NCBI RefSeq assembly: GCF_004765815.2
Contig: NZ_ML974127.1
Location: 1,156,927 to 1,220,926, forward strand
Direction: 5' to 3'
Length of the DNA: 64,000 nt
DNA from: Halorussus salinus
GTDB lineage: Archaea > Halobacteriota > Halobacteria > Halobacteriales > Haladaptataceae
Shown here in pieces: positions 1-64,000 of this stretch. The number at the start of each line of letters is the position of its first letter. Within the stretch, counting starts at the first letter, position 1. The notes beneath the pieces are model-generated. The model saw only the letters and a list, made by a program, of their open reading frames with translations, was not told the DNA's origin and made no database searches. The position numbers and the translations under genes were made by a program.

Positions 1-105
1 GCTGTGGTAAATCATCACATTGATAACGAACCTCCACGATGGATATCACGTATTTGCCAGAGTCCCGATTGAAAGAAGTAATCACACGGTCACTGAACAC
101 AAACT

Positions 106-1095
106 ATGACAAGAATTAGCGCACGATACCTCGGCAAGCGGTTGGTCGTCTCCTACTTGACCCTGCTTGTCATCATGTCGCTACTGTTCGTCCTCATCCG
201 GAGCATGCCGGGGTCGTTCATCGCGTCGATGATCACCCCGGAGTTGGATCAGGCGGACATCGAGCAGTTACGAGAGACGTGGGGTCTGAACGAGCCGATT
301 TGGAGACAGTACATCGATTTCATGATAAACTACCAGACCGGTGACTTCGGTCGCTCGCCGACGTACAAGGCACCCGTCTGGGAAGTCATCATCAGCCGCT
401 TCCCGCGAACGCTGGTCCTCTTCGGCGCGGCGTTCATCGCCCAGTTCATCGTCGGCCCGCTCGTCGGGATGTACCTCGGGTGGTGGCGCGGCACTCGGAA
501 AGACAAGACCATCTTCACGTCGAGTCTCGCAGTGTACTCGATGCCAGCGTTCTGGCTCGCGTGGCTGTTCATCTGGCTGTTCAACTACGAACTCGGCTGG
601 TTCCCGAGCACGTACATGTTCACGAAGTTCGCCGAGTTCGACTGGACGGTCGTGACCATCATCACGGACGTGCTCAAACATATCACGCTTCCGCTCATCA
701 GCATCGCGTTCGTCTCGTGGGTCGGTGCGATGTTGGTGATGCGGCCCGCGATGAACAACGTCACCGGCGAGGACTACGTGTTCCTCGCGCAGGCGAAGGG
801 ACTCAGCGAGCGAACGGTGATGATAAAACACGCGGCCCGGAACGCGCTCATCCCGGTGGCGACCCAAGCCATCGTCGGACTGGCGTTCCTGCTCAACGGC
901 AGCGTCATCATCGAAAACGTGTTCAGTTGGCCGGGACTCGGTCAGGTACTCGTCACGTCCGTGCTGAGTCGGGACTACCCGGTCTCGCAGGCGGCGTTCT
1001 TCATGCTCGCCATCCTCATCGTCGTCATGCGACTCCTGACCGACATCGTGTACACGTATCTCGACCCGCGAATCAAGTTCGGGGGTGACTCCTAA
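106..1095 (+). CDS. Dpp/Opp-family ABC transporter permease (DppB-like)
   Basis: Membrane permease of a peptide-type ABC importer; with the next gene it should form the channel across the cytoplasmic membrane. The 329-residue product has a first helix at about residues 12-32, then the long extracytoplasmic loop typical of DppB, then about five helices between residues 100 and 310. The cytoplasmic EAA-type loop that contacts the ATPases is seen near residues 222-240 (EDYVFLAQAKGLSERT). Length matches the family. The stop codon overlaps the start of the second permease (ATG at 1095), so the two are translationally coupled. The binding-protein gene usual for such operons is not in the window and may lie upstream. 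The substrate (dipeptide, oligopeptide or other solute such as nickel or sugar) cannot be told from the sequence. Confidence 0.93.
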   Translation: MTRISARYLGKRLVVSYLTLLVIMSLLFVLIRSMPGSFIASMITPELDQADIEQLRETWGLNEPIWRQYIDFMINYQTGDFGRSPTYKAPVWEVIISRFPRTLVLFGAAFIAQFIVGPLVGMYLGWWRGTRKDKTIFTSSLAVYSMPAFWLAWLFIWLFNYELGWFPSTYMFTKFAEFDWTVVTIITDVLKHITLPLISIAFVSWVGAMLVMRPAMNNVTGEDYVFLAQAKGLSERTVMIKHAARNALIPVATQAIVGLAFLLNGSVIIENVFSWPGLGQVLVTSVLSRDYPVSQAAFFMLAILIVVMRLLTDIVYTYLDPRIKFGGDS

Positions 1096-2054
1096 TGTCG
1101 ACAGAAACCGAAAAATCCTCACAGATCGACTCACTGAAGGAGCGTTGGCGACCTCGTATCGAGCGGTTCCGCCGCGGCTGGGACCGATTCACGGAGGAGA
1201 AGATGGGCGTGCTGGGCATCGTCATCATGGTGGTGTTCATCCTCTGGGCGCTGTTCCCCGACTTCTTCGCGCCCCACTCGCTGGAGTGGCGTGCGTATCT
1301 GGGCACCGAACCCGGACGCCTCACGGCCGAGCAGGCCGAGTCGCTTCCCCACCCGCCCGCGTTCGGCGACCCGTTCTGGGCGCCGTTCGGCACGAACTAC
1401 GTCGGACAGGGCATCCTGACGCTCATCGTCCGGGCGGCCGACGACGCGCTCTACATCGGCTTCGCGGCCGGTCTCCTGTCGAGTCTGGTCGGCGTCCCGC
1501 TGGGACTCATCAGTGGCTTCTACGGGAACACGTGGATAGACGAGACGATTCAGCGCATCGTTGACGTGATGTACGGCCTGCCGTTCCTGCCGTTCCTCAT
1601 CGTCCTCGTGGCGATTCGCGGCATCACGACGACGAACATCATCCTCGGCATCGCGGTCACGTCGTGGCTGAACAACTGCATCGTCATCCGAGGAGAGACC
1701 CTCTCGCTGAAGGAACGCTCGTACGTCGAATCGGCGAAGGTCGCGGGCGCGAGCGACACCCGAATCGTGTTCCGTCACATCATGCCCAACGTCCTGCCGC
1801 TGGCGTTCGTCTTCCTCGCGCAGGACGCCGCGACCGCCATCATCGCCCAAGCGTCGCTGGCGTACCTCGGACTGGCGGACTTCACTGCCAATTCGTGGGG
1901 GCTGATGCTCCAGAACATCAAGTCGAACGGGTACGTCTTCGATGCGTGGTGGTGGCTCATCCCGCCGGGCATCTGCATCATGCTCATCGCGGCCGCGTTC
2001 TACTTCATCGGCTTCTCGATGGAGGACGTGACCAACCCGCAGGGGGACAACTAA
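1095..2054 (+). CDS. Dpp/Opp-family ABC transporter permease (DppC-like)
   Basis: Second permease of the same importer, 319 residues. After a charged cytoplasmic N-terminus there is a membrane helix at about residues 37-57, a periplasmic segment (about 60-105), then roughly five helices. An EAA-type loop (RSYVESAKVAGASDTRI) lies near residues 207-223, where the ATPase docks. The start overlaps the stop of the upstream permease, and only one base separates its stop from the ATP-binding gene at 2056. This gives the canonical B-C-D-F order of a dipeptide/oligopeptide operon. No sign of damage. Substrate unknown. Confidence 0.93.
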   Translation: MSTETEKSSQIDSLKERWRPRIERFRRGWDRFTEEKMGVLGIVIMVVFILWALFPDFFAPHSLEWRAYLGTEPGRLTAEQAESLPHPPAFGDPFWAPFGTNYVGQGILTLIVRAADDALYIGFAAGLLSSLVGVPLGLISGFYGNTWIDETIQRIVDVMYGLPFLPFLIVLVAIRGITTTNIILGIAVTSWLNNCIVIRGETLSLKERSYVESAKVAGASDTRIVFRHIMPNVLPLAFVFLAQDAATAIIAQASLAYLGLADFTANSWGLMLQNIKSNGYVFDAWWWLIPPGICIMLIAAAFYFIGFSMEDVTNPQGDN

Positions 2055-2055
2055 C

Positions 2056-3201
2056 ATGTCACTACTCGAAGTAAGCGATCTGTCGGTACGGTACGATGCT
2101 GGCGAGGCACAGGTCCACGCCGTCGACGAAGTTAGCTTCAGCGTCGAACACGGCGAGACGTTCGGTCTCGTCGGCGAGTCGGGATGTGGCAAGACCACCC
2201 TCGGCAAGTCGCTCATCCAGTTGCTCGACGCGAACGGCTACGTCGAGGACGGCGAAGTCTGGTTCGACGGCACCCTTCCCCGCTGGGAAGACGAGAGCGG
2301 GAACCCCAGACGCGAGGTCATCGAGGACGAACAGTACCCCGTCCGCGAGGACGGCATGACCGACCTCACCGCGTTGGACGACCAAGACATCCGGGACGTG
2401 CGGTGGCGGAACATCGCGCTGATTCCACAGAGCGCGATGAACGCGCTGAACCCGGTCTACGAGGTCGGCGACCAGATCGTCGAGGCCATCCTCCGGCACG
2501 AACCCAACACGACCCGCGAGGAGGCCGACGCTCGCGCACGCGACCTCCTCGAACGGGTCGGCATCGAACCCGAGCGGGCCGACGACTACGCTCACGAGTA
2601 CTCCGGCGGGATGAAACAGCGCGCGGTCATCGCGATGGCGATGGCGTGCAATCCCGATATGCTCATCGCGGACGAGCCGACGACCGCACTCGACGTGATC
2701 ATCCAAGACCGCATCCTCGAAGAACTCGAGGAGTTACAGGACGAGTTCGACGTTTCCATCCTCGTCGTCAGCCACGACATCAGCGTCATGGCCGAAATCT
2801 GTGACAAGCTCGGCGTGATGTACGGCGGCAAGATGATGGAGAGCGGTCCCAAGCGGGAAGTGCTGGAGAACGCCGCGAACCCCTACACGCTCGGGCTGAA
2901 AAATTCCTTCCCGACGGTCAAGCAAGAACAGACCCAGTTAGTCTCGATTCCGGGGTCGCCTCCGACGCTGTTGGACCCCGGTAAGGGCTGTCGGTTCGCC
3001 GACCGGTGTCCGTTCGTCATCGACGAGTGTCACACCGAGCATCCGCCGATGTACGACGTGGACGCCGCCGAAAACGGGACTCGAACCGAAGCCACCGACC
3101 AGCACGCACACCGGTCGGCCTGTTACCGCGTGGACAAACTCGAACGAATGCGCGAAGACGCAGCTCAGGAGGAAACATGGACCGAAACGCAGACCCACTG
3201 A
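2056..3201 (+). CDS. Dpp/Opp-family ABC transporter ATP-binding protein (DppD-like)
   Basis: Cytoplasmic ATPase subunit of the importer, 381 residues. Walker A (GESGCGKTTLGKS) is near residues 38-50, the ABC signature (YSGGMKQR) near 181, Walker B (LIADEPTTALD) near 202-212 and the H-loop (VVSHD) about 35 residues later. A segment between Walker A and the signature is longer than in bacterial homologues and rich in acidic residues, as is common in halophiles. The C-terminus has the cysteine-containing oligopeptide-transporter tail (GCRFADRCPFVIDEC), which in this family can bind an iron-sulfur cluster. It overlaps the start of the next ATPase gene by 25 bases, so the two are probably coupled. 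Confidence 0.93.
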   Translation: MSLLEVSDLSVRYDAGEAQVHAVDEVSFSVEHGETFGLVGESGCGKTTLGKSLIQLLDANGYVEDGEVWFDGTLPRWEDESGNPRREVIEDEQYPVREDGMTDLTALDDQDIRDVRWRNIALIPQSAMNALNPVYEVGDQIVEAILRHEPNTTREEADARARDLLERVGIEPERADDYAHEYSGGMKQRAVIAMAMACNPDMLIADEPTTALDVIIQDRILEELEELQDEFDVSILVVSHDISVMAEICDKLGVMYGGKMMESGPKREVLENAANPYTLGLKNSFPTVKQEQTQLVSIPGSPPTLLDPGKGCRFADRCPFVIDECHTEHPPMYDVDAAENGTRTEATDQHAHRSACYRVDKLERMREDAAQEETWTETQTH

Positions 3202-4541
3202 TAGAAGTCGAGAGCCTCTCGAAGTGGTTCGGCACGTCCCAAGGCGTCGTGGACCGACTGATGGGCAACGAGCCGTCGCCCGTGAAAGCGGTAGACGACG
3301 TGTCGTTCACCATCAACGAGGGCGACATCATGGGCATCGCGGGCGAGTCCGGGTGTGGCAAGACCACGCTCGGGAAGTTGCTCGTCCAACTCTACGAACC
3401 GACCCACGGGAGCATCCACTTCGACGGCAACGACATCACCGAGATGTCCAACGACGAGGAGAAAGAGTTCCGCAAGCGGGTCCAGATGATATTTCAGGAC
3501 CCCTTCGAGAGCCTGAACCCGCGGATGACCGTCTTCCAGTCGGTCGTGGAACCGCTCCGCATCAACGACATGTACGGCGGGTACGACGAGCGCCGCGAGC
3601 GCGTCATCGAAGTCCTCAACGAAGTCGGACTCTCGCCCGCGGAGGCGTACCTCAACGAGTTCCCCAAGGAACTGTCCGGCGGCGAACTCCAGCGCGTCGC
3701 CATCGCGCGGGCGCTGGTCGTCAACCCCGACTTCGTGGTCTGTGACGAACCCGTCTCGATGCTCGACGTGTCCATCCGTGCGGGCGTGCTGAACCTGATG
3801 AAGGAACTACAGGACGAGTACGGCCTGACCTACGTGTTCATCAGCCACGACCTCTCGCTCATCCGGTACATGTGCGACCGGACAGCCATCATGTATCTGG
3901 GCGACGTAATCGAGCAGGGTCCGACCGACGAGGTGGTGATGAACCCCAAACACCCCTACACCGAGGCGCTGTTCGACGCGGTGCCGGAGGTCGCACCCGA
4001 CGCCGAGCGCCAGCGTGCGAACGTGACCGGCGAGGTTCCCAACCCGCGGGACCCGCCCTCGGGATGCCGGTTCCACCCCCGGTGTTCGAAGATTATCCCG
4101 CCACAGGACTGGTCCGGCGGCCAACCCGCGTTCCGTCGCGTGTTCCAGTTCAAGCGGAAGGTGCTGGCCGAACAACTCGGTCCGGAGGACGTAGAGACCA
4201 GCGGGCAGACCGCGACCGGACGCGCGGCCGACGAACTCATCGAACACGGCCTGTCGCTCGAACTGCCCGAGGAGCATCGCCCGGCGAGTCGGACCGGGAC
4301 GACCATCGACCCGGACCAACTCGAACTACCGAGAGACGCCGAGAGTACGCTTCGAGAGGCCGCCGAGCGTGTCGTACAGGAGGACTACGACGGTGCGCGC
4401 GACGTACTCGACGGCGAGTTCGAGACCATCTGCGAGCAGGAACACCCCGACCTCCGCGAGGCCGGACCGCAGATAACCGCGTGTCACCTCTACGAGGGCG
4501 AGAGTCGAAAGACGCGGAAAGCGCCCAGCGCGGACGACTGA
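3177..4541 (+). CDS. Dpp/Opp-family ABC transporter ATP-binding protein (DppF-like)
   Basis: Second ATPase of the importer, 454 residues from the ATG at 3177. This start was chosen because it follows a good ribosome-binding sequence (CAGGAGGAA); the frame is open further upstream to 3006, but that stretch lies inside the previous gene and has no ATPase homology. Walker A (GESGCGKTTLGKL) is near residues 55-67, the signature (LSGGELQRVAIA) near 166 and Walker B (FVVCDEPVSMLD) near 184-195. After the usual oligopeptide tail (GCRFHPRCSK, near 295) there is an extra acidic extension of about 150 residues with no recognised domain, longer than bacterial DppF. Last gene of the operon. Confidence 0.92.
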   Translation: MDRNADPLIEVESLSKWFGTSQGVVDRLMGNEPSPVKAVDDVSFTINEGDIMGIAGESGCGKTTLGKLLVQLYEPTHGSIHFDGNDITEMSNDEEKEFRKRVQMIFQDPFESLNPRMTVFQSVVEPLRINDMYGGYDERRERVIEVLNEVGLSPAEAYLNEFPKELSGGELQRVAIARALVVNPDFVVCDEPVSMLDVSIRAGVLNLMKELQDEYGLTYVFISHDLSLIRYMCDRTAIMYLGDVIEQGPTDEVVMNPKHPYTEALFDAVPEVAPDAERQRANVTGEVPNPRDPPSGCRFHPRCSKIIPPQDWSGGQPAFRRVFQFKRKVLAEQLGPEDVETSGQTATGRAADELIEHGLSLELPEEHRPASRTGTTIDPDQLELPRDAESTLREAAERVVQEDYDGARDVLDGEFETICEQEHPDLREAGPQITACHLYEGESRKTRKAPSADD

Positions 4542-4555
4542 CCGCCACGGCGGAC

Positions 4556-4566
4556 TCGTTTTTCGA
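4556..4566 (+). terminator. T-run terminator after the Dpp-type operon
   Basis: A run of five T residues (4559-4563) lies 18 bases past the stop of the last transporter gene. Archaeal transcription commonly stops at such T-runs without a hairpin. This is an inference from base content only. Confidence 0.35.
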
Positions 4567-4601
4567 CGGTCGGGCACTCACTGCGACTGGTATCGAAAAC
4601 G

Positions 4602-4608
4602 CTTATGT
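4602..4608 (+). promoter_or_regulatory. TATA-like box (CTTATGT)
   Basis: An AT-rich heptamer 29-35 bases before the ATG at 4637, at the spacing expected for a haloarchaeal promoter with a very short or absent leader. Confidence 0.4.
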
Positions 4609-4636
4609 TACGGTAGCGACGCGTTTGTGATATCGA

Positions 4637-5116
4637 ATGTCAAGGAGTAGGCTACTGCGGCCCGAGAAGCCGATTACGGTCGGGTCGTTCGTGGTCGTCT
4701 TACTCGTCGCGGCGGCGCTGTTCGTCCCGACGTTCTCCGGCCATCTCGCCGTCATGAACGCGGTCAGCATCGACGCGACTGCGACCGACGTGGCGATGTC
4801 CGAGGAGGGCGACCAACTCGTGGTCCAGATACGAGTCCACAATCCTACGCGGACCGAGTTCACCGCGGCCTACGGCCAACTCTACGGGAAAGCCGACGGC
4901 ACGCAACTGACCGGCACCGGCAACGAAGTCGAGGAGACCGCGATTCCGCCGGGCGAGACCCGGACCGTGACCGCGCGAGTCAGCGTCCCGGAGGAACACC
5001 GCGAGCAGGCCGCCGAAGCCGCGAAAGCGGGAGCCATCGTCGTGACCGGGCAACTCGACGGGCGGATACGGGACCAACGCGTCGAAATCGAAGTCACGGA
5101 GGAGACCGATGGCTGA
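4637..5116 (+). CDS. membrane-anchored protein with an extracytoplasmic beta-sandwich-like domain
   Basis: 159 residues, not recognised as a named family. A single membrane helix (GSFVVVLLVAAALFVP, about residues 16-32) is followed by about 120 extracytoplasmic residues whose alternating pattern (QLVVQIRVHNPTRTEF, then ETRTVTARVSVPEE) looks like an immunoglobulin-fold or LEA14-type domain. The protein is probably anchored with the domain outside the cell. Its stop overlaps the start of the next membrane-protein gene (ATG at 5109), so the pair is likely one unit. The role is unknown. Confidence 0.75.
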   Translation: MSRSRLLRPEKPITVGSFVVVLLVAAALFVPTFSGHLAVMNAVSIDATATDVAMSEEGDQLVVQIRVHNPTRTEFTAAYGQLYGKADGTQLTGTGNEVEETAIPPGETRTVTARVSVPEEHREQAAEAAKAGAIVVTGQLDGRIRDQRVEIEVTEETDG

Positions 5117-5555
5117 GCGAGACCTCGCGGGGATGGGGTTCGACCTCGGGGCACTGGGACGCCGACTCCGCCTGCTCGCGCTCGGGACGCTGACCGGCGT
5201 CGTCGCCGGGATGGGGTCGTTCATGTTCCTGAAAAACCAGTACCTCCCGTGGGTCGTCACCGAGACGTGGGCGCTGGCGCTGGTCGGCGTGGCGGGCGCG
5301 TACACGCACTTCCTCGCCGACGACCTCGCCGAGAGCATCACGCTCTCGCTCGTCGCGATGGCGGTCGGTCTCGCCGTCCACGTCGTCGCGTGGGTCGCCC
5401 CGCTGTGGCTGCTGGGGTACCCGCCGTTCGCCCGCGACCTCCTGTTGCCCAAGATGCTCGGCGAGGCGCTCGCCAGCGGCCTGCCGCCGTACGTCGTCAC
5501 GTTCTACGGGTCGTACTTCGGCGCGTTGCTCCTCGGGGGCTACCTCGAAGCCTGA
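5109..5555 (+). CDS. polytopic membrane protein, unknown function
   Basis: 148 residues with about four hydrophobic helices (roughly 20-42, 52-72, 77-100 and 115-142) separated by short loops. Translation start overlaps the stop of the single-helix protein upstream by eight bases, which suggests they are made together and may interact in the membrane. No catalytic motif is visible and no family was recognised. Confidence 0.75.
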   Translation: MAERDLAGMGFDLGALGRRLRLLALGTLTGVVAGMGSFMFLKNQYLPWVVTETWALALVGVAGAYTHFLADDLAESITLSLVAMAVGLAVHVVAWVAPLWLLGYPPFARDLLLPKMLGEALASGLPPYVVTFYGSYFGALLLGGYLEA

Positions 5556-5621
5556 CCTCCGAGTCCGACGACACTCGTCTCGATACGCCCGACCGTACGC
5601 TCTCCGGGTCGTATCCCGAAG

Positions 5622-5628
5622 TTTATGG
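5622..5628 (+). promoter_or_regulatory. TATA-like box (TTTATGG)
   Basis: Lies 24-30 bases before the GTG at 5652, the spacing expected if the transcript is leaderless and begins at that GTG. This box decided the start of the downstream small gene. Confidence 0.45.
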
Positions 5629-5651
5629 GCCGCCCCGCGCTACGTCACCCC

Positions 5652-5912
5652 GTGCCGAAGGACACGCCACAGCGCGACCAGACCGTCCGCGAGCGGGGGA
5701 CCTACGCGAGTCACGGCGACGACCCGACGCTCGCGGGGTACCTCTCGTCGCTGTTCTTGGTGCTGTCCGTGCCGACGTTCGTCGCCGCGGCCTACGGCGG
5801 CCACTGGCTCGGCCTCTACGCCTACTCGGCCATCGTCCCGGTGTTCGCCGGACTGCTGGTCTCCTCGCTCGTAGTGGCGTTCTCGCTGATGCACTGGTTG
5901 ACCGGCCAGTAG
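5652..5912 (+). CDS. small two-helix membrane protein
   Basis: 86 residues from the GTG at 5652, chosen because a TATA-like element sits about 27 bases upstream; an in-frame ATG at 5625 lies within that element. A polar N-terminus of about 27 residues is followed by two membrane helices (about 30-50 and 57-80). Haloarchaea have many such small conserved membrane proteins. No function can be assigned from sequence. Confidence 0.65.
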   Translation: MPKDTPQRDQTVRERGTYASHGDDPTLAGYLSSLFLVLSVPTFVAAAYGGHWLGLYAYSAIVPVFAGLLVSSLVVAFSLMHWLTGQ

Positions 5913-5925
5913 TTGACCGACCGCC

Positions 5926-6138
5926 TCAGTAGACGTTCGTCCGGAGCGTCATGTAGAACACGACGACCATCGCGGCGAGGATGAGCGAGAACTCCGCGCG
6001 CGTCGGGGAGTCGGAACTCCCGGCGAAGAAGAAAAAGAGGCTCGTGAGACCGAGCCCGGCCGCCAACGCGAACAGGAGTACTGTCCGGTTTCGCTCGTCG
6101 GTCAACCAGACGTACATCGACTCCTTCGGGTCGTCCAT
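5926..6138 (-). CDS. small two-helix membrane protein
   Basis: 70 residues, starting MDDPKESMYVWLTDERNRT with two membrane helices at about 20-38 and 49-65. It is the last of four minus-strand genes between 7395 and 5926, separated from the unknown 177-residue protein upstream by only 8 bases, so they are probably co-transcribed. Function unknown. Confidence 0.65.
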   Translation of the reverse strand: MDDPKESMYVWLTDERNRTVLLFALAAGLGLTSLFFFFAGSSDSPTRAEFSLILAAMVVVFYMTLRTNVY

Positions 6139-6146
6139 GCACCGAG

Positions 6147-6680
6147 TTAGTACCAGATATCTTTGTAATCACACTCGACCGGCTCGGTCGTCACGTTCTG
6201 GGCGAGCGCCATCGAGGTCACCCCGACCGTCGCGTCGGCGGTGAAGTCGGTCTCCTCGTCGCGCCACTCACAGACGCCGACGCCGAGTTCGAGTCGCCAG
6301 TCACAGAGGGTCAACAGCCACTCGTCGGGCAACTCCTCGACTTCGTCTTCGAGTGTGGCCCGGAAGAGGTACTTGTAGGTCGTCTCGTGGCGATCGCTGA
6401 TGTCCTCGCCTGCCACGTACTCGGGGAACGGCGGCGTGCCGAACAGTTGAACGAGTCGATACAACGCGGTGCCAACGTCGCCCTCGACCGGTTCACCCGG
6501 TTCGTCGCTCATCGGCGCGCGCACGTCGAGGTCCTCGCGCTCGTTGATTACGTCTTCGACCAATACCTCGCCGTCTTCCCGGCGACGCCGAATCTCGTCC
6601 TGCGAAACGGGTTCGAGGACGAGGTTCCGAAGCTTTTCGAGGTCGGGCGCGTCGGGGTGATTGCGAACGTCTGTCGGCAT
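6147..6680 (-). CDS. conserved-looking soluble protein, unknown function
   Basis: 177 residues, acidic and without membrane helices or a signal peptide, so cytoplasmic. It contains several tryptophans and four cysteines (including CDWRLELG and VCEWRDEE), and ends CDYKDIWY. The spacing of the cysteines does not give an obvious zinc site. It sits two bases from the upstream small membrane protein (6683-6934) and eight bases from the downstream one, so it belongs to a tight four-gene cluster dominated by membrane proteins; it may be their cytoplasmic partner. No family recognised. Confidence 0.75.
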   Translation of the reverse strand: MPTDVRNHPDAPDLEKLRNLVLEPVSQDEIRRRREDGEVLVEDVINEREDLDVRAPMSDEPGEPVEGDVGTALYRLVQLFGTPPFPEYVAGEDISDRHETTYKYLFRATLEDEVEELPDEWLLTLCDWRLELGVGVCEWRDEETDFTADATVGVTSMALAQNVTTEPVECDYKDIWY

Positions 6681-6682
6681 GG

Positions 6683-6934
6683 TTAGTAGGCAAAGTAGTT
6701 GAAGCCGCGCCAGCCGAGGTAGCCGACTGCCAGCGTTCCGACGCCGATTCCGGTCACGGCGAGGGCCTCGAAGCTACTGACCGCTCCCTGTTCGATAGGG
6801 TCCAAGTTGAAGTAGAGCGTGAGACCGGTCGTGACGAGGATATAGCCGATCACGACGCCCAAGAGCATGACCGCCAACGATGCAAAACCCATCGGACCAC
6901 GAAGGGGCTTTGGAACTTGTTCGCGTATCGCCAT
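6683..6934 (-). CDS. small two-helix membrane protein
   Basis: 83 residues with an amphipathic start (MAIREQVPKPLRGPMG) and two membrane helices at about 16-40 and 55-78. Only two bases separate it from the 177-residue protein downstream, indicating an operon. No catalytic residues; function unknown. Confidence 0.7.
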   Translation of the reverse strand: MAIREQVPKPLRGPMGFASLAVMLLGVVIGYILVTTGLTLYFNLDPIEQGAVSSFEALAVTGIGVGTLAVGYLGWRGFNYFAY

Positions 6935-6975
6935 GGTTTGTGGTACTATTCGCCAAGGTTAAAAGTTCCGTACTT

Positions 6976-7395
6976 TCACTCACCCTCGTCGCCCGTGGCC
7001 GCTCGGTCGCCGTCGTTTCGGTCGTCTCGTCGCACGTCGTCTTCGTCGGCGTCTACGTGTTCGAGACCGTCGCCGCCGAGCGGCGACAGCTCGGGGTCGA
7101 ACTCCCCGGACCGGTCGGCCTCCTGCGACTGGTCGGTGGCGGGCGAGTCGTTGCTCGCGTCGCCCGAACGACTCGGCTCGCCCGACGGCATCTCGACGTA
7201 CTCCTCGACCGGCGAGCGGAGTCGGTAGCCCAGCGCGATGAAGACGCCCCCGAGGAGTATCCGGATGACGACGTACGGCGAGGTCACTGCGAACTCCCGA
7301 GTCACGACGCCGCCGTGGAGGGCCTCGCCCACGAGGAGCGCCCCGACCACGAGCAGAGTCGTGCTCACCATCGACAGGAACCGTACTGAAAGCAC
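6976..7395 (-). CDS. two-helix membrane protein with acidic cytoplasmic tail
   Basis: 139 residues from a GTG at 7395; an in-frame ATG at 7371 (MVSTTLLVVG) is an equally plausible start. Two hydrophobic segments lie at about 10-28 and 38-58. The rest (about 80 residues) is a low-complexity Asp/Ser/Gly-rich tail, as often seen on haloarchaeal membrane proteins. It is first in the minus-strand cluster that runs to 5926. Function unknown. Confidence 0.65.
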   Translation of the reverse strand: MLSVRFLSMVSTTLLVVGALLVGEALHGGVVTREFAVTSPYVVIRILLGGVFIALGYRLRSPVEEYVEMPSGEPSRSGDASNDSPATDQSQEADRSGEFDPELSPLGGDGLEHVDADEDDVRRDDRNDGDRAATGDEGE

Positions 7396-7671
7396 GCACG
7401 AGGGTTGCGAGGCCCGGCAGTTACGCCTTCCGGTTTTTCGGGGGAAACGGCGGCGTTCCCGCCGACGAGTCGGGTTCGCGTCACGACCGTCGGCGAGAGA
7501 AATCGCGGCCTCCGACGACCGAGCGCACGGGGACCCGTCACGAAACCGATTGGAGTGACGGGACCGAGATTCGGCGTGCGAACTCGGGAGCCGACCGGAC
7601 CCGACGTATCAACCTTTCATCCTGTTGGCCACAATTTTGATTACCCCTGCATTGAGCAAGTAAAGTAAACT
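7396..7671 (+). other. intergenic region between divergent units
   Basis: About 280 bases without a convincing gene. It should carry the promoters of the minus-strand membrane-protein cluster (starting 7395) and of the pilus-type secretion operon (starting 7672 or 7734). GC content falls sharply in the last 60 bases (7612-7671), as expected of the promoter side. No single TATA element stands out, and no hairpin or repeat was seen. Confidence 0.5.
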
Positions 7672-7737
7672 ATGACGACGTATCTGCTGTCTGTTACGAG
7701 GTTTTTTGCGTCATTAGTCGAGGGGAATAGCCAATGA
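7672..7737 (+). CDS. 21-codon upstream ORF coupled to the secretion ATPase
   Basis: A short frame (MTTYLLSVTRFFASLVEGNSQ) runs from ATG 7672 to the TGA at 7735-7737, which overlaps the ATG (7734) of the secretion ATPase as ATGA. The overlap would let terminating ribosomes restart on the ATPase. The peptide is hydrophobic in the middle and has no recognised relatives. It may be a leader peptide that regulates the operon or simply a chance frame; ribosome profiling or comparison with relatives would decide. Confidence 0.35.
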   Translation: MTTYLLSVTRFFASLVEGNSQ

Positions 7738-10700
7738 GCGACGAACGGGACGCCGGGGGCGACGCCTCCGACGAGGAGTCACGGCGGGACCACGCGGACC
7801 GGGGCCGGGACGGGAGCGACCGACACGCGCGAGAAGACGATTCGGGAGTCGAAGGTGCGGACGACACTACAGACAGAACTGTGGGCGGGCCGGACGCCGA
7901 CGGCGAACGCGACGCCGACGACTCCGACGCGGACGCCAACGGCGAGCGGGACGCCGACGAATCCAACGCGGACGCCGACGGCGATGCCGAGGAACCGGAC
8001 GAGGGCGCGGGGTCCGATGCGGGCGACTCGGACCGCGACGCGGGGACCGACGACGACTCGGCCGAGGAGACGGACGCGGCCGACGATGCGGCTTCGGCCG
8101 TCGAAATCGAGGAGGCGGAGACCGACGACTCACCGACCGCGCCCGACGACGAGGACGTGGCCGACGATGCGGATTCCGACGCGGAATCGGGCGGTGGCGA
8201 TGAGTCCGACCCCGACGACGAAAGTGCGGACTCCGACGACGAAGATTTACGACCCGAAGACGACACCGCCGCGGACGACGACGCAACCGACGACTTCGAA
8301 GACGGGAACGCCGAGGAGTCCGGAGACGACGAGGAGACGGACGACTCCGGAAGCGACGAGGACAGGGAAGACTCCGGAGACGACGAGAGTACAGAAGACT
8401 CAGAAGACGAGGAGAGCGCCGAGAACCCCGAAGACGACGAGTCCGAGGGACCGGGGGCACTCGAAATCAGCGACGAGAAACTCGCCAGCGCGGGGGTCAC
8501 GGTCGGCGAGTACGACTGGGACGAGTTCAAAGGCGAGTTCTTCTACGAGGACGGGAGTCCCCCGACCAACTGGCGCGGGAAGGCCCGACCGTTCGAACCG
8601 GAGGAGTTCCTCGGACACGACCCGGCCGAAACCGGCGAGCGCGTCGAGGAGGGCGCGGAGACCGCCGCGGGCCTGAGCGCGTACTTCGAGGAGTACCTCG
8701 ACCCCGAGCAGACGCCGGTCGCGCTCGGCGAGTACCTGTGGGAACACTTCCGCTACGAGTACTACTACGACGGCGAGGGGATGGCGCTCCCCCGCGACGA
8801 GGACGGCGAAGTCGTCCCCTTCGACCGGAGCGAGTGGCTCGGCCACGACGACTTCGGGGCCAGCGTCTTCGAGAGCGGGCTGGCGGTCACGGACCTGAGT
8901 TCGTCGTTCGAGGAGTGGCTCGACCCCGCGACGACGCCGGTCACGAAGGGCGAGTACTACTGGGAACACTTCAAGTACGAGTACTACTACACCGACACCG
9001 ACGTTACCGCACCCGAGCGACCGCGCGACGACGAGGGGGACATCGACCGCTTCGAGAAAGACGAGTGGCTCGGCTTCCCCGAGGAGGACATCGAGGAACT
9101 CCTCGCGGAGGGCGCACACGACGCCCGGAAGCTCCTGCAAATCGAGGACGAGCGCACCCTCGACGTGCCCGAGGAGTTGGACGAGGACGCCTTCTTCTCG
9201 ACGGTCGAGGGCCACACCACGCTGGTCAACCGCTACGACCTCGAAAAAGAGGTCGCGCTCCCGAAGAAACAGCACTTCCGGGAGCGGGACCGCTACTGGG
9301 TCAACAAACCCTACTCGTTCGTCGTCATCTTCCACTCGGCGAAGGAGAACGAGACCAAGTACTACCTCGTGGAACCGCACTGCACGCCCATCGAGGAGGA
9401 CCTCAAGGAGTTCCTGACGAAGAAGCTCCGGTCCTCGATAAAGTACTCCAGCGACGACGTGGTGGTCGAAGCCGAGGAGCAAGAGCGCGCCGAGGTCATC
9501 GAGCGCGAGACCCTGCAATTGCTGGCGCGCTACGACCTCTACGCCGAGAACGACGGCGAGCGCGCCGAGCAGTTGGCGGACCTCCTCGACCGCTACGACG
9601 AGACCCGAGACGCCGTGAGGGCCTACGTCGAACGCCTCCGCGAGGAGACCGACGAGGCCATCGAGCCGGTCCGGGAGTTCGTAGAGGAGCGCCGCGAGCG
9701 ACGCGCCGAGGCGGCCGACCGAGCGGACGACGGCGACGCGGAACTCGGAGACGCGGCGGACAGCGACCCGGAAGCGGTCGAGGGAGCCGAACCGGGGAGC
9801 GAGGACTCCTCGGCCGACGCCGATGCGGCGACCGACCCGGACGACGCGGCCGACGGCGAGGAGGTCGCCGCGGATGGCGGCGCGGTCGGCGACGACGCGA
9901 GCGCCGAGTCCGAAGTCGGGTCCGCCGAGTCCGAAGTCGAGTCCGCCGACGAACCGGACGCGCCCGCGCCGTGGCAACCCGACGAACCGGACCCCGCGAC
10001 CGAGGTCTCTGCGACGGCCGACGAGGGCGATTTACCCGCGACGACCGACGACGAGGACCGGACCGAACCGCGCGTCCGCCTCGACGAGTACCTCGACCTC
10101 GACTTCGAGGCCGAGGGCACCCTGCGCGAGCAGTTGCGGGCCGCGGTCGAGGCCAAAATCGAGGAGCTACGGCCCGACGACGACGGTGGTCTCGACGGCA
10201 TCATGGTCCGGCCCGAGCCGGTTCTCATCGAGGAGGACAGCGACGACCTCTCGGAGTATCAGGCCGAGAAGTTGCTCTACTACCTCCGGCGGGACTTCGT
10301 GGGCTACGAGCGCATCGACGGCATCAAGCACGACATCAACGTCGAAGACATCTCGTGTGACGGGTACAACGCGCCGGTCTTCGTCTACCACACCGACTAC
10401 GAGCAGGTCATCACGAACGTCTACCACGGCAAAGGGGAACTGGACGACTTCGTGGTCAAGATGGCCCAGCGGTCCGGAAAGGGCATCAGCAAGCGTCAAC
10501 CGCAGGTGGACGCCACCCTCCCGGACGGCTCGCGCGCACAGCTCACCCTCGGCCGCGAGGTCAGCGACCACGGGACCAACTACACCATCCGGCAGTTCAA
10601 GGACGTGCCGTTCACCCCGGTGGACCTCGTGAACTGGAACACCTTCTCGCTGGAGGAGATGGCGTTCATGTGGCTCGCCATCGAGAACCACAAGTCGCTC

Positions 10701-12173
10701 ATCTTCGCCGGGGGTACCGCCTCCGGGAAGACGACGAGCCTCAACGCGGTGTCGCTGTTCATCCCGAGCAACACGAAAATCGTCTCCATCGAGGACACCC
10801 GCGAGGTCGAACTGCCACAGCGCAACTGGATTGCATCCGTCACCCGACCGTCGTTCAGCGACGACGACAAGGGCGACGTGGACGAGTTCGACCTACTGGA
10901 GGCCGCGCTCCGTCAACGCCCCGACTACATCGTGATGGGCGAGATTCGGGGCGAGGAGGGCCGCACGCTCTTCCAAGTCATGTCCACGGGTCACACGACC
11001 TACACCACGTTCCACGCCGACACAGTGGGCGAGGTGCTGAAGCGGTTCACGACCGAACCCATCAACGTCAGCAAGACGCTGTTCACCGCGCTCGATTTGG
11101 TCTCCATCCAGACCCAGACGCGGGTACAGGGGAGCAAGGTCCGGCGGAACAAGTCGCTGACCGAAATCAACGAGTACAGCGCCGAGAACGACGAGATAAA
11201 CGTCCAAGACATCTTCCAGTGGCGCGCGGAGGACGACGAGTACATGCGCCTCTCGGGGTCGAACACGATGGACGAAATCATGTTCGACCGCGGATGGGAC
11301 CGCGACAGACTGGAGAAAGAGATTCTGAAACGCCGGGTCATCCTCGCGTACCTCATCAAGAACGGCCTGAACGAGTACACGCAGGTCGCGGCCACCGTTC
11401 AAGCGTTCATCAACGACCCCGACACCATCCTGACGCTGGTGGCCAACGAGAAGTTAGAGGAGAGCCTGCAGGACCTCCGGGAGATGGAGAGCGTCCAGAT
11501 AGACGTGGACCCCAAGAAAGAGGAGATGGTACCCCGGCCCGACCCGAGCGAGGACATCTACGAACTCGCCAAGGGCATCCTCGCGGAGGCCGAGGACCGC
11601 CTGCTGGACGACTACCGCGGGGCCGACGCCGACGTGGAGGGACTCGCGGTCGCGCTCGCGGAGTCGGCCGAACCGACCGACGCGCCCGCCGAAATCCGCC
11701 CCGATTCCGACGAGGGCGGCCCGCCCCGAGACGCCCCGCGAAGCGGCGATTCCACCGGCGAACCCGACACTCCCTTCGGCGGCGACCTGCTGGACTCGGA
11801 GCCGAGAGACGAGAGTCCGGTCGAGGACACCGAGTCGGTCGGCCCGGAAGACAGCGTCCGCAACGTCAACGACGCCGGAGAACTGGGCAACTTCCCCGAC
11901 GTGTACGACGAGACCGAAGACGGGAGTGGCGACGACTTCGGTGAGGGTAGCGACCTCGGAGACGGTAGCGACCCCGGTGACGAGTTCGGTTCCGGGGACG
12001 GATTCGGCTCCGGCGAGGGACTCGACCCCGAGGAGTTCGCCGACGAAATCGTCGGCGGCGGGGACCCGGACGGCGACGACGCCGGTGACGACACTGATTC
12101 GTTCGGCGACTTCGAGGCGGCCTTCGACGCCGACTCCGACCGCGACGACGCGACCGAGGAGGACCCGACATGA
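7734..12173 (+). CDS. archaeal type II/IV secretion (pilus assembly) ATPase, PilB/GspE-like, with long N-terminal extension
   Basis: Hexameric cytoplasmic ATPase that powers pilus assembly or secretion with the membrane platform encoded next. The core is in the C-terminal half: Walker A (GGTASGKTTS) near residues 992-1001, and an Asp/Glu box plus Walker B region (PDYIVMGEIRGEEGR) near 1064-1078, followed by the HTTYTTFHAD histidine box. At 1479 residues it is much longer than usual archaeal PilB/ArlI proteins (about 500-900). The extra length comes from an Asp/Glu/Ser-rich disordered N-terminus (1-245), three tandem ~74-residue repeats (253-475), a second acidic insert (about 660-780) and an acidic C-terminal tail (about 1290-1479). 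It overlaps the membrane-protein gene downstream by four bases (ATGA). Confidence 0.92.
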   Translation: MSDERDAGGDASDEESRRDHADRGRDGSDRHAREDDSGVEGADDTTDRTVGGPDADGERDADDSDADANGERDADESNADADGDAEEPDEGAGSDAGDSDRDAGTDDDSAEETDAADDAASAVEIEEAETDDSPTAPDDEDVADDADSDAESGGGDESDPDDESADSDDEDLRPEDDTAADDDATDDFEDGNAEESGDDEETDDSGSDEDREDSGDDESTEDSEDEESAENPEDDESEGPGALEISDEKLASAGVTVGEYDWDEFKGEFFYEDGSPPTNWRGKARPFEPEEFLGHDPAETGERVEEGAETAAGLSAYFEEYLDPEQTPVALGEYLWEHFRYEYYYDGEGMALPRDEDGEVVPFDRSEWLGHDDFGASVFESGLAVTDLSSSFEEWLDPATTPVTKGEYYWEHFKYEYYYTDTDVTAPERPRDDEGDIDRFEKDEWLGFPEEDIEELLAEGAHDARKLLQIEDERTLDVPEELDEDAFFSTVEGHTTLVNRYDLEKEVALPKKQHFRERDRYWVNKPYSFVVIFHSAKENETKYYLVEPHCTPIEEDLKEFLTKKLRSSIKYSSDDVVVEAEEQERAEVIERETLQLLARYDLYAENDGERAEQLADLLDRYDETRDAVRAYVERLREETDEAIEPVREFVEERRERRAEAADRADDGDAELGDAADSDPEAVEGAEPGSEDSSADADAATDPDDAADGEEVAADGGAVGDDASAESEVGSAESEVESADEPDAPAPWQPDEPDPATEVSATADEGDLPATTDDEDRTEPRVRLDEYLDLDFEAEGTLREQLRAAVEAKIEELRPDDDGGLDGIMVRPEPVLIEEDSDDLSEYQAEKLLYYLRRDFVGYERIDGIKHDINVEDISCDGYNAPVFVYHTDYEQVITNVYHGKGELDDFVVKMAQRSGKGISKRQPQVDATLPDGSRAQLTLGREVSDHGTNYTIRQFKDVPFTPVDLVNWNTFSLEEMAFMWLAIENHKSLIFAGGTASGKTTSLNAVSLFIPSNTKIVSIEDTREVELPQRNWIASVTRPSFSDDDKGDVDEFDLLEAALRQRPDYIVMGEIRGEEGRTLFQVMSTGHTTYTTFHADTVGEVLKRFTTEPINVSKTLFTALDLVSIQTQTRVQGSKVRRNKSLTEINEYSAENDEINVQDIFQWRAEDDEYMRLSGSNTMDEIMFDRGWDRDRLEKEILKRRVILAYLIKNGLNEYTQVAATVQAFINDPDTILTLVANEKLEESLQDLREMESVQIDVDPKKEEMVPRPDPSEDIYELAKGILAEAEDRLLDDYRGADADVEGLAVALAESAEPTDAPAEIRPDSDEGGPPRDAPRSGDSTGEPDTPFGGDLLDSEPRDESPVEDTESVGPEDSVRNVNDAGELGNFPDVYDETEDGSGDDFGEGSDLGDGSDPGDEFGSGDGFGSGEGLDPEEFADEIVGGGDPDGDDAGDDTDSFGDFEAAFDADSDRDDATEEDPT
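8490..9158 (+). repeat. three tandem ~74-residue protein repeats inside the secretion ATPase
   Basis: Units encoded at 8490-8711, 8712-8933 and 8934-9158. Each begins with (T)PV..GEY.W..F(K/R).E(Y/F)(Y/F)Y and continues to a (W/F)LG motif, and the first two end with F.E(Y/W)LDP. The second and third share GEY-WEHF-YEYYY almost unchanged; the first is more diverged (GEYDWDEFKGEFFY). The third loses the final F.E-LDP motif and runs into the next domain. This is a protein-level triplication; function unknown. Confidence 0.8.
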
Positions 12174-14191
12174 GCCACGGGACCTCCGGTCCCGAGCGGT
12201 CGGCCGACTCGCTGGCGGACACGTTCTACCCCCTGTTCGAGTACCTCTTCGACGACGAGGGCGACTTCGTGGCCGACGTGGAGCGGAAGCTCGCCGAGGC
12301 CCGAATGCCCGATACCGTGGAACTGTACCTCTCGCGGGGACTCGCGGTCGGCGTCCTCTCGGGGGCGCTCCTCTGGTTGCTCGGGACGTTCGTCGGCTAC
12401 GTCCTCTTTATGACGGGCGTCGTCGAAGTGGGGGTCCTCATCGGCGTGCCGGTGCCCAACGAGTTCGTCGCGTGGATAATCCGGACGTTCAAGATTCCCT
12501 CGCTGGTCGTCGCCAGCGGACTCGTCTTCGGCGCGATAGGCTTCGCCATCGGCTTCGGAATCGTCGTCGGCATCCCCTACATGCGGGCCAGCGAGCGCGA
12601 ACGCGAGATAAACATGCTCCTGCCCGACGCCATCTCGTTTATGTACGCCCTCTCCATCGGCGGGCTGAACCAACTCGAAATCCTCGAAGCGATGGCGAAG
12701 GCCGACGACACCTACGGCGAGGTCGCCCGAGAGTTCCAGTCCATCGTCCAAGAGACCGAGTACTTCGACACCGACTACCGGACCGCCATCCAGAAACGGG
12801 CCTTGGAGACTCCGAGCGACGAACTCGCCCAGTTTCTGACCGACATGCTCTCCATCGTCAACTCCGGGGGCGACATGAGCGACTTCTTGGACGACAAGAA
12901 GGACAAGCACATGCGGACCGCCAAGCAGGAACAGGAGATGACCCTCGAAACGCTGGAACTGTTCGGCGAGATGTACATGACCCTCTCGCTGTTCCCCCTG
13001 CTTCTCATCATCATCCTCGTCATCATGTCGATGCTCGGGCAGGCCCAAGAGTCGATGCTCTACGCGACGGTCTACGGGCTGATTCCCCTGACGGGCGTCG
13101 GGTTCCTCGTGTTGGTCTCGACGGTCAAGCAGGACGACCCCGGCGACGGCTTCCTCAGTCCCTCGGACGGCGGTGACCGACTCGAAGCCGCGACCGGCGC
13201 GGGCCTGCTCCACCTCGGACTGATAGAGCGGTACGTCGGCGAGTTCTCGGTCTTCGACCGCATCAAGAGCCGCGAGGGCACCTACGAGACGGTCGAACTC
13301 CTCAAACAACCACACATTTTCTTCCGAGAACATCCCCTGTTCATCCTCGGGTTGACGGTCCCCGCGTCGCTCGTGCTGGTCGGCAACGCGGTCTGGTCCG
13401 GCGCGGCACCCCGGACGTTTCAGGAGATGGTCGCCCGGCCCATCTGGGGCACGTTCATCTACGTCTACGTCCCGGTGTACGTCAACTTCCTCCCGCTGGC
13501 CGTCTTCCACACGTGGAACGTCAGGTCCCGACAGGCCGTAATCAGCAAGCTCTCGGACAACCTCCGGAAGCTCTCGTCGGCCAACGACACCGGCCTCACC
13601 CTGCTGGAATCCATCCGAACCGTCGCCGACACCTCGACCGGAAAGCTCGCCGACGAGTTCGACGTGATTCACGCCAAGGTCGAGTACGGCATGAGTTTGA
13701 GAGCCGCGCTCATCGAGTTCAACAACCGGTATCACATCCCGCGGCTCGCTCGGACCGTGAAGCTGGTCTCGAAGGCACAGGAAGCGTCCAGCCAGATTAC
13801 GGCCGTCCTCTCGACCGCCGCGCAGGCCAGCGAGAATCAGGACGACATCGCCCGCGAGCGCAAGTCCCGCTCGCGGATGCAGGTCGTCATCATCATCATG
13901 ACCTACCTCACCCTGCTGGCGGTGATGGCCATCCTGAAGGTGAAGTTCCTCGACGTGATGGCCGGACTCGCCAGTCAGGCCTCCTCGGGCGGGAGCGGTG
14001 CTGGCTCGTCGCAGTTCGGCGGCGGCATCGACACCAACCTCCTGTCGATGCTGTTCTTCCACGCCGTGACCCTGCAAGCGATTCTGTCGGGGTTCATCGC
14101 GGGCTACATCCGGGACGCCTCGCTCATGTCCGGCGTGAAGTTCGCGGTCGTCCTGCCGACCGTCGCGCTGATAACCTTCGCGTTCATCTGA
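12170..14191 (+). CDS. type II secretion system F-domain membrane platform protein (PilC/TadC-like)
   Basis: 673 residues; the membrane platform partner of the ATPase upstream, on which pilin subunits are added. It contains two GspF/T2SSF-type helical domains, each followed by membrane helices: a first helix pair at about 45-75 and 95-140, the first F-domain around 150-260 (for example NMLLPDAISFMYALSIGG), helices at about 265-320, further helices near 385-450, the second F-domain around 460-570 and a final three helices to residue 673. This duplicated layout matches archaeal PilC/ArlJ proteins. It overlaps the ATPase gene as ATGA and is two bases from the first pilin-like gene. Confidence 0.9.
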   Translation: MSHGTSGPERSADSLADTFYPLFEYLFDDEGDFVADVERKLAEARMPDTVELYLSRGLAVGVLSGALLWLLGTFVGYVLFMTGVVEVGVLIGVPVPNEFVAWIIRTFKIPSLVVASGLVFGAIGFAIGFGIVVGIPYMRASEREREINMLLPDAISFMYALSIGGLNQLEILEAMAKADDTYGEVAREFQSIVQETEYFDTDYRTAIQKRALETPSDELAQFLTDMLSIVNSGGDMSDFLDDKKDKHMRTAKQEQEMTLETLELFGEMYMTLSLFPLLLIIILVIMSMLGQAQESMLYATVYGLIPLTGVGFLVLVSTVKQDDPGDGFLSPSDGGDRLEAATGAGLLHLGLIERYVGEFSVFDRIKSREGTYETVELLKQPHIFFREHPLFILGLTVPASLVLVGNAVWSGAAPRTFQEMVARPIWGTFIYVYVPVYVNFLPLAVFHTWNVRSRQAVISKLSDNLRKLSSANDTGLTLLESIRTVADTSTGKLADEFDVIHAKVEYGMSLRAALIEFNNRYHIPRLARTVKLVSKAQEASSQITAVLSTAAQASENQDDIARERKSRSRMQVVIIIMTYLTLLAVMAILKVKFLDVMAGLASQASSGGSGAGSSQFGGGIDTNLLSMLFFHAVTLQAILSGFIAGYIRDASLMSGVKFAVVLPTVALITFAFI

Positions 14192-14193
14192 CC

Positions 14194-14757
14194 ATGCTCC
14201 GAGAAATCTCCGCTCCGGAAGACGGCCGACCGCCCGACGAGGGCGACCCCCGACCGGCCGACCGCAGGCACTCCTCGCGGGCACAGACCAGCATCGACTT
14301 CGTGGTCGGGATGAGCGTCTTCCTGCTGACCGTCGCGTTCGTCGTCGCGTTCCTGCCGGGCGTCTTCGAGCCGTTCACCGCGACCGGGTCGGGCGACGTG
14401 CTGGCGGCCGACCGGACTGCGGGCCTGCTGGCCGAGCAGGTGCTGGCCGACCCGGCGAGTCCCGGCGTGTTCGACCCGGCGTGTACCGCCGAGTTCTTCG
14501 ACGCCGCGGGCGATGGCGCGGCCGGAGTCGCGGGGTGTCAGTACACCACCGACGCCGCCAATTTGGACGCCGCACTCGGACTCGGCCCGGCGACGGCGGT
14601 CAACGTCACGATAGAGAACGACGGGGGCGTCCGGTCCCGAGGAGGCGTCGCACTCGCGGCGGGACCGGCCCCGCCGGAGTCCGAGAGCGTGGTCGTCGCC
14701 CGCCGAGTCGTCCTGCTGGGCGGCGACGACGTGGACCTCTACGTGAGGGTGTGGTAG
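14194..14757 (+). CDS. pilin-like membrane protein of the secretion locus (1)
   Basis: 187 residues from ATG 14194, two bases after the platform gene. After a polar stretch it shows RAQTSIDFVVGMSVFLLTV, a type-IV-pilin-like arrangement in which a short basic/polar motif precedes one hydrophobic helix (about 32-55). The remaining ~130 residues form an outside domain with two cysteines (DPACTAEFF, VAGCQYTTD) that could form a disulfide. Probably a minor pilin or pseudopilin of this system. Whether it is cut by the prepilin peptidase PibD is not clear, since the usual cleavage motif is not obvious. Confidence 0.8.
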   Translation: MLREISAPEDGRPPDEGDPRPADRRHSSRAQTSIDFVVGMSVFLLTVAFVVAFLPGVFEPFTATGSGDVLAADRTAGLLAEQVLADPASPGVFDPACTAEFFDAAGDGAAGVAGCQYTTDAANLDAALGLGPATAVNVTIENDGGVRSRGGVALAAGPAPPESESVVVARRVVLLGGDDVDLYVRVW

Positions 14758-14758
14758 C

Positions 14759-15406
14759 GTGTCGGGCGACGCTCCTCGCGACCGGTCTGGCTCTCGGGGC
14801 CGCGAGCGAGCACGCTCTCGCGGCCGCGGGCAAGTCCACACCCTCGAAGCGTTCACGGCCGCGCTACTGGTCGTCTCGGGCGTGCTGTTCGCGCTACAGG
14901 CGACCGCGGTCACGCCGCTGACCGCCAGCACGTCGAACCAACACATCGAGAATCAGCACCGGACCGCGGCCGCCGACGTGCTGTCGGCCGCGGCCGAGAA
15001 CGGGACGCTCCGACCCGCGGTGACGTTCTGGAACCCGGCCGAGTCGGCGTTCGTCGGGGCTGGCGGCCGAGGGTTCTACGCCAACGGCGGGCCGCCCAAC
15101 GCCTTCGGGGCCGCGCTGAACGACACGTTCGGCGACCTCTCGACCGGCGGGCGGCGCATCGCGTACAACGTCGAAGTCACGTACCGGACGGCGGACAACG
15201 GAACGCGAAAGCAGACGATGGTCTACATGGGGTCGCCCAGCGACAACGCGGCGACTGCGACCCGAACCGTCGCCCTCGCCGACGACGCGTCGCTCTCGGG
15301 CGCGAGCGGCACCGTCTCGTCGGCGAGCTTCTACGCGCCCGACGCCGCGCCCAACGCGAGTTTCTACAACGTCATGGAGGTGCGCATCGTCGTATGGCAG
15401 ATGTGA
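14759..15406 (+). CDS. pilin-like membrane protein of the secretion locus (2)
   Basis: 215 residues starting at GTG 14759, immediately after the stop of the previous gene. An arginine-rich N-terminus leads into GQVHTLEAFTAALLVVSGVL, a single hydrophobic helix preceded by a G-Q motif, then an extracellular domain of about 160 residues with several N-glycosylation sequons (NGT, NDT, NAS). It overlaps the next gene by 13 bases. A minor pilin-like role is inferred from position and topology; no enzyme motif is seen. Confidence 0.8.
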   Translation: MSGDAPRDRSGSRGRERARSRGRGQVHTLEAFTAALLVVSGVLFALQATAVTPLTASTSNQHIENQHRTAAADVLSAAAENGTLRPAVTFWNPAESAFVGAGGRGFYANGGPPNAFGAALNDTFGDLSTGGRRIAYNVEVTYRTADNGTRKQTMVYMGSPSDNAATATRTVALADDASLSGASGTVSSASFYAPDAAPNASFYNVMEVRIVVWQM

Positions 15407-16413
15407 GGCATCGAAACGGCAGTCGGTCCGGCGGCGGGGACCGCGGCGGGACCGCCGACCGCTCGGGCGACCGCGGCCAACTCATCCTCGTGACCGGTCT
15501 CGCGGTCGCGGTGACGCTGGTCGCGCTGGTCCTGCTGTTGAACACGGTCATCTACACGCAGAACCTCGCCACCCGAGGAGCCGAAATCGAAGACGACGCC
15601 GCGGTCTCGTTCCGACAGGAGGCCGTCGCGGGCGTCGGCGAGGTCGTGGACGCCGAGAACCGTGCCGAGTACACCACCCGAGCCGAAGTCGAGGAGAACG
15701 TCACCGCGGGGGTCGCGCGCTACGACAGGCTGGCGTCGAGCTACCACGCCAGTCGCGGGACCATCGCGCAGGTCGATACCGAGACGCTGGCGCTGACCGA
15801 GGGGCGACTCCTCCGACAGACGAACTCCTCGCGGAACTTCACGAGCGCGAGCGCGGCGAGCGGTTGGACGCTCGTCGAGGACGCCGGAGCGGGCGGGACG
15901 GCGGGCGTACGCGGGTTCACGCTGACGGTGAACCGCGACGACCTGAGCGACGCGAAGACCGGGGCGTTCGCGGTCCGCGTCGAGGAGGGCGGCGACCAGT
16001 GGCTGGCCCGCGTCTACGACGACGGCGGGGCCATCACCGTCGCGGTAAAGAACGCCAGCGAGACGACCGCCGACCCGGTCTGCTCGGTGACGGCGGCCTC
16101 GGCGACCGTGGACCTCACCTCGGGGACGGTCGGGGGAACGCGGTGTCCGGCCCTCGACTGGGCGAAGGGGGTCGCCGCGCCCTACGACGTGCGCTTCGAT
16201 AACGCGGACGACGCGACCGGGACCTACGAGGTCACGGTGGACACGTCGGCGGCCGCGACGGCGGTTCAGACCGGGAACTTCGCCGGACCGGGAGCTTCGT
16301 CGTCGCCGCGGTGGGCACCCGCGGTGTACGCCGCCGCGTTCGAGATTCACTTCGAGACGCCGAACGTCGCGTTCCACACGACCGTCCGGGCCGCACCGGG
16401 TGAGCCGCGATGA
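15394..16413 (+). CDS. pilin-like membrane protein of the secretion locus (3)
   Basis: 339 residues. The N-terminus has SGDRGQLILVTGLAVAVTLV, again a G-Q motif in front of one hydrophobic helix (about 29-50), followed by a large extracellular domain of about 285 residues. The domain has sequons (NVT, NSS, NAS) and a cysteine pair (PVCSVTAA and TRCPALDW). The start overlaps the previous gene and the stop overlaps the next start, so translation is coupled throughout. Probably a structural or minor subunit of the same surface filament. Confidence 0.8.
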   Translation: MADVRHRNGSRSGGGDRGGTADRSGDRGQLILVTGLAVAVTLVALVLLLNTVIYTQNLATRGAEIEDDAAVSFRQEAVAGVGEVVDAENRAEYTTRAEVEENVTAGVARYDRLASSYHASRGTIAQVDTETLALTEGRLLRQTNSSRNFTSASAASGWTLVEDAGAGGTAGVRGFTLTVNRDDLSDAKTGAFAVRVEEGGDQWLARVYDDGGAITVAVKNASETTADPVCSVTAASATVDLTSGTVGGTRCPALDWAKGVAAPYDVRFDNADDATGTYEVTVDTSAAATAVQTGNFAGPGASSSPRWAPAVYAAAFEIHFETPNVAFHTTVRAAPGEPR

Positions 16414-16895
16414 CGCCCCGAGAGTCGGGCGCGCGGCGGTTCGGCGACGACACCCGGAGCGTCTCGATTACGGTCAACTACGCGCTCAACCTCGTCGTGG
16501 CGACGCTGCTCGTCGGTGGGGTGTTGACCGCGACGGGCGGGATGGTCCAAGACCGACGGGAGTCTGCGGTCCGGACCGAACTCTCGGTCGTCGGCGAGCG
16601 CGTCGCCGCGGACCTGATGGCCGCCGACAGGCTGGCCGAGGTCGGCACCGCCGGACCGGGCACCGACCCGACGGTCTCGCTGTCGGTGACGCTCCCCGAG
16701 CGCGTCGGCGGGACGCGCTACGACGTGTCGATTCGGACCTCGCCCGCCGTGATTGTCCTCCAGTCCGACACGCCCGAGGTGACGGTCCGGGTCGGGTTCC
16801 ACCACGACACGCCGGTCGAGGAGACCACGGTCCGCGGCGGGGACCTCCGAATCGAGTTGGCGGGCGACGGCGACGTGGAGGTGGTCCCGGCGTGA
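16410..16895 (+). CDS. pilin-like membrane protein of the secretion locus (4)
   Basis: 161 residues with RSVSITVNYALNLVVATLLV near residues 19-38, one hydrophobic helix close to the N-terminus, and an extracellular domain of about 110 residues. Start overlaps the previous stop as ATGA and its stop overlaps the GTG of the next gene as GTGA. It lacks the G-Q motif of its neighbours but has the same topology. Function inferred from context only. Confidence 0.75.
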   Translation: MTPRESGARRFGDDTRSVSITVNYALNLVVATLLVGGVLTATGGMVQDRRESAVRTELSVVGERVAADLMAADRLAEVGTAGPGTDPTVSLSVTLPERVGGTRYDVSIRTSPAVIVLQSDTPEVTVRVGFHHDTPVEETTVRGGDLRIELAGDGDVEVVPA

Positions 16896-17680
16896 CGGGG
16901 CGGTCCGGCGGGAGCGGGACGCTCGACCGACGCGGCGTCAGCGAGACCATCGGTTTCGTCTTCGTGTTCGCCTTGGTGACGGCCTCGGTCGGCGTGGTCT
17001 ACACGACGGGCATCGGCGGTCTCGAAGACGCCCGCGAGGACGAGCAGTTGACCAACGCGGTCCGGGCGTTCGACGTGCTGGACGACAACGTCGGGGACCT
17101 GACCCGCGAGGGCGCGCCGAGTCGCGCGACCGAACTCAAACTCTCGGACGCGACGCTCGGGTTCGGCGACCCGGTGACCGTCGAAGTACGGGTCAACCAC
17201 ACCGCCACGGACGCCAACGCGACGTACTCGGCGACGACCCGGCCGCTGGTCTACTCCGGCGCGGCGGGCGACGTGGTGTACTCGGCGGGCGCGACGTTCC
17301 GCGTGGACGACGGCGCGGCCGCGATGCGCACCGAACCCGGCCTACTGGTGGACGACCGGCGCTCGATGGTGCCCCTACTGGTGACGTACCCGCGCACGGA
17401 TTCGGGCGGCATCGGGGGCTCCTCGACGGTCCTGTTGGTCGCCTACCGCCAGTCGCAGGGACTCGACGGCACCTTCGACACGGGTCCCGACGCGGCCGAC
17501 GAAGCGCGGGTCAACGTGACGGTGGATTCGCCCCGCGCCGCGGCGTGGGGCCGCTACCTCGAGGAGACCGGCATGACGGCCGTCGATGGCGACGCCAGCG
17601 ACGGCGAGGTGACCTACCAGTTCCGGACCGACCACCTGCTGGTCTCCGAGACTGTCGTGGAGTTCGACCTGAAGGGCTGA
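16892..17680 (+). CDS. pilin/archaellin N-domain-like membrane protein of the secretion locus (5)
   Basis: 262 residues from GTG 16892, chosen because it overlaps the previous stop (GTGA); the frame is open upstream but only as an alternative frame of the previous gene. The N-terminus RRGVSETIGFVFVFALVTAS is very close to haloarchaeal pilin signal regions (polar R-G-V-S-E followed by the hydrophobic assembly helix). The remaining ~220 residues are an extracellular domain with sequons (NHT, NAT). Last gene of the plus-strand pilus operon, facing the convergent 592-residue protein. Confidence 0.8.
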   Translation: MTGRSGGSGTLDRRGVSETIGFVFVFALVTASVGVVYTTGIGGLEDAREDEQLTNAVRAFDVLDDNVGDLTREGAPSRATELKLSDATLGFGDPVTVEVRVNHTATDANATYSATTRPLVYSGAAGDVVYSAGATFRVDDGAAAMRTEPGLLVDDRRSMVPLLVTYPRTDSGGIGGSSTVLLVAYRQSQGLDGTFDTGPDAADEARVNVTVDSPRAAAWGRYLEETGMTAVDGDASDGEVTYQFRTDHLLVSETVVEFDLKG

Positions 17681-17732
17681 GGCGGTGTCTGGGCGTCGGG
17701 TTATCTCTCTCGATAGAAAAGCAGTGGCCTCC

Positions 17733-19511
17733 TCACGCGCTCGTCACGTTCACGCGACTGACGCTGATGTGGAGGTAGGTCAGCCGCGGGACGTTGCTCC
17801 CCGCGCCGACTACGGGGTCTACCGACCGGAGCGCCCTGTCGAAGTGAATCGACCCGCCAGCCTGCAACAAGGTGTTGCCGCCCCCGACGACGCCGCCGAA
17901 CAGTTCCGACTGGGTGCGGACCGTAATCGACCCCGTCTGGCTGTCGGTGCCCGGCGCGTAGATTAGCCCGACGAACTTCGCGTGGTCGTCGAGTTTCACG
18001 TCGAGACCCGGCTTGGCGTACACTCGGAACGTCGGCGAGTCGTGCGTCGTCGTGTCGCCGACTTCGCCGCCGATTACGTGGAACTTCGAGCCGGAGGTGT
18101 AGAGTTTCACCATCCCGCCGTCGGGGTCAGCCACCTCGACGGTCGCGTCGGTCCACACCACGTCGTCGTCCACGACGAGCGTGATGTCGCCGCCCGAGTT
18201 GTCCAACACCAGCGTCTGGGACGAATCGAGGTTCTCGTTATCGAGGTAGTACGCGCCCGAGGGTAGAGTGAGCGTCGATTCAGATTGGTTCCACTCCTCG
18301 CCGTCGATGGCGGTCACGGCGTCGTTGTCGTTGTTCGAGGGCTTGCTGTACGTCGAGACTTTCCCCGTTACCATGTCGCCGATGGGTGTGATGTCCGGAA
18401 CCGTGCCGTTGTTGGCTTGCCACCCGGAGACCGAGCTACAGTCGCTTCCGGGCGGGCCACCGTTGCAGTCGATGGTGCCGCCGTAGGAGACGTTCCCGTG
18501 GACCGTGACGCCGCCGCCGAACTCGACCGTACCGCCGCCCGTCCGCAGGTCGCCGTAGATTTCCGCACCGCCGGTGAGTTCGACGCTCCCTTTCGTGACG
18601 ATGGTGCCCTTGTATGGCGGCGACGGACTGCCGGGGTACGGGCCGTCCGAGGAGTTGTAGCTGTCGGTGAACGACGACCCGCCAGCGCCCTTGATGGTCA
18701 TCTGGTCGGGGGTGGTTCCGGCCAGCGCGTTCGTGACGTTGCGGGTCCGAGTCGGGACGACCAGCGTGATGAACACCCGGTCGTCGTCGTGGTCGTAGGA
18801 GACGCGCCCGCCGGTCCGTTGCTCGAAGAACCGGCCCCACGCCTCGTAGTACTCGCTCCGGACGGTGACGTTGACCTCGCCGTTTTCGAGGGGGTTCCGG
18901 AAGTCGTCGGTACCGGGCTTGGGGAACTTCGATTCGGTGGGACCGTCGCGAGTCACGCGGACCGTCCCGTCCAACGAGTCGGTGCCATTGACCGTGACCA
19001 GCGGGAGCGTCAGCGTCGTCCCCCGGTAGTGAAACTCCGGCGGCGAGACCATCGTACTCCCGCCCTCCGTGCGCTTCCAGACGCCGCCGCCCTGATAGGC
19101 GATGTCGGTGTCGCCGTTCGCGTAGGTTATCGCGCCGAGCGTCTGGTTCATCACGACGTATTCGGTCGTGCCGTCGGTCCGGTTGACGACTCGGACGCGC
19201 ATCCACCCGCTTCGGTTCTCGACGGCGACGCTATCGACGCCGAGTGAGGTTCGCTGGACGGGCGACGAACCGATGCCGACCAGACTCGCCTTCGAGTCGA
19301 GTTGCGTCATCGCGTTCTCCGCGCTGTCTATCTCCGAGGCCTGCTTCGAGTCGTTCAGCGCCGACGACCCGAACGACACGATGAGGCCCGTCCCGACGAT
19401 AGTGATAGCGAGCAGAAGTATCACACTCAGTACTTCGGACTGACCACGGAGGCCTCCAACTGTCGCTCTCTCTCGTGTGCCCCCTGATTCGAACCCTCGC
19501 CGACCGGTCAT
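17733..19511 (-). CDS. large pilin-like surface protein with repetitive beta-rich ectodomain
   Basis: 592 residues from ATG 19511, chosen because a TATA box lies 24-29 bases upstream. The N-terminus GLRGQSEVLSVILLLAIT matches the archaellin/pilin type (R-G-Q-S-E-V-L before a hydrophobic helix). After about 300 residues of extracellular domain comes a Gly-rich stretch near residues 285-345 (SVELTGGAEIYGDLRTGGGT, then VEFGGGVTVHGNVSYGG) that looks like a beta-helical polymer-forming fold, then CNGGPPGSDC and a second beta-rich region ending in YLHISVSRVNVTSA. It could be a tip adhesin or surface subunit built with the convergent pilus operon. Transcribed separately from that operon. Confidence 0.8.
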   Translation of the reverse strand: MTGRRGFESGGTRERATVGGLRGQSEVLSVILLLAITIVGTGLIVSFGSSALNDSKQASEIDSAENAMTQLDSKASLVGIGSSPVQRTSLGVDSVAVENRSGWMRVRVVNRTDGTTEYVVMNQTLGAITYANGDTDIAYQGGGVWKRTEGGSTMVSPPEFHYRGTTLTLPLVTVNGTDSLDGTVRVTRDGPTESKFPKPGTDDFRNPLENGEVNVTVRSEYYEAWGRFFEQRTGGRVSYDHDDDRVFITLVVPTRTRNVTNALAGTTPDQMTIKGAGGSSFTDSYNSSDGPYPGSPSPPYKGTIVTKGSVELTGGAEIYGDLRTGGGTVEFGGGVTVHGNVSYGGTIDCNGGPPGSDCSSVSGWQANNGTVPDITPIGDMVTGKVSTYSKPSNNDNDAVTAIDGEEWNQSESTLTLPSGAYYLDNENLDSSQTLVLDNSGGDITLVVDDDVVWTDATVEVADPDGGMVKLYTSGSKFHVIGGEVGDTTTHDSPTFRVYAKPGLDVKLDDHAKFVGLIYAPGTDSQTGSITVRTQSELFGGVVGGGNTLLQAGGSIHFDRALRSVDPVVGAGSNVPRLTYLHISVSRVNVTSA

Positions 19512-19534
19512 ATCCGCCCCATCGAACCACTGTG

Positions 19535-19540
19535 TTATAA
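19535..19540 (-). promoter_or_regulatory. TATA-like box for the 592-residue pilin-like gene
   Basis: TTATAA on the minus strand, 24-29 bases before the ATG at 19511. It is consistent with a leaderless transcript and decides the start codon of the gene. Confidence 0.55.
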
Positions 19541-19647
19541 ACCAACTTGCCACCTCTCGGGAAATATTCACTAGTGCGTTGACTCGACCGGACGAACGAC
19601 GGTCCGGAGGCCACAAGCGATTCCCTCGTGGCGACCGTGCTTCGACC

Positions 19648-19779
19648 GTGCCCAAACTCTCGACCGTCGTCATGCTCGTCGGCGTGGGACTGTTCGTCCT
19701 CCCGATTCCCGGTACGTTCATCCTCGGCGGACTCGTGATGTTCGTCGGCATCCTGTTGTATCTAGTCCGCGGACGTTGA
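19648..19779 (+). CDS. very small membrane protein (43 residues)
   Basis: From GTG 19648 the frame gives VPKLSTVVMLVGVGLFVLPI and a second hydrophobic stretch ending YLVRGR, that is, two short membrane helices joined by a PGT turn. The frame is open further upstream, but that part is not hydrophobic and crosses the promoter of the divergent gene. The compact helical-hairpin composition favours a real gene. Function unknown. Confidence 0.55.
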   Translation: MPKLSTVVMLVGVGLFVLPIPGTFILGGLVMFVGILLYLVRGR

Positions 19780-19948
19780 ACGGCGGGCGTCGAACGGTAG
19801 TCATTCGGACCGCGGAACCGGCCGCCGATTCGGTCGTTTTCCGGGGTTGCTGGCCCCGTCTCGGCCGCTGGCTTCGGGGCGTCCTCCGGCGGTTCGACCC
19901 ACCGGAAACTCTTTGTACGACGCCCACTGATAACGGATAGCAACCAGA

Positions 19949-20278
19949 ATGAGTATGTCGAGAAAGAACATCGACCCTGTGGAAATCGAATCTACCTCCG
20001 AAAACGGCGACCCTAACTCTACCTACGTCTTCGACATCAGCCAGCACATGCTCGACGGCGAAGTGTGCACAGGTGTCGCGCTCGCACTCTCGGAGGTGGT
20101 CGAGCGCGACCCCGCACAGATGACGCCTCTCAGCTCGGTCGTGGACTGCGACGCGCTCCAGTTGTTCTTCCGAACGCGCCGGTACGGCGACCTCCGGGAC
20201 GACGTGTCGGTGTCGTTTCCCTACGACGTGTACGAGGTCACGGTCCATTCGAGCGGTCGCATCCTCGTGACGGGCTAA
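19949..20278 (+). CDS. HalOD1 output domain protein
   Basis: 109 residues, soluble. The region from about residue 36 (ISQHMLDGEVCTGVALALSE) through the hallmark segment RDPAQMTPLSSVVDCDALQL to the C-terminal beta strands (YEVTVHSSGRILVTG) matches the haloarchaeal output domain HalOD1, usually found alone or fused to signal-transduction domains. Here it is a single-domain protein. A second in-frame ATG lies two codons downstream. Its target is not known; no sensor or kinase gene is adjacent. Confidence 0.85.
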   Translation: MSMSRKNIDPVEIESTSENGDPNSTYVFDISQHMLDGEVCTGVALALSEVVERDPAQMTPLSSVVDCDALQLFFRTRRYGDLRDDVSVSFPYDVYEVTVHSSGRILVTG

Positions 20279-20374
20279 CTCGACGCTTCGACCGACTCCG
20301 ATTCGCCCCTGTTCGCGTTTTCCGACTGGTCGCGCGGCGATAGACCTACGTTCCTTCGACAGGTGTGCTATCGT

Positions 20375-20581
20375 ATGGCAACCACGTCGAGCGGGTTCGA
20401 CTGGCGGGTCGCCGCGCTCGTCGTCGTCCTCGTCGGTGCTGGCGCGCTCCAAGTCGTCGTCGCGGCGGGGGTGGGCGACGAGGACGCCCAACTCGTCGTC
20501 ATCGGGACCGCGAGCATCGTCATGCTACTGGCACTCGGTGTCGTGATGCTCCTCGTTCGGAGTCGGACGTATCTCGACTGA
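20375..20581 (+). CDS. small two-helix membrane protein
   Basis: 68 residues from ATG 20375 (MATTSSGFDWRVAALVVV). Two membrane helices at about 10-30 and 38-60, then a short basic end (RSRTYLD). An in-frame alternative start four codons upstream is less likely. It stands alone between the HalOD1 gene and another small membrane protein. Function unknown. Confidence 0.6.
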   Translation: MATTSSGFDWRVAALVVVLVGAGALQVVVAAGVGDEDAQLVVIGTASIVMLLALGVVMLLVRSRTYLD

Positions 20582-20658
20582 ACGCGCCGTTCGACCGGGC
20601 GAGCGCCAACAGGGCCGAGCGCCAACAATGATGTGACCGGCGCGCGTACCCTCGCGAA

Positions 20659-20850
20659 ATGCGGGACCTCCTCGGGCCGACCTCCCTGAACCTCGCGGCG
20701 CTCGCGGTCGTCGCGGCGCTCCTCGGGATTGCGCACTTTTCGTCGCCCTCGCCGCTAGTTCGCTACGGCGCGTGGCTGGCCGCGTTCGCGGTCTGGATGG
20801 CGTGGTTCGTCGTCGTCGCGCGCGAATGGATTTCGCGGGCGGACTTCTGA
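20659..20850 (+). CDS. small two-helix membrane protein
   Basis: 63 residues with hydrophobic segments at about 9-26 and 33-53, ending in a basic cytoplasmic tail (REWISRADF). The positive-inside pattern and absence of a competing reading frame support a genuine gene. Function unknown; possibly transcribed with the similar protein upstream (77-base gap). Confidence 0.55.
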   Translation: MRDLLGPTSLNLAALAVVAALLGIAHFSSPSPLVRYGAWLAAFAVWMAWFVVVAREWISRADF

Positions 20851-20953
20851 GGCTTTCACAGGCGTACTTCTGAAACGGAGTCCGTCGAACCCCGCGCGAG
20901 GAGCCCCGACCGGCGAGCGAATCCAGCGTGGCGTTGCCACGCACGATGCAACC

Positions 20954-20960
20954 TTTTAAA
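20954..20960 (+). promoter_or_regulatory. TATA box of the aIF1A gene
   Basis: TTTTAAA at 24-30 bases before the GTG start at 20984, the classic spacing for a leaderless haloarchaeal transcript. Confidence 0.6.
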
Positions 20961-20983
20961 AGCGTGGGACACTTATTCTGGTT

Positions 20984-21271
20984 GTGAGTGAAAATTCTGG
21001 GCGACGGAACCTCCGCATGCCCGACGACTCCGAACAGTTCGCTATCGTAACCGAGATGCTCGGCAAGAACCGCGTACGCCTGCGCTGTAACGACGGCGTA
21101 GAGCGCATGGGCCGGATTCCGGGCCGGATGCGAAAGCGAATCTGGATTCGACGCGACGACATCGTGCTGTGCGAACCGTGGGACTGGCAGGACGAGAAAG
21201 CCGACATTGAGTGGCGCTACGACGGGTCCGCGCAGGACCAACTGCGGCGCGAAGGCCACATCAACGTCTAA
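20984..21271 (+). CDS. translation initiation factor aIF1A (eIF-1A family)
   Basis: 95 residues from GTG 20984. The protein has the S1-like OB fold of eIF1[21 protein letters not shown], then [13 protein letters not shown], and the [17 protein letters not shown] stretch characteristic of this factor. It binds the small ribosomal subunit in the A-site region and promotes accurate start-codon selection. Length matches archaeal homologues (about 95). A strong TATA box is present directly upstream, so the gene is probably monocistronic and leaderless. Confidence 0.96.
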
Positions 21272-21313
21272 TATCGCTGTTTCCTCGGTCAGTCATCTTC
21301 CGACCGACTAGCC

Positions 21314-21367
21314 TCGGTAGTCGGTCGAGAGTCGGTAGTCAGTCCCGAATTGGTAGTCAGTCCCGAG
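21314..21367 (+). repeat. three tandem 18-bp repeats, intergenic
   Basis: Units at 21314-21331, 21332-21349 and 21350-21367, each beginning T(C/T)GGTAGTC. The last two differ at only two positions; the first is more diverged. They lie between the aIF1A gene and the coiled-coil gene. No function seen; similar GC-rich arrays occur elsewhere in the window. Confidence 0.7.
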
Positions 21368-21436
21368 TTACTGCTCGTGCGCGTCGTCGGTTTCGATTTT
21401 CGGAAACTTGATGAATCCGTCGCGAAAGGTCGGCGT

Positions 21437-21742
21437 ATGGGAGACGACGTTATCGAAGCGGTTCTCGACGGTGACGAGAGCGTGAGCGACCTCGACGACG
21501 AGGAGATCGACGCGATGCTGGACGAGATCGAGGACACCGTCGAGCGCATCGACTCGACCATCGAGTCGCTGAGCCAACAGCGACAGGCGCTACAGGAGAG
21601 GGCCGAAGAGTTGCGGACGTTTCAAATGCGGCGCGAACTGTTCCCCGAAGACGCAATCGAGAACCTCAGCGAACTCGCTTCGACACTACAGGCGGCGCGC
21701 GAGTCCGAGGGTCTCGACTCCTCGAATAGAGACGAACAGTAG
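21437..21742 (+). CDS. small acidic coiled-coil protein
   Basis: 101 residues from ATG 21437 (MGDDVIEAVLDGDESVSDLD). An upstream in-frame start at 21350 would lie inside the 18-bp repeats and is less likely. Residues about 28-75 form a heptad-patterned helix (for example MLDEIEDTVERIDSTIESL, then SQQRQALQERAEELRT), suggesting a dimeric coiled coil. No catalytic motif, no membrane helix. Function unknown. Confidence 0.6.
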   Translation: MGDDVIEAVLDGDESVSDLDDEEIDAMLDEIEDTVERIDSTIESLSQQRQALQERAEELRTFQMRRELFPEDAIENLSELASTLQAARESEGLDSSNRDEQ

Positions 21743-21894
21743 CCAGTGACCGTGTGGACGCTGATACGGAGGGAGGAACGAAAGCGGCGAGAGAATGGGA
21801 GTGAACTCGTCGGGACCGAGCAAACGCGGTTCGTTTGCGAGGGTCGAGGAGTCCGCGACTGTCAGGAGTGGACGCAGTGAACGGAAGGAAGGAG

Positions 21895-21966
21895 TGGACT
21901 CGTCGGGATTTGAACCCGAGGCCTTCCCCGTGCCAGGGGGATGATCTACCGCTGATCTACGAGCCC
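21895..21966 (-). tRNA. tRNA-Ala (anticodon GGC)
   Basis: A 72-nt cloverleaf on the minus strand. The acceptor stem pairs GGGCTCG with CGAGTCC and the discriminator base is A; CCA is not encoded. The D arm pairs GATC with GATC around AGCGGTA. The anticodon stem TCCCC/GGGGA encloses loop CTGGCAC with anticodon GGC. The T arm TCGGG/CCCGA encloses TTCAAAT. No intron. It reads Ala codon GCC, the dominant Ala codon expected in this GC-rich genome. Confidence 0.96.
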
Positions 21967-21997
21967 TCGAACGCATTTCTTCGTTGGCCGGGGTTAC

Positions 21998-22005
21998 TGA
22001 TAAAC
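21998..22005 (-). promoter_or_regulatory. TATA-like box for tRNA-Ala
   Basis: GTTTATCA on the minus strand, 32-39 bases before the tRNA 5' end, leaving room for a short 5' leader removed by RNase P. Confidence 0.5.
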
Positions 22006-22548
22006 CTCTCGGATTCTGTCTACCAACGCGACGAGGTGACGCGGGACGGTGAGGATGCAGTACTGCGATTCCTCCGTCGATATCGTTCGCCCCGACAGTA
22101 GGGGACTCCTTTTCCGACGAGGGAAACGACGAGAAGCTAGCGTCAAGCTTGAGCAAAGGAGTCTACAGCACCGAAACCGCCCCGCACCGCGACGGCCACC
22201 TCCTCCCCAACCGATTGCGTTGCTCGTCTCCGCTTCGCTCCGACCTGCGCTACTCATCCCTCGCGCGGCTTGGCGCGACACGAGGTCGCGCCAGCGCGCG
22301 CCGAGTCAAATTAAAGACGTGTCACAATCAACGGACCGATGACAAAACTCAGTGTCGGAGGCGGAAGCGACAACGACTTAAAGTGCCCTCGGTAATTCAC
22401 TGGATACGGGAACAGCACAGCCGCAAATCTGACTCGCCGTGGGCTTCCACGGCTCGGGATTGCGGACGTGCGCCGCGTCAGACCGACGCAATTGCACGCC
22501 TACCTCACAAATCGGCGATAGCGGCCTGTGCAGTTCCAATCAGAAACT
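22006..22548 (+). other. long gene-free region upstream of rps15
   Basis: About 540 bases with no convincing gene. It contains two possible plus-strand TATA elements (ATTAAAG near 22309-22315 and CTTAAAG near 22376-22382). Between the second and the rps15 start are about 165 bases with a perfect 7-bp hairpin (22436-22442 pairing with 22447-22453, loop GCTT) and a further TTGCG/CGCAA-bounded structure (about 22460-22492). This could be a 5' leader of the ribosomal operon or a small RNA. An 18-codon frame at 22339 is too short to support. Confidence 0.45.
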
Positions 22549-23013
22549 ATGGCACGAATGCACACCCGCCGCCGCGGCTCGTCGGACTCCGACAAGCCCG
22601 TGGCAGACGACCCGCCGGAGTGGAGCGACGTAGACGAAGACGCAATCGAGGAGCGCGTTGTCGAACTGGCAGAACAGGGCCACAGCCCGAGCCAGATCGG
22701 CCTGAAGCTTCGCGACGAGGGCGTGAAGGGCACGCCCATCCCCGACGTGAAGCTGGCGACCGGCAAGAAGGTCACCGAGATTCTCGACGAGAACGACGCC
22801 GACGACGACCTGCCGGAAGACCTCTACAACCTGCTCGAACGGGCCGTCCGTCTCCGCGAACATATGGACGAGAACCCGCAGGACGCCCAGAACAAGCGCG
22901 CGCTCCAGAACACCCAATCGAAGGTCCGCCGTCTCGTGGACTACTACCGCGGCGACGAACTCGACGCCGACTTCAAGTACTCCTACGAGAACGCCAAGGA
23001 ACTCCTCGAATAG
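22549..23013 (+). CDS. rps15: 30S ribosomal protein uS15 (S15P/S13e)
   Basis: 154 residues from ATG 22549 (MARMHTRRRGSSDSDKPV). The archaeal/eukaryotic-type N-terminal extension is followed by the S15 core, with GHSPSQIGLKLRDEGVKG and IPDVKLATGKKVTEIL around residues 48-85 and the C-terminal helices ending LVDYYRGDELDADFKY. It binds 16S rRNA in the central domain. The stop is directly followed by the ATG of the RecJ-like gene (23014), starting a four-gene operon with pcc1 and the eS1 gene. Confidence 0.97.
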   Translation: MARMHTRRRGSSDSDKPVADDPPEWSDVDEDAIEERVVELAEQGHSPSQIGLKLRDEGVKGTPIPDVKLATGKKVTEILDENDADDDLPEDLYNLLERAVRLREHMDENPQDAQNKRALQNTQSKVRRLVDYYRGDELDADFKYSYENAKELLE

Positions 23014-24279
23014 ATGTCCACCTCGGGTCGAAGCGGAACCGACGGGCCAGCGTCGTCGGCCAGCGACGCGGCCGCCCGAGTGCGCGAGGCCGACTTCGTT
23101 CGAGTCCTCGCGCGCGCCGACGGCGACTGTCTGGCGGCCGCCGGACTCCTCGCTCGCGCCTGCGCCGACCGCGCGACGCCGTACCAAGTTCGGGTCGGGC
23201 GATTCGGCGAGACGCTGGCCGACGCGGACGCCGCTGGCTCCGACCGCGACGACTCCGCCGACGGCGATTCGACCGCCGACGCGACCGACGACTCCGGCGA
23301 CACCACGCTCGCAATCGGTCTCGACCCCGCGGCCGACGTTCACCTGTCGGCCGACGAGACCCCGGCGAGCGTGACCGCCTTCGACGCCGCCGAGCAACTG
23401 GGCGCGACCCCGAACGCCGTGCTGGCGCTCGCGGGAGTCCTCGCCGCGGGTCGTCCCGCAGGCGCGGGCGAGAGCGCACACCTCCTCGAACGCGCCCGCG
23501 AGGCCGGTCTCTCGCGCCGACCCGGCGTCGGCGTGCCGACCGACGACCTCGTGGACGGCCTCGCCCACTCGACGCTCGCACACGCCGACTACTCGGGCGA
23601 CAGCGAGGCCGTGCAGGCTACGCTGGCCGAACTCGGTCTCCCGGCCGAACTCGGCGACGAGGCCCATCGGGCGGTCTCCTCGGAGTTCGCGCTCGCAGTC
23701 ACGGGAGCCGAGGGCGCGACCGACCGCGCCGCGGAGTCGGTCGAGCGCGCACTTCGACCGCACGCGATTCCGGGCGACGAGTCCGGTGGTGCCTCCGACG
23801 AGGAGTCCCCGGACGCGCTCGCGCCCTTCGCCACGGTCGAAGGCTACGCCGACGTGCTGGAGGCGGTCGCGCGCGAGCGACCGGGCGCTGGCGTCGCGCT
23901 GGCGCTCGGCCACGACGCGCGCGCCGACGCCCTCGACGCGTGGCGCGACCACGCCGAGCGCGCCCACACGGTCCTGCGCGAGGCCACGACCGGCCGATAC
24001 GACGGCCTGTTCGCGCTCCGCACGGACGACGCGCCCGTCGAGACGGTCGCCCGTCTCCTGCGGGACTTCCGGTCGCCGGAGCCAGTCGCGCTCGTCGTGA
24101 CCGACTCGGAGGCCGCCGCCGCGGCAGTCTCCGAGTCGGCCGTCGGCGCGGCGATGGCCGAGGCCGCACGGTCGGTCGGCGGCGCGGGCGGCGGCACGCC
24201 AGCCCGCGGCTACGCACGCTTCGACCCCGAGACGGACGCCAAGGAGTTTCTCGCCGCCTTCCGGGAGGCCAGCCCATGA
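23014..24279 (+). CDS. RecJ-like protein, apparently catalytically degenerate
   Basis: 421 residues. Position between uS15 and Pcc1 and the start RVLARADGDCLAAAGLLARA suggest the RecJ-like family that sits here in haloarchaea. The motif I aspartates are partly kept (ADGD) and the C-terminus has a DHHA1-like glycine stretch (GGAGGGTPARGYARF). However, no DHH motif, the metal-binding hallmark of active RecJ nucleases, is found. It is therefore probably not a nuclease; a structural role like that of Cdc45/inactive RecJ proteins in replication complexes is one possibility. An acidic insert (about residues 70-95) is a halophile feature. Coupled to pcc1 by a four-base overlap. Confidence 0.75.
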   Translation: MSTSGRSGTDGPASSASDAAARVREADFVRVLARADGDCLAAAGLLARACADRATPYQVRVGRFGETLADADAAGSDRDDSADGDSTADATDDSGDTTLAIGLDPAADVHLSADETPASVTAFDAAEQLGATPNAVLALAGVLAAGRPAGAGESAHLLERAREAGLSRRPGVGVPTDDLVDGLAHSTLAHADYSGDSEAVQATLAELGLPAELGDEAHRAVSSEFALAVTGAEGATDRAAESVERALRPHAIPGDESGGASDEESPDALAPFATVEGYADVLEAVARERPGAGVALALGHDARADALDAWRDHAERAHTVLREATTGRYDGLFALRTDDAPVETVARLLRDFRSPEPVALVVTDSEAAAAAVSESAVGAAMAEAARSVGGAGGGTPARGYARFDPETDAKEFLAAFREASP

Positions 24280-24611
24280 GTAGTCGCTCCGATTCGGAGG
24301 CGTCGGCCGAGCGCGCGGACGACGAGTCCGCCGGTCGCTCGGCGACGATTCGGACCGAACTCGACGCCGCCGACATCGTGGCAGCGTCGGTTCGCCCGGA
24401 CAACACGCCCGAAATCGACACGCGCGTCGAGGAGTTCGACGGCACCGACGGCGTCGGCGACGGCGTGGTCGTCACCGCCATCGAGCGCGAGACGACCGGC
24501 GGCCTCCGGACGACGGTGGACGATTACGTGGTGAACCTCGCGGTGGCGCGGCAGGTCGTACAGGCAGGCAACCGATTCGCAGACAAGCAGTCAGACACAA
24601 CTCAATCATGA
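24276..24611 (+). CDS. pcc1: KEOPS complex subunit Pcc1
   Basis: 111 residues from ATG 24276. After an acidic start, the Pcc1 fold is visible: DIVAASVRPDNTPEIDTRVE, then GDGVVVTAIERETTGGLRTT and VDDYVVNLAVARQVV. Pcc1 is the dimerising scaffold of KEOPS, which together with Kae1, Bud32 and Cgi121 makes the t6A modification of tRNAs reading ANN codons. It overlaps the RecJ-like gene upstream and the eS1 gene downstream by four bases each (ATGA), so all are translated from one mRNA. The frame extends far upstream, but only as a shadow of the neighbouring genes. Confidence 0.9.
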   Translation: MSSRSDSEASAERADDESAGRSATIRTELDAADIVAASVRPDNTPEIDTRVEEFDGTDGVGDGVVVTAIERETTGGLRTTVDDYVVNLAVARQVVQAGNRFADKQSDTTQS

Positions 24612-25243
24612 GCGAACGATCCGTATCCAAGCAGAAGCAGGAAAAACGGTGGTACACCATCCACGCTCCCCAGCAGTTCGACCGACAGGAGCTCGGTGGC
24701 ACCCCCGCAGACGAACCGGACAAAGTTCTCGGTCGCAACATCGAGACGACGCTGGGCGAGCTGAAAGGCGACGCCAGCGAGAACAACACCAAGCTCACGT
24801 TCAAGATCAACGACGTGGGGAGCGACTCGGCGTACACCGAGTTCATCAAGCACGAGTTGACCCGCGACTACCTGCGGAGCCTCGTGCGCCGCGGTGCCTC
24901 GAAGGTCGAGGCGTACATCACGGTCCTGACGACCGACGACTACCGCGTCCAGATTCAGCCCGTCGCGTTCACGACCAAGGACGCCGACGCGAGCCAAGAG
25001 CAGGCCATCCGCCGGACGATGATCGACATCGTCGAGGAGGCCGGGAAGGACCGCACCTTCGAGGACCTCATCGACAGCGTGGTCGAGGGTCGGCTCTCCT
25101 CGGCCATCTACGGCGAGGCCAAGACCATCTACCCGCTCCGCCGCGTCGAGATTCAGAAGGCGACGCTGGAAGCCCGTCCCGAGGAGGTCGCCGCCGAAGA
25201 GGAGACCTCCGTGGACGTGGACGAAGAAGAAGTCGAAGTCTGA
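24608..25243 (+). CDS. rps3ae: 30S ribosomal protein eS1 (S3Ae)
   Basis: 211 residues. Family features include KRWYTIHAPQQFDRQELGGT at residues 14-33, GRNIETTLGELKGD, and the mid region LVRRGASKVEAYITVLTTDD. It ends with an acidic tail. eS1 is a small-subunit protein near the mRNA exit and is specific to archaea and eukaryotes. It is the last gene of the operon and is followed by a T-rich terminator-like stretch. Confidence 0.97.
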   Translation: MSERSVSKQKQEKRWYTIHAPQQFDRQELGGTPADEPDKVLGRNIETTLGELKGDASENNTKLTFKINDVGSDSAYTEFIKHELTRDYLRSLVRRGASKVEAYITVLTTDDYRVQIQPVAFTTKDADASQEQAIRRTMIDIVEEAGKDRTFEDLIDSVVEGRLSSAIYGEAKTIYPLRRVEIQKATLEARPEEVAAEEETSVDVDEEEVEV

Positions 25244-25266
25244 GCGCGGGACTTCGGGCAGAACCA

Positions 25267-25281
25267 GATTTTTCGTTTTTA
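25267..25281 (+). terminator. T-rich terminator after the eS1 gene
   Basis: Two runs of five T separated by CG (25269-25273 and 25276-25280), 25 bases after the stop. Typical of archaeal intrinsic termination. Confidence 0.5.
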
Positions 25282-25297
25282 CTGCGTTCGACAGTCC

Positions 25298-25723
25298 CTA
25301 CTCCGTCACCACGACCTTCCCGACCATCCCGGTCGGTTCGTGAGGGATGCAGTAGTAGTGGTACTCGCCGGGAATCTCGAAGGTCCGCTCGTAGGTCCCA
25401 CCGGGGCTGATGTGGCCCTCGAATCCGCTCTGCCAGCCGTCGATGGCGGCCTCCTCGGTCTCGAAGCCGCCCGAGGCGAAGTACTCGGCACCGTCGGGAT
25501 ACTGGCCTTGGTAGGCCGTGACGGTGTGTCGCCGGTTGCCCGTGTTCGCCCAGACGACGGTCTCGCCCGCGGCGATTTCGACCACTTCGGGCCGGAAAAA
25601 CGCCGACCCCATGCCCACGTCGTAGTCGCTCGGCGCGTCGGTCCCGCCCCCGAGCGCGGTGCATCCGGCCAAACCGACGGCAGTGACGCTCGCGGCCCCG
25701 GCGAGGAAGGTTCGGCGGTCCAT
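25298..25723 (-). CDS. halocyanin-type blue copper protein (lipoprotein)
   Basis: 141 residues. A twin-arginine signal (MDRRTFLAGAAS) runs into a lipobox (LAGC, cysteine at residue 21), so the protein is exported folded and anchored by lipid at the outer face of the membrane. The cupredoxin domain shows the type-1 copper ligands: His in GNRRHTVTAY, and Cys, His and Met in the YYCIPHEPTGMVG loop. Halocyanins are mobile or tethered electron carriers, acting like plastocyanin. It converges on the eS1 gene. The redox partner is not in the immediate neighbourhood. Confidence 0.93.
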   Translation of the reverse strand: MDRRTFLAGAASVTAVGLAGCTALGGGTDAPSDYDVGMGSAFFRPEVVEIAAGETVVWANTGNRRHTVTAYQGQYPDGAEYFASGGFETEEAAIDGWQSGFEGHISPGGTYERTFEIPGEYHYYCIPHEPTGMVGKVVVTE

Positions 25724-25843
25724 ACCCGTGGCTCGGGCTTCGAGCGATTTAGGTCATGCGGAACCCGCCCCAGAGCGTCCGGCGAGCAGTCGGGGCGACG
25801 ACGGACGCGACTCGAACCTGTCCGCCGAGCGAGAGTCGGCCGG

Positions 25844-25850
25844 ATATAAA
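25844..25850 (+). promoter_or_regulatory. TATA box of the phosphatidyltransferase gene
   Basis: ATATAAA lies 34-40 bases before the ATG at 25884, giving a leader of a few bases. Confidence 0.55.
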
Positions 25851-25883
25851 GACGTATCAACGGCGGTCGCACACCCGACACGT

Positions 25884-26732
25884 ATGGAACCCCGGTTCGT
25901 CGGTCGGCTCGGCGTCGCCGACGCGGTGACGGTCGCCAACGCCGCGCTCGGCTTCCTCGCGGCGGTCGCCGCGACTGTCGAGCCGGAACTGGCCGCCAGA
26001 CTGGTGTTGCTCGCCGCGGTCGCCGACGGTCTCGACGGCGTTGTCGCCCGGAAGTTAGGAAGTACGCCCGCGGGCGAGTATCTGGACTCGCTGGCCGACG
26101 TGGCCTCGTTCGGCGTCGCACCGGCCGTGCTGGTGTTCGTCGTCGCGCGCGGTCGCTGGACGCTCTCGGAACCCTCCGCGGTGACGATTGCAGTCTTCTC
26201 CGTGCCCGCGCTGTTCGTGGCGATGGCAGTCGTCCGATTGGGGCTGTACACGGCCTACGACGTGGGCAACGGCCACACCGAGGGCGTGCCGAGTACGCTC
26301 GCGGCGACGATTCTCGCCGCCAGCGTGCTGGCTGGCGTCGAGGAGGCCCCGGTTCTCCTCGCGGCGACGGGTGCGTTCGCCTACCTGATGGTGACGCGCG
26401 TGACCTACCCCGACCTGTTCGCCCGCGACGCGCTGGCGATGGGCGGGTTGCAGGCGCTGGCCATCCTCGTCCCGGCCGCGTTCGGTCGGGCGTTCCCCCG
26501 ATTGCTTCTGGGGGCCGCGCTGGCGTACTTGCTCCTCGGGCCGCGGTTCTACTGGCGGGAGGCCGCTCCCGAGGAGCCAGTCGCCGAAACGTCCGCTCCC
26601 GAGAAGTCCACTTCCGAGAACTCCGGCACCGAGCGGTCCACCGCCGACGAAGCCACGCTCGACGAATCTACGCCCGACGAACCGGACGTGCGCGAGGTCG
26701 AGGGCCGAGAGGTCGGCGACCCGCGAGGGTGA
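25884..26732 (+). CDS. CDP-alcohol phosphatidyltransferase, probable archaetidylserine synthase
   Basis: 282 residues from ATG 25884, chosen because a TATA box lies just upstream; the frame is open further 5' only as an alternative frame. The CDP-alcohol phosphotransferase signature DG..AR........G...D...D is visible near residues 48-70 (DGLDGVVARKLG, then EYLDSLAD). About six membrane helices follow. The length and the DG-AR motif fit PssA-type serine phosphatidyltransferases, which in archaea make archaetidylserine from CDP-archaeol; the exact alcohol substrate is inferred. The last 55 residues are an acidic Ser/Thr/Glu-rich tail unlike the core. Confidence 0.87.
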   Translation: MEPRFVGRLGVADAVTVANAALGFLAAVAATVEPELAARLVLLAAVADGLDGVVARKLGSTPAGEYLDSLADVASFGVAPAVLVFVVARGRWTLSEPSAVTIAVFSVPALFVAMAVVRLGLYTAYDVGNGHTEGVPSTLAATILAASVLAGVEEAPVLLAATGAFAYLMVTRVTYPDLFARDALAMGGLQALAILVPAAFGRAFPRLLLGAALAYLLLGPRFYWREAAPEEPVAETSAPEKSTSENSGTERSTADEATLDESTPDEPDVREVEGREVGDPRG

Positions 26733-26773
26733 AGGGAAACGCTCTTGAAGTGTACGCACCGAGTTTTGCACAT

Positions 26774-26809
26774 ATGAGTCCGGTAAGCCTTGCGGGGTGG
26801 GAAGAATGA
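26774..26809 (+). CDS. 11-codon upstream ORF coupled to the HEAT-repeat gene
   Basis: ATG 26774 reads MSPVSLAGWEE and stops at TGA 26807-26809, overlapping the ATG (26806) of the next gene as ATGA. This is the same arrangement as the frame before the secretion ATPase. It may be a leader that tunes translation of the HEAT protein, or chance. Confidence 0.3.
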   Translation: MSPVSLAGWEE

Positions 26810-28125
26810 GCGACGAGGAAGAGGCCGACGAGACCGAAACCGAGGAGACGCCGGAAGCCGACGAAGAGGCCGAAGAAGAATCGGCCGAGGAGACGGAACT
26901 CGACACGACGCCGCTCTCCGAGGAGGAAATCGAAGCGGAACTCGACGCCGCCGAGGAGGAACTCGACGCCGCCGAGACCGAGGCCGACTTAGACGACGTG
27001 GAGGCCCACTTGGACGACATCGAGGGTCACGTCGAGGAGGCCGACCTCCCGGAACCAGACGACGAGGACGACGAGGGTCCCCGCGAGGCGTTCGAGGACC
27101 GCCTCGCGGACCTCCGGAGCGAACTCGAAGCCCAGCGCGGCCCCTACGCCGAGGATGTCGTGGAGGACGTGAGCGCGACCGGGACCACCGTCGAGGAGAC
27201 CGAGTGGACCGACGACGGCCGCGAGGAGTTGGCCGAAGTGGTCGAGGCGTTCGTCGCGGACATCGAGGAGATTCTGGGCGTCTCCATCGCCGCGCCCATC
27301 TCGACCGACATCGAAGACCTCGCCGGAGCCATCGAGGACGCCGCGGTCGAAATCGGCGAGGCCGGACTCGACCCCGACGAGGACGCCGAAACCATCGCGG
27401 AACTGCAGGACGCCGCGTCGGACCTCGAAGGCGGCGTGGACGCCGCCGAGGAGTGGGACGACCTCGAAACCCGCGAGCAGATGCAGGCCCACGGCTACTA
27501 CGACGTTCTCGACCACCGCAAGGACTACCCGCCGGAGTGGCACGCCCTCAAAGTCTGGGAGAAGCGCGGCCGCGCCGACATGGTTCTGCTCGCGCTGGAC
27601 AACTTCCAGTCGAACTTCATGGAGGAACACTGCAAGGAGACGCTGGTCCGGATGGGCCACCCCGACTCGCTGGAGAAGATGACGGAACTCGCCCAGCGCC
27701 GCGACGAGTTCGCCATCGAGACCATCGGGAAAATCGGCGACGAGGAGGGCCTCGACGCCGTGCTGGACTACGTGGATTCGGACCCCGGTCTCGCCGTCCC
27801 CGCCCTCAAGGCGGTCGGCGAAATCGGGAGCGACGAGGCGACCCAAGACGTGGCCGACCAACTCGCGTCCGACGAGTCCCAGATCAGGAGTCAGGCCGCC
27901 CGCGCGCTCGGTCTCATCGGCGACACGCGCGCCATCGAACCGCTGGCCGACCTGCTGGAGGACGACGAGGCCGACGAGGTTCGCGCCAGCGCGGCGTGGG
28001 CGCTCAACCAGATCGGTACCGAGCGCGCGCTCGAAGCGGTCCGGCCCTACGCCGACGACCGGGCGTACCTCGTGCAGGCCGAAGCCGAGAAGGCGGCCGA
28101 CAGCGAGACCCGGCCCGCGGCGTGA
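26806..28125 (+). CDS. acidic HEAT-repeat protein
   Basis: 439 residues from ATG 26806; a GTG three codons upstream is an alternative. The first ~100 residues are almost entirely Glu/Asp/Ala and probably helical or disordered. From about residue 225 come alpha-helical HEAT/PBS-type repeats, for example RDEFAIETIGKIGDEEGLDA, VPALKAVGEIGSDEATQD and RSQAARALGLIGDTRAIEPL. HEAT repeats are protein-protein scaffolds; related repeat proteins act in phycobilisome-lyase-like and regulatory roles. No membrane segment. Partner unknown. Confidence 0.85.
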   Translation: MSDEEEADETETEETPEADEEAEEESAEETELDTTPLSEEEIEAELDAAEEELDAAETEADLDDVEAHLDDIEGHVEEADLPEPDDEDDEGPREAFEDRLADLRSELEAQRGPYAEDVVEDVSATGTTVEETEWTDDGREELAEVVEAFVADIEEILGVSIAAPISTDIEDLAGAIEDAAVEIGEAGLDPDEDAETIAELQDAASDLEGGVDAAEEWDDLETREQMQAHGYYDVLDHRKDYPPEWHALKVWEKRGRADMVLLALDNFQSNFMEEHCKETLVRMGHPDSLEKMTELAQRRDEFAIETIGKIGDEEGLDAVLDYVDSDPGLAVPALKAVGEIGSDEATQDVADQLASDESQIRSQAARALGLIGDTRAIEPLADLLEDDEADEVRASAAWALNQIGTERALEAVRPYADDRAYLVQAEAEKAADSETRPAA

Positions 28126-28268
28126 CGGCCGAGTAACGGCCGATTACCGCCGCTTCCGTAATACGACGAACACGCGCGGTCGTTTCAGTACGACGTTACC
28201 GATTCGATTCTCGGATTACACACACCATAACAAAGCGACGGCTATTCGTCGTAATACGTACGCGAATC

Positions 28269-28424
28269 ATGGCGTACGAACCGCAAACGGTCGGACGGTG
28301 CCCCAACTGCGGCGAAGCGATAACTCGCGACTACCTCCTCATCGAGTACGAGTCCGACGGCCGCCCCGCCCGCTTCGCGGAGTGTCCCGACTGCCGGGAC
28401 GTGGTTCACCCCTCAGGCGAGTAG
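28269..28424 (+). CDS. small zinc-ribbon protein (51 residues)
   Basis: ATG 28269 gives MAYEPQTVGRCPNCGEAITR and ends with AECPDCRDVVHPSGE. Two CxxC knuckles (CPNC and CPDC) about 28 residues apart form a typical rubredoxin-like zinc ribbon. Many haloarchaea have such short stand-alone zinc ribbons, role unknown. It is too short for many gene finders. Its last 12 bases overlap the end of the convergent membrane-protein gene. Confidence 0.75.
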   Translation: MAYEPQTVGRCPNCGEAITRDYLLIEYESDGRPARFAECPDCRDVVHPSGE

Positions 28425-28655
28425 CGCCGCGACGAACTGCGCGGTGAACGCGACGATGAGGAGGAACGCGCCGACGCGACCGATCCACGTGTGTTCGGTC
28501 ACCTCCATCGGCGAGATGTCCACGCTGTAGTCGTTGTACTCCTCGCTGTACTCGACGTAGCTCGGCAGTTGGAAGAACTCGAAGAAGACCAACGCCGCCC
28601 CGAGCGCCCCGACTGCGTTACCCGCGAGTTCGAGTGCCAGCACCAAGTCCACCAT
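28413..28655 (-). CDS. small two-helix membrane protein
   Basis: 80 residues from ATG 28655, with helices at about 6-28 and 60-79 and a loop carrying YVEYSEEYNDYSVD. The frame is open well upstream, but that part runs antisense through the phospholipase D-like gene and is not used. Overlaps the zinc-ribbon gene tail to tail by 12 bases. Function unknown. Confidence 0.7.
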   Translation of the reverse strand: MVDLVLALELAGNAVGALGAALVFFEFFQLPSYVEYSEEYNDYSVDISPMEVTEHTWIGRVGAFLLIVAFTAQFVAALLA

Positions 28656-28703
28656 ATTCACACCGGCGAACCTATCGAGCAAAAAGCCACCGGTCCCCGA
28701 GGG

Positions 28704-28709
28704 TTTAAG
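28704..28709 (+). promoter_or_regulatory. TATA-like box (TTTAAG)
   Basis: 26-31 bases before the GTG at 28735; supports that GTG as the start of the phospholipase D-like gene. Confidence 0.5.
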
Positions 28710-28734
28710 TCCGAAGCCGGGACGAACCGTCCCC

Positions 28735-30606
28735 GTGTCCCGTTCACCCGACTTCACGCCGACGCTCGCCGCCGTCCTCCTCGTCGCCACCGTCGTCTCC
28801 GGAGCAATCCCAACCGTCGCCGCGAGCGCGGCCGGACCGACCTCGACGCTCGCGGCCGGTACAACTGCGAATGCGACCGGTTCGACCGCGGACGCCGCCA
28901 GTACGACGACGAAGGTCGCCAATTCGACGGTAGACGCCAGCAACACGACCACGACGACTCCCGATTCGACTACGGCGACCTCCGATTCGACCACGACCCC
29001 CGATTCGGTCACGACGAGAGTCGTTAATTCGACGGCGAACGCCACCCAACCGCCCGAAATCGTCGGCCTCGTACCGAACCCGACGGCCGACGGCGACGCC
29101 GGGGAGTTGGTCGTCTTGAGAGCGGCCGACCGGACGAACCTCTCAGCGTGGGCGCTCGCCGACGGCGAAGCCACCGTCCGGCTCCCGAACGCCACCGTCT
29201 CGGGACGGGTCGCCGTCTCGACGGACCCCGCCGCCGCGCGCAACCTGACGGACGCTCGGCTCCTCGGACTCGACGGCGGACTCTCGCTGGCGAACGGCGG
29301 GGAGACCGTCCGACTGGTCCGTGGGAACGAGACCGTAGCGAGCGTCACGTACCGCGACGCGCCCGAGGGCGAACGCTGGCACCGCACCGACGCGGGTCGC
29401 TGGCAGTGGACGCCGCTGGGCGCGACCGACTTCGGCGTCCTCCGGACCGGCGCGACCGAGGCCCGCGCGTTCGTCCTGCCCGACGCGCCCGCCGTTCCGG
29501 TCGAGACCCTGCGGGCGGCCGACCGGCGGATTCTGCTGGCGGGCTACAGTTTCTCCTCGCCGAGAGTCGCCGACTTGCTGGCCGACGCCGCGCGCCGAGG
29601 AGTCGAGGTCCGCGTGCTGGTGGACGGCGCGCCCGTCGGTGGATTGACGAGGCGCTCGGCCAAGATGCTCGACTCGCTGGTCGCCCGCGGCGTCGAGGTC
29701 CGGGTCCTCGGCGGACCGCGGTCGCGCTACGACTTCCACCACGCGAAGTACGCCGTCGCCGACGACCGGGCGCTGGTGATGACCGAGAACTGGAAGCCAG
29801 CGGGCACCGGCGGCCACGCGAGTCGCGGGTGGGGCGCGGTCGTGCGGAGCGAGGAGGCCGCCGACCGACTCGCGGCCCTCTTCGCGGCCGACGCCGATTG
29901 GCGGGGTACCCAATCGTGGTCTCCGTTCCGCCGAGGCGAGAGTTTCACCTCGGCCGAGGGACCGCCCGCGAACGACACATACGCGGGCGAGTTCACCCCG
30001 GAAAATGTAAACGCTTCTCAAAGCAACGTTTTGATTGCTCCGGACAACGCGGAGGATGCTTTGCTCGACCTGCTCGACTCGGCGGACGAGTCGATTCGCG
30101 TCCAGCAGGTCGCCATCGGCGGGCCGAGACACTCACTCCTGCAAGCCTCGCTCCGGGCCGCGAGCAGGGGCGTCGAAGTCCGAATCCTGCTGAGTAGCGC
30201 GTGGTACGTCGAGGAGGACAACCGCGCGCTGGTCGAGTGGCTGAACGACCGCGCGACGGCCGAGAACCTGTCGCTGGAAGTCCGCCTCGCCGACCCCCGC
30301 GGGCGCTACGAGAAGATTCACGCCAAGGGCGTGGTCGTGGACGGCGAGGCCGCGGTGGTCGGCAGTCTCAACTGGAACAACCACTCCGCGCGGGAGAACC
30401 GCGAGGTCGCAGTCGTGTTGCGCGGCGAGGAGGCGGGCGATTACTACGCCGAGACCTTCGACGCCGATTGGGAAGCGAGCGCGGGCGGGTCAGGAAACGG
30501 CGGGCCGAATCGCGTGCCGGTCGGCCTGCTCGCGGCCGTGGCTGTCGGGGCGCTCGTCGCAATCGGGGTCGCAAAACGGGAGGTCGTCTTCGAAAAGAGT
30601 CGGTGA
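28735..30606 (+). CDS. secreted phospholipase D-like protein with two HKD motifs
   Basis: 623 residues from GTG 28735. A Sec-type signal (LAAVLLVATVVSGAIPTVAA) is followed by a Thr/Asn-rich stalk (about 35-105), then a beta-rich segment (PEIVGLVPNPTADGDAGEL onward, about 107-215) that looks like a lamin-tail-type domain. Then come two PLD domains: HKD 1 as HAKYAVAD near residue 336 and HKD 2 as HAKGVVVD near 529, both complete. The C-terminus ends with a membrane helix (VGLLAAVAVGALVAIGVA) and a basic tail. It should be anchored outside the cell and act on a phosphodiester, either lipid or nucleic acid; the substrate is not known. Confidence 0.88.
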   Translation: MSRSPDFTPTLAAVLLVATVVSGAIPTVAASAAGPTSTLAAGTTANATGSTADAASTTTKVANSTVDASNTTTTTPDSTTATSDSTTTPDSVTTRVVNSTANATQPPEIVGLVPNPTADGDAGELVVLRAADRTNLSAWALADGEATVRLPNATVSGRVAVSTDPAAARNLTDARLLGLDGGLSLANGGETVRLVRGNETVASVTYRDAPEGERWHRTDAGRWQWTPLGATDFGVLRTGATEARAFVLPDAPAVPVETLRAADRRILLAGYSFSSPRVADLLADAARRGVEVRVLVDGAPVGGLTRRSAKMLDSLVARGVEVRVLGGPRSRYDFHHAKYAVADDRALVMTENWKPAGTGGHASRGWGAVVRSEEAADRLAALFAADADWRGTQSWSPFRRGESFTSAEGPPANDTYAGEFTPENVNASQSNVLIAPDNAEDALLDLLDSADESIRVQQVAIGGPRHSLLQASLRAASRGVEVRILLSSAWYVEEDNRALVEWLNDRATAENLSLEVRLADPRGRYEKIHAKGVVVDGEAAVVGSLNWNNHSARENREVAVVLRGEEAGDYYAETFDADWEASAGGSGNGGPNRVPVGLLAAVAVGALVAIGVAKREVVFEKSR

Positions 30607-30616
30607 GACGAGTCGG

Positions 30617-32515
30617 TCAGTCGTCCTGCTCGTGGCCGACCGTCGTACTCTGTAGCTCCTCGTCGATTTCGGCGTCGGCCATCTTCTCGACCAGCGCGTC
30701 GAGGACCTCCTCGCGCATGCCGGGGACGAACTTGATGGAGCCGACGACGAGGTGTCCGCCGCCCGAAACTCCGCCGCCGACGATTTCGTCGTTGAGTTCC
30801 GTCACCATCTCGGGGATGTCCAGCCGCACGCCGTCGCTCCGCAGGACCGCGAAGTCCGGCCCGTAGCCGATGGTGATGACCGGTTCGCCGGTCTCCTGCA
30901 CTTTGCGGTCGTGGATTTCGCCCGTCGTCTTGCCCGGCGCGGGGTAGGTGAACCGGTGGGCGTGGTTCTCCACGTCGATGCGGTAGAGGTGGGCGTCGCT
31001 GTCCAGTCGCTCGTGTTCGACGTGGGGCATGGCGGCGTCGAGTTGGTCTTCGACCTCCGACTCGGCGGTCTCCGAGAGGAACGAGACGAGTTCGCGGTGG
31101 CGCTCGTCGCCGTCCGAATTGCCCACATTCAGCACGTCGTTGATGAGGTTGCGCCCGGCGTCGTACTTCAGCCAGTGGGCCTCGTAGTCCAGCGCCTCGC
31201 CCACGTCGCGGAGGAACGCTTCTTCGTAGCCCTCCGACTCGGCGAGTTCCACGTAGTCGGTCATCGCGTCGGCCTTCGAGCGGTCACAGAGGCCCGCGAC
31301 CGCGGGGACGTGGCGAAGCTCCTCGGTGATGGGCGGCCAGATCATGCGGGCCAACTCGACGCACATCATCCCGGTCGTGATGCGGTAGTCCTCGTCGTAG
31401 AGGTACGGGTTGACGTGGGCGTCCACGTAGGGCTCGACCGCCTCGGGGTCGGGGTGGTGGTGGTCCACGACGACGATGGGGATGTCGTAGTGCGCGAGGT
31501 TCTTGTACGCGGGCACGTCCTCGGCGGTACTCCCGTTGTCGAGCATCAGCAGGAGCGGGAGCTTCTGGCCGTGTCGAGCTTGGTCTTCCAGCGCGAAGTT
31601 CAAGTCGCGGGTCACGTCCTCCATCTCGTAGAACGGTGCCTTGCTCGGCAGGCGCTTGAAGAGATGGCGCTTGGCCTCGGGGTCCTGATGCGTTTCTTGG
31701 ATGAACTGCTCCAAGGCGTACTGAACCGGAATCGAGGCGCACATTCCGTCGCCGTCGGCGTGGTGGCGCACCCGAATCGGGCGACTTTCGAGGACGGTCC
31801 GGCGGAGTTGGCGGGCGACCTCCTCCAAGTCGGGGAACATCTGGGTCAGCGCGGGCCACTCCACGAGCGGTTCGGTCTCGTGCGGTTCGGCCCGTTCTTC
31901 GAGGGCGGCCGAGAGGCGTTCGCGCACGTCGTCGGCGTCGCCATCGGTCAGCACGTCCAGCGAATCGACCTCGACTTGCAGGGCGTTGTCGCGCTCGTCT
32001 ACCTGTCCGGTCACGCGAACTACGTCGTCGATTTCGACCTCGGGGTAGGCGCGGACACCGGCCTCCTCGAACGCCGCGCACGGGACGACGCCCGTCTCGT
32101 CGCTGACGTGGAAGATGGTCGGGCCGCCGGTCTGTTTTATCTGGACGATTTCGCCTTCGAGGTGGACGGTCTCGCCGACCGCGCCAGAGAGTTCGCCAGC
32201 GTCCGAGATGTCGTAGTCGTGGCCGACTTCGACGGTCTCGTAGTCGTCCAACTCGGTCGGCTCGAAGCTCAGGTCGCCGTTCTCCCGAACCTCGGTCAGT
32301 TTCACCACGAGGTCGTCGCCGACCGCGTAGCTACCCTCGTAGTTCGACTCGTGGGCGAGTCCGGAGACCGAGTCCGAGAGGTCCACGAACACGCCGTAAT
32401 CGACCACGCCGTTGACGGTGGCGTGGTAGTAGTTGCCCTCTGAAACGTCTTCGAGGGTACAGTCCGGGTCGAGGTCGTAGACGACGACCTCGCCCGAGTC
32501 AGCGGAAGCAGTCAT
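30617..32515 (-). CDS. archaeal RecJ-type DHH phosphoesterase/nuclease
   Basis: 632 residues. Domain order: S1 RNA-binding domain (about 20-90, with NGVVDYGVFVDLS), OB-fold domain (about 110-190), DHH domain with motif I HHADGDGMCASI (about 254-265) and the diagnostic VVVDHHHPDP (about 345-354), and a DHHA1 domain ending GGGVSGGGHLVVG. All expected metal ligands are present, so it should be active, unlike the RecJ-like protein at 23014. Archaeal RecJ proteins degrade single-stranded DNA or RNA; the S1 domain fits an RNA or processing role. It converges on the phospholipase D-like gene. Confidence 0.9.
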   Translation of the reverse strand: MTASADSGEVVVYDLDPDCTLEDVSEGNYYHATVNGVVDYGVFVDLSDSVSGLAHESNYEGSYAVGDDLVVKLTEVRENGDLSFEPTELDDYETVEVGHDYDISDAGELSGAVGETVHLEGEIVQIKQTGGPTIFHVSDETGVVPCAAFEEAGVRAYPEVEIDDVVRVTGQVDERDNALQVEVDSLDVLTDGDADDVRERLSAALEERAEPHETEPLVEWPALTQMFPDLEEVARQLRRTVLESRPIRVRHHADGDGMCASIPVQYALEQFIQETHQDPEAKRHLFKRLPSKAPFYEMEDVTRDLNFALEDQARHGQKLPLLLMLDNGSTAEDVPAYKNLAHYDIPIVVVDHHHPDPEAVEPYVDAHVNPYLYDEDYRITTGMMCVELARMIWPPITEELRHVPAVAGLCDRSKADAMTDYVELAESEGYEEAFLRDVGEALDYEAHWLKYDAGRNLINDVLNVGNSDGDERHRELVSFLSETAESEVEDQLDAAMPHVEHERLDSDAHLYRIDVENHAHRFTYPAPGKTTGEIHDRKVQETGEPVITIGYGPDFAVLRSDGVRLDIPEMVTELNDEIVGGGVSGGGHLVVGSIKFVPGMREEVLDALVEKMADAEIDEELQSTTVGHEQDD

Positions 32516-32540
32516 TCTTGTCCGTGGTTTCGGTTCGGCC

Positions 32541-32549
32541 GATTTTAAG
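32541..32549 (-). promoter_or_regulatory. TATA-like box of the RecJ gene
   Basis: CTTAAAATC on the minus strand, 26-34 bases before the ATG at 32515; leaderless spacing. Confidence 0.55.
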
Positions 32550-32670
32550 GGTTTGCAACTGGGTTCGTGAGCCCCGATACCCGGTCGTTCGCGGTCGCCG
32601 CGCTCGGGTCACGTCCCGGCGCGTGCGGGCGTCTTGGCGGACGCCTACGACGCGCCTCACGGTTCGCAAC

Positions 32671-32677
32671 CTTTAGA
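32671..32677 (+). promoter_or_regulatory. TATA-like box of the JAMM-ribL operon
   Basis: CTTTAGA lies 25-31 bases before ATG 32702, which supports that start over the open frame further upstream. Confidence 0.5.
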
Positions 32678-32701
32678 ACGCGCCCGCCCGGAGATTTGAC
32701 C

Positions 32702-33211
32702 ATGCGGTTGTTCCGGTCGAGCGAGATTCTCGGCATCGCCGAGGAGGCCCTCCAGTTCGCCCTCGCGGCCTCCGAGGACGCTCACCCTCACGAGTACATG
32801 GGCTTTCTCCGCGGGGAGGACGCCCGGTCGCTCGGACTCGAACGCGACGGGACGGTCATCACCGACGTGCTGGTCATCCCCGGCACCGAGTCCAACAGCG
32901 TGAGCGCCACGGTCAAGACCAGCCAGATTCCCAACGACTTCAACTCGGTCGGGTCGGTCCACTCCCACCCGAACGGCGTCCTGAAGCCGAGCAAGGAGGA
33001 TTTGGCCACCTTCGGCAAGGGGAAAGTCCACATCATCATCGGCTACCCCTACGACCGCGGGGACTGGCAGGCGTTCGACCGGAGCGGCGACCCGACGGAG
33101 TTGGACGTGCTGGACGTGTCCCTGCCCGAGGGCGAGTCGTTCTTCGACTTCACGCAGGCCGACATCGACGCCGAACTGGGCTACGACTTCGACGAGGACG
33201 CGGAGCCGTGA
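32702..33211 (+). CDS. JAMM/MPN-family metalloprotease, HvJAMM1-like desampylase
   Basis: 169 residues from ATG 32702 (MRLFRSSEILGIAEEALQ). The JAMM active site is complete: the upstream catalytic Glu in HEYMGFLRGE (about residue 31), and the zinc site H-S-H-P-N-G with the distal Ser and Asp (SVHSHPNGVLKPSKEDL, about 84-100). In haloarchaea this family removes SAMP ubiquitin-like modifiers from proteins (desampylation). Overall sequence and length resemble HvJAMM1 of Haloferax from memory. The stop codon overlaps the first mini-ORF of the array before ribL. Confidence 0.88.
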   Translation: MRLFRSSEILGIAEEALQFALAASEDAHPHEYMGFLRGEDARSLGLERDGTVITDVLVIPGTESNSVSATVKTSQIPNDFNSVGSVHSHPNGVLKPSKEDLATFGKGKVHIIIGYPYDRGDWQAFDRSGDPTELDVLDVSLPEGESFFDFTQADIDAELGYDFDEDAEP

Positions 33212-33287
33212 CAGACGAGGACTCAGCATGACAGACGAGGAGTTAGCATGACCGCCGAGGAGACAGCATGACAGGCGAGGACGCACC
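33208..33287 (+). repeat. four 20-bp tandem units that form three 7-codon mini-ORFs before ribL
   Basis: Units at 33208-33227, 33228-33247, 33248-33267 and 33268-33287. The first three each start with GTG or ATG and read seven codons (VTDEDSA, MTDEELA, MTAEETA) to a TGA that overlaps the ATG of the next unit as ATGA; the fourth unit is the start of ribL itself (MTGEDAP). The first GTG overlaps the JAMM stop codon. The 20-bp period shifts frame by one unit each time, which creates the stop-start chain. Confidence 0.85.
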
Positions 33288-33729
33288 GACCGACGAGCCA
33301 GCGACTCACGTCGTCGCGCAGGGGACGTTCGACGTACTTCACCCCGGACACGTCCACTACCTCCGAGACGCGAAGGCGTTCGGCGACCGACTCACCGTCA
33401 TCGTCGCTCGCCGGGAGAACGTCACGCACAAAGAGCCGCCGATTCTGCCGAATCGCCAGCGCCGGGACATGGTCGAGGCGCTGGACCCCGTGGACGACGC
33501 CCGCGTGGGCCACCCCGAGGACATCTTCGCGCCCATCGAGGAGCTAAATCCGGACGTTATCGCCTTGGGTCACGACCAGCACCACGAGGAAGCGGCCATC
33601 GAGGACGAACTCGCCCGGCGGGGCATCGACTGTGCGGTCCGGCGCGCGAGTCCTCGGGAGCCGGAGTACGACGAGGAACTCCTCTCGACTGGCCGGATTA
33701 TCGACCGGATTTTAGAAGAGCGCGGGTAG
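33268..33729 (+). CDS. ribL: FAD synthase (FMN adenylyltransferase) RibL
   Basis: 153 residues. The nucleotidyltransferase motif [18 protein letters not shown] (about residues 18-35, with H-x-G-H) and the downstream ALGHDQH and [12 protein letters not shown] segments match the archaeal cytidylyltransferase-like FAD synthetase. It transfers AMP from ATP to FMN to make FAD. Length is normal for RibL (about 150). The gene is directly preceded by three tandem 7-codon frames that appear to be copies of its own 5' end, so its translation may depend on restart after those. Confidence 0.92.
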
Positions 33730-33774
33730 TCGAGAGCGTTTCGGCGACGGTTGGGCGACGACTGTTCTACGCGT

Positions 33775-34932
33775 CTACAGCGAGTCCCACGCCTTCAGCG
33801 CCGTGGGCACCGAACTCACGTCGGCGATCCAGCGCGCGGCGATGGCCTTCTTCAGGAACTTCGCGGGGTAGGAGTTGAACGTCCGGACCGGAATCGCGTC
33901 CACGTCGTGGGCGACGGCCTTGTCGCCGATGGAGAGGACCGTCCCCTTGTCCTCGTGGGTCCACGTCTTGAGCGGTTGGTCGTTGATGGCGCGGGCGATG
34001 TTCTCGCCGACGACCTCGGCGGCCTGCCACGCGGCCTGCGCGGTCGGCGGTGCCGGGTTCTCGCCTTGGTCGATGATGGCCGAGTCGCCGACCGCGAAGA
34101 CGTTCTCGTCGCTGGTCTGGAAGTCCGACTCGCAGGTGACGCGGTTGTGTTCGTTGTCGAGGTCACAGCCGTCGAGGGCGTCCTGTCCGGTGATGCCGCC
34201 GGTCCAGACGAACACGTCGTAGTCGAGGGGGTCGCCCTCGTCGAAGTGGATGGCCTCCTCGTCGGCCTCGGTGATGGGGTCGTCGGTCAGAATCTCTACG
34301 TCGGCCTCTTCGAGATGTCGGCGGACCGTGCCCTGAAGCTCCGAGTCCTGTCCGGGCATGATCTCTTCGAGGGCTTCCACGAGGTAGATGTCGATTGGCG
34401 CGCGGTGTTCGTCGCGGTACTCCGCGATTTCGCCCGCGCTCTGGATGCCCGAGAGACCCGCGCCGCCGATGACGACCTTCGCGGGGTCGTTGCGCGAGGC
34501 CTTCGAGGCGGCCTCCTCGACCTGCCGGTGAATCTCGTGGGCGTCGTCCAGACCCTTGAGGGTGAGGGCGTTCTCCTCCATGCCGGGGATGCCGTAGTAG
34601 GCGGTCTGGCTCCCGAGCGCGACGAGCAGGTAGTCGTACTCGACGGCGTCGTCGCCGTCCAACTCGACGGTCTGGTCGTCGGTATCGACGCTCTCGACGC
34701 GGGCTTGGATGAACTCCGTACCCGGACTCGCAATCTCGCCGACCGGAATCTTGATGTCGTCTTCGACGCTCGGGTCGCGGATGACGCGGTGGGACTCGTG
34801 GAGGACGAGGTGGTAGTTGTTCTCCGAAATCCACGTCAGTTCCGCGTCCGCGTGTTCCAACTCGGCTTCGAGACTCTGAACTGCGCCTGCCCCGGCGTAA
34901 CCCGCGCCGAGTACGACGACCTTCTCAGTCAT
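33775..34932 (-). CDS. type II NADH dehydrogenase-like FAD/NAD oxidoreductase (NDH-2 family)
   Basis: 385 residues from ATG 34932 (MTEKVVVLGAGYAGAGAVQ). The N-terminal FAD-binding motif GAGYAGAG is at residues 9-16, a second dinucleotide motif GGAGLSGIQSAGE is near residue 145, and the FAD-closing motif FAVGDSAII is near 285. Overall layout matches non-proton-pumping NADH dehydrogenases, which feed electrons from NADH to the quinone pool from the inner face of the membrane; sulfide:quinone reductases are related but the cysteines of that group are not seen. It converges on ribL. Confidence 0.88.
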   Translation of the reverse strand: MTEKVVVLGAGYAGAGAVQSLEAELEHADAELTWISENNYHLVLHESHRVIRDPSVEDDIKIPVGEIASPGTEFIQARVESVDTDDQTVELDGDDAVEYDYLLVALGSQTAYYGIPGMEENALTLKGLDDAHEIHRQVEEAASKASRNDPAKVVIGGAGLSGIQSAGEIAEYRDEHRAPIDIYLVEALEEIMPGQDSELQGTVRRHLEEADVEILTDDPITEADEEAIHFDEGDPLDYDVFVWTGGITGQDALDGCDLDNEHNRVTCESDFQTSDENVFAVGDSAIIDQGENPAPPTAQAAWQAAEVVGENIARAINDQPLKTWTHEDKGTVLSIGDKAVAHDVDAIPVRTFNSYPAKFLKKAIAARWIADVSSVPTALKAWDSL

Positions 34933-35061
34933 ACTCGAACCTCGTGAGTCCTTGGATACAAAGGCTTTGAAACCCGTGAACGAGTGTGAGAGAGTATCTA
35001 CCACAGGAAGTGAAAGGGAGCTATCTGGTCTGCGGCGAGAGCGTCGAAAGAGAGAGCGAAG

Positions 35062-35595
35062 TTAGTGGTCGGGTTCTTCGGCGGGCGCTTCCATCGACCC
35101 TATCTTGAGAATCACGATGTTGCTGGTGTCGTCTTTCCCGTCCACCGTCCCCGTGACGACGAGTTTCGAGAGCGGCGTCGGGCCGACGCGAACGCTGTCG
35201 CCCTCGTGAAACCGCCCCACCGACCCGCGGACGTGAATCTCGGCCCGACAGAGTTCAGGGTGATGGACGCTGGCGAGGTCGATCTCCTCGACGTTCACGT
35301 CGTCGAGCGGTTCGCCGCCGAGCGCGATGGGGACCTCGGCCTCTTGGTCCATGTCTTGGACACCGAGCGCGTCGAACGCGTTCGCGGTCGGCTTGTACCC
35401 ACCCTTCGGACCGGGGACGCCTTCGACGAGTTGGAGGGCCTTGAGACTCTGCATCTGATTGCGGATAGTACCGGGGTTTCGGTCGACTTCGTCGGCGATG
35501 TCTTCGCCCTTGACCGCGTCTTCGGTCTCGCGGTGGAGGTCCACGAGCGCGCGGAGGATCTTCTTTTGACTCGCCGTCAGTTCGATTGTAGACAT
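35062..35595 (-). CDS. winged-helix transcriptional regulator with C-terminal TRASH-free ligand-like domain
   Basis: 177 residues from ATG 35595. The N-terminal ~75 residues are a winged helix (SQKKILRALVDLHRETEDAV, then GEDIADEVDRNPGTIRNQMQ and a GGYKPT wing). The C-terminal half has strands around ELCRAEIHVRGSVGRFHEGD and VGPTPLSKLVVTGTVDGKDD, a small beta barrel with unknown ligand. No cysteine-rich metal motif is present. This looks like a conserved haloarchaeal DNA-binding regulator; the regulated gene may be the divergent epimerase. Strong TATA box upstream, leaderless. Confidence 0.8.
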   Translation of the reverse strand: MSTIELTASQKKILRALVDLHRETEDAVKGEDIADEVDRNPGTIRNQMQSLKALQLVEGVPGPKGGYKPTANAFDALGVQDMDQEAEVPIALGGEPLDDVNVEEIDLASVHHPELCRAEIHVRGSVGRFHEGDSVRVGPTPLSKLVVTGTVDGKDDTSNIVILKIGSMEAPAEEPDH

Positions 35596-35620
35596 TGGCG
35601 GGAGTTTGGCGATAGATTGG

Positions 35621-35627
35621 CTTAAAT
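35621..35627 (-). promoter_or_regulatory. TATA-like box of the winged-helix regulator
   Basis: ATTTAAG on the minus strand, 26-32 bases before ATG 35595. Confidence 0.55.
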
Positions 35628-35740
35628 GCGACGAACCGAACAACCCACTGCGCGAAATCGCGGGGTTCGGACCGCCGACACGTCGGCTTCGTTCGGCGAG
35701 GAGCGACAGCGATTTGACGGTGGCGGAGGTGCAACCGGAT

Positions 35741-36664
35741 ATGCAAGGGAAACGAGTCCTCGTCACCGGCGGCGCGGGCTTCATCGGGTCGAACTTGGCG
35801 AACCATCTCGCCGACGACAACGACGTTCTCGCGGTGGACGACTGCTATCTCGGCACGCCCGAGAATCTGGACGAGGAGGTCGAGTTCCACGACGTGAGCG
35901 TGCTGGACGACGACTTGCCGACCGAGGAGGTAGACGTACTCTTTCACCTCGCGGCGCTGTCGTCGTACCCCATGCACGAGGAGGACCCGACGAAGGGCGC
36001 GCGCGTCAACGTCGAGGGGTTCGTCAACACGGTCGAGCAGGTCCGAGAGGACGGCTGTGACACCGTGGTCTACGCCTCGACTTCGTCCATCTACGGCGAC
36101 CGGACCGAACCCTCGCCCGAGGAGATGGACGTGACCGCCCGGACCGGCTACGAGGCCTCGAAGCTCGCGCGGGAACGCTACGGCGAGTACTTCGCGTACC
36201 ACTACGACATGAACATGGCCGGGATGCGGTTTTTCAGCGTCTACGAGGGTTTCGGCGGTGCGGAGGAACACAAAGACGAGTACGCCAACCTCATCGCGCA
36301 GTTCGCCGACGACCTCGCGAACGGCGAGGCTCCTGTCATCTACGGCGACGGCACCCAGACGCGGGACTTCACTCACGTCTCGGACATCGCTCGCGGCCTC
36401 GAACTCGCCGCGGACCACGAACTCACCGGCATCTACAACCTCGGGACCGGCGAGTCCTACAGTCTGAACACGCTGGTCGAGCGACTCAACGACGCGTTGG
36501 GCACCGACATCGAACCGGAGTACGTCGAGAACCCGATTCCCGAGAAAGTGTACGTCCACGACACGATGGCGGACTCCTCGAAAATGAAGGAAGCGACCGG
36601 GTGGGAACCGGAGATTAGCTTCGGCGAGGGTCTGAAGCGCGTCTGTTCGTACTACGAGGAGTAA
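35741..36664 (+). CDS. NAD-dependent sugar epimerase/dehydratase (extended SDR, GalE-like)
   Basis: 307 residues from ATG 35741. The Rossmann motif GGAGFIGSNL is at residues 10-19, the catalytic STSSIYGD and Y-E-A-S-K (Tyr-x-x-x-Lys) are near 113-150, and RDFTHVSDIARG is near 208. These fit UDP-glucose 4-epimerase-type enzymes that reshape nucleotide sugars for surface glycoconjugates or S-layer N-glycans. The exact nucleotide sugar cannot be read. Divergent from the winged-helix regulator (146-base gap). Confidence 0.88.
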   Translation: MQGKRVLVTGGAGFIGSNLANHLADDNDVLAVDDCYLGTPENLDEEVEFHDVSVLDDDLPTEEVDVLFHLAALSSYPMHEEDPTKGARVNVEGFVNTVEQVREDGCDTVVYASTSSIYGDRTEPSPEEMDVTARTGYEASKLARERYGEYFAYHYDMNMAGMRFFSVYEGFGGAEEHKDEYANLIAQFADDLANGEAPVIYGDGTQTRDFTHVSDIARGLELAADHELTGIYNLGTGESYSLNTLVERLNDALGTDIEPEYVENPIPEKVYVHDTMADSSKMKEATGWEPEISFGEGLKRVCSYYEE

Positions 36665-36688
36665 CTCCGGTTCGACGTTCTCGATCGT

Positions 36689-36940
36689 TTATTCGAAAAG
36701 AGAGGATTTGTTGACGAGATAGCTCAAAAAGAAAAAGAGAGCGAAGATAGCGACGTACCTCGTGAGCGTAGTCATAATCCGAGAGAATCCGAACAGTTCT
36801 ATCCAAACGAGACTCAGTACCCACGACACGAGGAAGCCGAGTATCACCGAGGCGACGGCGACGAACCCCTGCAGTCGCTTCGAGTCGTAATCAGTCGCCG
36901 CAGTCCACGCGGTGCGGAGCGGTTTGATCGAGGCGGCCAT
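36689..36940 (-). CDS. small membrane protein downstream of the halocin-like gene
   Basis: 83 residues with two membrane helices (about 25-48 and 60-77) and a basic/polar N-terminus (MAASIKPLRTAWTAATDYDSK). It lies 98 bases after the halocin C8-like gene on the same strand, within the same AT-richer stretch. Its small size and place suggest an accessory such as immunity or export helper, but no family is recognised and this is inference. TATA-like sequence TATAATATG sits immediately before the start. Confidence 0.6.
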   Translation of the reverse strand: MAASIKPLRTAWTAATDYDSKRLQGFVAVASVILGFLVSWVLSLVWIELFGFSRIMTTLTRYVAIFALFFFLSYLVNKSSLFE

Positions 36941-37038
36941 ATTATATCGTTATAGACGAGTGAGGAAAATAGTTTGGCTCATCGACAGCTCGTTTTCTTC
37001 GACCGTGTCAGAACGCCCTAAAGTAGTTCGATTGAACT

Positions 37039-37908
37039 CTAGGCACTAGTGACGCAGTCGACGACACAATCGCGCGAACTCACGAGTGCAGTACAACCTG
37101 TCCAGATGTCAGCAATACTGATACAGCCCGTGCCGATGGCGCACGCAATGGTTGCTGCTGGCCCTCCGAGTGACGTACCGAGACACAGCGAGCAGACGCC
37201 CAGTTGGTTGAGGCAGAGGACTACGTTAGCGAACACTACACCACAGTCACACGAGGCGGTTCGGACTCCGTCTCCTCCGTTCGCGTCGATGACCTCGTGA
37301 CTGACGACCTCTAGTCCCGGCGTAGATGAAGCGGCCGTGACGCCTCGTTCGACTCGGAATATCTCGACCGTTTCGCTGGAGGCGTTAGCCTCAATTACTC
37401 GGAAGCCATCCATTTCGGACGTTGTGGACACGGTGATCTCCGTGGCATCTTTTCCGATGGCCGCGGCGACTCTTTCGGTTTCCGCGTCGGTAGCGCCGCG
37501 GACGAAGACGGCTCCATCTTCTGCTCCGTAGAGTTTAGCATCCGTACCGCGCGGCCAATCCACGTCGAAATTCGGTCTGTAATTCTTGAAATCGAAGACG
37601 ACTTCGAACTCGCTATCCGCGAACTCAACGACGTTTAGTGTCCCAAAGTTAGCTGGAATCTCCGTGTGGGTAACGAATGTCGGGTCTTCTTCGGGTCCGG
37701 CCGCGACAGTCTTTGCACGCTGGTCTTGTAGTTGAAGATCAGGTAGTGCGTCTTGGATTGATCGTACTTTTTCTGTCGAAAGGAGTGAATCGATGTCAGT
37801 AGTAACTTCCGAAGCCGACGCCGACCCTGACATTCCGAGAGCGAGAACTCCGCTTACGCCCACTTTTTTGAGTACACTTCTTCTCTTGACTTGGTCTTCG
37901 TTGACCAT
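37039..37908 (-). CDS. halocin C8-like bacteriocin precursor (Tat-exported proprotein with Cys-rich C-terminus)
   Basis: 289 residues. Residues 1-33 are a Tat signal (KRRSVLKKVGVSGVLALG, then SGSASAS). The middle (about 34-218) is an acidic proregion without cysteines. The last 71 residues (37042-37254) are hydrophobic and contain ten cysteines (pairs C-D-C and CSLC among them), with very few charges. This is the layout of the halocin C8 precursor: Tat signal, an N-terminal part that becomes the immunity protein HalI, and a C-terminal peptide of about 76 residues with ten cysteines. Ribosomal synthesis with later cleavage is inferred. Base composition is lower in GC than its neighbours, suggesting recent acquisition. 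Confidence 0.8.
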   Translation of the reverse strand: MVNEDQVKRRSVLKKVGVSGVLALGMSGSASASEVTTDIDSLLSTEKVRSIQDALPDLQLQDQRAKTVAAGPEEDPTFVTHTEIPANFGTLNVVEFADSEFEVVFDFKNYRPNFDVDWPRGTDAKLYGAEDGAVFVRGATDAETERVAAAIGKDATEITVSTTSEMDGFRVIEANASSETVEIFRVERGVTAASSTPGLEVVSHEVIDANGGDGVRTASCDCGVVFANVVLCLNQLGVCSLCLGTSLGGPAATIACAIGTGCISIADIWTGCTALVSSRDCVVDCVTSA

Positions 37909-37927
37909 ATTTTCTCTATCATTTGCT

Positions 37928-37937
37928 TTTATTAAAG
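37928..37937 (-). promoter_or_regulatory. TATA-like box of the halocin-like gene
   Basis: CTTTAATAAA on the minus strand, about 20-29 bases before ATG 37908, in a very AT-rich leader that extends to about 38050. A second AT-rich element (ATATATTG) lies a few bases further upstream. Confidence 0.5.
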
Positions 37938-38107
37938 TTTTCCCAATATATTTATTTGTATTTTTAATACGGTATTTTCACGTAGTATCCGAGTCGAAGC
38001 ATGGAACAATTACGTAACTGATCTCCTATTTAAATACAAGAATATTTGTTATTCTGTCGGAACAGTCCAAACCGAGCCGATACCATAACAGATGAAAATC
38101 ACGTCTT

Positions 38108-38114
38108 CTTTATC
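38108..38114 (+). promoter_or_regulatory. TATA-like box of the arginase gene
   Basis: CTTTATC, 23-29 bases before ATG 38137; favours that ATG over the in-frame start at 38092. Confidence 0.55.
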
Positions 38115-38136
38115 ACACCCCCTCGAACTCGCTCGT

Positions 38137-39057
38137 ATGAACGAACAGGTGCGAATCATCGGCGTCCCGATGGACCTCGGCGCGGACCGACGCGGCGTGG
38201 ACATGGGGTCGTCTACCATCCGATACGCCGGACTCGCCGACGAACTCGACGCGCTCGGTCTCGACGTGACCGACGTGGGCGACCTGCCGGTCCCCCGCGC
38301 CGAGGAGCGCGACCCCGAGGCCGAGGCTCCCAGCGAGGGGAACGCCAAGTTCCTCCGCGAGACCGCCGACGTGTGTACGCGCCTCGCCGACGAGGTGGCC
38401 GACGCCATCGACGCCGGGCAGTTCCCGCTCGTCCTCGGCGGCGACCACTCCATCGCCATCGGGACCGCGAGGGGCGCGGCCCGCGACGCCGACCTCGGCG
38501 TGGTCTGGTTCGACGCCCACGGCGACTTCAACACGCCCAAAACGTCACCGTCGGGTAACGTCCACGGGATGCCGCTGGCGGCACTCCTCGGTATCGGCGA
38601 CTTCGCCGACACCGAGTGGGCCAACGCCCCGACCATCAGCGAGGAGAACGTCGCGCTGGTCGGTCTCCGGCGACTGGACGACGACGAGCGCCGGGCCATC
38701 CGCGAGAGCGACGTGACCGCCTACACCATGTCGGACATCGACGAGCGCGGCGTCACGCCGGTCGTCGAGGACGCGCTGGACGTAGCGACCGACGGCACCG
38801 ACGGCATCCACGTCAGCCTCGACATGGACTGGCTCGACCCGAAGGAAGCGCCCGGCGTCGGGACGCCGGTCCGGGGCGGCGTGAGCTACCGGGAGGCCCA
38901 CTCCGCGCTGGAGACGGTCGCCGAGCGCGACGAGACGGAAGGTATCCTCCGGTCGCTGGAGGTCGTGGAAGTCAACGCCATCTTGGACGAACACAACGAG
39001 ACCGCCGAGTTGGCGACCGAACTGGCCGCGAGCGGTCTCGGGAAGCGGATTCTGTAG
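38137..39057 (+). CDS. rocF: arginase
   Basis: 306 residues from ATG 38137 (MNEQVRIIGVPMDLGADRRG). The binuclear manganese site of the ureohydrolase family is complete: GGDHSIAIG (about 110-118), DAHGDFNTP (about 133-141) and the SLDMDWLDP motif (about 226-234). The N-terminal GVPMDLGADRRGVDMG is typical of arginases rather than agmatinases. It hydrolyses arginine to ornithine and urea in the cytoplasm. It stands alone with its own promoter; no ornithine aminotransferase is adjacent. Confidence 0.9.
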   Translation: MNEQVRIIGVPMDLGADRRGVDMGSSTIRYAGLADELDALGLDVTDVGDLPVPRAEERDPEAEAPSEGNAKFLRETADVCTRLADEVADAIDAGQFPLVLGGDHSIAIGTARGAARDADLGVVWFDAHGDFNTPKTSPSGNVHGMPLAALLGIGDFADTEWANAPTISEENVALVGLRRLDDDERRAIRESDVTAYTMSDIDERGVTPVVEDALDVATDGTDGIHVSLDMDWLDPKEAPGVGTPVRGGVSYREAHSALETVAERDETEGILRSLEVVEVNAILDEHNETAELATELAASGLGKRIL

Positions 39058-39060
39058 TAC

Positions 39061-39132
39061 GGTCGTTCGCTTGCGGCTGGTCCGTTGCTTGCGGTCAGTC
39101 CGTCGCTTGCGGCCGGTCCGTCGCTCGCGGTA
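39061..39132 (+). repeat. four tandem 18-bp repeats, intergenic
   Basis: Units at 39061-39078, 39079-39096, 39097-39114 and 39115-39132, consensus (G/A)GTC(C)GTCGCTTGCGG(N)(N) with a few substitutions. They lie in the gap between the arginase and HAD genes. Too short and contiguous to be a CRISPR. No gene function is evident. Confidence 0.75.
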
Positions 39133-39197
39133 CGACCGACATCCCGACCCCTACGAACCGACACGGTGAAGGCTCCGGCGCGAGCGTGACCGGACGA

Positions 39198-39860
39198 ATG
39201 GCCGACTACGACGCAATCGTCTTCGACAACGACGGCGTGCTGGTCGAACCGCCGAGCGACGCGACCCTGCGTGCGGCCGCCGAGGAGGCCTTCCGCGCGG
39301 TGGGCGTCGAGTCGCCCGACGACCAGCACATCGCCGACGTGGAACGGGGCGTCACGCCCGAGCGCCTGCGAGCGGTCTGCGAGACCTACGGCGTGGACCC
39401 AGACGAGTTCTGGACCGCCCGCGACCGCCGCGCCGTCGCGGGGCAACGCGACGAGTTCCGCGACGGGCGGCGAGCGCGCTACGACGACGTGGCCGCCGTC
39501 GAGGAGTTACCCCACGACTTCGGCCTCGTCAGTTCCAACCAACACGAGACCATCGAGTTCATCCTCGACCACTGCGAGTTCGCCGACTGGTTCGGGACCC
39601 ACTACGGCCGGAAAATCGGCATCGAGAGCATCGACGTGAAGAAGCCGAACCCCCACTTCCTCGACCGCGCGATGGCCGACCTCGGTGCCGAGACCGGCCT
39701 CTACGTCGGCGACAGCGAGAGCGACGTGGTGGCGGCCCACCGCGCCGGTCTCGATTCCGTCTTCGTCCGCCGCGACCACTGCGCAAACGTCGAGTTGTCG
39801 GTCGAACCGGACTACGAAGTCGAAGACCTGTGGGGCGTCGCGGAAATCGCAGGTAACTAA
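39198..39860 (+). CDS. HAD-superfamily hydrolase (phosphatase)
   Basis: 220 residues from ATG 39198 (MADYDAIVFDNDGVLVEPP). The HAD motifs are in order: motif I DNDGV (nucleophile Asp at 10), motif II in VSSNQ (about 115), motif III Lys in KKPNPHFLDRA (about 150), and motif IV GDSESDVVAA (about 175). Members of this DxDGV group dephosphorylate small metabolites such as phosphoglycolate or sugar phosphates; the substrate is not clear. Downstream is the convergent gyrA gene, 14 bases away. Confidence 0.85.
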   Translation: MADYDAIVFDNDGVLVEPPSDATLRAAAEEAFRAVGVESPDDQHIADVERGVTPERLRAVCETYGVDPDEFWTARDRRAVAGQRDEFRDGRRARYDDVAAVEELPHDFGLVSSNQHETIEFILDHCEFADWFGTHYGRKIGIESIDVKKPNPHFLDRAMADLGAETGLYVGDSESDVVAAHRAGLDSVFVRRDHCANVELSVEPDYEVEDLWGVAEIAGN

Positions 39861-39874
39861 AGACGGTCGGGCGG

Positions 39875-42373
39875 TTATTCGTCGGTCTCGCCAGTCTCGT
39901 CGGTCTCGGCCGCGTCGTCGCCGTTCGCGTCCGGAATCACGTCCACGGTGGCCACGCCGTCGTCGCCTTCGAGTTCCATCACTTTCACGCCCATCGTGTT
40001 CCGGCCGACCTCGGAGATGTCGGCCGCTCGGATGCGCATTATCTGGCCGCTCTCGCTCATGATGACGAGGTGGTCGGCCGGACCGACTGCCTTGACCGAC
40101 GTGACCCGCCCGTTGCGGTCGCCGGTCTTGATGTCCACGAGTCCCTTGCCGTTACGCGATTGCTTGCGGTACTCGGTGAGCGGCGTCCGCTTGCCGTAGC
40201 CGTTCTCCGTGACCGTCAGCAGGTCCTGCTCGGTGTCGTCCTCGACCGCGACCATCCCCGCGACTTTATCTTGGCCTTCGAGGTCCACGCCGCGGACGCC
40301 GCGGGCGTTGCGGCCCATCTCGCGGGCCTCGTCCTCGTCGAACCGAATCGCCATCCCCTCGCGGGTGGCGACCAGCAGGTCGGTCGAACCGTTCGTCACC
40401 TTCACGTCCACGAGTTCGTCGCCGTCCTCCAACTTCGCGGCGATGATGCCCGTCGAGAGGATGTTGTCGAACTCGGAGGCCGCGGTCCGCTTGACGTAGC
40501 CGTCGCGCGTGACCATGCTCAGACACTCCTCGTCCTCGAAGTCGTCGGTGTTGACGACCGCGGTTATCTCCTCGCCGTCGTCCAAGTCCAGCAGATTGAT
40601 GGCGGACTTACCCCGCGCGGTCCGGGACATCTCGGGAATCTCGTAGGTCTTCAGGCGGTAGACCTGCCCTTGATTGGTGAAACAGAGGAGGTAGTCGTGA
40701 GTGTTCGCTCGGAACACCTTCGACACCCGGTCGCCCTCCTTGATGTCGCCGCCGATGATGCCCTTGCCGCCGCGGTTCTGGGCGTCGAACTGCGAGACGG
40801 GCATCCGTTTCACGTAGTCCTGCTCGGTGACGACGACGACCACGTCCTCCTCGGCGATGAGGTCCTCGCGGGTCACCTCGTCGGTGTCCTCGATGAACGA
40901 GGTCCGGCGGTCGTCGTCGTACTCGTCCTTGATGGCGAGGAGTTCCTCCTCGATGACCGAGAGGAGTTCCTCCTCGTCGCCCAGAATCGTCTCCAGTCGC
41001 TCGATGCGGGCCTGCACCTCGTCGTACTCGTCCTCGATTTCGGCGGCCTCCATCGAGGTGAGACTGCCCAACTGCATCCGGACGATGTGGTCCACTTGGT
41101 CGCCGGAGAACTCGTAGGCCTCCCGGAGCGCGGCCTTCGCGTCGTCGCGGTCCTCGGCGTCTCGGATGATGTCCACCACGTCGTCGGCGTGTTCGAGCGC
41201 CGTGAGTCGGCCGTCGAGGATGTGAGCGCGGTCTTGCTTCTCGCCGAGTTCGTACTGACTGCGCCGCCGAACGACCTCCTTGCGGTGGTCGAGGTAGTGG
41301 CGCAGGGTCTCTTTCAGCGTGAGGACCTGCGGTTGGCCGTCCACCAGCGCGAGGTTGATGACGCCGAACGTCTTTTCGAGGAAGCGTTCGAGCAGTTGGT
41401 TCTTGACGACCTCCGCCATCGCGTTGCGCTTCAACTCCACGACGATGCGGATGCCGTCGCGGTCCGACTCGTCGCGCAGGTCACGGATGCCCTCGATAGC
41501 GCCGTCGTTGACCGCGTCGGCTATCTTCTCGACCATCCGGGCCTTGTTGGTCTGGTAGGGGAGTTCCGTGATGACGATGCGGTCGCTCCCGTTCTCGCGC
41601 TCCTCGACCTCGTACTCGGCGCGGACGCGGATGCGCCCCCGGCCGGTCTTGTACGCGGCGTGGACCGCGTTGTGCCCGACGATGTTCGCGCCGGTCGGGA
41701 AGTCCGGTCCCTTCACGTGGTCCATCAGGTCCTCGACGGTCGCGTCGGGATTGTCGATGAGTTCGATGGTCGCGTCGATTATCTCGCCGAGGTTGTGCGG
41801 CGGGATGTTCGTGGACATCCCGACCGCGATACCCGACGAGCCGTTGACCAGCAGGTTCGGGAACGCCGCGGGAAGCACGTCCGGTTCCTGCAGGCGGTCG
41901 TCGTAGTTGGCCGAGAAGTCCACCGTGTCCATGTCGATGTCGGACAGTAGCTCCTCGGCGATGGGGGCCATCCGGGCCTCGGTGTACCGCATCGCGGCGG
42001 GCGGGTCGCCGTCCACCGAGCCGAAGTTCCCTTGGCCGTCCACGAGAGGGTAGCGCATCGAGAAGTCTTGGGCCATCCGGACCATCGCGTCGTAGATGGG
42101 GCTGTCGCCGTGCGGGTGGTAGTTACCCATCGTCTCGCCCACGATGGACGAGGACTTCCGGTGGCTCGACCCGCTGGTGACGCCCTCCTCGTGCATCGCG
42201 TAGAGGATGCGCCGGTGGACGGGCTTGAGACCGTCGCGAACGTCGGGTAAGGCTCGACCCGCGATGACGGACATCGCGTAGTCGATGTAGCTCTGCTCCA
42301 TCTCGTCTTCGATGCGAGCGGTGTCGATACGTGCAGCGTCCACGTCTGTCGGTTCGGGTACGTCTGAACTCAT
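39875..42373 (-). CDS. gyrA: DNA gyrase subunit A
   Basis: 832 residues. The catalytic tyrosine is Tyr130 in [10 protein letters not shown], preceded by the PHRRILYAM and [19 protein letters not shown] segments of the breakage-reunion domain. The C-terminal DNA-wrapping domain carries the GyrA box as QNRGGKG (about residue 526), which confirms gyrase rather than topoisomerase IV. With GyrB it introduces negative supercoils using ATP. A long acidic tail (about 810-832) is typical of halophiles. It follows gyrB by 40 bases in the same operon. No intein in this subunit. Confidence 0.97.
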
Positions 42374-42413
42374 GTGTCGTTTTGGTGTCGGTGGTGTGTG
42401 CGACTGCCGACGG

Positions 42414-47038
<4,625 letters not shown>

Positions 47039-47331
47039 GCGGTAAATGGATTCGGGCCGAAACGAGCGATTACGACGCGGACGGTCCGGTTCCCGTCGCT
47101 CGGGAATCCGTCACCGCCCGCGGTCACCGGCAGTCCGCGACGGGTCGCTACCGCCTCGCGACGGGTCGCCACCAACCCCGAGCGGGTCGTCACCGGTCGG
47201 CGACGGAACCCGGAGCGTCCGAGAGCGGCGGGCGTATCCCGAGCGTACCGCTCCCTTCGAATCCGTGGTCTATCTCCGTCTCTCCCGAACGAGTGCTTGA
47301 AACGTGCAACCGAGAGCAACGGATTTGGCCC
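47039..47331 (+). other. intergenic region with degenerate 21-bp repeats
   Basis: About 290 bases without a supported gene, between the divergent MscS and Tat-protein genes. It contains three adjacent 21-bp units (see 47136-47198) and a GC-rich repeat-like context around them. It should also hold the two divergent promoters; the plus-strand one is at 47332-47338. Confidence 0.5.
47136..47198 (+). repeat. three degenerate 21-bp tandem repeats
   Basis: Units at 47136-47156, 47157-47177 and 47178-47198 share (G/C)(C)GA(C)GGGTCG(C/T)(C/T)ACC. The first two share 16-17 of 21 positions; the third is more diverged. Confidence 0.55.
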
Positions 47332-47338
47332 CTTATCC
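47332..47338 (+). promoter_or_regulatory. TATA-like box for the Tat-protein/quinoprotein operon
   Basis: CTTATCC, 26-32 bases before ATG 47364. Supports that ATG over an upstream frame start. Confidence 0.5.
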
Positions 47339-47363
47339 CGTTCCCGCGGTTCTCTTTCGAAGC

Positions 47364-48299
47364 ATGGTTCATGGACACGGAGAGCGGAAAATTTCTGACG
47401 AACAGCGCCGGGAGTTCCTCAAGGCACTGGGTGCCGGTGGAGCGGTCGCGGCCGGAGGAGCGACGCTCGGCGACGTGCGGGACGCGGTCGAGACCGGCGG
47501 GGGAACCGAACTCGCGTCCGTCGGCGAGGCGATTCGGAGCGACGTGGCGGGGTCGCTCGACGCCGACCTGCTGGCGGCGGGTCGGGCCGACCTCGCCGGG
47601 GCGGCGGCCGACCTGACCGCGGTTCCCGACCGGGGTCTCCCCGGCGCGAACGAGGGGCCGCGCGAGGAGTTCGCCGCAGTCGCCGCGGCGGCCCGACCGA
47701 CGTACGACCACCTCGGCGAGGTCGGCTTCTTCGAGAGTACGACCGAGCGACTGCCGGAGTTCTCGCCCGAGTACATCGAAGACAGCGTGCGCCGGTTCGT
47801 CGTCAGCGACGGACTGGCTGGCACGCTCTCGGACCACAGCTTCTCCGAGCAGGAACTCGTGGACCTGTTGGCGACCGTCGTCGGCCACCGCGAGCGAATC
47901 GGCGAGCGCCACTGGGTCGCCACCGACCAACTGCCCCGCGAGCAGATGGAGATGGGCGAACACGTCCCCGCGATGACGAAGGCCGCCGCGGGCGGCGTCC
48001 TCCTCTGGTTGGAGGACTTGGACGACCACCTCTGGCGCAACGGCGTCATCCTGACCGACGAGATTCTGGCCGACGCGGCGTGGGACGCCCGCGCGATGGC
48101 GGCCGGGTTCGACCTGATGGCCGACGGTGCGCGCCGAATCGCCGAGGAGGACGGGACCGGCGACGACGAACTCGCTGGTCTGCTGTCGTCCGGATTCGCC
48201 CTACAGGCCATCGCCCAGAACCTCCTGCCGCGGGACGCCTACTGGGTGACCGAGGAGATGCGCGCCGAGCGAACGAACGACATCGAGGTTCCCAACTGA
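47364..48299 (+). CDS. Tat-signal exported helical protein, partner of the quinoprotein
   Basis: 311 residues from ATG 47364. A twin-arginine signal is visible as EQRREFLKALGAGGAVAAGG (about residues 14-33). The rest is soluble, helical and acidic with Ala-rich stretches and no recognised catalytic motif. It is followed after one base by a large cupredoxin-quinoprotein that has no signal peptide of its own, so this protein may carry its partner through the Tat pathway as a folded complex. Family not recognised. Confidence 0.78.
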   Translation: MVHGHGERKISDEQRREFLKALGAGGAVAAGGATLGDVRDAVETGGGTELASVGEAIRSDVAGSLDADLLAAGRADLAGAAADLTAVPDRGLPGANEGPREEFAAVAAAARPTYDHLGEVGFFESTTERLPEFSPEYIEDSVRRFVVSDGLAGTLSDHSFSEQELVDLLATVVGHRERIGERHWVATDQLPREQMEMGEHVPAMTKAAAGGVLLWLEDLDDHLWRNGVILTDEILADAAWDARAMAAGFDLMADGARRIAEEDGTGDDELAGLLSSGFALQAIAQNLLPRDAYWVTEEMRAERTNDIEVPN

Positions 48300-48300
48300 C

Positions 48301-50406
48301 ATGCCCGCCGATATCGACCCCACGACCGAGGAGATCGAACCGGAGGAACGACCCCACTACATCGACACCGGGCCGGAGGCCCGCGGCGAGGACCAACTCG
48401 TCCACTTCAACCGTCCGGGCTTCACCACCGAGTTCAGACTCGGCGGCGCGACCGCCGCGTGGCAGGGCCGCGCGCCCTCCCGAATCGAGGGGCAATCGAA
48501 TCCGACGCTGAACTTGGAAGCCGGGAACACGTACCGAGTCGTCTGGGAGAACGTCGACGGCGCGCCCCACAACTTCGTGATTCAGGACGCCGACGGGAAC
48601 CGCGTCGTCGGAACCGAGGTGTACTCCTCGCAGGGCGAGATGGTCACGCTGTCGTTTCAGGCCACCGAGGAGATGGACCGGTACATCTGCACCGTCCACC
48701 CCAACACGATGGTCGGCGACGTAGAAATCGCGGGCGAGGGTCCCAGCCCCGGCGGCCAGCAGACCGAGCAACTCCAAGAACCGCCGGGACCGGGCGCGAC
48801 CCAAGAGCCGGTCCCCGAGATGAACGTGACGACCGGAATGTTAGAGGAGGACGACGAGCGCCGCGACTCGTGGCTCACCTACGACAAGGGACTGGGCCAG
48901 CGCGGCTACACGCCCGCCGACCAACTCGACGCCGACAACGTCGCCAGCCTCGAACAGAAGTACACCATCCCGACCGACAGCGCGGGCATCGAGACGAACC
49001 CCGTCGTCGTCCCGTCGGACCCGCCGGTGATGTACTACACGACCAGCAACCTCGCCGTCGTCGCGGCCAACGCCCGCACCGGCGAGAAGTACTGGCAGTT
49101 CAAGTACGCGCTCCCGGAGGACGCCGCGGGCCAGACCGGTCGCAACCGCGGCGTCGCCGTCTGGCAGGACAAGGTGTACTTCGCGACGACCGACTCGTAT
49201 CTGGTCGCGCTCGACCGGTACACCGGCGAGAAGGAGTGGGAGACGCTGATGCTCACCGACGAGCAACAGCGCGAGATGGACCAGCCGAAACGGATGTCCA
49301 TTAGCCAAGCGCCCATCGCCTACGACGGGCGGATTCTCGTCGGCATGAGCGGCGACTTCGGGGGCTGGTGTGTCGCCTCGTCGGTCGATGCGGAGTCGGG
49401 CGACGTTCGGTGGCAGGTCAACATGGCTCCGAAGGACGCGTGGATAGGGGATAGCTGGCGGTTCGCCAGCAACGCGCCGTGGATGAGTCCCTCCATCGAC
49501 CCGGAGACGAACAACGTCTTCTACGCGGTGGGCAACCCCTGCCCGATGATGAACGGCATCGTCCGGCCGGGACCGAACAAGCACTCGAACTCCATCGTCG
49601 CCATCGACCTCGACTCCGGCGACGTGGAGTGGGCCAGCCAGCAGATTCCCCACGAGCTGTGGGACTACGACAGCCACGCCACTCCGACGGTTTTCGACCT
49701 CGAAGTGGACGGCGAGACCCACCGTGCCGTCTCGACCGACCAGAAGGCCGGGTGGACCTACGTCTACGACGCCGAGACCGGGCGGCTCCTCGAACGCACC
49801 GCGCCGTGGACCGAGCAGGACCACGAGTGGGCCGACCACTTCCTCGCGCTCCCGCCCCGCGGCGAGGAGAACGCCGGGACCTGCTGGCCGGGCACCATCG
49901 GCGCGACCGAGTGGCCGCCGTGCGCCTACGACCCCGACACCGGGCTACGCTACGTCGCGGCGGTGGACGCGGCCCAGCGCGTCTCCTACGACCCCGACTG
50001 GGAGTACGAGACGCAGGGCGACATCACGCTCGCGGAGGGCGGGTCGCGACTCGCCTCGGAGGACACCTCCCACTCCGCGTTCGTGCAGGCGGTGGACCCC
50101 GCGACCGGCGACCTCGCGTGGCGGACCGAACTCCCGGACGTGAACCCCGAGTGGTCCCACTGGCGCATCTGGCCCGGCGGGACGACCGCGACCGGGGGCG
50201 GCGTCCTGTTCGTCCCCTCGTCGGGCGGGCACGTCTACGCGCTCGACACCGAGACCGGCGAGCGCATCTGGAGCGCCGAGACCGACGCCGACCGCATCAC
50301 CCCCTCGCCGGTGGTTTGGGACGACCCGACCGAGGGCACCCAGTACGTCGCGGTGGCGGCCGACGACGAGATAACGGTCTGGACCTCCGGCGGCTTCGAG
50401 GGCTGA
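48301..50406 (+). CDS. cupredoxin-quinoprotein (PQQ-type beta-propeller) fusion without signal peptide
   Basis: 701 residues. The N-terminal half has a cupredoxin domain (about residues 65-145) with copper ligands His in GAPHNFVIQD and Cys, His and Met in YICTVHPNTMVG. From about residue 180 comes an eight-bladed-type propeller with the repeated PQQ-like motifs NARTGEKYWQFK, DRYTGEKEWETL, DAESGDVRWQVN, DLDSGDVEWASQ and DTETGERIWSAE. In bacterial quinoprotein dehydrogenases a cytochrome or similar takes the electrons; here a copper domain seems to do so. No N-terminal signal is visible. The stop of the Tat-signal protein is one base before its start, indicating a coupled pair. Confidence 0.88.
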   Translation: MPADIDPTTEEIEPEERPHYIDTGPEARGEDQLVHFNRPGFTTEFRLGGATAAWQGRAPSRIEGQSNPTLNLEAGNTYRVVWENVDGAPHNFVIQDADGNRVVGTEVYSSQGEMVTLSFQATEEMDRYICTVHPNTMVGDVEIAGEGPSPGGQQTEQLQEPPGPGATQEPVPEMNVTTGMLEEDDERRDSWLTYDKGLGQRGYTPADQLDADNVASLEQKYTIPTDSAGIETNPVVVPSDPPVMYYTTSNLAVVAANARTGEKYWQFKYALPEDAAGQTGRNRGVAVWQDKVYFATTDSYLVALDRYTGEKEWETLMLTDEQQREMDQPKRMSISQAPIAYDGRILVGMSGDFGGWCVASSVDAESGDVRWQVNMAPKDAWIGDSWRFASNAPWMSPSIDPETNNVFYAVGNPCPMMNGIVRPGPNKHSNSIVAIDLDSGDVEWASQQIPHELWDYDSHATPTVFDLEVDGETHRAVSTDQKAGWTYVYDAETGRLLERTAPWTEQDHEWADHFLALPPRGEENAGTCWPGTIGATEWPPCAYDPDTGLRYVAAVDAAQRVSYDPDWEYETQGDITLAEGGSRLASEDTSHSAFVQAVDPATGDLAWRTELPDVNPEWSHWRIWPGGTTATGGGVLFVPSSGGHVYALDTETGERIWSAETDADRITPSPVVWDDPTEGTQYVAVAADDEITVWTSGGFEG

Positions 50407-50437
50407 GACCTCCGCGAAACCGAACGTCGAGTGCTTC

Positions 50438-50442
50438 TTTTT
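50438..50442 (+). terminator. T-run terminator after the quinoprotein gene
   Basis: TTTTT 32 bases after the stop codon. Archaeal terminators are often simple T-runs; inference. Confidence 0.4.
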
Positions 50443-50773
50443 CGGGCGGCGGTTGCGAGCGCGGTTCCGACACGAGCGTCGAGTTGACGAAGCTCATTGT
50501 CACCGCCACGACCTCGGAATCCCGGCTCGAACCCGACGACCGTTCCGCGCCGGTCGGCGACGACCGTTCCACGCCGATCGCCGACGACTGTTCCGCGCCG
50601 GTCGGTTCCGTTGTGCCAGCGTAGTGGCCCGTTCCCGTCGCTACTCCGCCGGACCCGCCCCGCGGCCGAGACGGCCGCCCTCCGGAGGTAAGCCGACTGT
50701 AACCCCGTCGGTCCGGTCGTAATCCGCCTGTACTCCGGAACGGTGCCGACCGAGGCTCGGAACCGTCTCGGCC
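50443..50773 (+). other. intergenic region with 24-bp repeats
   Basis: About 330 bases without a convincing gene between the quinoprotein and the secreted Thr-rich protein. It contains three 24-bp tandem repeats (50535-50606). Open frames across it on both strands show only repetitive Arg/Gly/Val patterns created by the repeats and are rejected as genes. Confidence 0.55.
50535..50606 (+). repeat. three tandem 24-bp repeats, intergenic
   Basis: Units at 50535-50558, 50559-50582 and 50583-50606, consensus GACGACCGTTCCGCGCCGGTCGGC. Each differs from the others at only a few positions. The repeat lies 130-200 bases after the quinoprotein stop. Confidence 0.75.
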
Positions 50774-50780
50774 GTTTATC
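50774..50780 (+). promoter_or_regulatory. TATA-like box of the Thr-rich protein gene
   Basis: GTTTATC, 28-34 bases before ATG 50808; leaderless-type spacing. Confidence 0.5.
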
Positions 50781-50807
50781 CCCGGCGTCGCTGTACGAAA
50801 CTACGGG

Positions 50808-51878
50808 ATGAACGACACGACGACACTGATAGCACTGCTGACGGCGCTGCTCCTCGTCGCGGGCGGCGTCGGACTCGGCGCGACCGGTTCGCCGACGGCC
50901 GGGACCGCCGATTCTGTCAGACAGGAAACGACGACGAATCAGACCACGATGGACGAGGCGACGACGATGGACGAGGAGACGACGATGCAGGAGACGACAC
51001 GGACCGCCGCTGGCACGAACGAGACCACCACGGTTCCCGCGGAGGCCCGGAGCGGGGCCACCGACGACGAGACGACCGCCGCTACCGGTGGCGAGACGAC
51101 CGCCGCCGACAACGAGACGACTACCGCCGGAAACGCGACGCAGACGACGGCGCAGGCTGGCGGGCAACCGGGAGCGACGAACGTGACCGCCCGGAACGTC
51201 ACGATAGACCGGCTCGTCCTCCGGAACGTGACCCTCCTCGACGCCAGCGTCGGGGACCTGACCGTGGAGAGCGAGTCGGCCGAGAACGTCACGAACCAGA
51301 CATACAGCGACGTGTCGGTCCAGCGCATCGAGGCCGCGGGCAACGTGACCGACCTGACGCTCACGAACGTCAGCATCAACGACGAGGAGTTGGCGACCGC
51401 GCTGGTCGGCGAGTCGGGCCGTCTGCGAATCGAGACGCGAACCGTCATGGGTGAGGCCGTCTTGCAGAACCAGACCGTCGAGGGACTCGAAGTCGGGAGC
51501 GCGACGGTCCGCGCGGGCGCGGCCGAGAACGTCTCGGTGAACGCCGACGCCGCGACCGCGAACCAGTCCGAGAGCGGAACCCAGACCGAGGGCCAGCCCG
51601 CAATCTCGGCCGAGAGCGCGGTCGTCGGGGGCGCGGACCTCGCGAGCCTGAACGTCTCGGGCGTCTCGACGGGCGAGACCGCCGGAGCGACCGAGACGAC
51701 CGCTCAAGCGACTCAGACGACCGTGCAGGCGACGGAGACGACCACGCAATCGACTCAGACCACCGCGCAGGCCACTCAGACCACCGCGGAGGGCAACGAG
51801 ACCACCACGGTTCCCGCGGAGGCCCGGAGCGGAGCCACCGACGACGAGACGACCACGACCGAGAGCGGCGGGGCCTGA
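50808..51878 (+). CDS. secreted Thr/Asn-rich low-complexity surface protein
   Basis: 356 residues. A Sec-type signal (LIALLTALLLVAGGVGLGAT) precedes two long low-complexity Thr/Glu/Ala-rich segments (about 38-125 and 285-356) that flank a beta-rich middle (about 126-280) with many N-glycosylation sequons (NVT, NQT, NAT). The low-complexity arms contain near-identical copies of the same 20-residue segment (NETTTVPAEARSGATDDETT). No anchor is seen at the C-terminus. Probably a heavily glycosylated, mucin-like surface or secreted protein; role unknown. Confidence 0.8.
   Translation: MNDTTTLIALLTALLLVAGGVGLGATGSPTAGTADSVRQETTTNQTTMDEATTMDEETTMQETTRTAAGTNETTTVPAEARSGATDDETTAATGGETTAADNETTTAGNATQTTAQAGGQPGATNVTARNVTIDRLVLRNVTLLDASVGDLTVESESAENVTNQTYSDVSVQRIEAAGNVTDLTLTNVSINDEELATALVGESGRLRIETRTVMGEAVLQNQTVEGLEVGSATVRAGAAENVSVNADAATANQSESGTQTEGQPAISAESAVVGGADLASLNVSGVSTGETAGATETTAQATQTTVQATETTTQSTQTTAQATQTTAEGNETTTVPAEARSGATDDETTTTESGGA
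51018..51077 (+). repeat. 60-bp direct repeat, copy 1 (other copy 51795-51854)
   Basis: Identical to 51795-51854 except for one base (GGGGCC versus GGAGCC). Both copies are in frame in the Thr-rich protein, 777 bases apart, in the two low-complexity arms. Near-perfect DNA identity indicates recent duplication or gene conversion. Confidence 0.85.
51795..51854 (+). repeat. 60-bp direct repeat, copy 2
   Basis: Second copy of the direct repeat at 51018-51077, near the end of the Thr-rich protein gene. Confidence 0.85.
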
Positions 51879-51910
51879 CGACTCGCGGTCGGCCGCCGTT
51901 CCGCCCGAAC

Positions 51911-51919
51911 GATTATCAC
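51911..51919 (+). promoter_or_regulatory. TATA-like box of the binding-protein gene
   Basis: GATTATCAC, 18-26 bases before GTG 51937 and 30-38 before the in-frame ATG 51949. Either start fits; the GTG is closer to leaderless spacing. Confidence 0.45.
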
Positions 51920-51936
51920 TCCGACACTCGTGTCTC

Positions 51937-53094
51937 GTGACGGAAACGATGGGGGAGACACGACGGGAATTTCTTCGAACGACAGGCGTCTCGGCGGTCG
52001 GACTGACGGGAGCGGTCGGCGTCACCTCCGGCCAGTTGAGCGGCGTCTCGCTCCTGCTCAACTGGAAGCCAAACGGGCTTCACGTGCCCTACTACGCCGC
52101 GAAGGCGCGGGGCTACTACGACGAGCAGGGGGTGAACCTGACCGGAATCGAGTCCGGACAGGGGTCGGACTTCGCGGCCAAGCAGGTCGGACTGGGTAAC
52201 GCTCCGCTGGCGGTCACCGGCGCGAGCCAGATACTCAACGTCAACTCGCGGGGCCTCGCGCCCCGGTCGGTCGGCGTGATGATGCAACGCAGTCCGGTCG
52301 TGGTGTTCACCACCCGCGAGACCTTCGGCGGCGAGTTGACCAGCGCCGACCAACTCGCGGGCAAGACGGTCGGTACCGGCCCCGGCATGGTGCGGATTCT
52401 CACGAAACTGCTCCTCGAACAGCGGGGCGTCCTCTCGGAGGTCGAACTCGTGGACACCGGATTCGACACGGTCCAGCAGTTGCTCGGCGGGGAGATAGAC
52501 GCCGCGGGCGGCGTCTTCGCCGACGCGGTGGTCGCCCGCCGGAAAGCCGAGCAGGTCTCGTCGGTTTCGGTCGCGGAGACGATTCCCTCCTACGGGCACG
52601 TCGTCGCCGCGAACGACGAGTTCGCGGCCGAGAATCCCGAGACGGTCCGCGGGTTCCTCAACGCGACCGCTCGGGGCGCGGCGTGGGCGACCGACAATCC
52701 TCAGAAAGCGACCGACGAGCTACTCGCGGCCAACCCCGCTCTCTCGGAGACCGCCGAGGTCCAGCGCGCCAAGTGGGTCGAGATGGCCAGCCAGTACGTC
52801 CTCTCGGAGTCGGTTCGCCAGCAGGCGTTCGGGTGGAGCGACGGGAAGCCGTGGCAAACGACCTACGAGGCGCTCCGCGGGGCGGAACTCCTCGGGGGCG
52901 AGGTGGACCCCGCGTCGGTCTGGACCAACGAGTACCTCGACACCGACTACCGGTACGTCGGGGAGTACGCCGCGCAGGTCACGCCGCCCGAATCGTCTCG
53001 GACGGCGACCTCCGGAAGCGAATCGACCGCGACTTCCGGAAACGACCCGACCACGACTTCCGGGAACGAACCGACCACGACCGGTAGCGACTGA
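51937..53094 (+). CDS. ABC transporter substrate-binding protein, NMT1/SsuA-ThiY-like
   Basis: 385 residues from GTG 51937 (or 381 from ATG 51949). A Tat signal is visible in TRREFLRTTGVSAVGLTGAV. The mature protein fits the NMT1/THI5-like periplasmic-binding family, with LLLNWKPNGLHVPYYAAKAR at the start of domain 1 and YYDEQGVNLTGIESGQGSD. These proteins bind aromatic or small organic solutes such as thiamine pyrimidine precursor, alkanesulfonates or nitrate; the exact ligand is unknown. The last ~25 residues are Ser/Thr/Asn/Gly repeats (TSGNDPTT, TSGNEPTT), a spacer-like tail. It is coupled to the permease gene by a one-base overlap. Confidence 0.88.
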   Translation: MTETMGETRREFLRTTGVSAVGLTGAVGVTSGQLSGVSLLLNWKPNGLHVPYYAAKARGYYDEQGVNLTGIESGQGSDFAAKQVGLGNAPLAVTGASQILNVNSRGLAPRSVGVMMQRSPVVVFTTRETFGGELTSADQLAGKTVGTGPGMVRILTKLLLEQRGVLSEVELVDTGFDTVQQLLGGEIDAAGGVFADAVVARRKAEQVSSVSVAETIPSYGHVVAANDEFAAENPETVRGFLNATARGAAWATDNPQKATDELLAANPALSETAEVQRAKWVEMASQYVLSESVRQQAFGWSDGKPWQTTYEALRGAELLGGEVDPASVWTNEYLDTDYRYVGEYAAQVTPPESSRTATSGSESTATSGNDPTTTSGNEPTTTGSD

Positions 53095-53858
53095 TGACCG
53101 CTTCCGGGTCGCGCGCGTCCGCAGTCGGCGCGCGCGCCGGGCCGCCGCTGGTCGTCGCCCTCCTCGGACTGGTCGCGTGGTGGGCCGCCGCCCGGACCGC
53201 CGCAGTGCCGGACGTTATCTTCCCGACGCCGTTCGACGTGGGCGCGGCGCTCGCGGCCCACTGGCCCGCGCTCGTCGGCGCGGCGGGCGTCACGGCCGCC
53301 ACGGCGGGCCTCGGAATCGTCGGGGGCGCGCTCGTCGGCGTCCTGTTGGCGATGGCGATGACCGCCTCCGAGACGACTCGCGCGGTCGTCCGGCCCTACG
53401 TCGTCGCGCTCCGGGTCGTCCCGGTCGTCGCGGTCGCGCCCCTCCTCTTCCGCTGGTTCGGCGACGGGGTTCCGGCGCGGGCGCTCCTCGCGGGGACGCT
53501 GGCGGTCTTCCCGGTGACGATAGCGACTCATCAAGGGTTGTCGGCGACGCCCGAGGAGTACCTCTCGCTAGCGCGGTCGGTCGGCGCGTCCCCGACCGCC
53601 CGGTTCGTCCGCGTCCGCCTCCCGGCGGCCGCGCCCGACGCGTTCGCAGGCCTGAAAATCGCGGCCGCCGCGGGGGTCGTCGGCGCGGTCGTCGCGGAGT
53701 TCCTGACGCTGAAGGCGGGCATCGGCTACCGGGTCTTCCGGGCCTCGACGCGACTCCAGACCGCCCGGATGGTCGCGGCGCTCCTCGTGCTGGCGGCGCT
53801 CGGTGTGACGTTCTACCTCCTGCCCGCGCTGGTCGAGCGCAGGGTCGATTGGGGGTGA
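53094..53858 (+). CDS. ABC transporter permease, SsuC/ThiX-like (1)
   Basis: 254 residues with about five to six membrane helices and the ABC-permease EAA loop near residues 160-178 (EYLSLARSVGASPTARF). It is paralogous to the permease encoded at 54449-55201. Its start overlaps the stop of the binding protein by one base. The matching ATPase is not in this operon but on the opposite strand at 55212, so this half-transporter must pair with that one or with a distant ATPase. Confidence 0.88.
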   Translation: MTASGSRASAVGARAGPPLVVALLGLVAWWAAARTAAVPDVIFPTPFDVGAALAAHWPALVGAAGVTAATAGLGIVGGALVGVLLAMAMTASETTRAVVRPYVVALRVVPVVAVAPLLFRWFGDGVPARALLAGTLAVFPVTIATHQGLSATPEEYLSLARSVGASPTARFVRVRLPAAAPDAFAGLKIAAAAGVVGAVVAEFLTLKAGIGYRVFRASTRLQTARMVAALLVLAALGVTFYLLPALVERRVDWG

Positions 53859-53935
53859 GGCGGGTCGATTAGGCTGGGAGGTCGGCGAACCGAGGTCGGT
53901 CACTCGGTCGTCCGACTGGCCCTCCGTCCGGGCGG

Positions 53936-54379
53936 TCAGTCGTCCGAACGAACTTCCTTTCGCCCGGTCAGTTTCTCGGGCACGAGGCGATACTGCCGGA
54001 ACGAGATGTCGTCCGGCGGGTCCTCGAACACGTCTACCTTCGGGATGTCCACGGCCCACATCCCCTGCACCGCGGCCGAGTCGTAGTCCATGTCGGTCAC
54101 GTCTTCCAGTTTCCCCGCGGCGACGACGCTCCGCCACCCGTCGTCGGTCCGGGCGTGCGTGACGAAGCTGACGGGATTCTCGACCACTTCCGTTTTCGCG
54201 CTGTCGTCGGGGAACGCGAGTCTGAAGTAGAAGCTTCCGGCGTCGTAGCCGTAGGAGACCGGCAACGAGAACGGCGGTTCGTCGTTCTCGGTCGAAAACG
54301 AGAGCGTCCCCGTACCGCCGTTACCGAGGAAGTCGTCGCGCTCCTCGTCGCTCAGTTGCACCCACCGTAGCCCTTCCAT
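53936..54379 (-). CDS. pyridoxamine 5'-phosphate oxidase-like flavin-binding protein
   Basis: 147 residues from ATG 54379 (a GTG four codons upstream is possible). The split-barrel FMN-binding fold is suggested by GNGGTGTLSFSTENDEPPFS, PVSYGYDAGSFYFRLAF and NPVSFVTHARTDDGWRSVV, typical of the PNPOx-like/general stress FMN-binding family. The protein may bind FMN or heme and reduce small molecules; specific substrate unknown. It is the last gene of the minus-strand ABC operon (after the permease by about 70 bases). Confidence 0.82.
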   Translation of the reverse strand: MEGLRWVQLSDEERDDFLGNGGTGTLSFSTENDEPPFSLPVSYGYDAGSFYFRLAFPDDSAKTEVVENPVSFVTHARTDDGWRSVVAAGKLEDVTDMDYDSAAVQGMWAVDIPKVDVFEDPPDDISFRQYRLVPEKLTGRKEVRSDD

Positions 54380-54448
54380 GTGGCAGGCCACGACGCCGCG
54401 GTGGAAAACCGCTCTGGTCGAAATACCATCCGGAGTACTATTTTTGCG

Positions 54449-55201
54449 CTACCACGAGAGGCGACTCTCGGCCGCCGCGACCGCGCCGTAGACCGCCATC
54501 CCCTCCGCGAAGAGGACGACGACGGCCGCCAGCACCGCGTCGGTCTGGACGTTCTCCGCGCCGACGAGGACCAGATACCCCAACCCGGCGTCGGTCAGAA
54601 TCCACTCGGCGACGACCGCGCCGACGACCGCGAGCGCGGCCGACTGCTTCAGGCCCCCGAAGACGGCGGGAAGCGCGGCCGGGACCCGAACGCGGAGGAA
54701 CGTCTCGACCGGTCCCGCATCGACCGACCGGAGGAGGTCGAGGTACTCGTCGGGCGTCTCCCGGAGACCGGCGGTCGAACTCACGAACGTCGGGAAGAAC
54801 GAGACGAGCGCGACGAACGTCACCGCGGTCCCCGCGCCGGTGCCTAAATAGACGAGCAGGAGCGGCGCGACCGCGATTTTCGGGAGGACGCGCAACGTGA
54901 CGAGGTAGGGCGCGAGCGCCCGCCGGAGGAGCGTCGAGTGGACGACGACCCCGGCCGCGAGAAAGCCCCCGAGGACGCCGACCGCACCCCCGGCGAGGAC
55001 GGTTTCGAGCGTGACACCGGCGTTCCGGAGATAGAGGCCCGGCCGCGCGAGCAGTCGGTCGCCGACCGCGACGGGCGAGGGGAGGAGATACGGCGGCGCG
55101 TCCAGCAGGGCGACGACGCCCCACCACGCGAGGAGGCCGACGGCCAGCGCACCGGCGGGGAGCGAGACCTGCGCGGCAGGAACGCGGTCGGCGTAGCTCA
55201 T
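54449..55201 (-). CDS. ABC transporter permease, SsuC/ThiX-like (2)
   Basis: 250 residues, about six membrane helices. The EAA loop is near residues 154-170 (DEYLDLLRSVDAGPVET). It aligns with the plus-strand permease at 53094 in the core (PYLVTLRVLPKIAVAPLL compared with PYVVALRVVPVVAVAPLL there) but differs elsewhere, so the two are paralogues. It follows the ATPase gene by ten bases on the same strand. Confidence 0.88.
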   Translation of the reverse strand: MSYADRVPAAQVSLPAGALAVGLLAWWGVVALLDAPPYLLPSPVAVGDRLLARPGLYLRNAGVTLETVLAGGAVGVLGGFLAAGVVVHSTLLRRALAPYLVTLRVLPKIAVAPLLLVYLGTGAGTAVTFVALVSFFPTFVSSTAGLRETPDEYLDLLRSVDAGPVETFLRVRVPAALPAVFGGLKQSAALAVVGAVVAEWILTDAGLGYLVLVGAENVQTDAVLAAVVVLFAEGMAVYGAVAAAESRLSW

Positions 55202-55211
55202 GCAGTGAGTG

Positions 55212-56102
55212 TCACCGGCGTTGGTCCCGCCGGAGTTCGTACCCCTCGTGGAGCGCGGTTCGGACGCGCGCGACCTGCTCCTGAAACGCGGTCGTGCCGT
55301 ACACCGATTCGTCGCGGGGCCGGGGCAGGTCCACGTCGAAGACGCCCGCTATCTCGCCGGGGGCGTCGCTCATCACGACGCACCTGTCGGCGAGGAAGAC
55401 CGCCTCGGGGACGCTGTGGGTCACGAACAGGACGGTCTTTCGCTGTTCGCGCCAGACGCGCCGGACCTCGACGCCCATCTCCTCGCGGGTGAGTTCGTCG
55501 AGTTCGCCGAACGGTTCGTCCATCAGGAGGACCGAGGCCCCGAGGTGGAGCGCCCGCGCGATGGCGACGCGCTGGCGCATCCCGCCGGAGAGTTCGGCGG
55601 GGCGAGCGTCGGCGAACCCCGCGAGACCGACCGTCTCCAGCAGGTCGCGCGCCCGGTCGCGGTCGGGCGACTTCCCGGCCAGTTTCCGGAGGAAGACGAC
55701 GTTTTCGAGCGCGGACTTCCACGGGAGCAGGGCGTGGCGCTGGAAGACGACTCCGAACTCGCCCGCCGCTCTGGCGCGGTCGGGCGACTCGCCGCCGACG
55801 CTGACGGTGCCAGCGGTCGGGGCTTGGAGGCCGCCGACCGCCCGGAGCATGGTCGTCTTCCCGCACCCCGAGGGACCGATGACCGTGACGAACTCGCCCT
55901 CCTCGACTCGGAGGTCCACGTCGGCGAGCGCGCGGACCTCCTCGAAATCGACGGTCACGCCGTCGAGTCGGATGGCGGTCTCGGGCGACTCGCCCGACTC
56001 GCTCGACTGGTCGGTCTCCCCCGACTCCTCGGTCTCGCCGTGCCGGTGGCTCTCGCGTCCCGATTCCGCCGTCGCTCGCGCGCCGGGTTCGTCTCCCCCC
56101 AT
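55212..56102 (-). CDS. ABC transporter ATP-binding protein, SsuB/TauB-like
   Basis: 296 residues. An acidic N-terminal extension (about 1-45) precedes the ATPase core: Walker A GPSGCGKTTM (about 76-85), signature LSGGMRQRVAIARAL (about 170-184) and Walker B SVLLMDEPFGELD (about 190-202), then H-loop VTHSVPEAV. The sequence places it with nitrate/sulfonate/taurine-type ATPases. It is the only ATPase near the two permeases and the binding protein, so it probably serves both. Confidence 0.9.
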   Translation of the reverse strand: MGGDEPGARATAESGRESHRHGETEESGETDQSSESGESPETAIRLDGVTVDFEEVRALADVDLRVEEGEFVTVIGPSGCGKTTMLRAVGGLQAPTAGTVSVGGESPDRARAAGEFGVVFQRHALLPWKSALENVVFLRKLAGKSPDRDRARDLLETVGLAGFADARPAELSGGMRQRVAIARALHLGASVLLMDEPFGELDELTREEMGVEVRRVWREQRKTVLFVTHSVPEAVFLADRCVVMSDAPGEIAGVFDVDLPRPRDESVYGTTAFQEQVARVRTALHEGYELRRDQRR

Positions 56103-56233
56103 CGAGTTCGTGGAACGTAACGGTCCGGAGCCATAGGTGGCTTACGCCCGACTGACTCCGAAAAGTCGTCCGCCGGACCCCGAGCGACGACCGCTGCGAC
56201 CCCGACGACCGCGCCTCGGTCGCGCTCGGCGGG

Positions 56234-57007
56234 TCAGTCGAGTTCTCGATTCGGCGACGCCAGAATGTCGAGACCGCGACTGTAGTACCATACCGGGTCG
56301 CTCTCGGGCGCGTCGAAGCCGTTGGCGCGGAACAGCGTGTTCGTCCCTACGTCGGCGCTCGCCTCCCGGAGCGTCCACGGGTCGTGGCGGATGTCGGCGT
56401 AGCGAATCGCGCCGCCGGGGGCCTCGGTGTAGAAGCGATACCGCTCGGTCAGGAAATGCGCGAGGGTGTCGGGGTCGGGACGGAACTCCTCGCCGGTCGG
56501 TCCGTAGGTCGCGCGGAACGCGACCGGCCGCGCGCCGGGATGGCGGCGGCGACTCTCGAAGCGGACCTCGCCGTCCGCGACCGACCAGTCGATGTCGGCG
56601 CGGTAGTACGGCAGGTGGTGGAGCAGGCGCGCGCCGAGGACGCTCGCCAGTCCCACGCCCGGCAGACCGTCGGCGTCGAGGCTGAAGAAGTAGACGCCGG
56701 GCGTCCGGTCGGTGAACGCTTCGTTCCCGTCGGACTTCCGGTCGGCGGCGGTTCGGTTGCTGGCGTCTCGACTTCCCTCGGGCCGGACGTACGTCCGGAG
56801 GTTGAGTTCCGGTAGTGTCACGCCGAATCCCGACGGCATTCGCCGCGGGCGCACGTCCACGTTGACGTACGGCACGACCGACAGCCACGCAGTAGCGTCG
56901 TAGGTATCCACCGCGAGGGCGTCGGGAAGGTGCGGTTCCACGACCTCGGGCGCGACCGGCCAGTTGGCGAACAGCAGGTGTCGCCAGCCCATGTGCAACT
57001 CGAACAT
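56234..57007 (-). CDS. DUF2071 (YqjF-like) family protein
   Basis: 257 residues starting MFELHMGWRHLLFANWPVAP, the diagnostic N-terminus of the YqjF/DUF2071 family, followed by VEPHLPDALAVDTYDATAWL and a beta-rich body with GVYFFSLDAD and an aromatic-rich end (DPVWYYSRGLDIL). The fold of this family resembles acetoacetate decarboxylase, but its activity is not known. Cytoplasmic. Eight bases separate it from the small membrane protein upstream (57281-57015), so the two may form one transcript. Confidence 0.85.
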   Translation of the reverse strand: MFELHMGWRHLLFANWPVAPEVVEPHLPDALAVDTYDATAWLSVVPYVNVDVRPRRMPSGFGVTLPELNLRTYVRPEGSRDASNRTAADRKSDGNEAFTDRTPGVYFFSLDADGLPGVGLASVLGARLLHHLPYYRADIDWSVADGEVRFESRRRHPGARPVAFRATYGPTGEEFRPDPDTLAHFLTERYRFYTEAPGGAIRYADIRHDPWTLREASADVGTNTLFRANGFDAPESDPVWYYSRGLDILASPNRELD

Positions 57008-57014
57008 GGCGGGG

Positions 57015-57281
57015 TTATCTCCGCTCGACCGTCGAATTTCGAGACCCCGTTCCCGACCGCGATTCGACGCCGGACCGCGGTTCGACGCCCGCCTCGACTT
57101 CGAGGCGACGCTCGACCGCCTCGGCGACGCCGTAGGCGACCCACCCGGTCGCCGCCGCGGCGGTTCCCGCGCCGATGCCCGCGAGGAGTCCCGCCCGCCG
57201 GTCGCGGCCGCGCGACCCGAGGAGGTACGCGACGGCGAAGGAACTGCACCAACTCAGGAGGGCGCTCGCTCGTCTGCTCAT
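57015..57281 (-). CDS. small membrane protein, unknown
   Basis: 88 residues from ATG 57281 with one or two short hydrophobic segments (about 7-22 and 30-50), and an Arg/Ser/Gly-rich C-terminal tail. The frame is open upstream to 57371, but that part is not hydrophobic. Probably in one transcript with the DUF2071 gene that follows. Function unknown. Confidence 0.55.
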   Translation of the reverse strand: MSRRASALLSWCSSFAVAYLLGSRGRDRRAGLLAGIGAGTAAAATGWVAYGVAEAVERRLEVEAGVEPRSGVESRSGTGSRNSTVERR

Positions 57282-57496
57282 AGCTGAACGTAGGGGAGCG
57301 CGGACAAAAGGGTACTCCTCGGTCAGAGAGCAGTGTGGTCGAGGTCGTGCCGGGGCGATTTCCGGCGTCACATCGGGGGGTTCGACCCCGACGAACCGGG
57401 TCGAACGAGCGTCGATAGCGTCCGTAAAGGTGACTATAGGATTAAGAAGACATTATTTTTATTTCCTAGAAGGTCGTGGACCTGTCTCTCAACCGC

Positions 57497-58371
57497 TTAC
57501 TCCGAGAAGTCAGCAAGCGCGGGCTCGAACTCCCGGAACCCGTAGTAGGTTATCAGCACCGCGCCGAGACCCGTCACGACGAGGAGGCCCTGCACGACGA
57601 CCCCCAGTAGCGGAATCCGGCCGAGGAGGTCCGCGGCGACGACGAAGATGGCGACGCCTGCGGCCGCGGCGCGGTCCGGGCGGTCGATGGGGAGCGCCCG
57701 GCCGACCAGATAGCCGTAGACGACGTAAGCGTAAGCGACCGAGAGCAGGCCGACCGCGAGACCGAACAGGCTCACCGGGACGAGAATCAGCGTGAATGCC
57801 ATGAACACGAACAGCGCGAGCGCGGTCGCGCCGGTGAACGCGCCGACGACGCCGCTGACGACCGAATGATGGACCACCGAGTCGGCGACGTTAGCCAACA
57901 GCGCCGGGCGACGGCGTGCGAGCAGGCCGCCGACGAGCGCGAGACCGAGCGCCTGCACCGCGAGAAAGCCCAGTTGCGTCGCCAGCGACCGCTCCTGCTG
58001 GACGAACTCGACCGTCGAGCGTGACCCGAGGGCGGCACCCTCGGCGACCGCGGCGTCCCCGGCAATCGTCCGGAGTTCGCCCGAGACGGCCGCTCCGTCG
58101 GCTATCGAGACGTTCCCCGCAGTTGTACTACGTCGCCCTCGACGGTCCCCGCGACGCGAAGGTCGCCCCCAGCGACGTAGACCACGCCCGAGACCGTCTC
58201 GTTCGCCGGGACCGTGACGGTTCCGCCGCCGACGACGAGGACCTCCTCGATTTCCGTGACCTCGCGGTCGCCGTCGAAGACGACTTCCATCTGCTCGACG
58301 TTCCGGCCGCTGGCGGTCAACAGGAGGACGACGACCACGAGGAGGGGCAGGACTTCGAGCGGGTCGGCCAT
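57497..58371 (-). pseudogene. bactofilin-like polymer-forming membrane protein, frameshifted near 58115
   Basis: Two reading frames together encode one protein. The first (58371 to TAG at 58102) begins with a membrane helix (LPLLVVVVLLLTASG) and a beta-solenoid-like repeat (ETVSGVVYVAGGDLRVAGTV, then EGDVVQL). The second frame continues exactly this pattern (NVSIADGAAVSGELRTIAGD), then RSTVEFVQQERS and about four membrane helices to the stop at 57497. A missing base around 58112-58122 (in CTGCGGGGAACG, minus strand) joins them: one inserted base restores QLxGNVSIADG. The intact product would be about 291 residues. This is a real lesion or a sequencing error; the four-G run is error-prone. Bactofilins form filaments that shape cells. 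The start overlaps the MFS stop by one base. Confidence 0.75.
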
Positions 58372-59747
58372 CAGCGGTTCACCTCCGTGCCGTCCGCGCC
58401 GTCCGCTCGCTCAGGGTGGGCGGCCGCCACCTCGCCGTCCGAGTCCCACGCGGCCGCGACCAGTCGCCGGAGGTACAGCGCCGCGACGAGACCGGCGAAC
58501 AGCAACAGCGCCAGCGCGTTCACGACGTTGAGGTGCGACAGCAGCGTCACGTCGCTACTCTCAAACGAGAGGGCGACCGCCGTACTCAGGAACGTCGCCA
58601 GCCAGCCCGCGAGTCCCACCCCGATTGCGGTGTGGGTCCCGACAGTCTCGGGCGTCGAGAGGTCGGGCCAGAGCGCGAAGTTGAGTGTCGTGTAGAAACT
58701 CACCGCCACCGCGTACACTGCCGAGTTTATCGGCGACGACGGCCCGCCAGCGACGCCGGGAAACCACGCCGCCAGTCGCACGTCGGTCGTGTAGAACAGG
58801 TGTGTCAGCGAGAACAGGCCGAACACCCACAGAAAGAGCCAGTTGCGGTCGAAGTTCGTGTAGAGGACCCCGGCGACGAGCGCCCCCAAAACGTGGACCA
58901 CCCCGAGCGCGAGGTGGTCCGAAAAGTCGGGCGACTGCCACGCGCTCTGGACGAACGTCGGCGTCTCGACGATTCGGAGGAAGCCCAGACTGTCCACGAA
59001 GAACACGCCGAACATCAGGACGACCGGCCCCCAGAAGGCGAAGCTCCGTGTCGAAACCGGCGCGGTCTGGCCGTCGGACCGGCAGAACCGCCCGACGCCG
59101 AACGCTCGCTGTTCGTGCTGGTCGGCGAGCGCCCCGACGAGACGGTTCGCCGCGCCGACGCGCCCCGAAGCCAGTACCCCGAGACCGACCACGGCGGGAG
59201 CCATCGCCGCGACCATCACGGCGCTGAACGTCTCGATGCGCCAGTCGAGCGGATAGACGTTCGCCGCGAAGTACGCCGCCGCCGTAATCGCGGCCGCGAC
59301 GTACCCCCTGTCCTCGACCGGCACGAAGTCGATAGTCATCCCGAACGTCACCGGAATTCCGACGCCGAGTCCGACCGACGCCAACAGAATCCACGCGCCG
59401 AACGCGGGTACGTTCCCGACGAACGGCGCGACCAGCGTCAGGAGAAACTGGACGAGGAGGACCCCGAACAACAGGCGGAACTTGACCCACAGGTTCCGGC
59501 TCCACCCTCGCCGGTCCATCGTTACCCCGGTCGCGACGGCGACGACGAGCGTCAGGAGCGCGAGGGCGGCCATCCACGTCGAGACCTGCCGCTCGGTCAT
59601 CCCGACGAGTCGCGTCCCGAGGTCGAGCAACCCCAACTGGACGAACGTCACGTTGTAGTAGTACCCCGCCGCCAGCAGACCGACGAGGAGTACGTAGCCC
59701 AGCAGGGTCGCCCACTCGCGCTCGCGGACGAAGCCGAACAGTCGCAT
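58371..59747 (-). CDS. MFS-type membrane transporter
   Basis: 458 residues with about 11-12 membrane helices spread through the whole length (for example around 16-40, 55-80, 90-115 and up to 420-445). A loop after the third helix contains MDRRGWSRNLWVKFR, similar to the MFS inter-helix basic motif. A cytoplasmic loop after helix 6 has QHEQRAFGVGRF. Substrate unknown. The stop codon overlaps the first base of the start of the frameshifted bactofilin-like gene, so the two were probably made together. Confidence 0.83.
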   Translation of the reverse strand: MRLFGFVREREWATLLGYVLLVGLLAAGYYYNVTFVQLGLLDLGTRLVGMTERQVSTWMAALALLTLVVAVATGVTMDRRGWSRNLWVKFRLLFGVLLVQFLLTLVAPFVGNVPAFGAWILLASVGLGVGIPVTFGMTIDFVPVEDRGYVAAAITAAAYFAANVYPLDWRIETFSAVMVAAMAPAVVGLGVLASGRVGAANRLVGALADQHEQRAFGVGRFCRSDGQTAPVSTRSFAFWGPVVLMFGVFFVDSLGFLRIVETPTFVQSAWQSPDFSDHLALGVVHVLGALVAGVLYTNFDRNWLFLWVFGLFSLTHLFYTTDVRLAAWFPGVAGGPSSPINSAVYAVAVSFYTTLNFALWPDLSTPETVGTHTAIGVGLAGWLATFLSTAVALSFESSDVTLLSHLNVVNALALLLFAGLVAALYLRRLVAAAWDSDGEVAAAHPERADGADGTEVNR

Positions 59748-59892
59748 CGACTCCTAAGACGACGGTCTCAGCCTTCAATCCTCGCGTCGGGTCGCTCCTC
59801 GGTTGAACGACGGAGGCGTCGAATCCGCAGTATTTTCTATAGCGACATACGATTTGTTACTGGTTTTTACTTCCGCTCTGCTACCGAGAAGC

Positions 59893-59898
59893 CTTTAA
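59893..59898 (+). promoter_or_regulatory. TATA-like box of the topoisomerase VI gene
   Basis: CTTTAA, 29-34 bases before ATG 59927, fitting a short leader or leaderless transcript. Confidence 0.45.
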
Positions 59899-59926
59899 CA
59901 TCTACGCGGCTACGACGTACTACAGA

Positions 59927-62900
59927 ATGCCATCTATCCAGTCGACGCTCGGCGACGAGGAGGGGATCGCCGAGGAGTTGGCCGAGAGCCAACGCCAAAT
60001 CTCCATCGCCGAGTTCTTCGAGAAGAACAAACACATGCTCGGGTTCGACAGCGGTGCCCGAGCGCTCGTGACGGCGGTGAAGGAGGCGGTGGACAACGCC
60101 CTCGACGCCACCGAGGAGGCTGGTATCAAGCCCGACATCTACGTCGAAATCGACGACTCGGGTGACTACTACACCCTCGTCGTCGAGGACAACGGGCCGG
60201 GCATCACCAAAGAGCAACTCCCCAAGGTGTTCGGGAAGTTACTCTACGGCTCACGGTTCCACGCCCGAGAACAATCGTTGACTCCCGACCAGCGATTGCT
60301 GGTACGGCGGAACGGCGAACTCGATTTCGTTCCCATCGGGGTGCTCTGTGACGCCTACCTCCCGCAGGAGGGGGCAGAAACGGCTCCGATTCCGGACGAG
60401 ATAGAGGCCCCGGCGTTCAACCGTGAAACGCACGAGATGACGTGGGAGCCAGTTACGCACGCCATCCGACACGAGACGGACGAACGAACCTACGAAATTA
60501 CGACGGAAAAGGGTCGAGCAGTCGAGGTTACTGGAAACCATAGCCTGTTCAGCGTCACGGCAGAAGGTGAGACGAAGGAAGTGAGTGCCGGAGAGTTGGA
60601 AGCAGGTGATACGGTTCTGACACCTCGAACCCTCCCCGGCTTCGAAGAGACCGTTTCGGAGGTGAACCTCCTAAACCACTTGACCATCGACCAACTCGAA
60701 GACCGGCGAGTGTACGTCTACGGATTCGACGAGGAGACGCTAGCCGAACTCCGGTCGGGAGAAACGATCCGTCGCAAGCCCTCGGAGGACAGCAGTCGAA
60801 AGCGGTACTACTACCGGTACGATGGCGTCGAAATCCTTCGAGACAGTTTAGAGCAGAATTACGTCGAGAAAGGGTATCTACCAGCCGAGAAGGTGGTAGA
60901 ACTCGGCTGGGAAGAGAAAGCCGCCGACTGTGAACTTCGAACGTACCAAGTCGGCGGCGAGGAGACCGGGATGCCAGTCACGGTTCCGCTGTCGAAGTCG
61001 TTCGTGGAACTGGTAGCCCACTACATCTCCGAGGGACACACCGACGACCGTCAGATCGGCTTTACTTTCGGGTCCCACGAGTCGAACCTCATCGAGACGA
61101 CCGAGCGGGCTATCGCAAAGGTCGGCTGTTCGACCACGACGGTTGACCGGAAGCGAAACTCGACGCGAGTGAAAGCCTTCGGCTCACCGCTGGCGATGTT
61201 CCTCAAGAACGTCTGTGGCGACACTGCTCGAACCAAGCGAATTCCGGACTTCGTGTTCGAGGCGGATAGCGAGTATCAGCGGCAGTTCATCGCCGCGCTG
61301 TATCAGGGAGACGGGTCGGATTCACATCCGAGCAACGAACTTTCCCACACTACGACGAGCGAGACGCTAGCTCGACAACTTTCGGTCCTCTGGAACATGC
61401 AGGGGGTGCTGGCGAGTACAGAGACCGTCGAGAACGCCAGCGGGTACGCCGACGACTCGGCGACTACGTATCGAACGAAGGTCTACGGTGAGGATGTCGA
61501 AATCAGCGACGTTTTCGAGGCAGAAATCGCGTCTGGAGAACAGCAGTACAAGCGAATCCCGACATCGTTGCTAGAGGACCTTCGAGTTGGGCACGTCGGG
61601 AGTAAGACGGTGCCGGACACTATCCCCGGTCTGCTCGTCGGTGTCGGCGTCGGATCGAAAATCAAGCACGCGGAAGTGTACCAGACACTTATCGAGGACG
61701 CGATAGCAGGCGAGTACGTCGAGAAACCCCGGTACGTTCACAATTTACAGGAGATGGGGCTTCTCGACGACGACCACCGTCCGACCGAGAAGTTGGCCGA
61801 CCTCTGGGAGAGCATTCAGAACCTGCACGGACTCACGGACACCGACATGTGTCTGCTCCGAGTCGAGAACGTCGAGGAGACCGAACCACCGGAGTACGTC
61901 TACGATATATCGGTTCCCGGTGCGACCGGACGCGACGAGAATTTCGTCGTCGCCAACGATGGAGCGCTCAGCGTCAAGAATAGCCGCGGTCAGCAAGGAA
62001 TCGGGATTTCGGCGGCTGTCCTCTACTCCCAGTTGACTTCCGGCAAACCGGCCAAGATTACGAGCAAGACCGAGGCCGGGTCCGAGCAGTACTTCGAACT
62101 CATCATCGACACCGACGAGAACGAACCGGAAATCAAAGACGAGTCGGACTCGCCGCCCGCGGGCAAGCACGTCAACGACACCCACGGGACACGCATCGAG
62201 TTGGAGATGGAGGGCAACATGCGCGCCCGCCAGCAACTCCAGCGCTACATCAAGCACACCGCGGTCGTGAACCCTCACGCCCGCATCGAGTACCGCGAGC
62301 CGGGCATGGACGAGCCACAGCAGTTCCAGCGCGCCGACGGCGCGGAACTCCCCGCCGAGACCGAGGAGATTCGCCCGCACCCCCACGGCGTCGAGTTGGG
62401 GACCGTCCTGAAGATGCTCGCCAGCACGGATTCGCACAGCGTCTCGGGGTTCGTCCAAGAGGAGTTCACCCGTGTCGGCCGGAAGACCGCCGACTCCATC
62501 CTCGACAACTTCCGGGACCGCCACTTCGGCCGCGAGGCCGCGTGGCAACCCCCTCAGGCTCACGAGAAGTCGGACCTCGCACGCGCGGTGGCGAACGCGG
62601 TCTCGAACAAGAGCAAGGACGCGACCGCCGCCTTCGGCGACGAAGTGGCCGAAGCAGTCACCGGCCGCAACCGCGTCGCCTACAGCGAACTGGTCGAAAT
62701 CGTCGCCGAGACCGCGGATTCGGTCGGCGAAGAGTACGACGAGACGTTCGGCGATACGGTACAGGAAAACGCAGTCGAAGCCGCGTGGGAGCGACTCACC
62801 GGCGACCGCACGAGCGACCTCTACCAACTCGTGGACAAGGCAACCAGCACGCGCAAGGACGACGAGACGGTCCACGGTCTCGCCGAGCGCCTCGCCAAGC

Positions 62901-64000
62901 GGTTCGAGAAAGGTCGGGAGCGAGACCGAGCGACCCACGACGAACTGCGCGAGTACGTGGACAAGGCCGCCGACCAGACCGAGGAGTACGACGACGCGAC
63001 TATCGGCGACACCGCCCGCGAGAACGTCGTGATGGAGGTCTGGAACACGATGGTCACGGTCCCCGACGCGGTGCCGAAGGTCAACGACTTCGTGGACGAC
63101 CGCGACATGTCCAGCGACCTGCTGGAGGCGATGACCGCGACCGACATCATCTCGCCGCCGACCAACTGCCTGTCGCCCATCACCGACGAACTCGTGGAGG
63201 CCGGACTCCGCAAGGAGTTCGACGCGGACTTCTACGCCGCCTCGACCCGCGACGCCGACGTTCACGGCGGCGACCCATTCATCGTGGAGGCCGGAATCGC
63301 CTACGGCGGCGAGCTAGACGAGGAGGGCAAGGCCGAGGTCCTGCGGTTCGCCAACCGCGTCCCGCTGGTCTACCAGCGAGGAGCCTGCGCGACGACCGAC
63401 GTGGTGAAGTCCATCGGCTGGCGCAACTACAACCTCAGCCAACCGGGCGGTTCGGGCATCCCGACCGGCCCGGCGGTCGTCATGGTCCACGTCGCCTCGA
63501 CCAACGTCCCGTTCACCAGCGAGTCGAAGGACGCAATCGCCAACGTTCCCGCGATAGAAGACGAAATCGAGTTGGCGATTCGAGAGGCCGCCCGCGAACT
63601 CAAATCCTATCTCAACAAGCGCAAGTCCCTCCAGAAGCGCAAGAAGAAGCAGAACGTCATCGCCTCCATCCTGCCGGAGATGGCCGAGAAGTTGGCCGAC
63701 GTGACCGGCCAGAGCGAACCGCAGTACGAGGATGCACTGGCCCGCATCATGAACAACGTCCTCGTGGAGCGCGAAGTCGAAGATGAGAAGATTCGGCTAA
63801 TCGTAGAGAACAATAGTGGGACGAATGTAAATCCTCGACTGAGAGATCTTATAGAAACTGAGCCCCAGAACCTCTCAGACGGTGCTAGAAAATCTGGAAA
63901 CGATGAAGAAGGGTGGCTGATTGACTGGTCGCCAACAGTTGAAAGCGGTGGCGAAGCAGTTCTCACCTTCGAAATCGCTGAGAACGTATCGTTTGGTAAA
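59927..64000 (+). CDS. top6B: DNA topoisomerase VI subunit B, intein-containing, cut off at the window end
   Basis: The frame runs from ATG 59927 through the end of the window with no stop (1358 codons so far). Without the intein, 789 residues of Top6B are visible; the full protein is usually about 800. GHKL ATPase motifs: [26 protein letters not shown] and, split by the intein, [19 protein letters not shown]; the transducer domain and the C-terminal region with [16 protein letters not shown] follow. Subunit B binds ATP and drives the DNA breakage of subunit A (top6A, expected just downstream). The intein interrupts the ATP-lid motif, so splicing is required. Confidence 0.95.
60275..61981 (+). 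other. Top6B intein with LAGLIDADG endonuclease
   Basis: 569 residues, in frame, between HAREQ and [10 protein letters not shown]. It starts with Ser ([18 protein letters not shown]), has block B as [12 protein letters not shown] (about 84-95), LAGLIDADG motifs [12 protein letters not shown] and [12 protein letters not shown], block [10 protein letters not shown] and ends DGALSVKN, followed by Ser as first C-extein residue. The residue before the terminal Asn is Lys, not the usual His. Base composition is somewhat poorer in GC than the host gene. Codons were read through and no stop was found. Confidence 0.9.

What the first reader, a model, noticed from the sequence alone, without database searches (positions are those of the whole stretch)
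37039..37908. Halocin C8-like bacteriocin precursor with a ten-cysteine C-terminal peptide
The 289-residue product has a Tat signal, a cysteine-free acidic middle part and a hydrophobic last 71 residues with ten cysteines. This is the same architecture as the known halocin C8 proprotein, in which the N-terminal part gives immunity (HalI) and the C-terminal peptide is the toxin. The cysteine spacing here differs from what I remember of HalC8, so it may be a new peptide of this family. Basis: sequence layout seen; family architecture from established knowledge of halocin C8; the toxin function is inference.
Basis: partly seen in the sequence, partly recalled or inferred. Interest (0 to 1): 0.85.

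Follow-up and report, generated by a model that had tools for sequence, protein, structure and literature searches.

The report
Halocin S8-type archaeal antibiotic peptide precursor
A salt-loving archaeon carries, on a small inserted DNA piece, a gene for a secreted protein that very probably releases a short antibiotic peptide of the halocin S8 kind (not halocin C8 as first thought), next to a small membrane protein that may protect the producer.

Summary
In detail: 37039-37908 (-) encodes a 289-residue Tat-signal protein whose ten cysteines all lie in the last 70 residues. The halocin C8 reading is not supported. The tail does not match TIGR04449 (true C8 paralogues in the same genome do), resembles the C8 peptide no better than shuffled sequence, and shares only the Tat signal with C8 precursors.

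It matches halocin S8. A Halobacterium sp. GN101 plasmid protein containing the exact 36-residue S8 peptide (230+36+45 residues) aligns with it at E=1e-24, through the peptide itself. By analogy the toxin is internal, about residues 218-252, followed by a 37-residue tail, so not the whole 71-residue end.

The gene and a downstream 83-residue two-helix membrane protein gene (36689-36940) form a roughly 1.43-kb low-GC insertion between an epimerase and arginase, missing in congeners. Another genome keeps only the membrane gene there. Across 46 related precursors a small multi-helix membrane ORF follows in 26, against 15% of control genes (p=5e-9). I propose a toxin plus separate immunity protein. 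Secretion, cleavage, killing and immunity are inferred. Novelty: new member of the halocin S8 kind; the separate immunity gene would be new for haloarchaea.

The parts
37810..37908 (-). Tat signal region, residues 1-33 (KRRSVLKK); end of signal is approximate
   Evidence: sequence; RR invariant in 25 relatives; coordinates
37258..37809 (-). acidic cysteine-free propeptide domain, residues 34-217
   Evidence: conserved across the family; AF2 pLDDT block means 53-84, mostly above 62, for residues 31-160; no significant PDB fold match
37153..37257 (-). predicted halocin S8-like mature peptide, about residues 218-252, ASCDCGVVFANVVLCLNQLGVCSLCLGTSLGGPAA; ends inferred from HalS8
   Evidence: alignment with the HalS8 36-mer
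37042..37152 (-). C-terminal tail, residues 253-289 with five cysteines, probably removed as the 45-residue tail of HalS8 is
   Evidence: alignment with HalS8 precursor
36689..36940 (-). 83-aa two-helix membrane protein (P0002), candidate immunity protein
   Evidence: position 98 bp downstream; family-wide enrichment; co-inserted with precursor; retained alone in G325
36662..38095 (.). low-GC two-gene insertion between epimerase (35606-36664 +) and arginase (38092-39057 +); limits are approximate alignment boundaries
   Evidence: epimerase and arginase neighbours without either gene in congeners; GC 0.32-0.58 inside versus 0.63 and 0.69 in the flanking genes
37928..37936 (-). TATA-box-like TTTAATAAA at -28 to -20 of the precursor ATG
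   Evidence: sequence; fit to leaderless haloarchaeal promoters is from general knowledge

Best explanation
The gene encodes a halocin S8-type microhalocin precursor. It is exported by the Tat route (inferred from motif). An extracellular protease then cuts it on both sides of an internal peptide of about 35 residues with five cysteines, four at the HalS8 spacing (inferred by homology to HalS8). The hydrophobic, disulfide-bonded peptide kills or inhibits related haloarchaea that lack protection, probably at the membrane (inferred; no tool result bears on the target). The small two-helix membrane protein encoded 98 bp downstream most likely protects the producer, and the two genes came in together as a roughly 1.4-kb cassette (presence together here and joint absence in congeners shown; protective role inferred). 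Confidence is about 0.85 for 'halocin S8-type precursor', about 0.4 for P0002 as the immunity protein, and about 0.75 for the core statement 'S8-type precursor with an internal mature peptide', which is the figure given.
For: GN101 megaplasmid protein P0003 contains the exact HalS8 36-mer in a 230+36+45 layout; its computed mass of 3581 Da fits the reported 3.58 kDa (PMC8699383). P0001 versus P0003: BLASTP E=1e-24, alignment running through the peptide. Tail versus HalS8: score 86, best of 3000 shuffles 61. HalS8 precursor as query recovers this protein at 4e-20 and otherwise mainly the same small subgroup. Immunity: downstream multi-TM ORF in 26/46 precursors versus 53/345 controls (p=5e-9), upstream 8/46 versus 53/315 (p=1); down versus up in the same loci p=2e-4. 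A different 80-85-aa two-TM family is shared downstream of three S8-type precursors; HalS8 itself is followed by a four-TM protein in two plasmids. Congeners lack both genes at this site.
Against: Precursor identity to HalS8 is only 25%, and the peptide has a fifth cysteine (odd number). The tail cysteines are partly conserved in the subgroup, so the tail might stay attached by disulfides. P0002 homologues in 7 other genomes (G325 among them) and a second copy in this genome are not next to an S8-type precursor, so P0002 may be an independent gene. 20 of 46 relatives show no downstream membrane ORF by my criteria. The TM call is a simple hydropathy window. No expression or activity data.
Confidence: 0.75

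Rival explanations
1. Halocin C8-type precursor: the last about 71 residues are the toxin and the N-terminal part (HalI-like) gives immunity.
For: Same overall layout (Tat, acidic middle, ten C-terminal cysteines). C8-type paralogues do occur in this genome.
Against: No TIGR04449 match while true C8 proteins match; tail no better than shuffles against mature C8; profile match limited to the Tat region; clear S8 match instead.
Confidence: 0.06
2. S8-type toxin precursor in which immunity comes from the precursor's own N-terminal part, as for HalC8; P0002 is an unrelated passenger membrane gene.
For: HalC8 precedent of toxin and immunity from one gene (PMC3831642). P0002 relatives occur alone in several genomes and the N-terminal domain is conserved.
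Against: Family-wide, direction-specific enrichment of small membrane ORFs downstream; joint presence/absence with P0002 at this site in congeners; the N-terminal domain is not detectably homologous to HalI.
Confidence: 0.35
3. The cysteine-rich tail is a structural or redox domain that stays attached; the protein is a secreted surface protein, not a toxin.
For: Some tail cysteines beyond the S8 peptide are conserved in the subgroup. No activity data.
Against: Homology to a purified, cleaved microhalocin through the mature peptide; sporadic occurrence, on plasmids beside transposases and in close arrays; divergent tails on a shared N-terminal domain.
Confidence: 0.08

Closest known systems
Halocin S8 precursor (311 aa, Halobacterium; Price & Shand 2000, paper not held, cited from memory and through PMC12446376 and PMC8699383; sequence from NZ_EU080936.1 152216-153151)
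   Same: Tat precursor, homologous N-terminal domain, internal peptide with C-x12-C-x6-C-x2-C in S8 and C-x11-C-x6-C-x2-C here (first cysteine C3 of both), GGP near the end, cysteine-bearing C-terminal tail
   Different: 25% identity over the precursor; one extra cysteine in the peptide; shorter N-part (217 vs 230) and tail (37 vs 45); lies on a 1.6-Mb contig, not on a known megaplasmid; a different membrane gene downstream
Halocin C8 / TIGR04449
   Same: Tat, acidic middle, ten C-terminal cysteines
   Different: different cysteine spacing, no HMM match, no N-terminal homology beyond the signal
Halocin R1 (strain GN101)
   Same: reported small halocin of the strain that carries the S8-type gene found here (PMC8699383)
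   Different: R1 sequence not available to me in a held source; relation not tested
Two-gene bacteriocin and immunity systems of bacteria (pediocin-like)
   Same: separate immunity gene beside the toxin gene (PMC3831642)
   Different: no sequence relation tested or claimed; immunity by P0002 not shown

Membership tests
Halocin S8 family | homology of the precursor to the HalS8 precursor over its length | tested here: met
   BLASTP E=1e-24, 277-column alignment; 4e-20 in genome search
Halocin S8 family | recognisable internal peptide with the HalS8 cysteine spacing, flanked by N-part and C-tail | tested here: met
   score 86 vs shuffle maximum 61; four cysteines aligned; layout 217+35+37 vs 230+36+45
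Halocin S8 family | Tat signal | tested here: met
   RR motif, invariant in relatives; no dedicated signal predictor was available
Halocin S8 family | release of a heat-stable, hydrophobic about 3.6-kDa peptide with anti-haloarchaeal activity | not testable with these tools
   predicted peptide 3356 Da, GRAVY 1.30; needs mass spectrometry and assay
Halocin C8 family | match to TIGR04449 above cut-off | tested here: not met
   no match; positive controls L031, L032, L051 match
Halocin C8 family | C8 cysteine spacing C-2-C-7-C-3-C-7-C-12/13-C-7-C-8-C-8-C-5/7-C | tested here: not met
Halocin C8 family | HalI-homologous N-terminal part giving immunity | tested here: not met
   profile alignment covers only the Tat region; immunity itself not testable here

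The most novel reading that the evidence does not exclude
Halocin S8-type and related precursors work as mobile toxin-immunity cassettes in which a separate small, variable membrane protein encoded just downstream gives immunity. This would be a second immunity principle in haloarchaea beside the one-gene HalC8/HalI scheme, with orphan immunity genes in immune non-producers (G325).
Probability: 0.45. Interest if true: 0.7.

Novelty: new member of a known kind. Interest (0 to 1): 0.5.

Why it matters
Halocin S8 was described in 2000, and I found no Pfam or NCBIfam model that recognises its family (NCBIfam tested on P0003 itself; relatives). The finding links it to a larger set of secreted precursors with very different cysteine-rich ends across haloarchaea and names a testable immunity candidate. 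The only halocin immunity mechanism in the papers I read is the one-gene scheme of C8. A natural set of genomes (both genes, membrane gene only, neither gene) makes the toxin-immunity idea directly testable.

Tried and rejected
Halocin C8 membership was tested and rejected. Viral origin: phrog_23815 is a weak match to the query (3e-7), but no phage record or viral contig with a relative was found. Pfam gives nothing for the precursor; for P0002 only sub-threshold DUF7220 (0.0018) and MnhE (0.054), not used. AlphaFold with only five eligible sequences is poor (pLDDT 51) and Foldseek against PDB has no significant match, so no fold is claimed. hhalign of the P0002 family against the L009-type small protein shows no relation (5% probability). 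Family scans of genome contigs gave one named relative (Haloferax larsenii JCM 13917; the first scan found none). The profile search over 391 genomes reports 258 with hits, but most cover only the Tat signal and were not counted. Two alignments were too diverse to scan with.

Full report
Observation. The minus-strand ORF 37039-37908 is real: 289 aa, Tat-type start (KRRSVLKK), acidic cysteine-free middle, ten cysteines all in the last 70 residues. The gene has a TATA-like box at -28 and lower GC (0.55) than its neighbours (0.63 and 0.69); the 183 bp upstream are 0.32 GC.

First searches. No Pfam, NCBIfam or PDB match. In 391 haloarchaeal genomes, 25 (this one included) have a protein match at E<=0.001. 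Most hits that I translated are Tat-signal precursors of 270-380 aa with 8-12 cysteines near the C-terminus; a few hits were other or broken frames. The N-terminal domain is shared and the C-terminal part is very variable. A profile search adds more members. In the own genome only this gene matches the profile over its length; there are three separate TIGR04449 proteins.

Not halocin C8. I used the 76-residue mature C8 sequence from memory as a query; it was matched at 100% identity in one genome, so it is confirmed as a natural sequence. C8 proteins share an almost fixed cysteine spacing that differs from the query's. Profile-profile comparison aligns only 60 columns at the Tat signal. None of 25 family members hits TIGR04449, whereas the C8 controls do.

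Halocin S8. The plasmid hits were four Halobacterium records and one Natrarchaeobaculum. The GN101 protein (P0003) contains the 36-residue sequence I recalled as mature halocin S8, which is found at 100% identity in four Halobacterium plasmid records. Its position gives 230+36+45 residues, as I remember from Price & Shand 2000, a paper not held here. The computed mass of 3581 Da agrees with the 3.58 kDa given in PMC8699383. P0001 and P0003 align over 277 columns (25%, E=1e-24), through the mature peptide and the first residues of the tail. The tail against the S8 peptide scores 86, above all 3000 shuffles (maximum 61); against C8 it scores 44, matched or beaten by 736 of 3000 shuffles. P0003 as query over 381 genomes returns this protein (4e-20) and mainly the same subgroup: L002, L003, L004, L009, a copy split over two frames (G091) and a truncated one (G376); a few weaker partial hits follow. 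The predicted mature peptide is therefore about residues 218-252, 3356 Da and hydrophobic, with five cysteines. The exact ends are inferred.

Surroundings. P0002, an 83-aa protein with two predicted membrane helices, starts 98 bp after the precursor's stop. Congeners carry the flanking epimerase and arginase as neighbours with neither gene between: about 42 bp apart in G374, whose flanks are 86-91% identical in DNA. In G325, of another family, the epimerase and P0002 are kept at 83% DNA identity, but the precursor is absent and no remnant is detectable. So the two genes behave as an insertion of about 1.43 kb, and the membrane gene can persist alone. Against this, P0002 relatives in seven other genomes (G325 among them) and a second copy here are not beside an S8-type precursor.

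Family-wide test. Among 46 distinct precursors, an ORF of 50-260 aa with at least two hydrophobic helices lies within 400 bp downstream, on either strand, in 26; control genes in the same loci give 53/345 (Fisher p=5e-9). Upstream there is no excess (8/46 versus 53/315). Downstream versus upstream in the same loci gives p=2e-4. A first version limited to the same strand gave 18/55 versus 22/360; I widened it to both strands after seeing convergent membrane ORFs, so the second p-value is partly post hoc. The control genes are greedy longest ORFs, not curated genes, and the helix call is a simple hydropathy window. The S8-type precursors L009, L003 and the G091 copy, in three genera, are followed by members of one 80-85-aa two-helix family, at 0.3, 1.0 and about 1.9 kb. 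HalS8 in GN101 and in H. salinarum KBTZ03 is followed by the same four-helix protein. An orphan of the two-helix family occurs on a Halocatena plasmid beside a transposase.

Mechanism. Tat export, extracellular cleavage on both sides, and a disulfide-rich membrane-active peptide are inferred from HalS8 and from established knowledge of halocins. Extracellular serine proteases such as HlyR4 activate other haloarchaeal precursors (PMC12893001). For immunity I favour the separate membrane protein over the HalI scheme, at low to moderate confidence.

Verdict. A new, divergent member of the halocin S8 kind, with a testable candidate immunity gene.

Noticed in passing
window 42414-46127 (-): GyrB ORF of 1237 aa that appears to carry an in-frame intein (insert between VILMSVDG and [13 protein letters not shown]); gyrA follows at 39875-42373.
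   Followed up: no
L031, L032, L033 (G000 C1:154313, C4:335984, C5:223635): Three TIGR04449 halocin C8-type proteins in the same genome; L033 sits at the end of an unusually long, about 680-aa Tat protein.
   Followed up: partly
L039 / L169 (Haloferax larsenii JCM 13917 contig 17): At least four precursors of this family with different cysteine-rich ends within about 8 kb, with small multi-helix membrane ORFs nearby.
   Followed up: partly
L143 1971-2720 (-): Another Tat protein with ten cysteines and a W/C-rich tail of a different type, 2.2 kb from a P0002 relative.
   Followed up: no
L045 (G091) and L040 (G376): S8-type precursor genes that look broken: frame split in G091, truncation in G376. 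The small membrane gene is still present in G091.
   Followed up: partly
L015 (G326): A relative that matches PHROG family phrog_23815 over its full 318 positions (E=1.6e-227), suggesting a virus-borne copy, but no phage record or viral contig with it was found.
   Followed up: partly

Follow-up and report, generated by a model that had tools for sequence, protein, structure and literature searches.

Bacterial PQQ alcohol dehydrogenases carry their own export signals and load their cofactor outside the cytoplasm. In the window (the whole 64,000-nucleotide stretch of Halorussus salinus DNA analysed here), a cupredoxin-quinoprotein without a signal peptide is encoded directly after a protein with a twin-arginine (Tat) signal, which raises the question of how such an enzyme would leave the cell and what its neighbour does for it.

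A signal-less cupredoxin-quinoprotein and its neighbour

The features of the two genes are as follows.

47364..48299, + strand: partner protein with Tat signal, 311 aa, entirely helical, assigned to no named family (Pfam/NCBIfam, AlphaFold2, homologues)
47397..47456, + strand: Tat signal region of the partner, residues 12-31, DEQRREFLKALGAGGAVAAG (TIGR01409; alignment of 103 partners)
48301..50406, + strand: signal-less cupredoxin-quinoprotein, 701 aa (Pfam, NCBIfam, structure-sequence search)
48403..48738, + strand: cupredoxin (halocyanin-like) domain, residues 35-146 (about), copper ligands H90, C130, H133 and M137 (PF00127)
48823..50385, + strand: PQQ-type beta-propeller, residues 175-695 (about) (PF01011, 6.4e-60; TIGR03075; PedH 6zcv)
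49534..49536, + strand: N412, metal-ligand position (69/69 aligned)
49663..49671, + strand: D455-Y456-D457, holding the catalytic Asp and the second Asp seen in lanthanide enzymes (alignment of 69)
49744..49746, + strand: K482, PQQ-contact position (69/69 aligned)

The partner gene runs from an ATG at 47364 to a stop at 48297-48299, and the quinoprotein gene from an ATG at 48301 to a stop at 50406, leaving one base between partner stop and quinoprotein ATG. This placement agrees with that in a preliminary description of the locus, and the copper domain and PQQ-type propeller that it saw in the 701-residue protein are matched in that order by PF00127 and PF01011. Its claim that the quinoprotein lacks a signal peptide also stands: an in-frame stop lies 17 codons before the ATG, with no ATG, GTG or TTG among those 17 codons, and the hidden upstream signal that would have refuted its proposal is not present in the sequence. 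The Tat signal on the partner was likewise recovered (QRREFLKALG; TIGR01409, 16.9 bits against a cut-off of 16.7), with PF10518 at 16.4 bits, under its cut-off of 22.7.

The copper domain matches PF00127 with 22.4 bits (cut-off 21.2), has a complete type-1 His-Cys-His-Met ligand set and shares 53% identity with a Tat-signal halocyanin encoded elsewhere in this genome (G000:C1:1326558); other halocyanins resembling it also bear twin-arginine signals. The fusion of cupredoxin and quinoprotein can be found in five Halorussus-type genomes; other modules, both signal-bearing and signal-less, are followed by a cupredoxin encoded as a gene of its own. An electron carrier domain is likewise fused to the PQQ propeller in type II quinohemoprotein alcohol dehydrogenase (1kv9). 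The preliminary description had the copper domain replacing the bacterial cytochrome; this holds for the presence of a fused carrier but not for its position, as the copper domain is N-terminal whereas the haem c (cytochrome) domain of bacterial type II quinohemoproteins is C-terminal.

The propeller matches PF01011 with 203.9 bits (cut-off 26.7; 6.4e-60), and its nearest solved structure by sequence is PedH (6zcv, 1.8e-52). With TIGR03075 the quinoprotein scored 285.3 bits, under the curated cut-off of 480.05, and we therefore file it as a relative, not a member, of the PQQ methanol/ethanol dehydrogenase model. The second-best NCBIfam match was acido-empty-quinoprotein group A (TIGR04528), with 251.4 bits against a cut-off of 650. 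The first five Foldseek matches to the joined model of a relative's pair were PedH (two entries), XoxF and SolV-type methanol dehydrogenase (two entries).

D455 and D457 are invariant among the 69 aligned sequences (DYD in 65, DWD in four), as are N412 and the PQQ-contact set of K482 and R283. The metal-ligand Glu position is Asp in the window clade (E in 59, D in eight and Y in two of the 69), and the vicinal Cys-Cys found in 44/69 is absent there. The lanthanide-dependent PQQ alcohol dehydrogenases PedH, ExaF and XoxF share the propeller fold and the Asp-X-Asp signature, but they bear their own N-terminal signal and are not known to have a partner of the haloarchaeal type, whereas the haloarchaeal enzyme has no signal, a fused copper domain and, in the window, Asp in place of Glu. 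Judged from its sequence, the quinoprotein is predicted to use PQQ and may use a lanthanide; with Asp-Tyr-Asp conserved, it becomes possible to test whether halophilic archaea employ lanthanides. The search for PQQ biosynthesis genes that the preliminary description proposed gave no match over cut-off for pqqB (own genome), pqqE (40 genomes) or pqqC (24 genomes); since the control genomes likewise gave none, this is weak evidence of absence, and PQQ is a putative cofactor.

Pairing and distribution of the two families

We counted as relatives of the quinoprotein all matches above 100 bits, which gave 103 in 69 of 391 Halobacteria genomes. Partner homologues occur in 69/391 genomes, and a same-strand partner gene lies directly upstream of every one of the 103 quinoproteins, a pairing far beyond chance; at this threshold neither family occurs without the other in any of the 391 genomes. 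The quinoprotein starts between -10 and +26 nt from the partner stop in 100/103 cases, one of these 100 (L076) having been placed by hand. The distances among partners and among enzymes are correlated with r = 0.924, against a mean of 0.647 and a maximum of 0.816 in 500 within-genome partner swaps.

A profile of the partner, run on 392 genomes of the phylum, matched in seven, every one of the window's order. A tblastn search of 72,556 plasmids returned seven records, all from haloarchaea, in six of which the partner is annotated as a hypothetical protein (the seventh carries no annotation), and a scan of genome contigs with patterns from one sequence found two close relatives. No published description of the pair was found in the literature on haloarchaeal PQQ, Tat, lanthanides and halocyanins, as covered by titles and abstract openings with subscription journals mostly outside, and a term search of PMC11996626 gave no mention of Halobacteria.

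The Tat signal is the sole feature recognised in the partner by Pfam or NCBIfam. Its AlphaFold2 model (pLDDT 89.6) has 13 helices; the best Foldseek match among solved structures had an E of 0.29, and the best Z in a VIA search was 7.5, a value typical for helical bundles. These searches returned only generic bundles, and carrier structures were absent from the lists, which proves nothing. Across 69 partners, gluconate 2-dehydrogenase subunit 3 (PF13618) was not among the 19 Pfam families matched at E<=5, no other named carrier gained support, PF12318 (FAD-SLDH) was matched by a single partner at 0.09, which is not significant, and no cofactor domain was recognised.

Probable export of the pair and competing explanations

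None of the 103 quinoproteins carries an N-terminal signal. An alternative in-frame start is absent in 89 of 101, and the remaining 12 give no twin-arginine extension. The motif RR.[FL]L[KQA] followed by a hydrophobic stretch can be found in 43/103 partners; the signal is missing from the other 60 and was apparently lost twice. A cupredoxin gene lies directly downstream in 26/60 signal-less modules, and 34/60 have no cupredoxin match within 0.83-0.9 kb downstream, which leaves a large clade without a visible export signal on either protein. Tat carriage therefore cannot be the partner family's only job, and with the signal on only 43/103 partners we take the partner to be obligate for the haloarchaeal quinoprotein family, as a subunit or an assembly factor. 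In the window lineage, co-export is likely its role. Both the copper domain and PGF-CTERM motifs that would anchor sister quinoproteins favour export in this clade; these stand above the Pfam cut-off at the C-termini of L079 and L080, in only two of seven sister enzymes tested. The earlier proposal that the partner may carry the enzyme through the Tat channel gains support from the pairing in 103/103, the signal-less quinoproteins, the copper domain, PGF-CTERM and known hitchhikers, but does not suffice as a full account of the partner, because 60/103 partners have no signal.

Known Tat hitchhikers provide a precedent for co-export of the pair (PMC6719666, PMC4273604). The catalytic subunit of the FAD glucose dehydrogenase BcGDH is exported with a small helical Tat-signal gamma-subunit, like the helical Tat-signal partner beside the catalytic subunit here; BcGDH is, however, a flavin GMC enzyme with a gamma-subunit of 168 aa and five helices (PMC6719666), and the haloarchaeal partner family has no Pfam match to PF13618. 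In HybO-HybC and PaoABC, one signal-bearing subunit takes signal-less subunits folded through Tat, but there the carrier is itself a redox subunit (with Fe-S clusters in HybO), whereas the haloarchaeal partner has no recognised cofactor domain (PMC4273604). Heterotrophic marine Thaumarchaeota have PQQ-type dehydrogenases that likewise lack the Cys pair; four variants among them show the DYD motif, and blue copper proteins were proposed as their possible acceptor (PMC7300363). Signal peptides occur in 15/21 of them, unlike the haloarchaeal enzymes, and the portion of that study available names neither a partner nor a fused copper domain (PMC7300363).

We consider it probable (roughly 0.6) that the pair forms one enzyme unit, with the partner as obligate subunit or assembly factor and, in the window lineage, folded co-export through the partner's Tat signal. 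The quinoprotein would fold in the cytoplasm, load its cofactor there (PQQ together with either Ca2+ or a lanthanide) and bind the helical partner. As the enzyme has no signal and its always-adjacent partner bears the pair's only one, both proteins are probably exported jointly in the folded state. Outside, the propeller would oxidise an alcohol or similar substrate and pass electrons to the type-1 copper domain fused to it and on to the membrane chain, the fused domain replacing the separate halocyanin found beside related enzymes. A model of a relative's pair (L106) joined as one chain from 48 rows reached a pTM of 0.62 and yielded no interface score, and we draw no claim from it. If this reading is right, a family-wide, strictly paired, signal-less haloarchaeal quinoprotein would add to the known Tat hitchhiker systems, with a carrier family for which the searches made gave neither a named Pfam family nor a solved fold, and cofactor loading would move inside the cell. 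Since part of the partner family has the signal and part has lost it, carrier and subunit functions are separable in what amounts to a natural experiment.

Other explanations account for parts of these data. The propeller could have lost PQQ and now serve as a surface scaffold, sensor or binding protein, as the empty searches for pqqC, pqqE and pqqB, the Glu to Asp change and missing Cys pair of the window clade and the 251-bit second-best match to the acido-empty group would allow; we judge this unlikely, because a scaffold needs none of the catalytic Asp, extra Asp, Asn, Lys and Arg kept in 69/69, the match falls short of the TIGR04528 cut-off of 650, and a copper electron carrier is fused to the propeller. 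A quinoprotein that is cytoplasmic in all lineages, with the partner as a cytoplasmic assembly factor whose RR motif is either vestigial or serves to export the partner in some other role, would fit the 60/103 modules without a signal on either protein and the ferredoxin and CDC48-type AAA genes near the signal-less clade. The complete ligands of the window clade's fused copper domain, the PGF-CTERM tails of sister enzymes and the cupredoxins adjoining signal-bearing and signal-less modules alike speak against it, and we regard it as distinctly improbable.

Very doubtful, finally, is a partner that acts as a membrane tether, anchoring the pair by an uncut N-terminal segment with export as a by-product. 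By eye there is no clear AXA cleavage site after the hydrophobic stretch, and the N-terminal helix is retained in signal-less partners, but hydrophobicity is weak over that short stretch (a hydropathy of 1.33 across 15 residues in the window) and some sister enzymes have a C-terminal anchor of their own.

The linked importer

The following ABC transport features lie downstream of the pair.

51937..53094, + strand: NMT1/THI5-like substrate-binding protein, twin-arginine at its N-terminus, part of the linked importer (PF09084, 1.3e-35; genomic linkage)
53094..53858, + strand: ABC permease of the linked importer (PF00528)
54449..55201, - strand: second ABC permease
55212..56102, - strand: ABC ATPase

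The nearest solved structure of the substrate-binding protein is ThiY (3ix1, 8e-19), and genomic linkage ties this ThiY-like importer strongly to the quinoprotein-partner module. We suggest, very tentatively, that PQQ could be imported rather than made, entering through this ABC transporter, being loaded in the cytoplasm with the help of a dedicated partner from a new family and leaving in the folded holo-enzyme via Tat on the partner's signal; in two other lineages the partner would have lost the signal, and in part of these a downstream Tat-cupredoxin would have become the carrier. A lanthanide-type quinoprotein would then be used in a way inverted with respect to bacteria.

As a lead only, a Na/Ca exchanger gene lies within 12 kb of at least 17 of 49 modules among the matches listed, against at most 3.5 expected.

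Gene order and signals in the window

47364-48299, + strand: Tat-signal partner, 311 aa, starting with MVHGHGERKISDEQRREFLKALGAGGAVAAGG, a twin-arginine signal
48301-50406, + strand: quinoprotein, 701 aa, PQQ propeller preceded by a cupredoxin domain

The preliminary description had placed a Tat-signal protein one base before a signal-less quinoprotein with a fused copper domain, and each of these features is borne out. The TGA of the partner is followed by a single base and then by the quinoprotein gene, the Tat signal scores 16.9 bits against the TIGR01409 cut-off of 16.7, and the 701-aa protein matches PF00127 above cut-off (cupredoxin domain) and PF01011 at 6.4e-60 (PQQ propeller). A hidden signal peptide 5′ of the window quinoprotein is excluded at the DNA level, because a stop closes its frame 17 codons upstream and none of the intervening codons could serve as a start. 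The window comes from a haloarchaeon of Halorussus type; Halorussus litoreus and H. ruber are the closest named relatives in which the partner was found, and the window genome comprises 4.75 Mb in 11 contigs.

Pairing and signals across Halobacteria

We searched each protein against 391 Halobacteria genomes at a threshold of 100 bits, which returned 106 partner and 103 propeller matches in an identical set of 69 genomes. The partner gene lies directly upstream, on the same strand, for 103/103 propeller genes, and a propeller gene adjoins each of the three surplus partner matches (L175-L177) on the fetched stretches. The enzyme starts -10 to +26 nt from the partner stop in 100 of the 103 modules (one start was placed by hand); the three exceptions are L103, with a gap of 79 nt, L154, at a contig end, and L174, with an unread base in the gene. 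Pairwise distances of partner and enzyme correlated at 0.924 (99 modules), compared with a mean of 0.647 and a maximum of 0.816 in 500 trials in which enzymes were swapped among the modules of one genome. Given this strict pairing, and a correlation that beats within-genome swaps, partner and enzyme travel and diverge as a unit. The module is an obligate haloarchaeal two-protein quinoprotein unit.

In none of the enzymes does a hydrophobic stretch come after a twin-arginine motif, and the highest 15-residue hydropathy within the first 60 residues is 0.77 in the enzymes versus at least 1.27 in signal-bearing partners. An alternative in-frame upstream start is absent in 89 of the 101 enzymes tested, and no twin-arginine extension is available upstream of the remaining 12. 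The motif RR.[FL]L[KQA] is present in 43/103 partners and absent in 60/103, with L157 (NRRQFQEALG) a borderline case among the latter; in most of these 60 the N-terminal segment can still be aligned and the motif is gone (e.g., QRQLARTLDV). On the enzyme tree (a quick build with SH-aLRT support, midpoint-rooted for drawing only), signal presence and absence require two changes, which are most simply two losses of the Tat signal.

Probable co-export and the site of the enzyme

In the window lineage, the most likely role of the partner is co-export: the enzyme would pass through Tat already folded, on the signal of the partner. Gamma-subunits are described as co-exporting FAD glucose dehydrogenase through Tat (PMC6719666), and HybO and PaoA as doing so for their own partners (PMC4273604). 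The partner would act in the same way. Here lies the main correction to the preliminary description: the window partner is among the 43/103 with a Tat signal, but 60/103 lack one, and carrying a signal cannot be all that the partner does. The AlphaFold2 model of the partner is all-helical and confident (pLDDT 89.6); fold searches gave no significant match for the model, and none of the 69 partner members had a convincing Pfam match besides the signal. Twelve partner columns are invariant, including G54, H116, W184, W215, D220 and R300.

Four lines of evidence point to an enzyme that works outside the cell in the window lineage. The copper domain fused to the enzyme has a full set of four ligands; a protein of the same genome that shares 53% identity with it bears a twin-arginine signal and, at its C-terminus, a hydrophobic segment. 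Two sister enzymes, L079 and L080, have PGF-CTERM motifs at their ends (24.3 and 19.3 bits versus a Pfam cut-off of 18.8), L083 and L084 score 11.8 bits, under that cut-off, and L081, L082 and L175 have none. A separate same-strand cupredoxin gene, mostly with a twin-arginine signal where the start is readable, occurs in the 0.83-0.9 kb fetched downstream of 8 signal-bearing and 26 signal-less modules; the cupredoxin is convergent in 1 further module and fused in 5. A GSDH-type quinoprotein beside a module (L183:8528-10672, - strand), of a different haloarchaeal type, has the same kind of copper domain fused at its N-terminus but, unlike the module enzyme, carries its own twin-arginine signal, so the absence of a signal is special to the module.

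Counting against an extracellular site, no cupredoxin was found in the fetched downstream stretch (0.83-0.9 kb) of 34/60 signal-less modules, and some signal-less modules lie near ferredoxin and CDC48-type ATPase genes; the signal-less clade that lacks a cupredoxin neighbour may be cytoplasmic. Varying sets of genes recur near signal-less modules (L189, L190, L193, L196, L197, L203), encoding 2Fe-2S ferredoxin, CDC48-type AAA ATPase, Amphi-Trp protein, ArsR-type regulator and Na/Ca exchangers.

Catalytic site and neighbouring genes

Residues R283, N412, D455, D457 and K482, whose roles we presume from bacterial methanol/ethanol dehydrogenases and alignment to solved structures, do not vary across 69 aligned enzymes, and residues 455-457 read DYD in 65 and DWD in 4. 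The second Asp is a hallmark of lanthanide-dependent enzymes. The same DYD motif is used for thaumarchaeal quinoproteins in PMC7300363. By sequence, PedH is the solved structure that the window enzyme matches best; when the model of a relative was compared by fold, the top five hits were all lanthanide enzymes. The window protein's candidate reading as a lanthanide-type PQQ enzyme is, however, weakened by an Asp at the metal-Glu position and by the absence of the Cys pair, and the protein falls below both named-family cut-offs, TIGR03075 and TIGR04528. Quinoproteins of one clade (L158-L173) are longer, and in the two fully read, L158 and L163, the propeller contains an acidic insert of low complexity.

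The window also encodes an NMT1/THI5-like importer, 1.7 kb downstream of its module. Across 24 genomes with 49 modules, a binding-protein gene of this type (matches over about 60 bits) is found within 12 kb of 25/49 modules, against 0.98 expected, and 22/24 genomes have at least one module so linked. In four of five Halorussus-type genomes (G000, that of the window, G374, G162 and G274), the sole strong gene of the binding-protein family lies within 3.2 kb of a module. Among solved structures, the window binding protein comes closest to ThiY (8e-19), whose ligand is a planar pyrimidine. The search for PQQ-synthesis genes elsewhere in the genome, proposed in the preliminary description, was run without a positive control and gave none over cut-off (pqqB in the window genome, pqqE in 40 genomes, pqqC in 24). 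Since no PQQ-synthesis gene exceeded cut-off, PQQ import by the linked importer is a fair guess; an equally plausible reading is uptake of a thiamine precursor that has no bearing on the enzyme.

Na/Ca exchanger genes are also frequent near modules. Between the window module and the importer, 50808-51878 (+ strand) encodes a 356-aa protein, kept in two relatives, that has a start of secretion type and low-complexity repeats rich in Thr and Glu. A second module of the same genome, outside the window (G000:C1:298680-301213; L099, L178), has no NMT1 importer nearby and pairs a Tat-signal partner with a 569-aa quinoprotein that has no cupredoxin but has the Cys pair and metal Glu. Within the window, gyrB (42414-46127, - strand) encodes 1237 aa with an intein-like insert that includes a helix-turn-helix-like stretch; syntenic gyrB ORFs in two close relatives (L182, L202), called with the same script, measure 637 and 671 aa.
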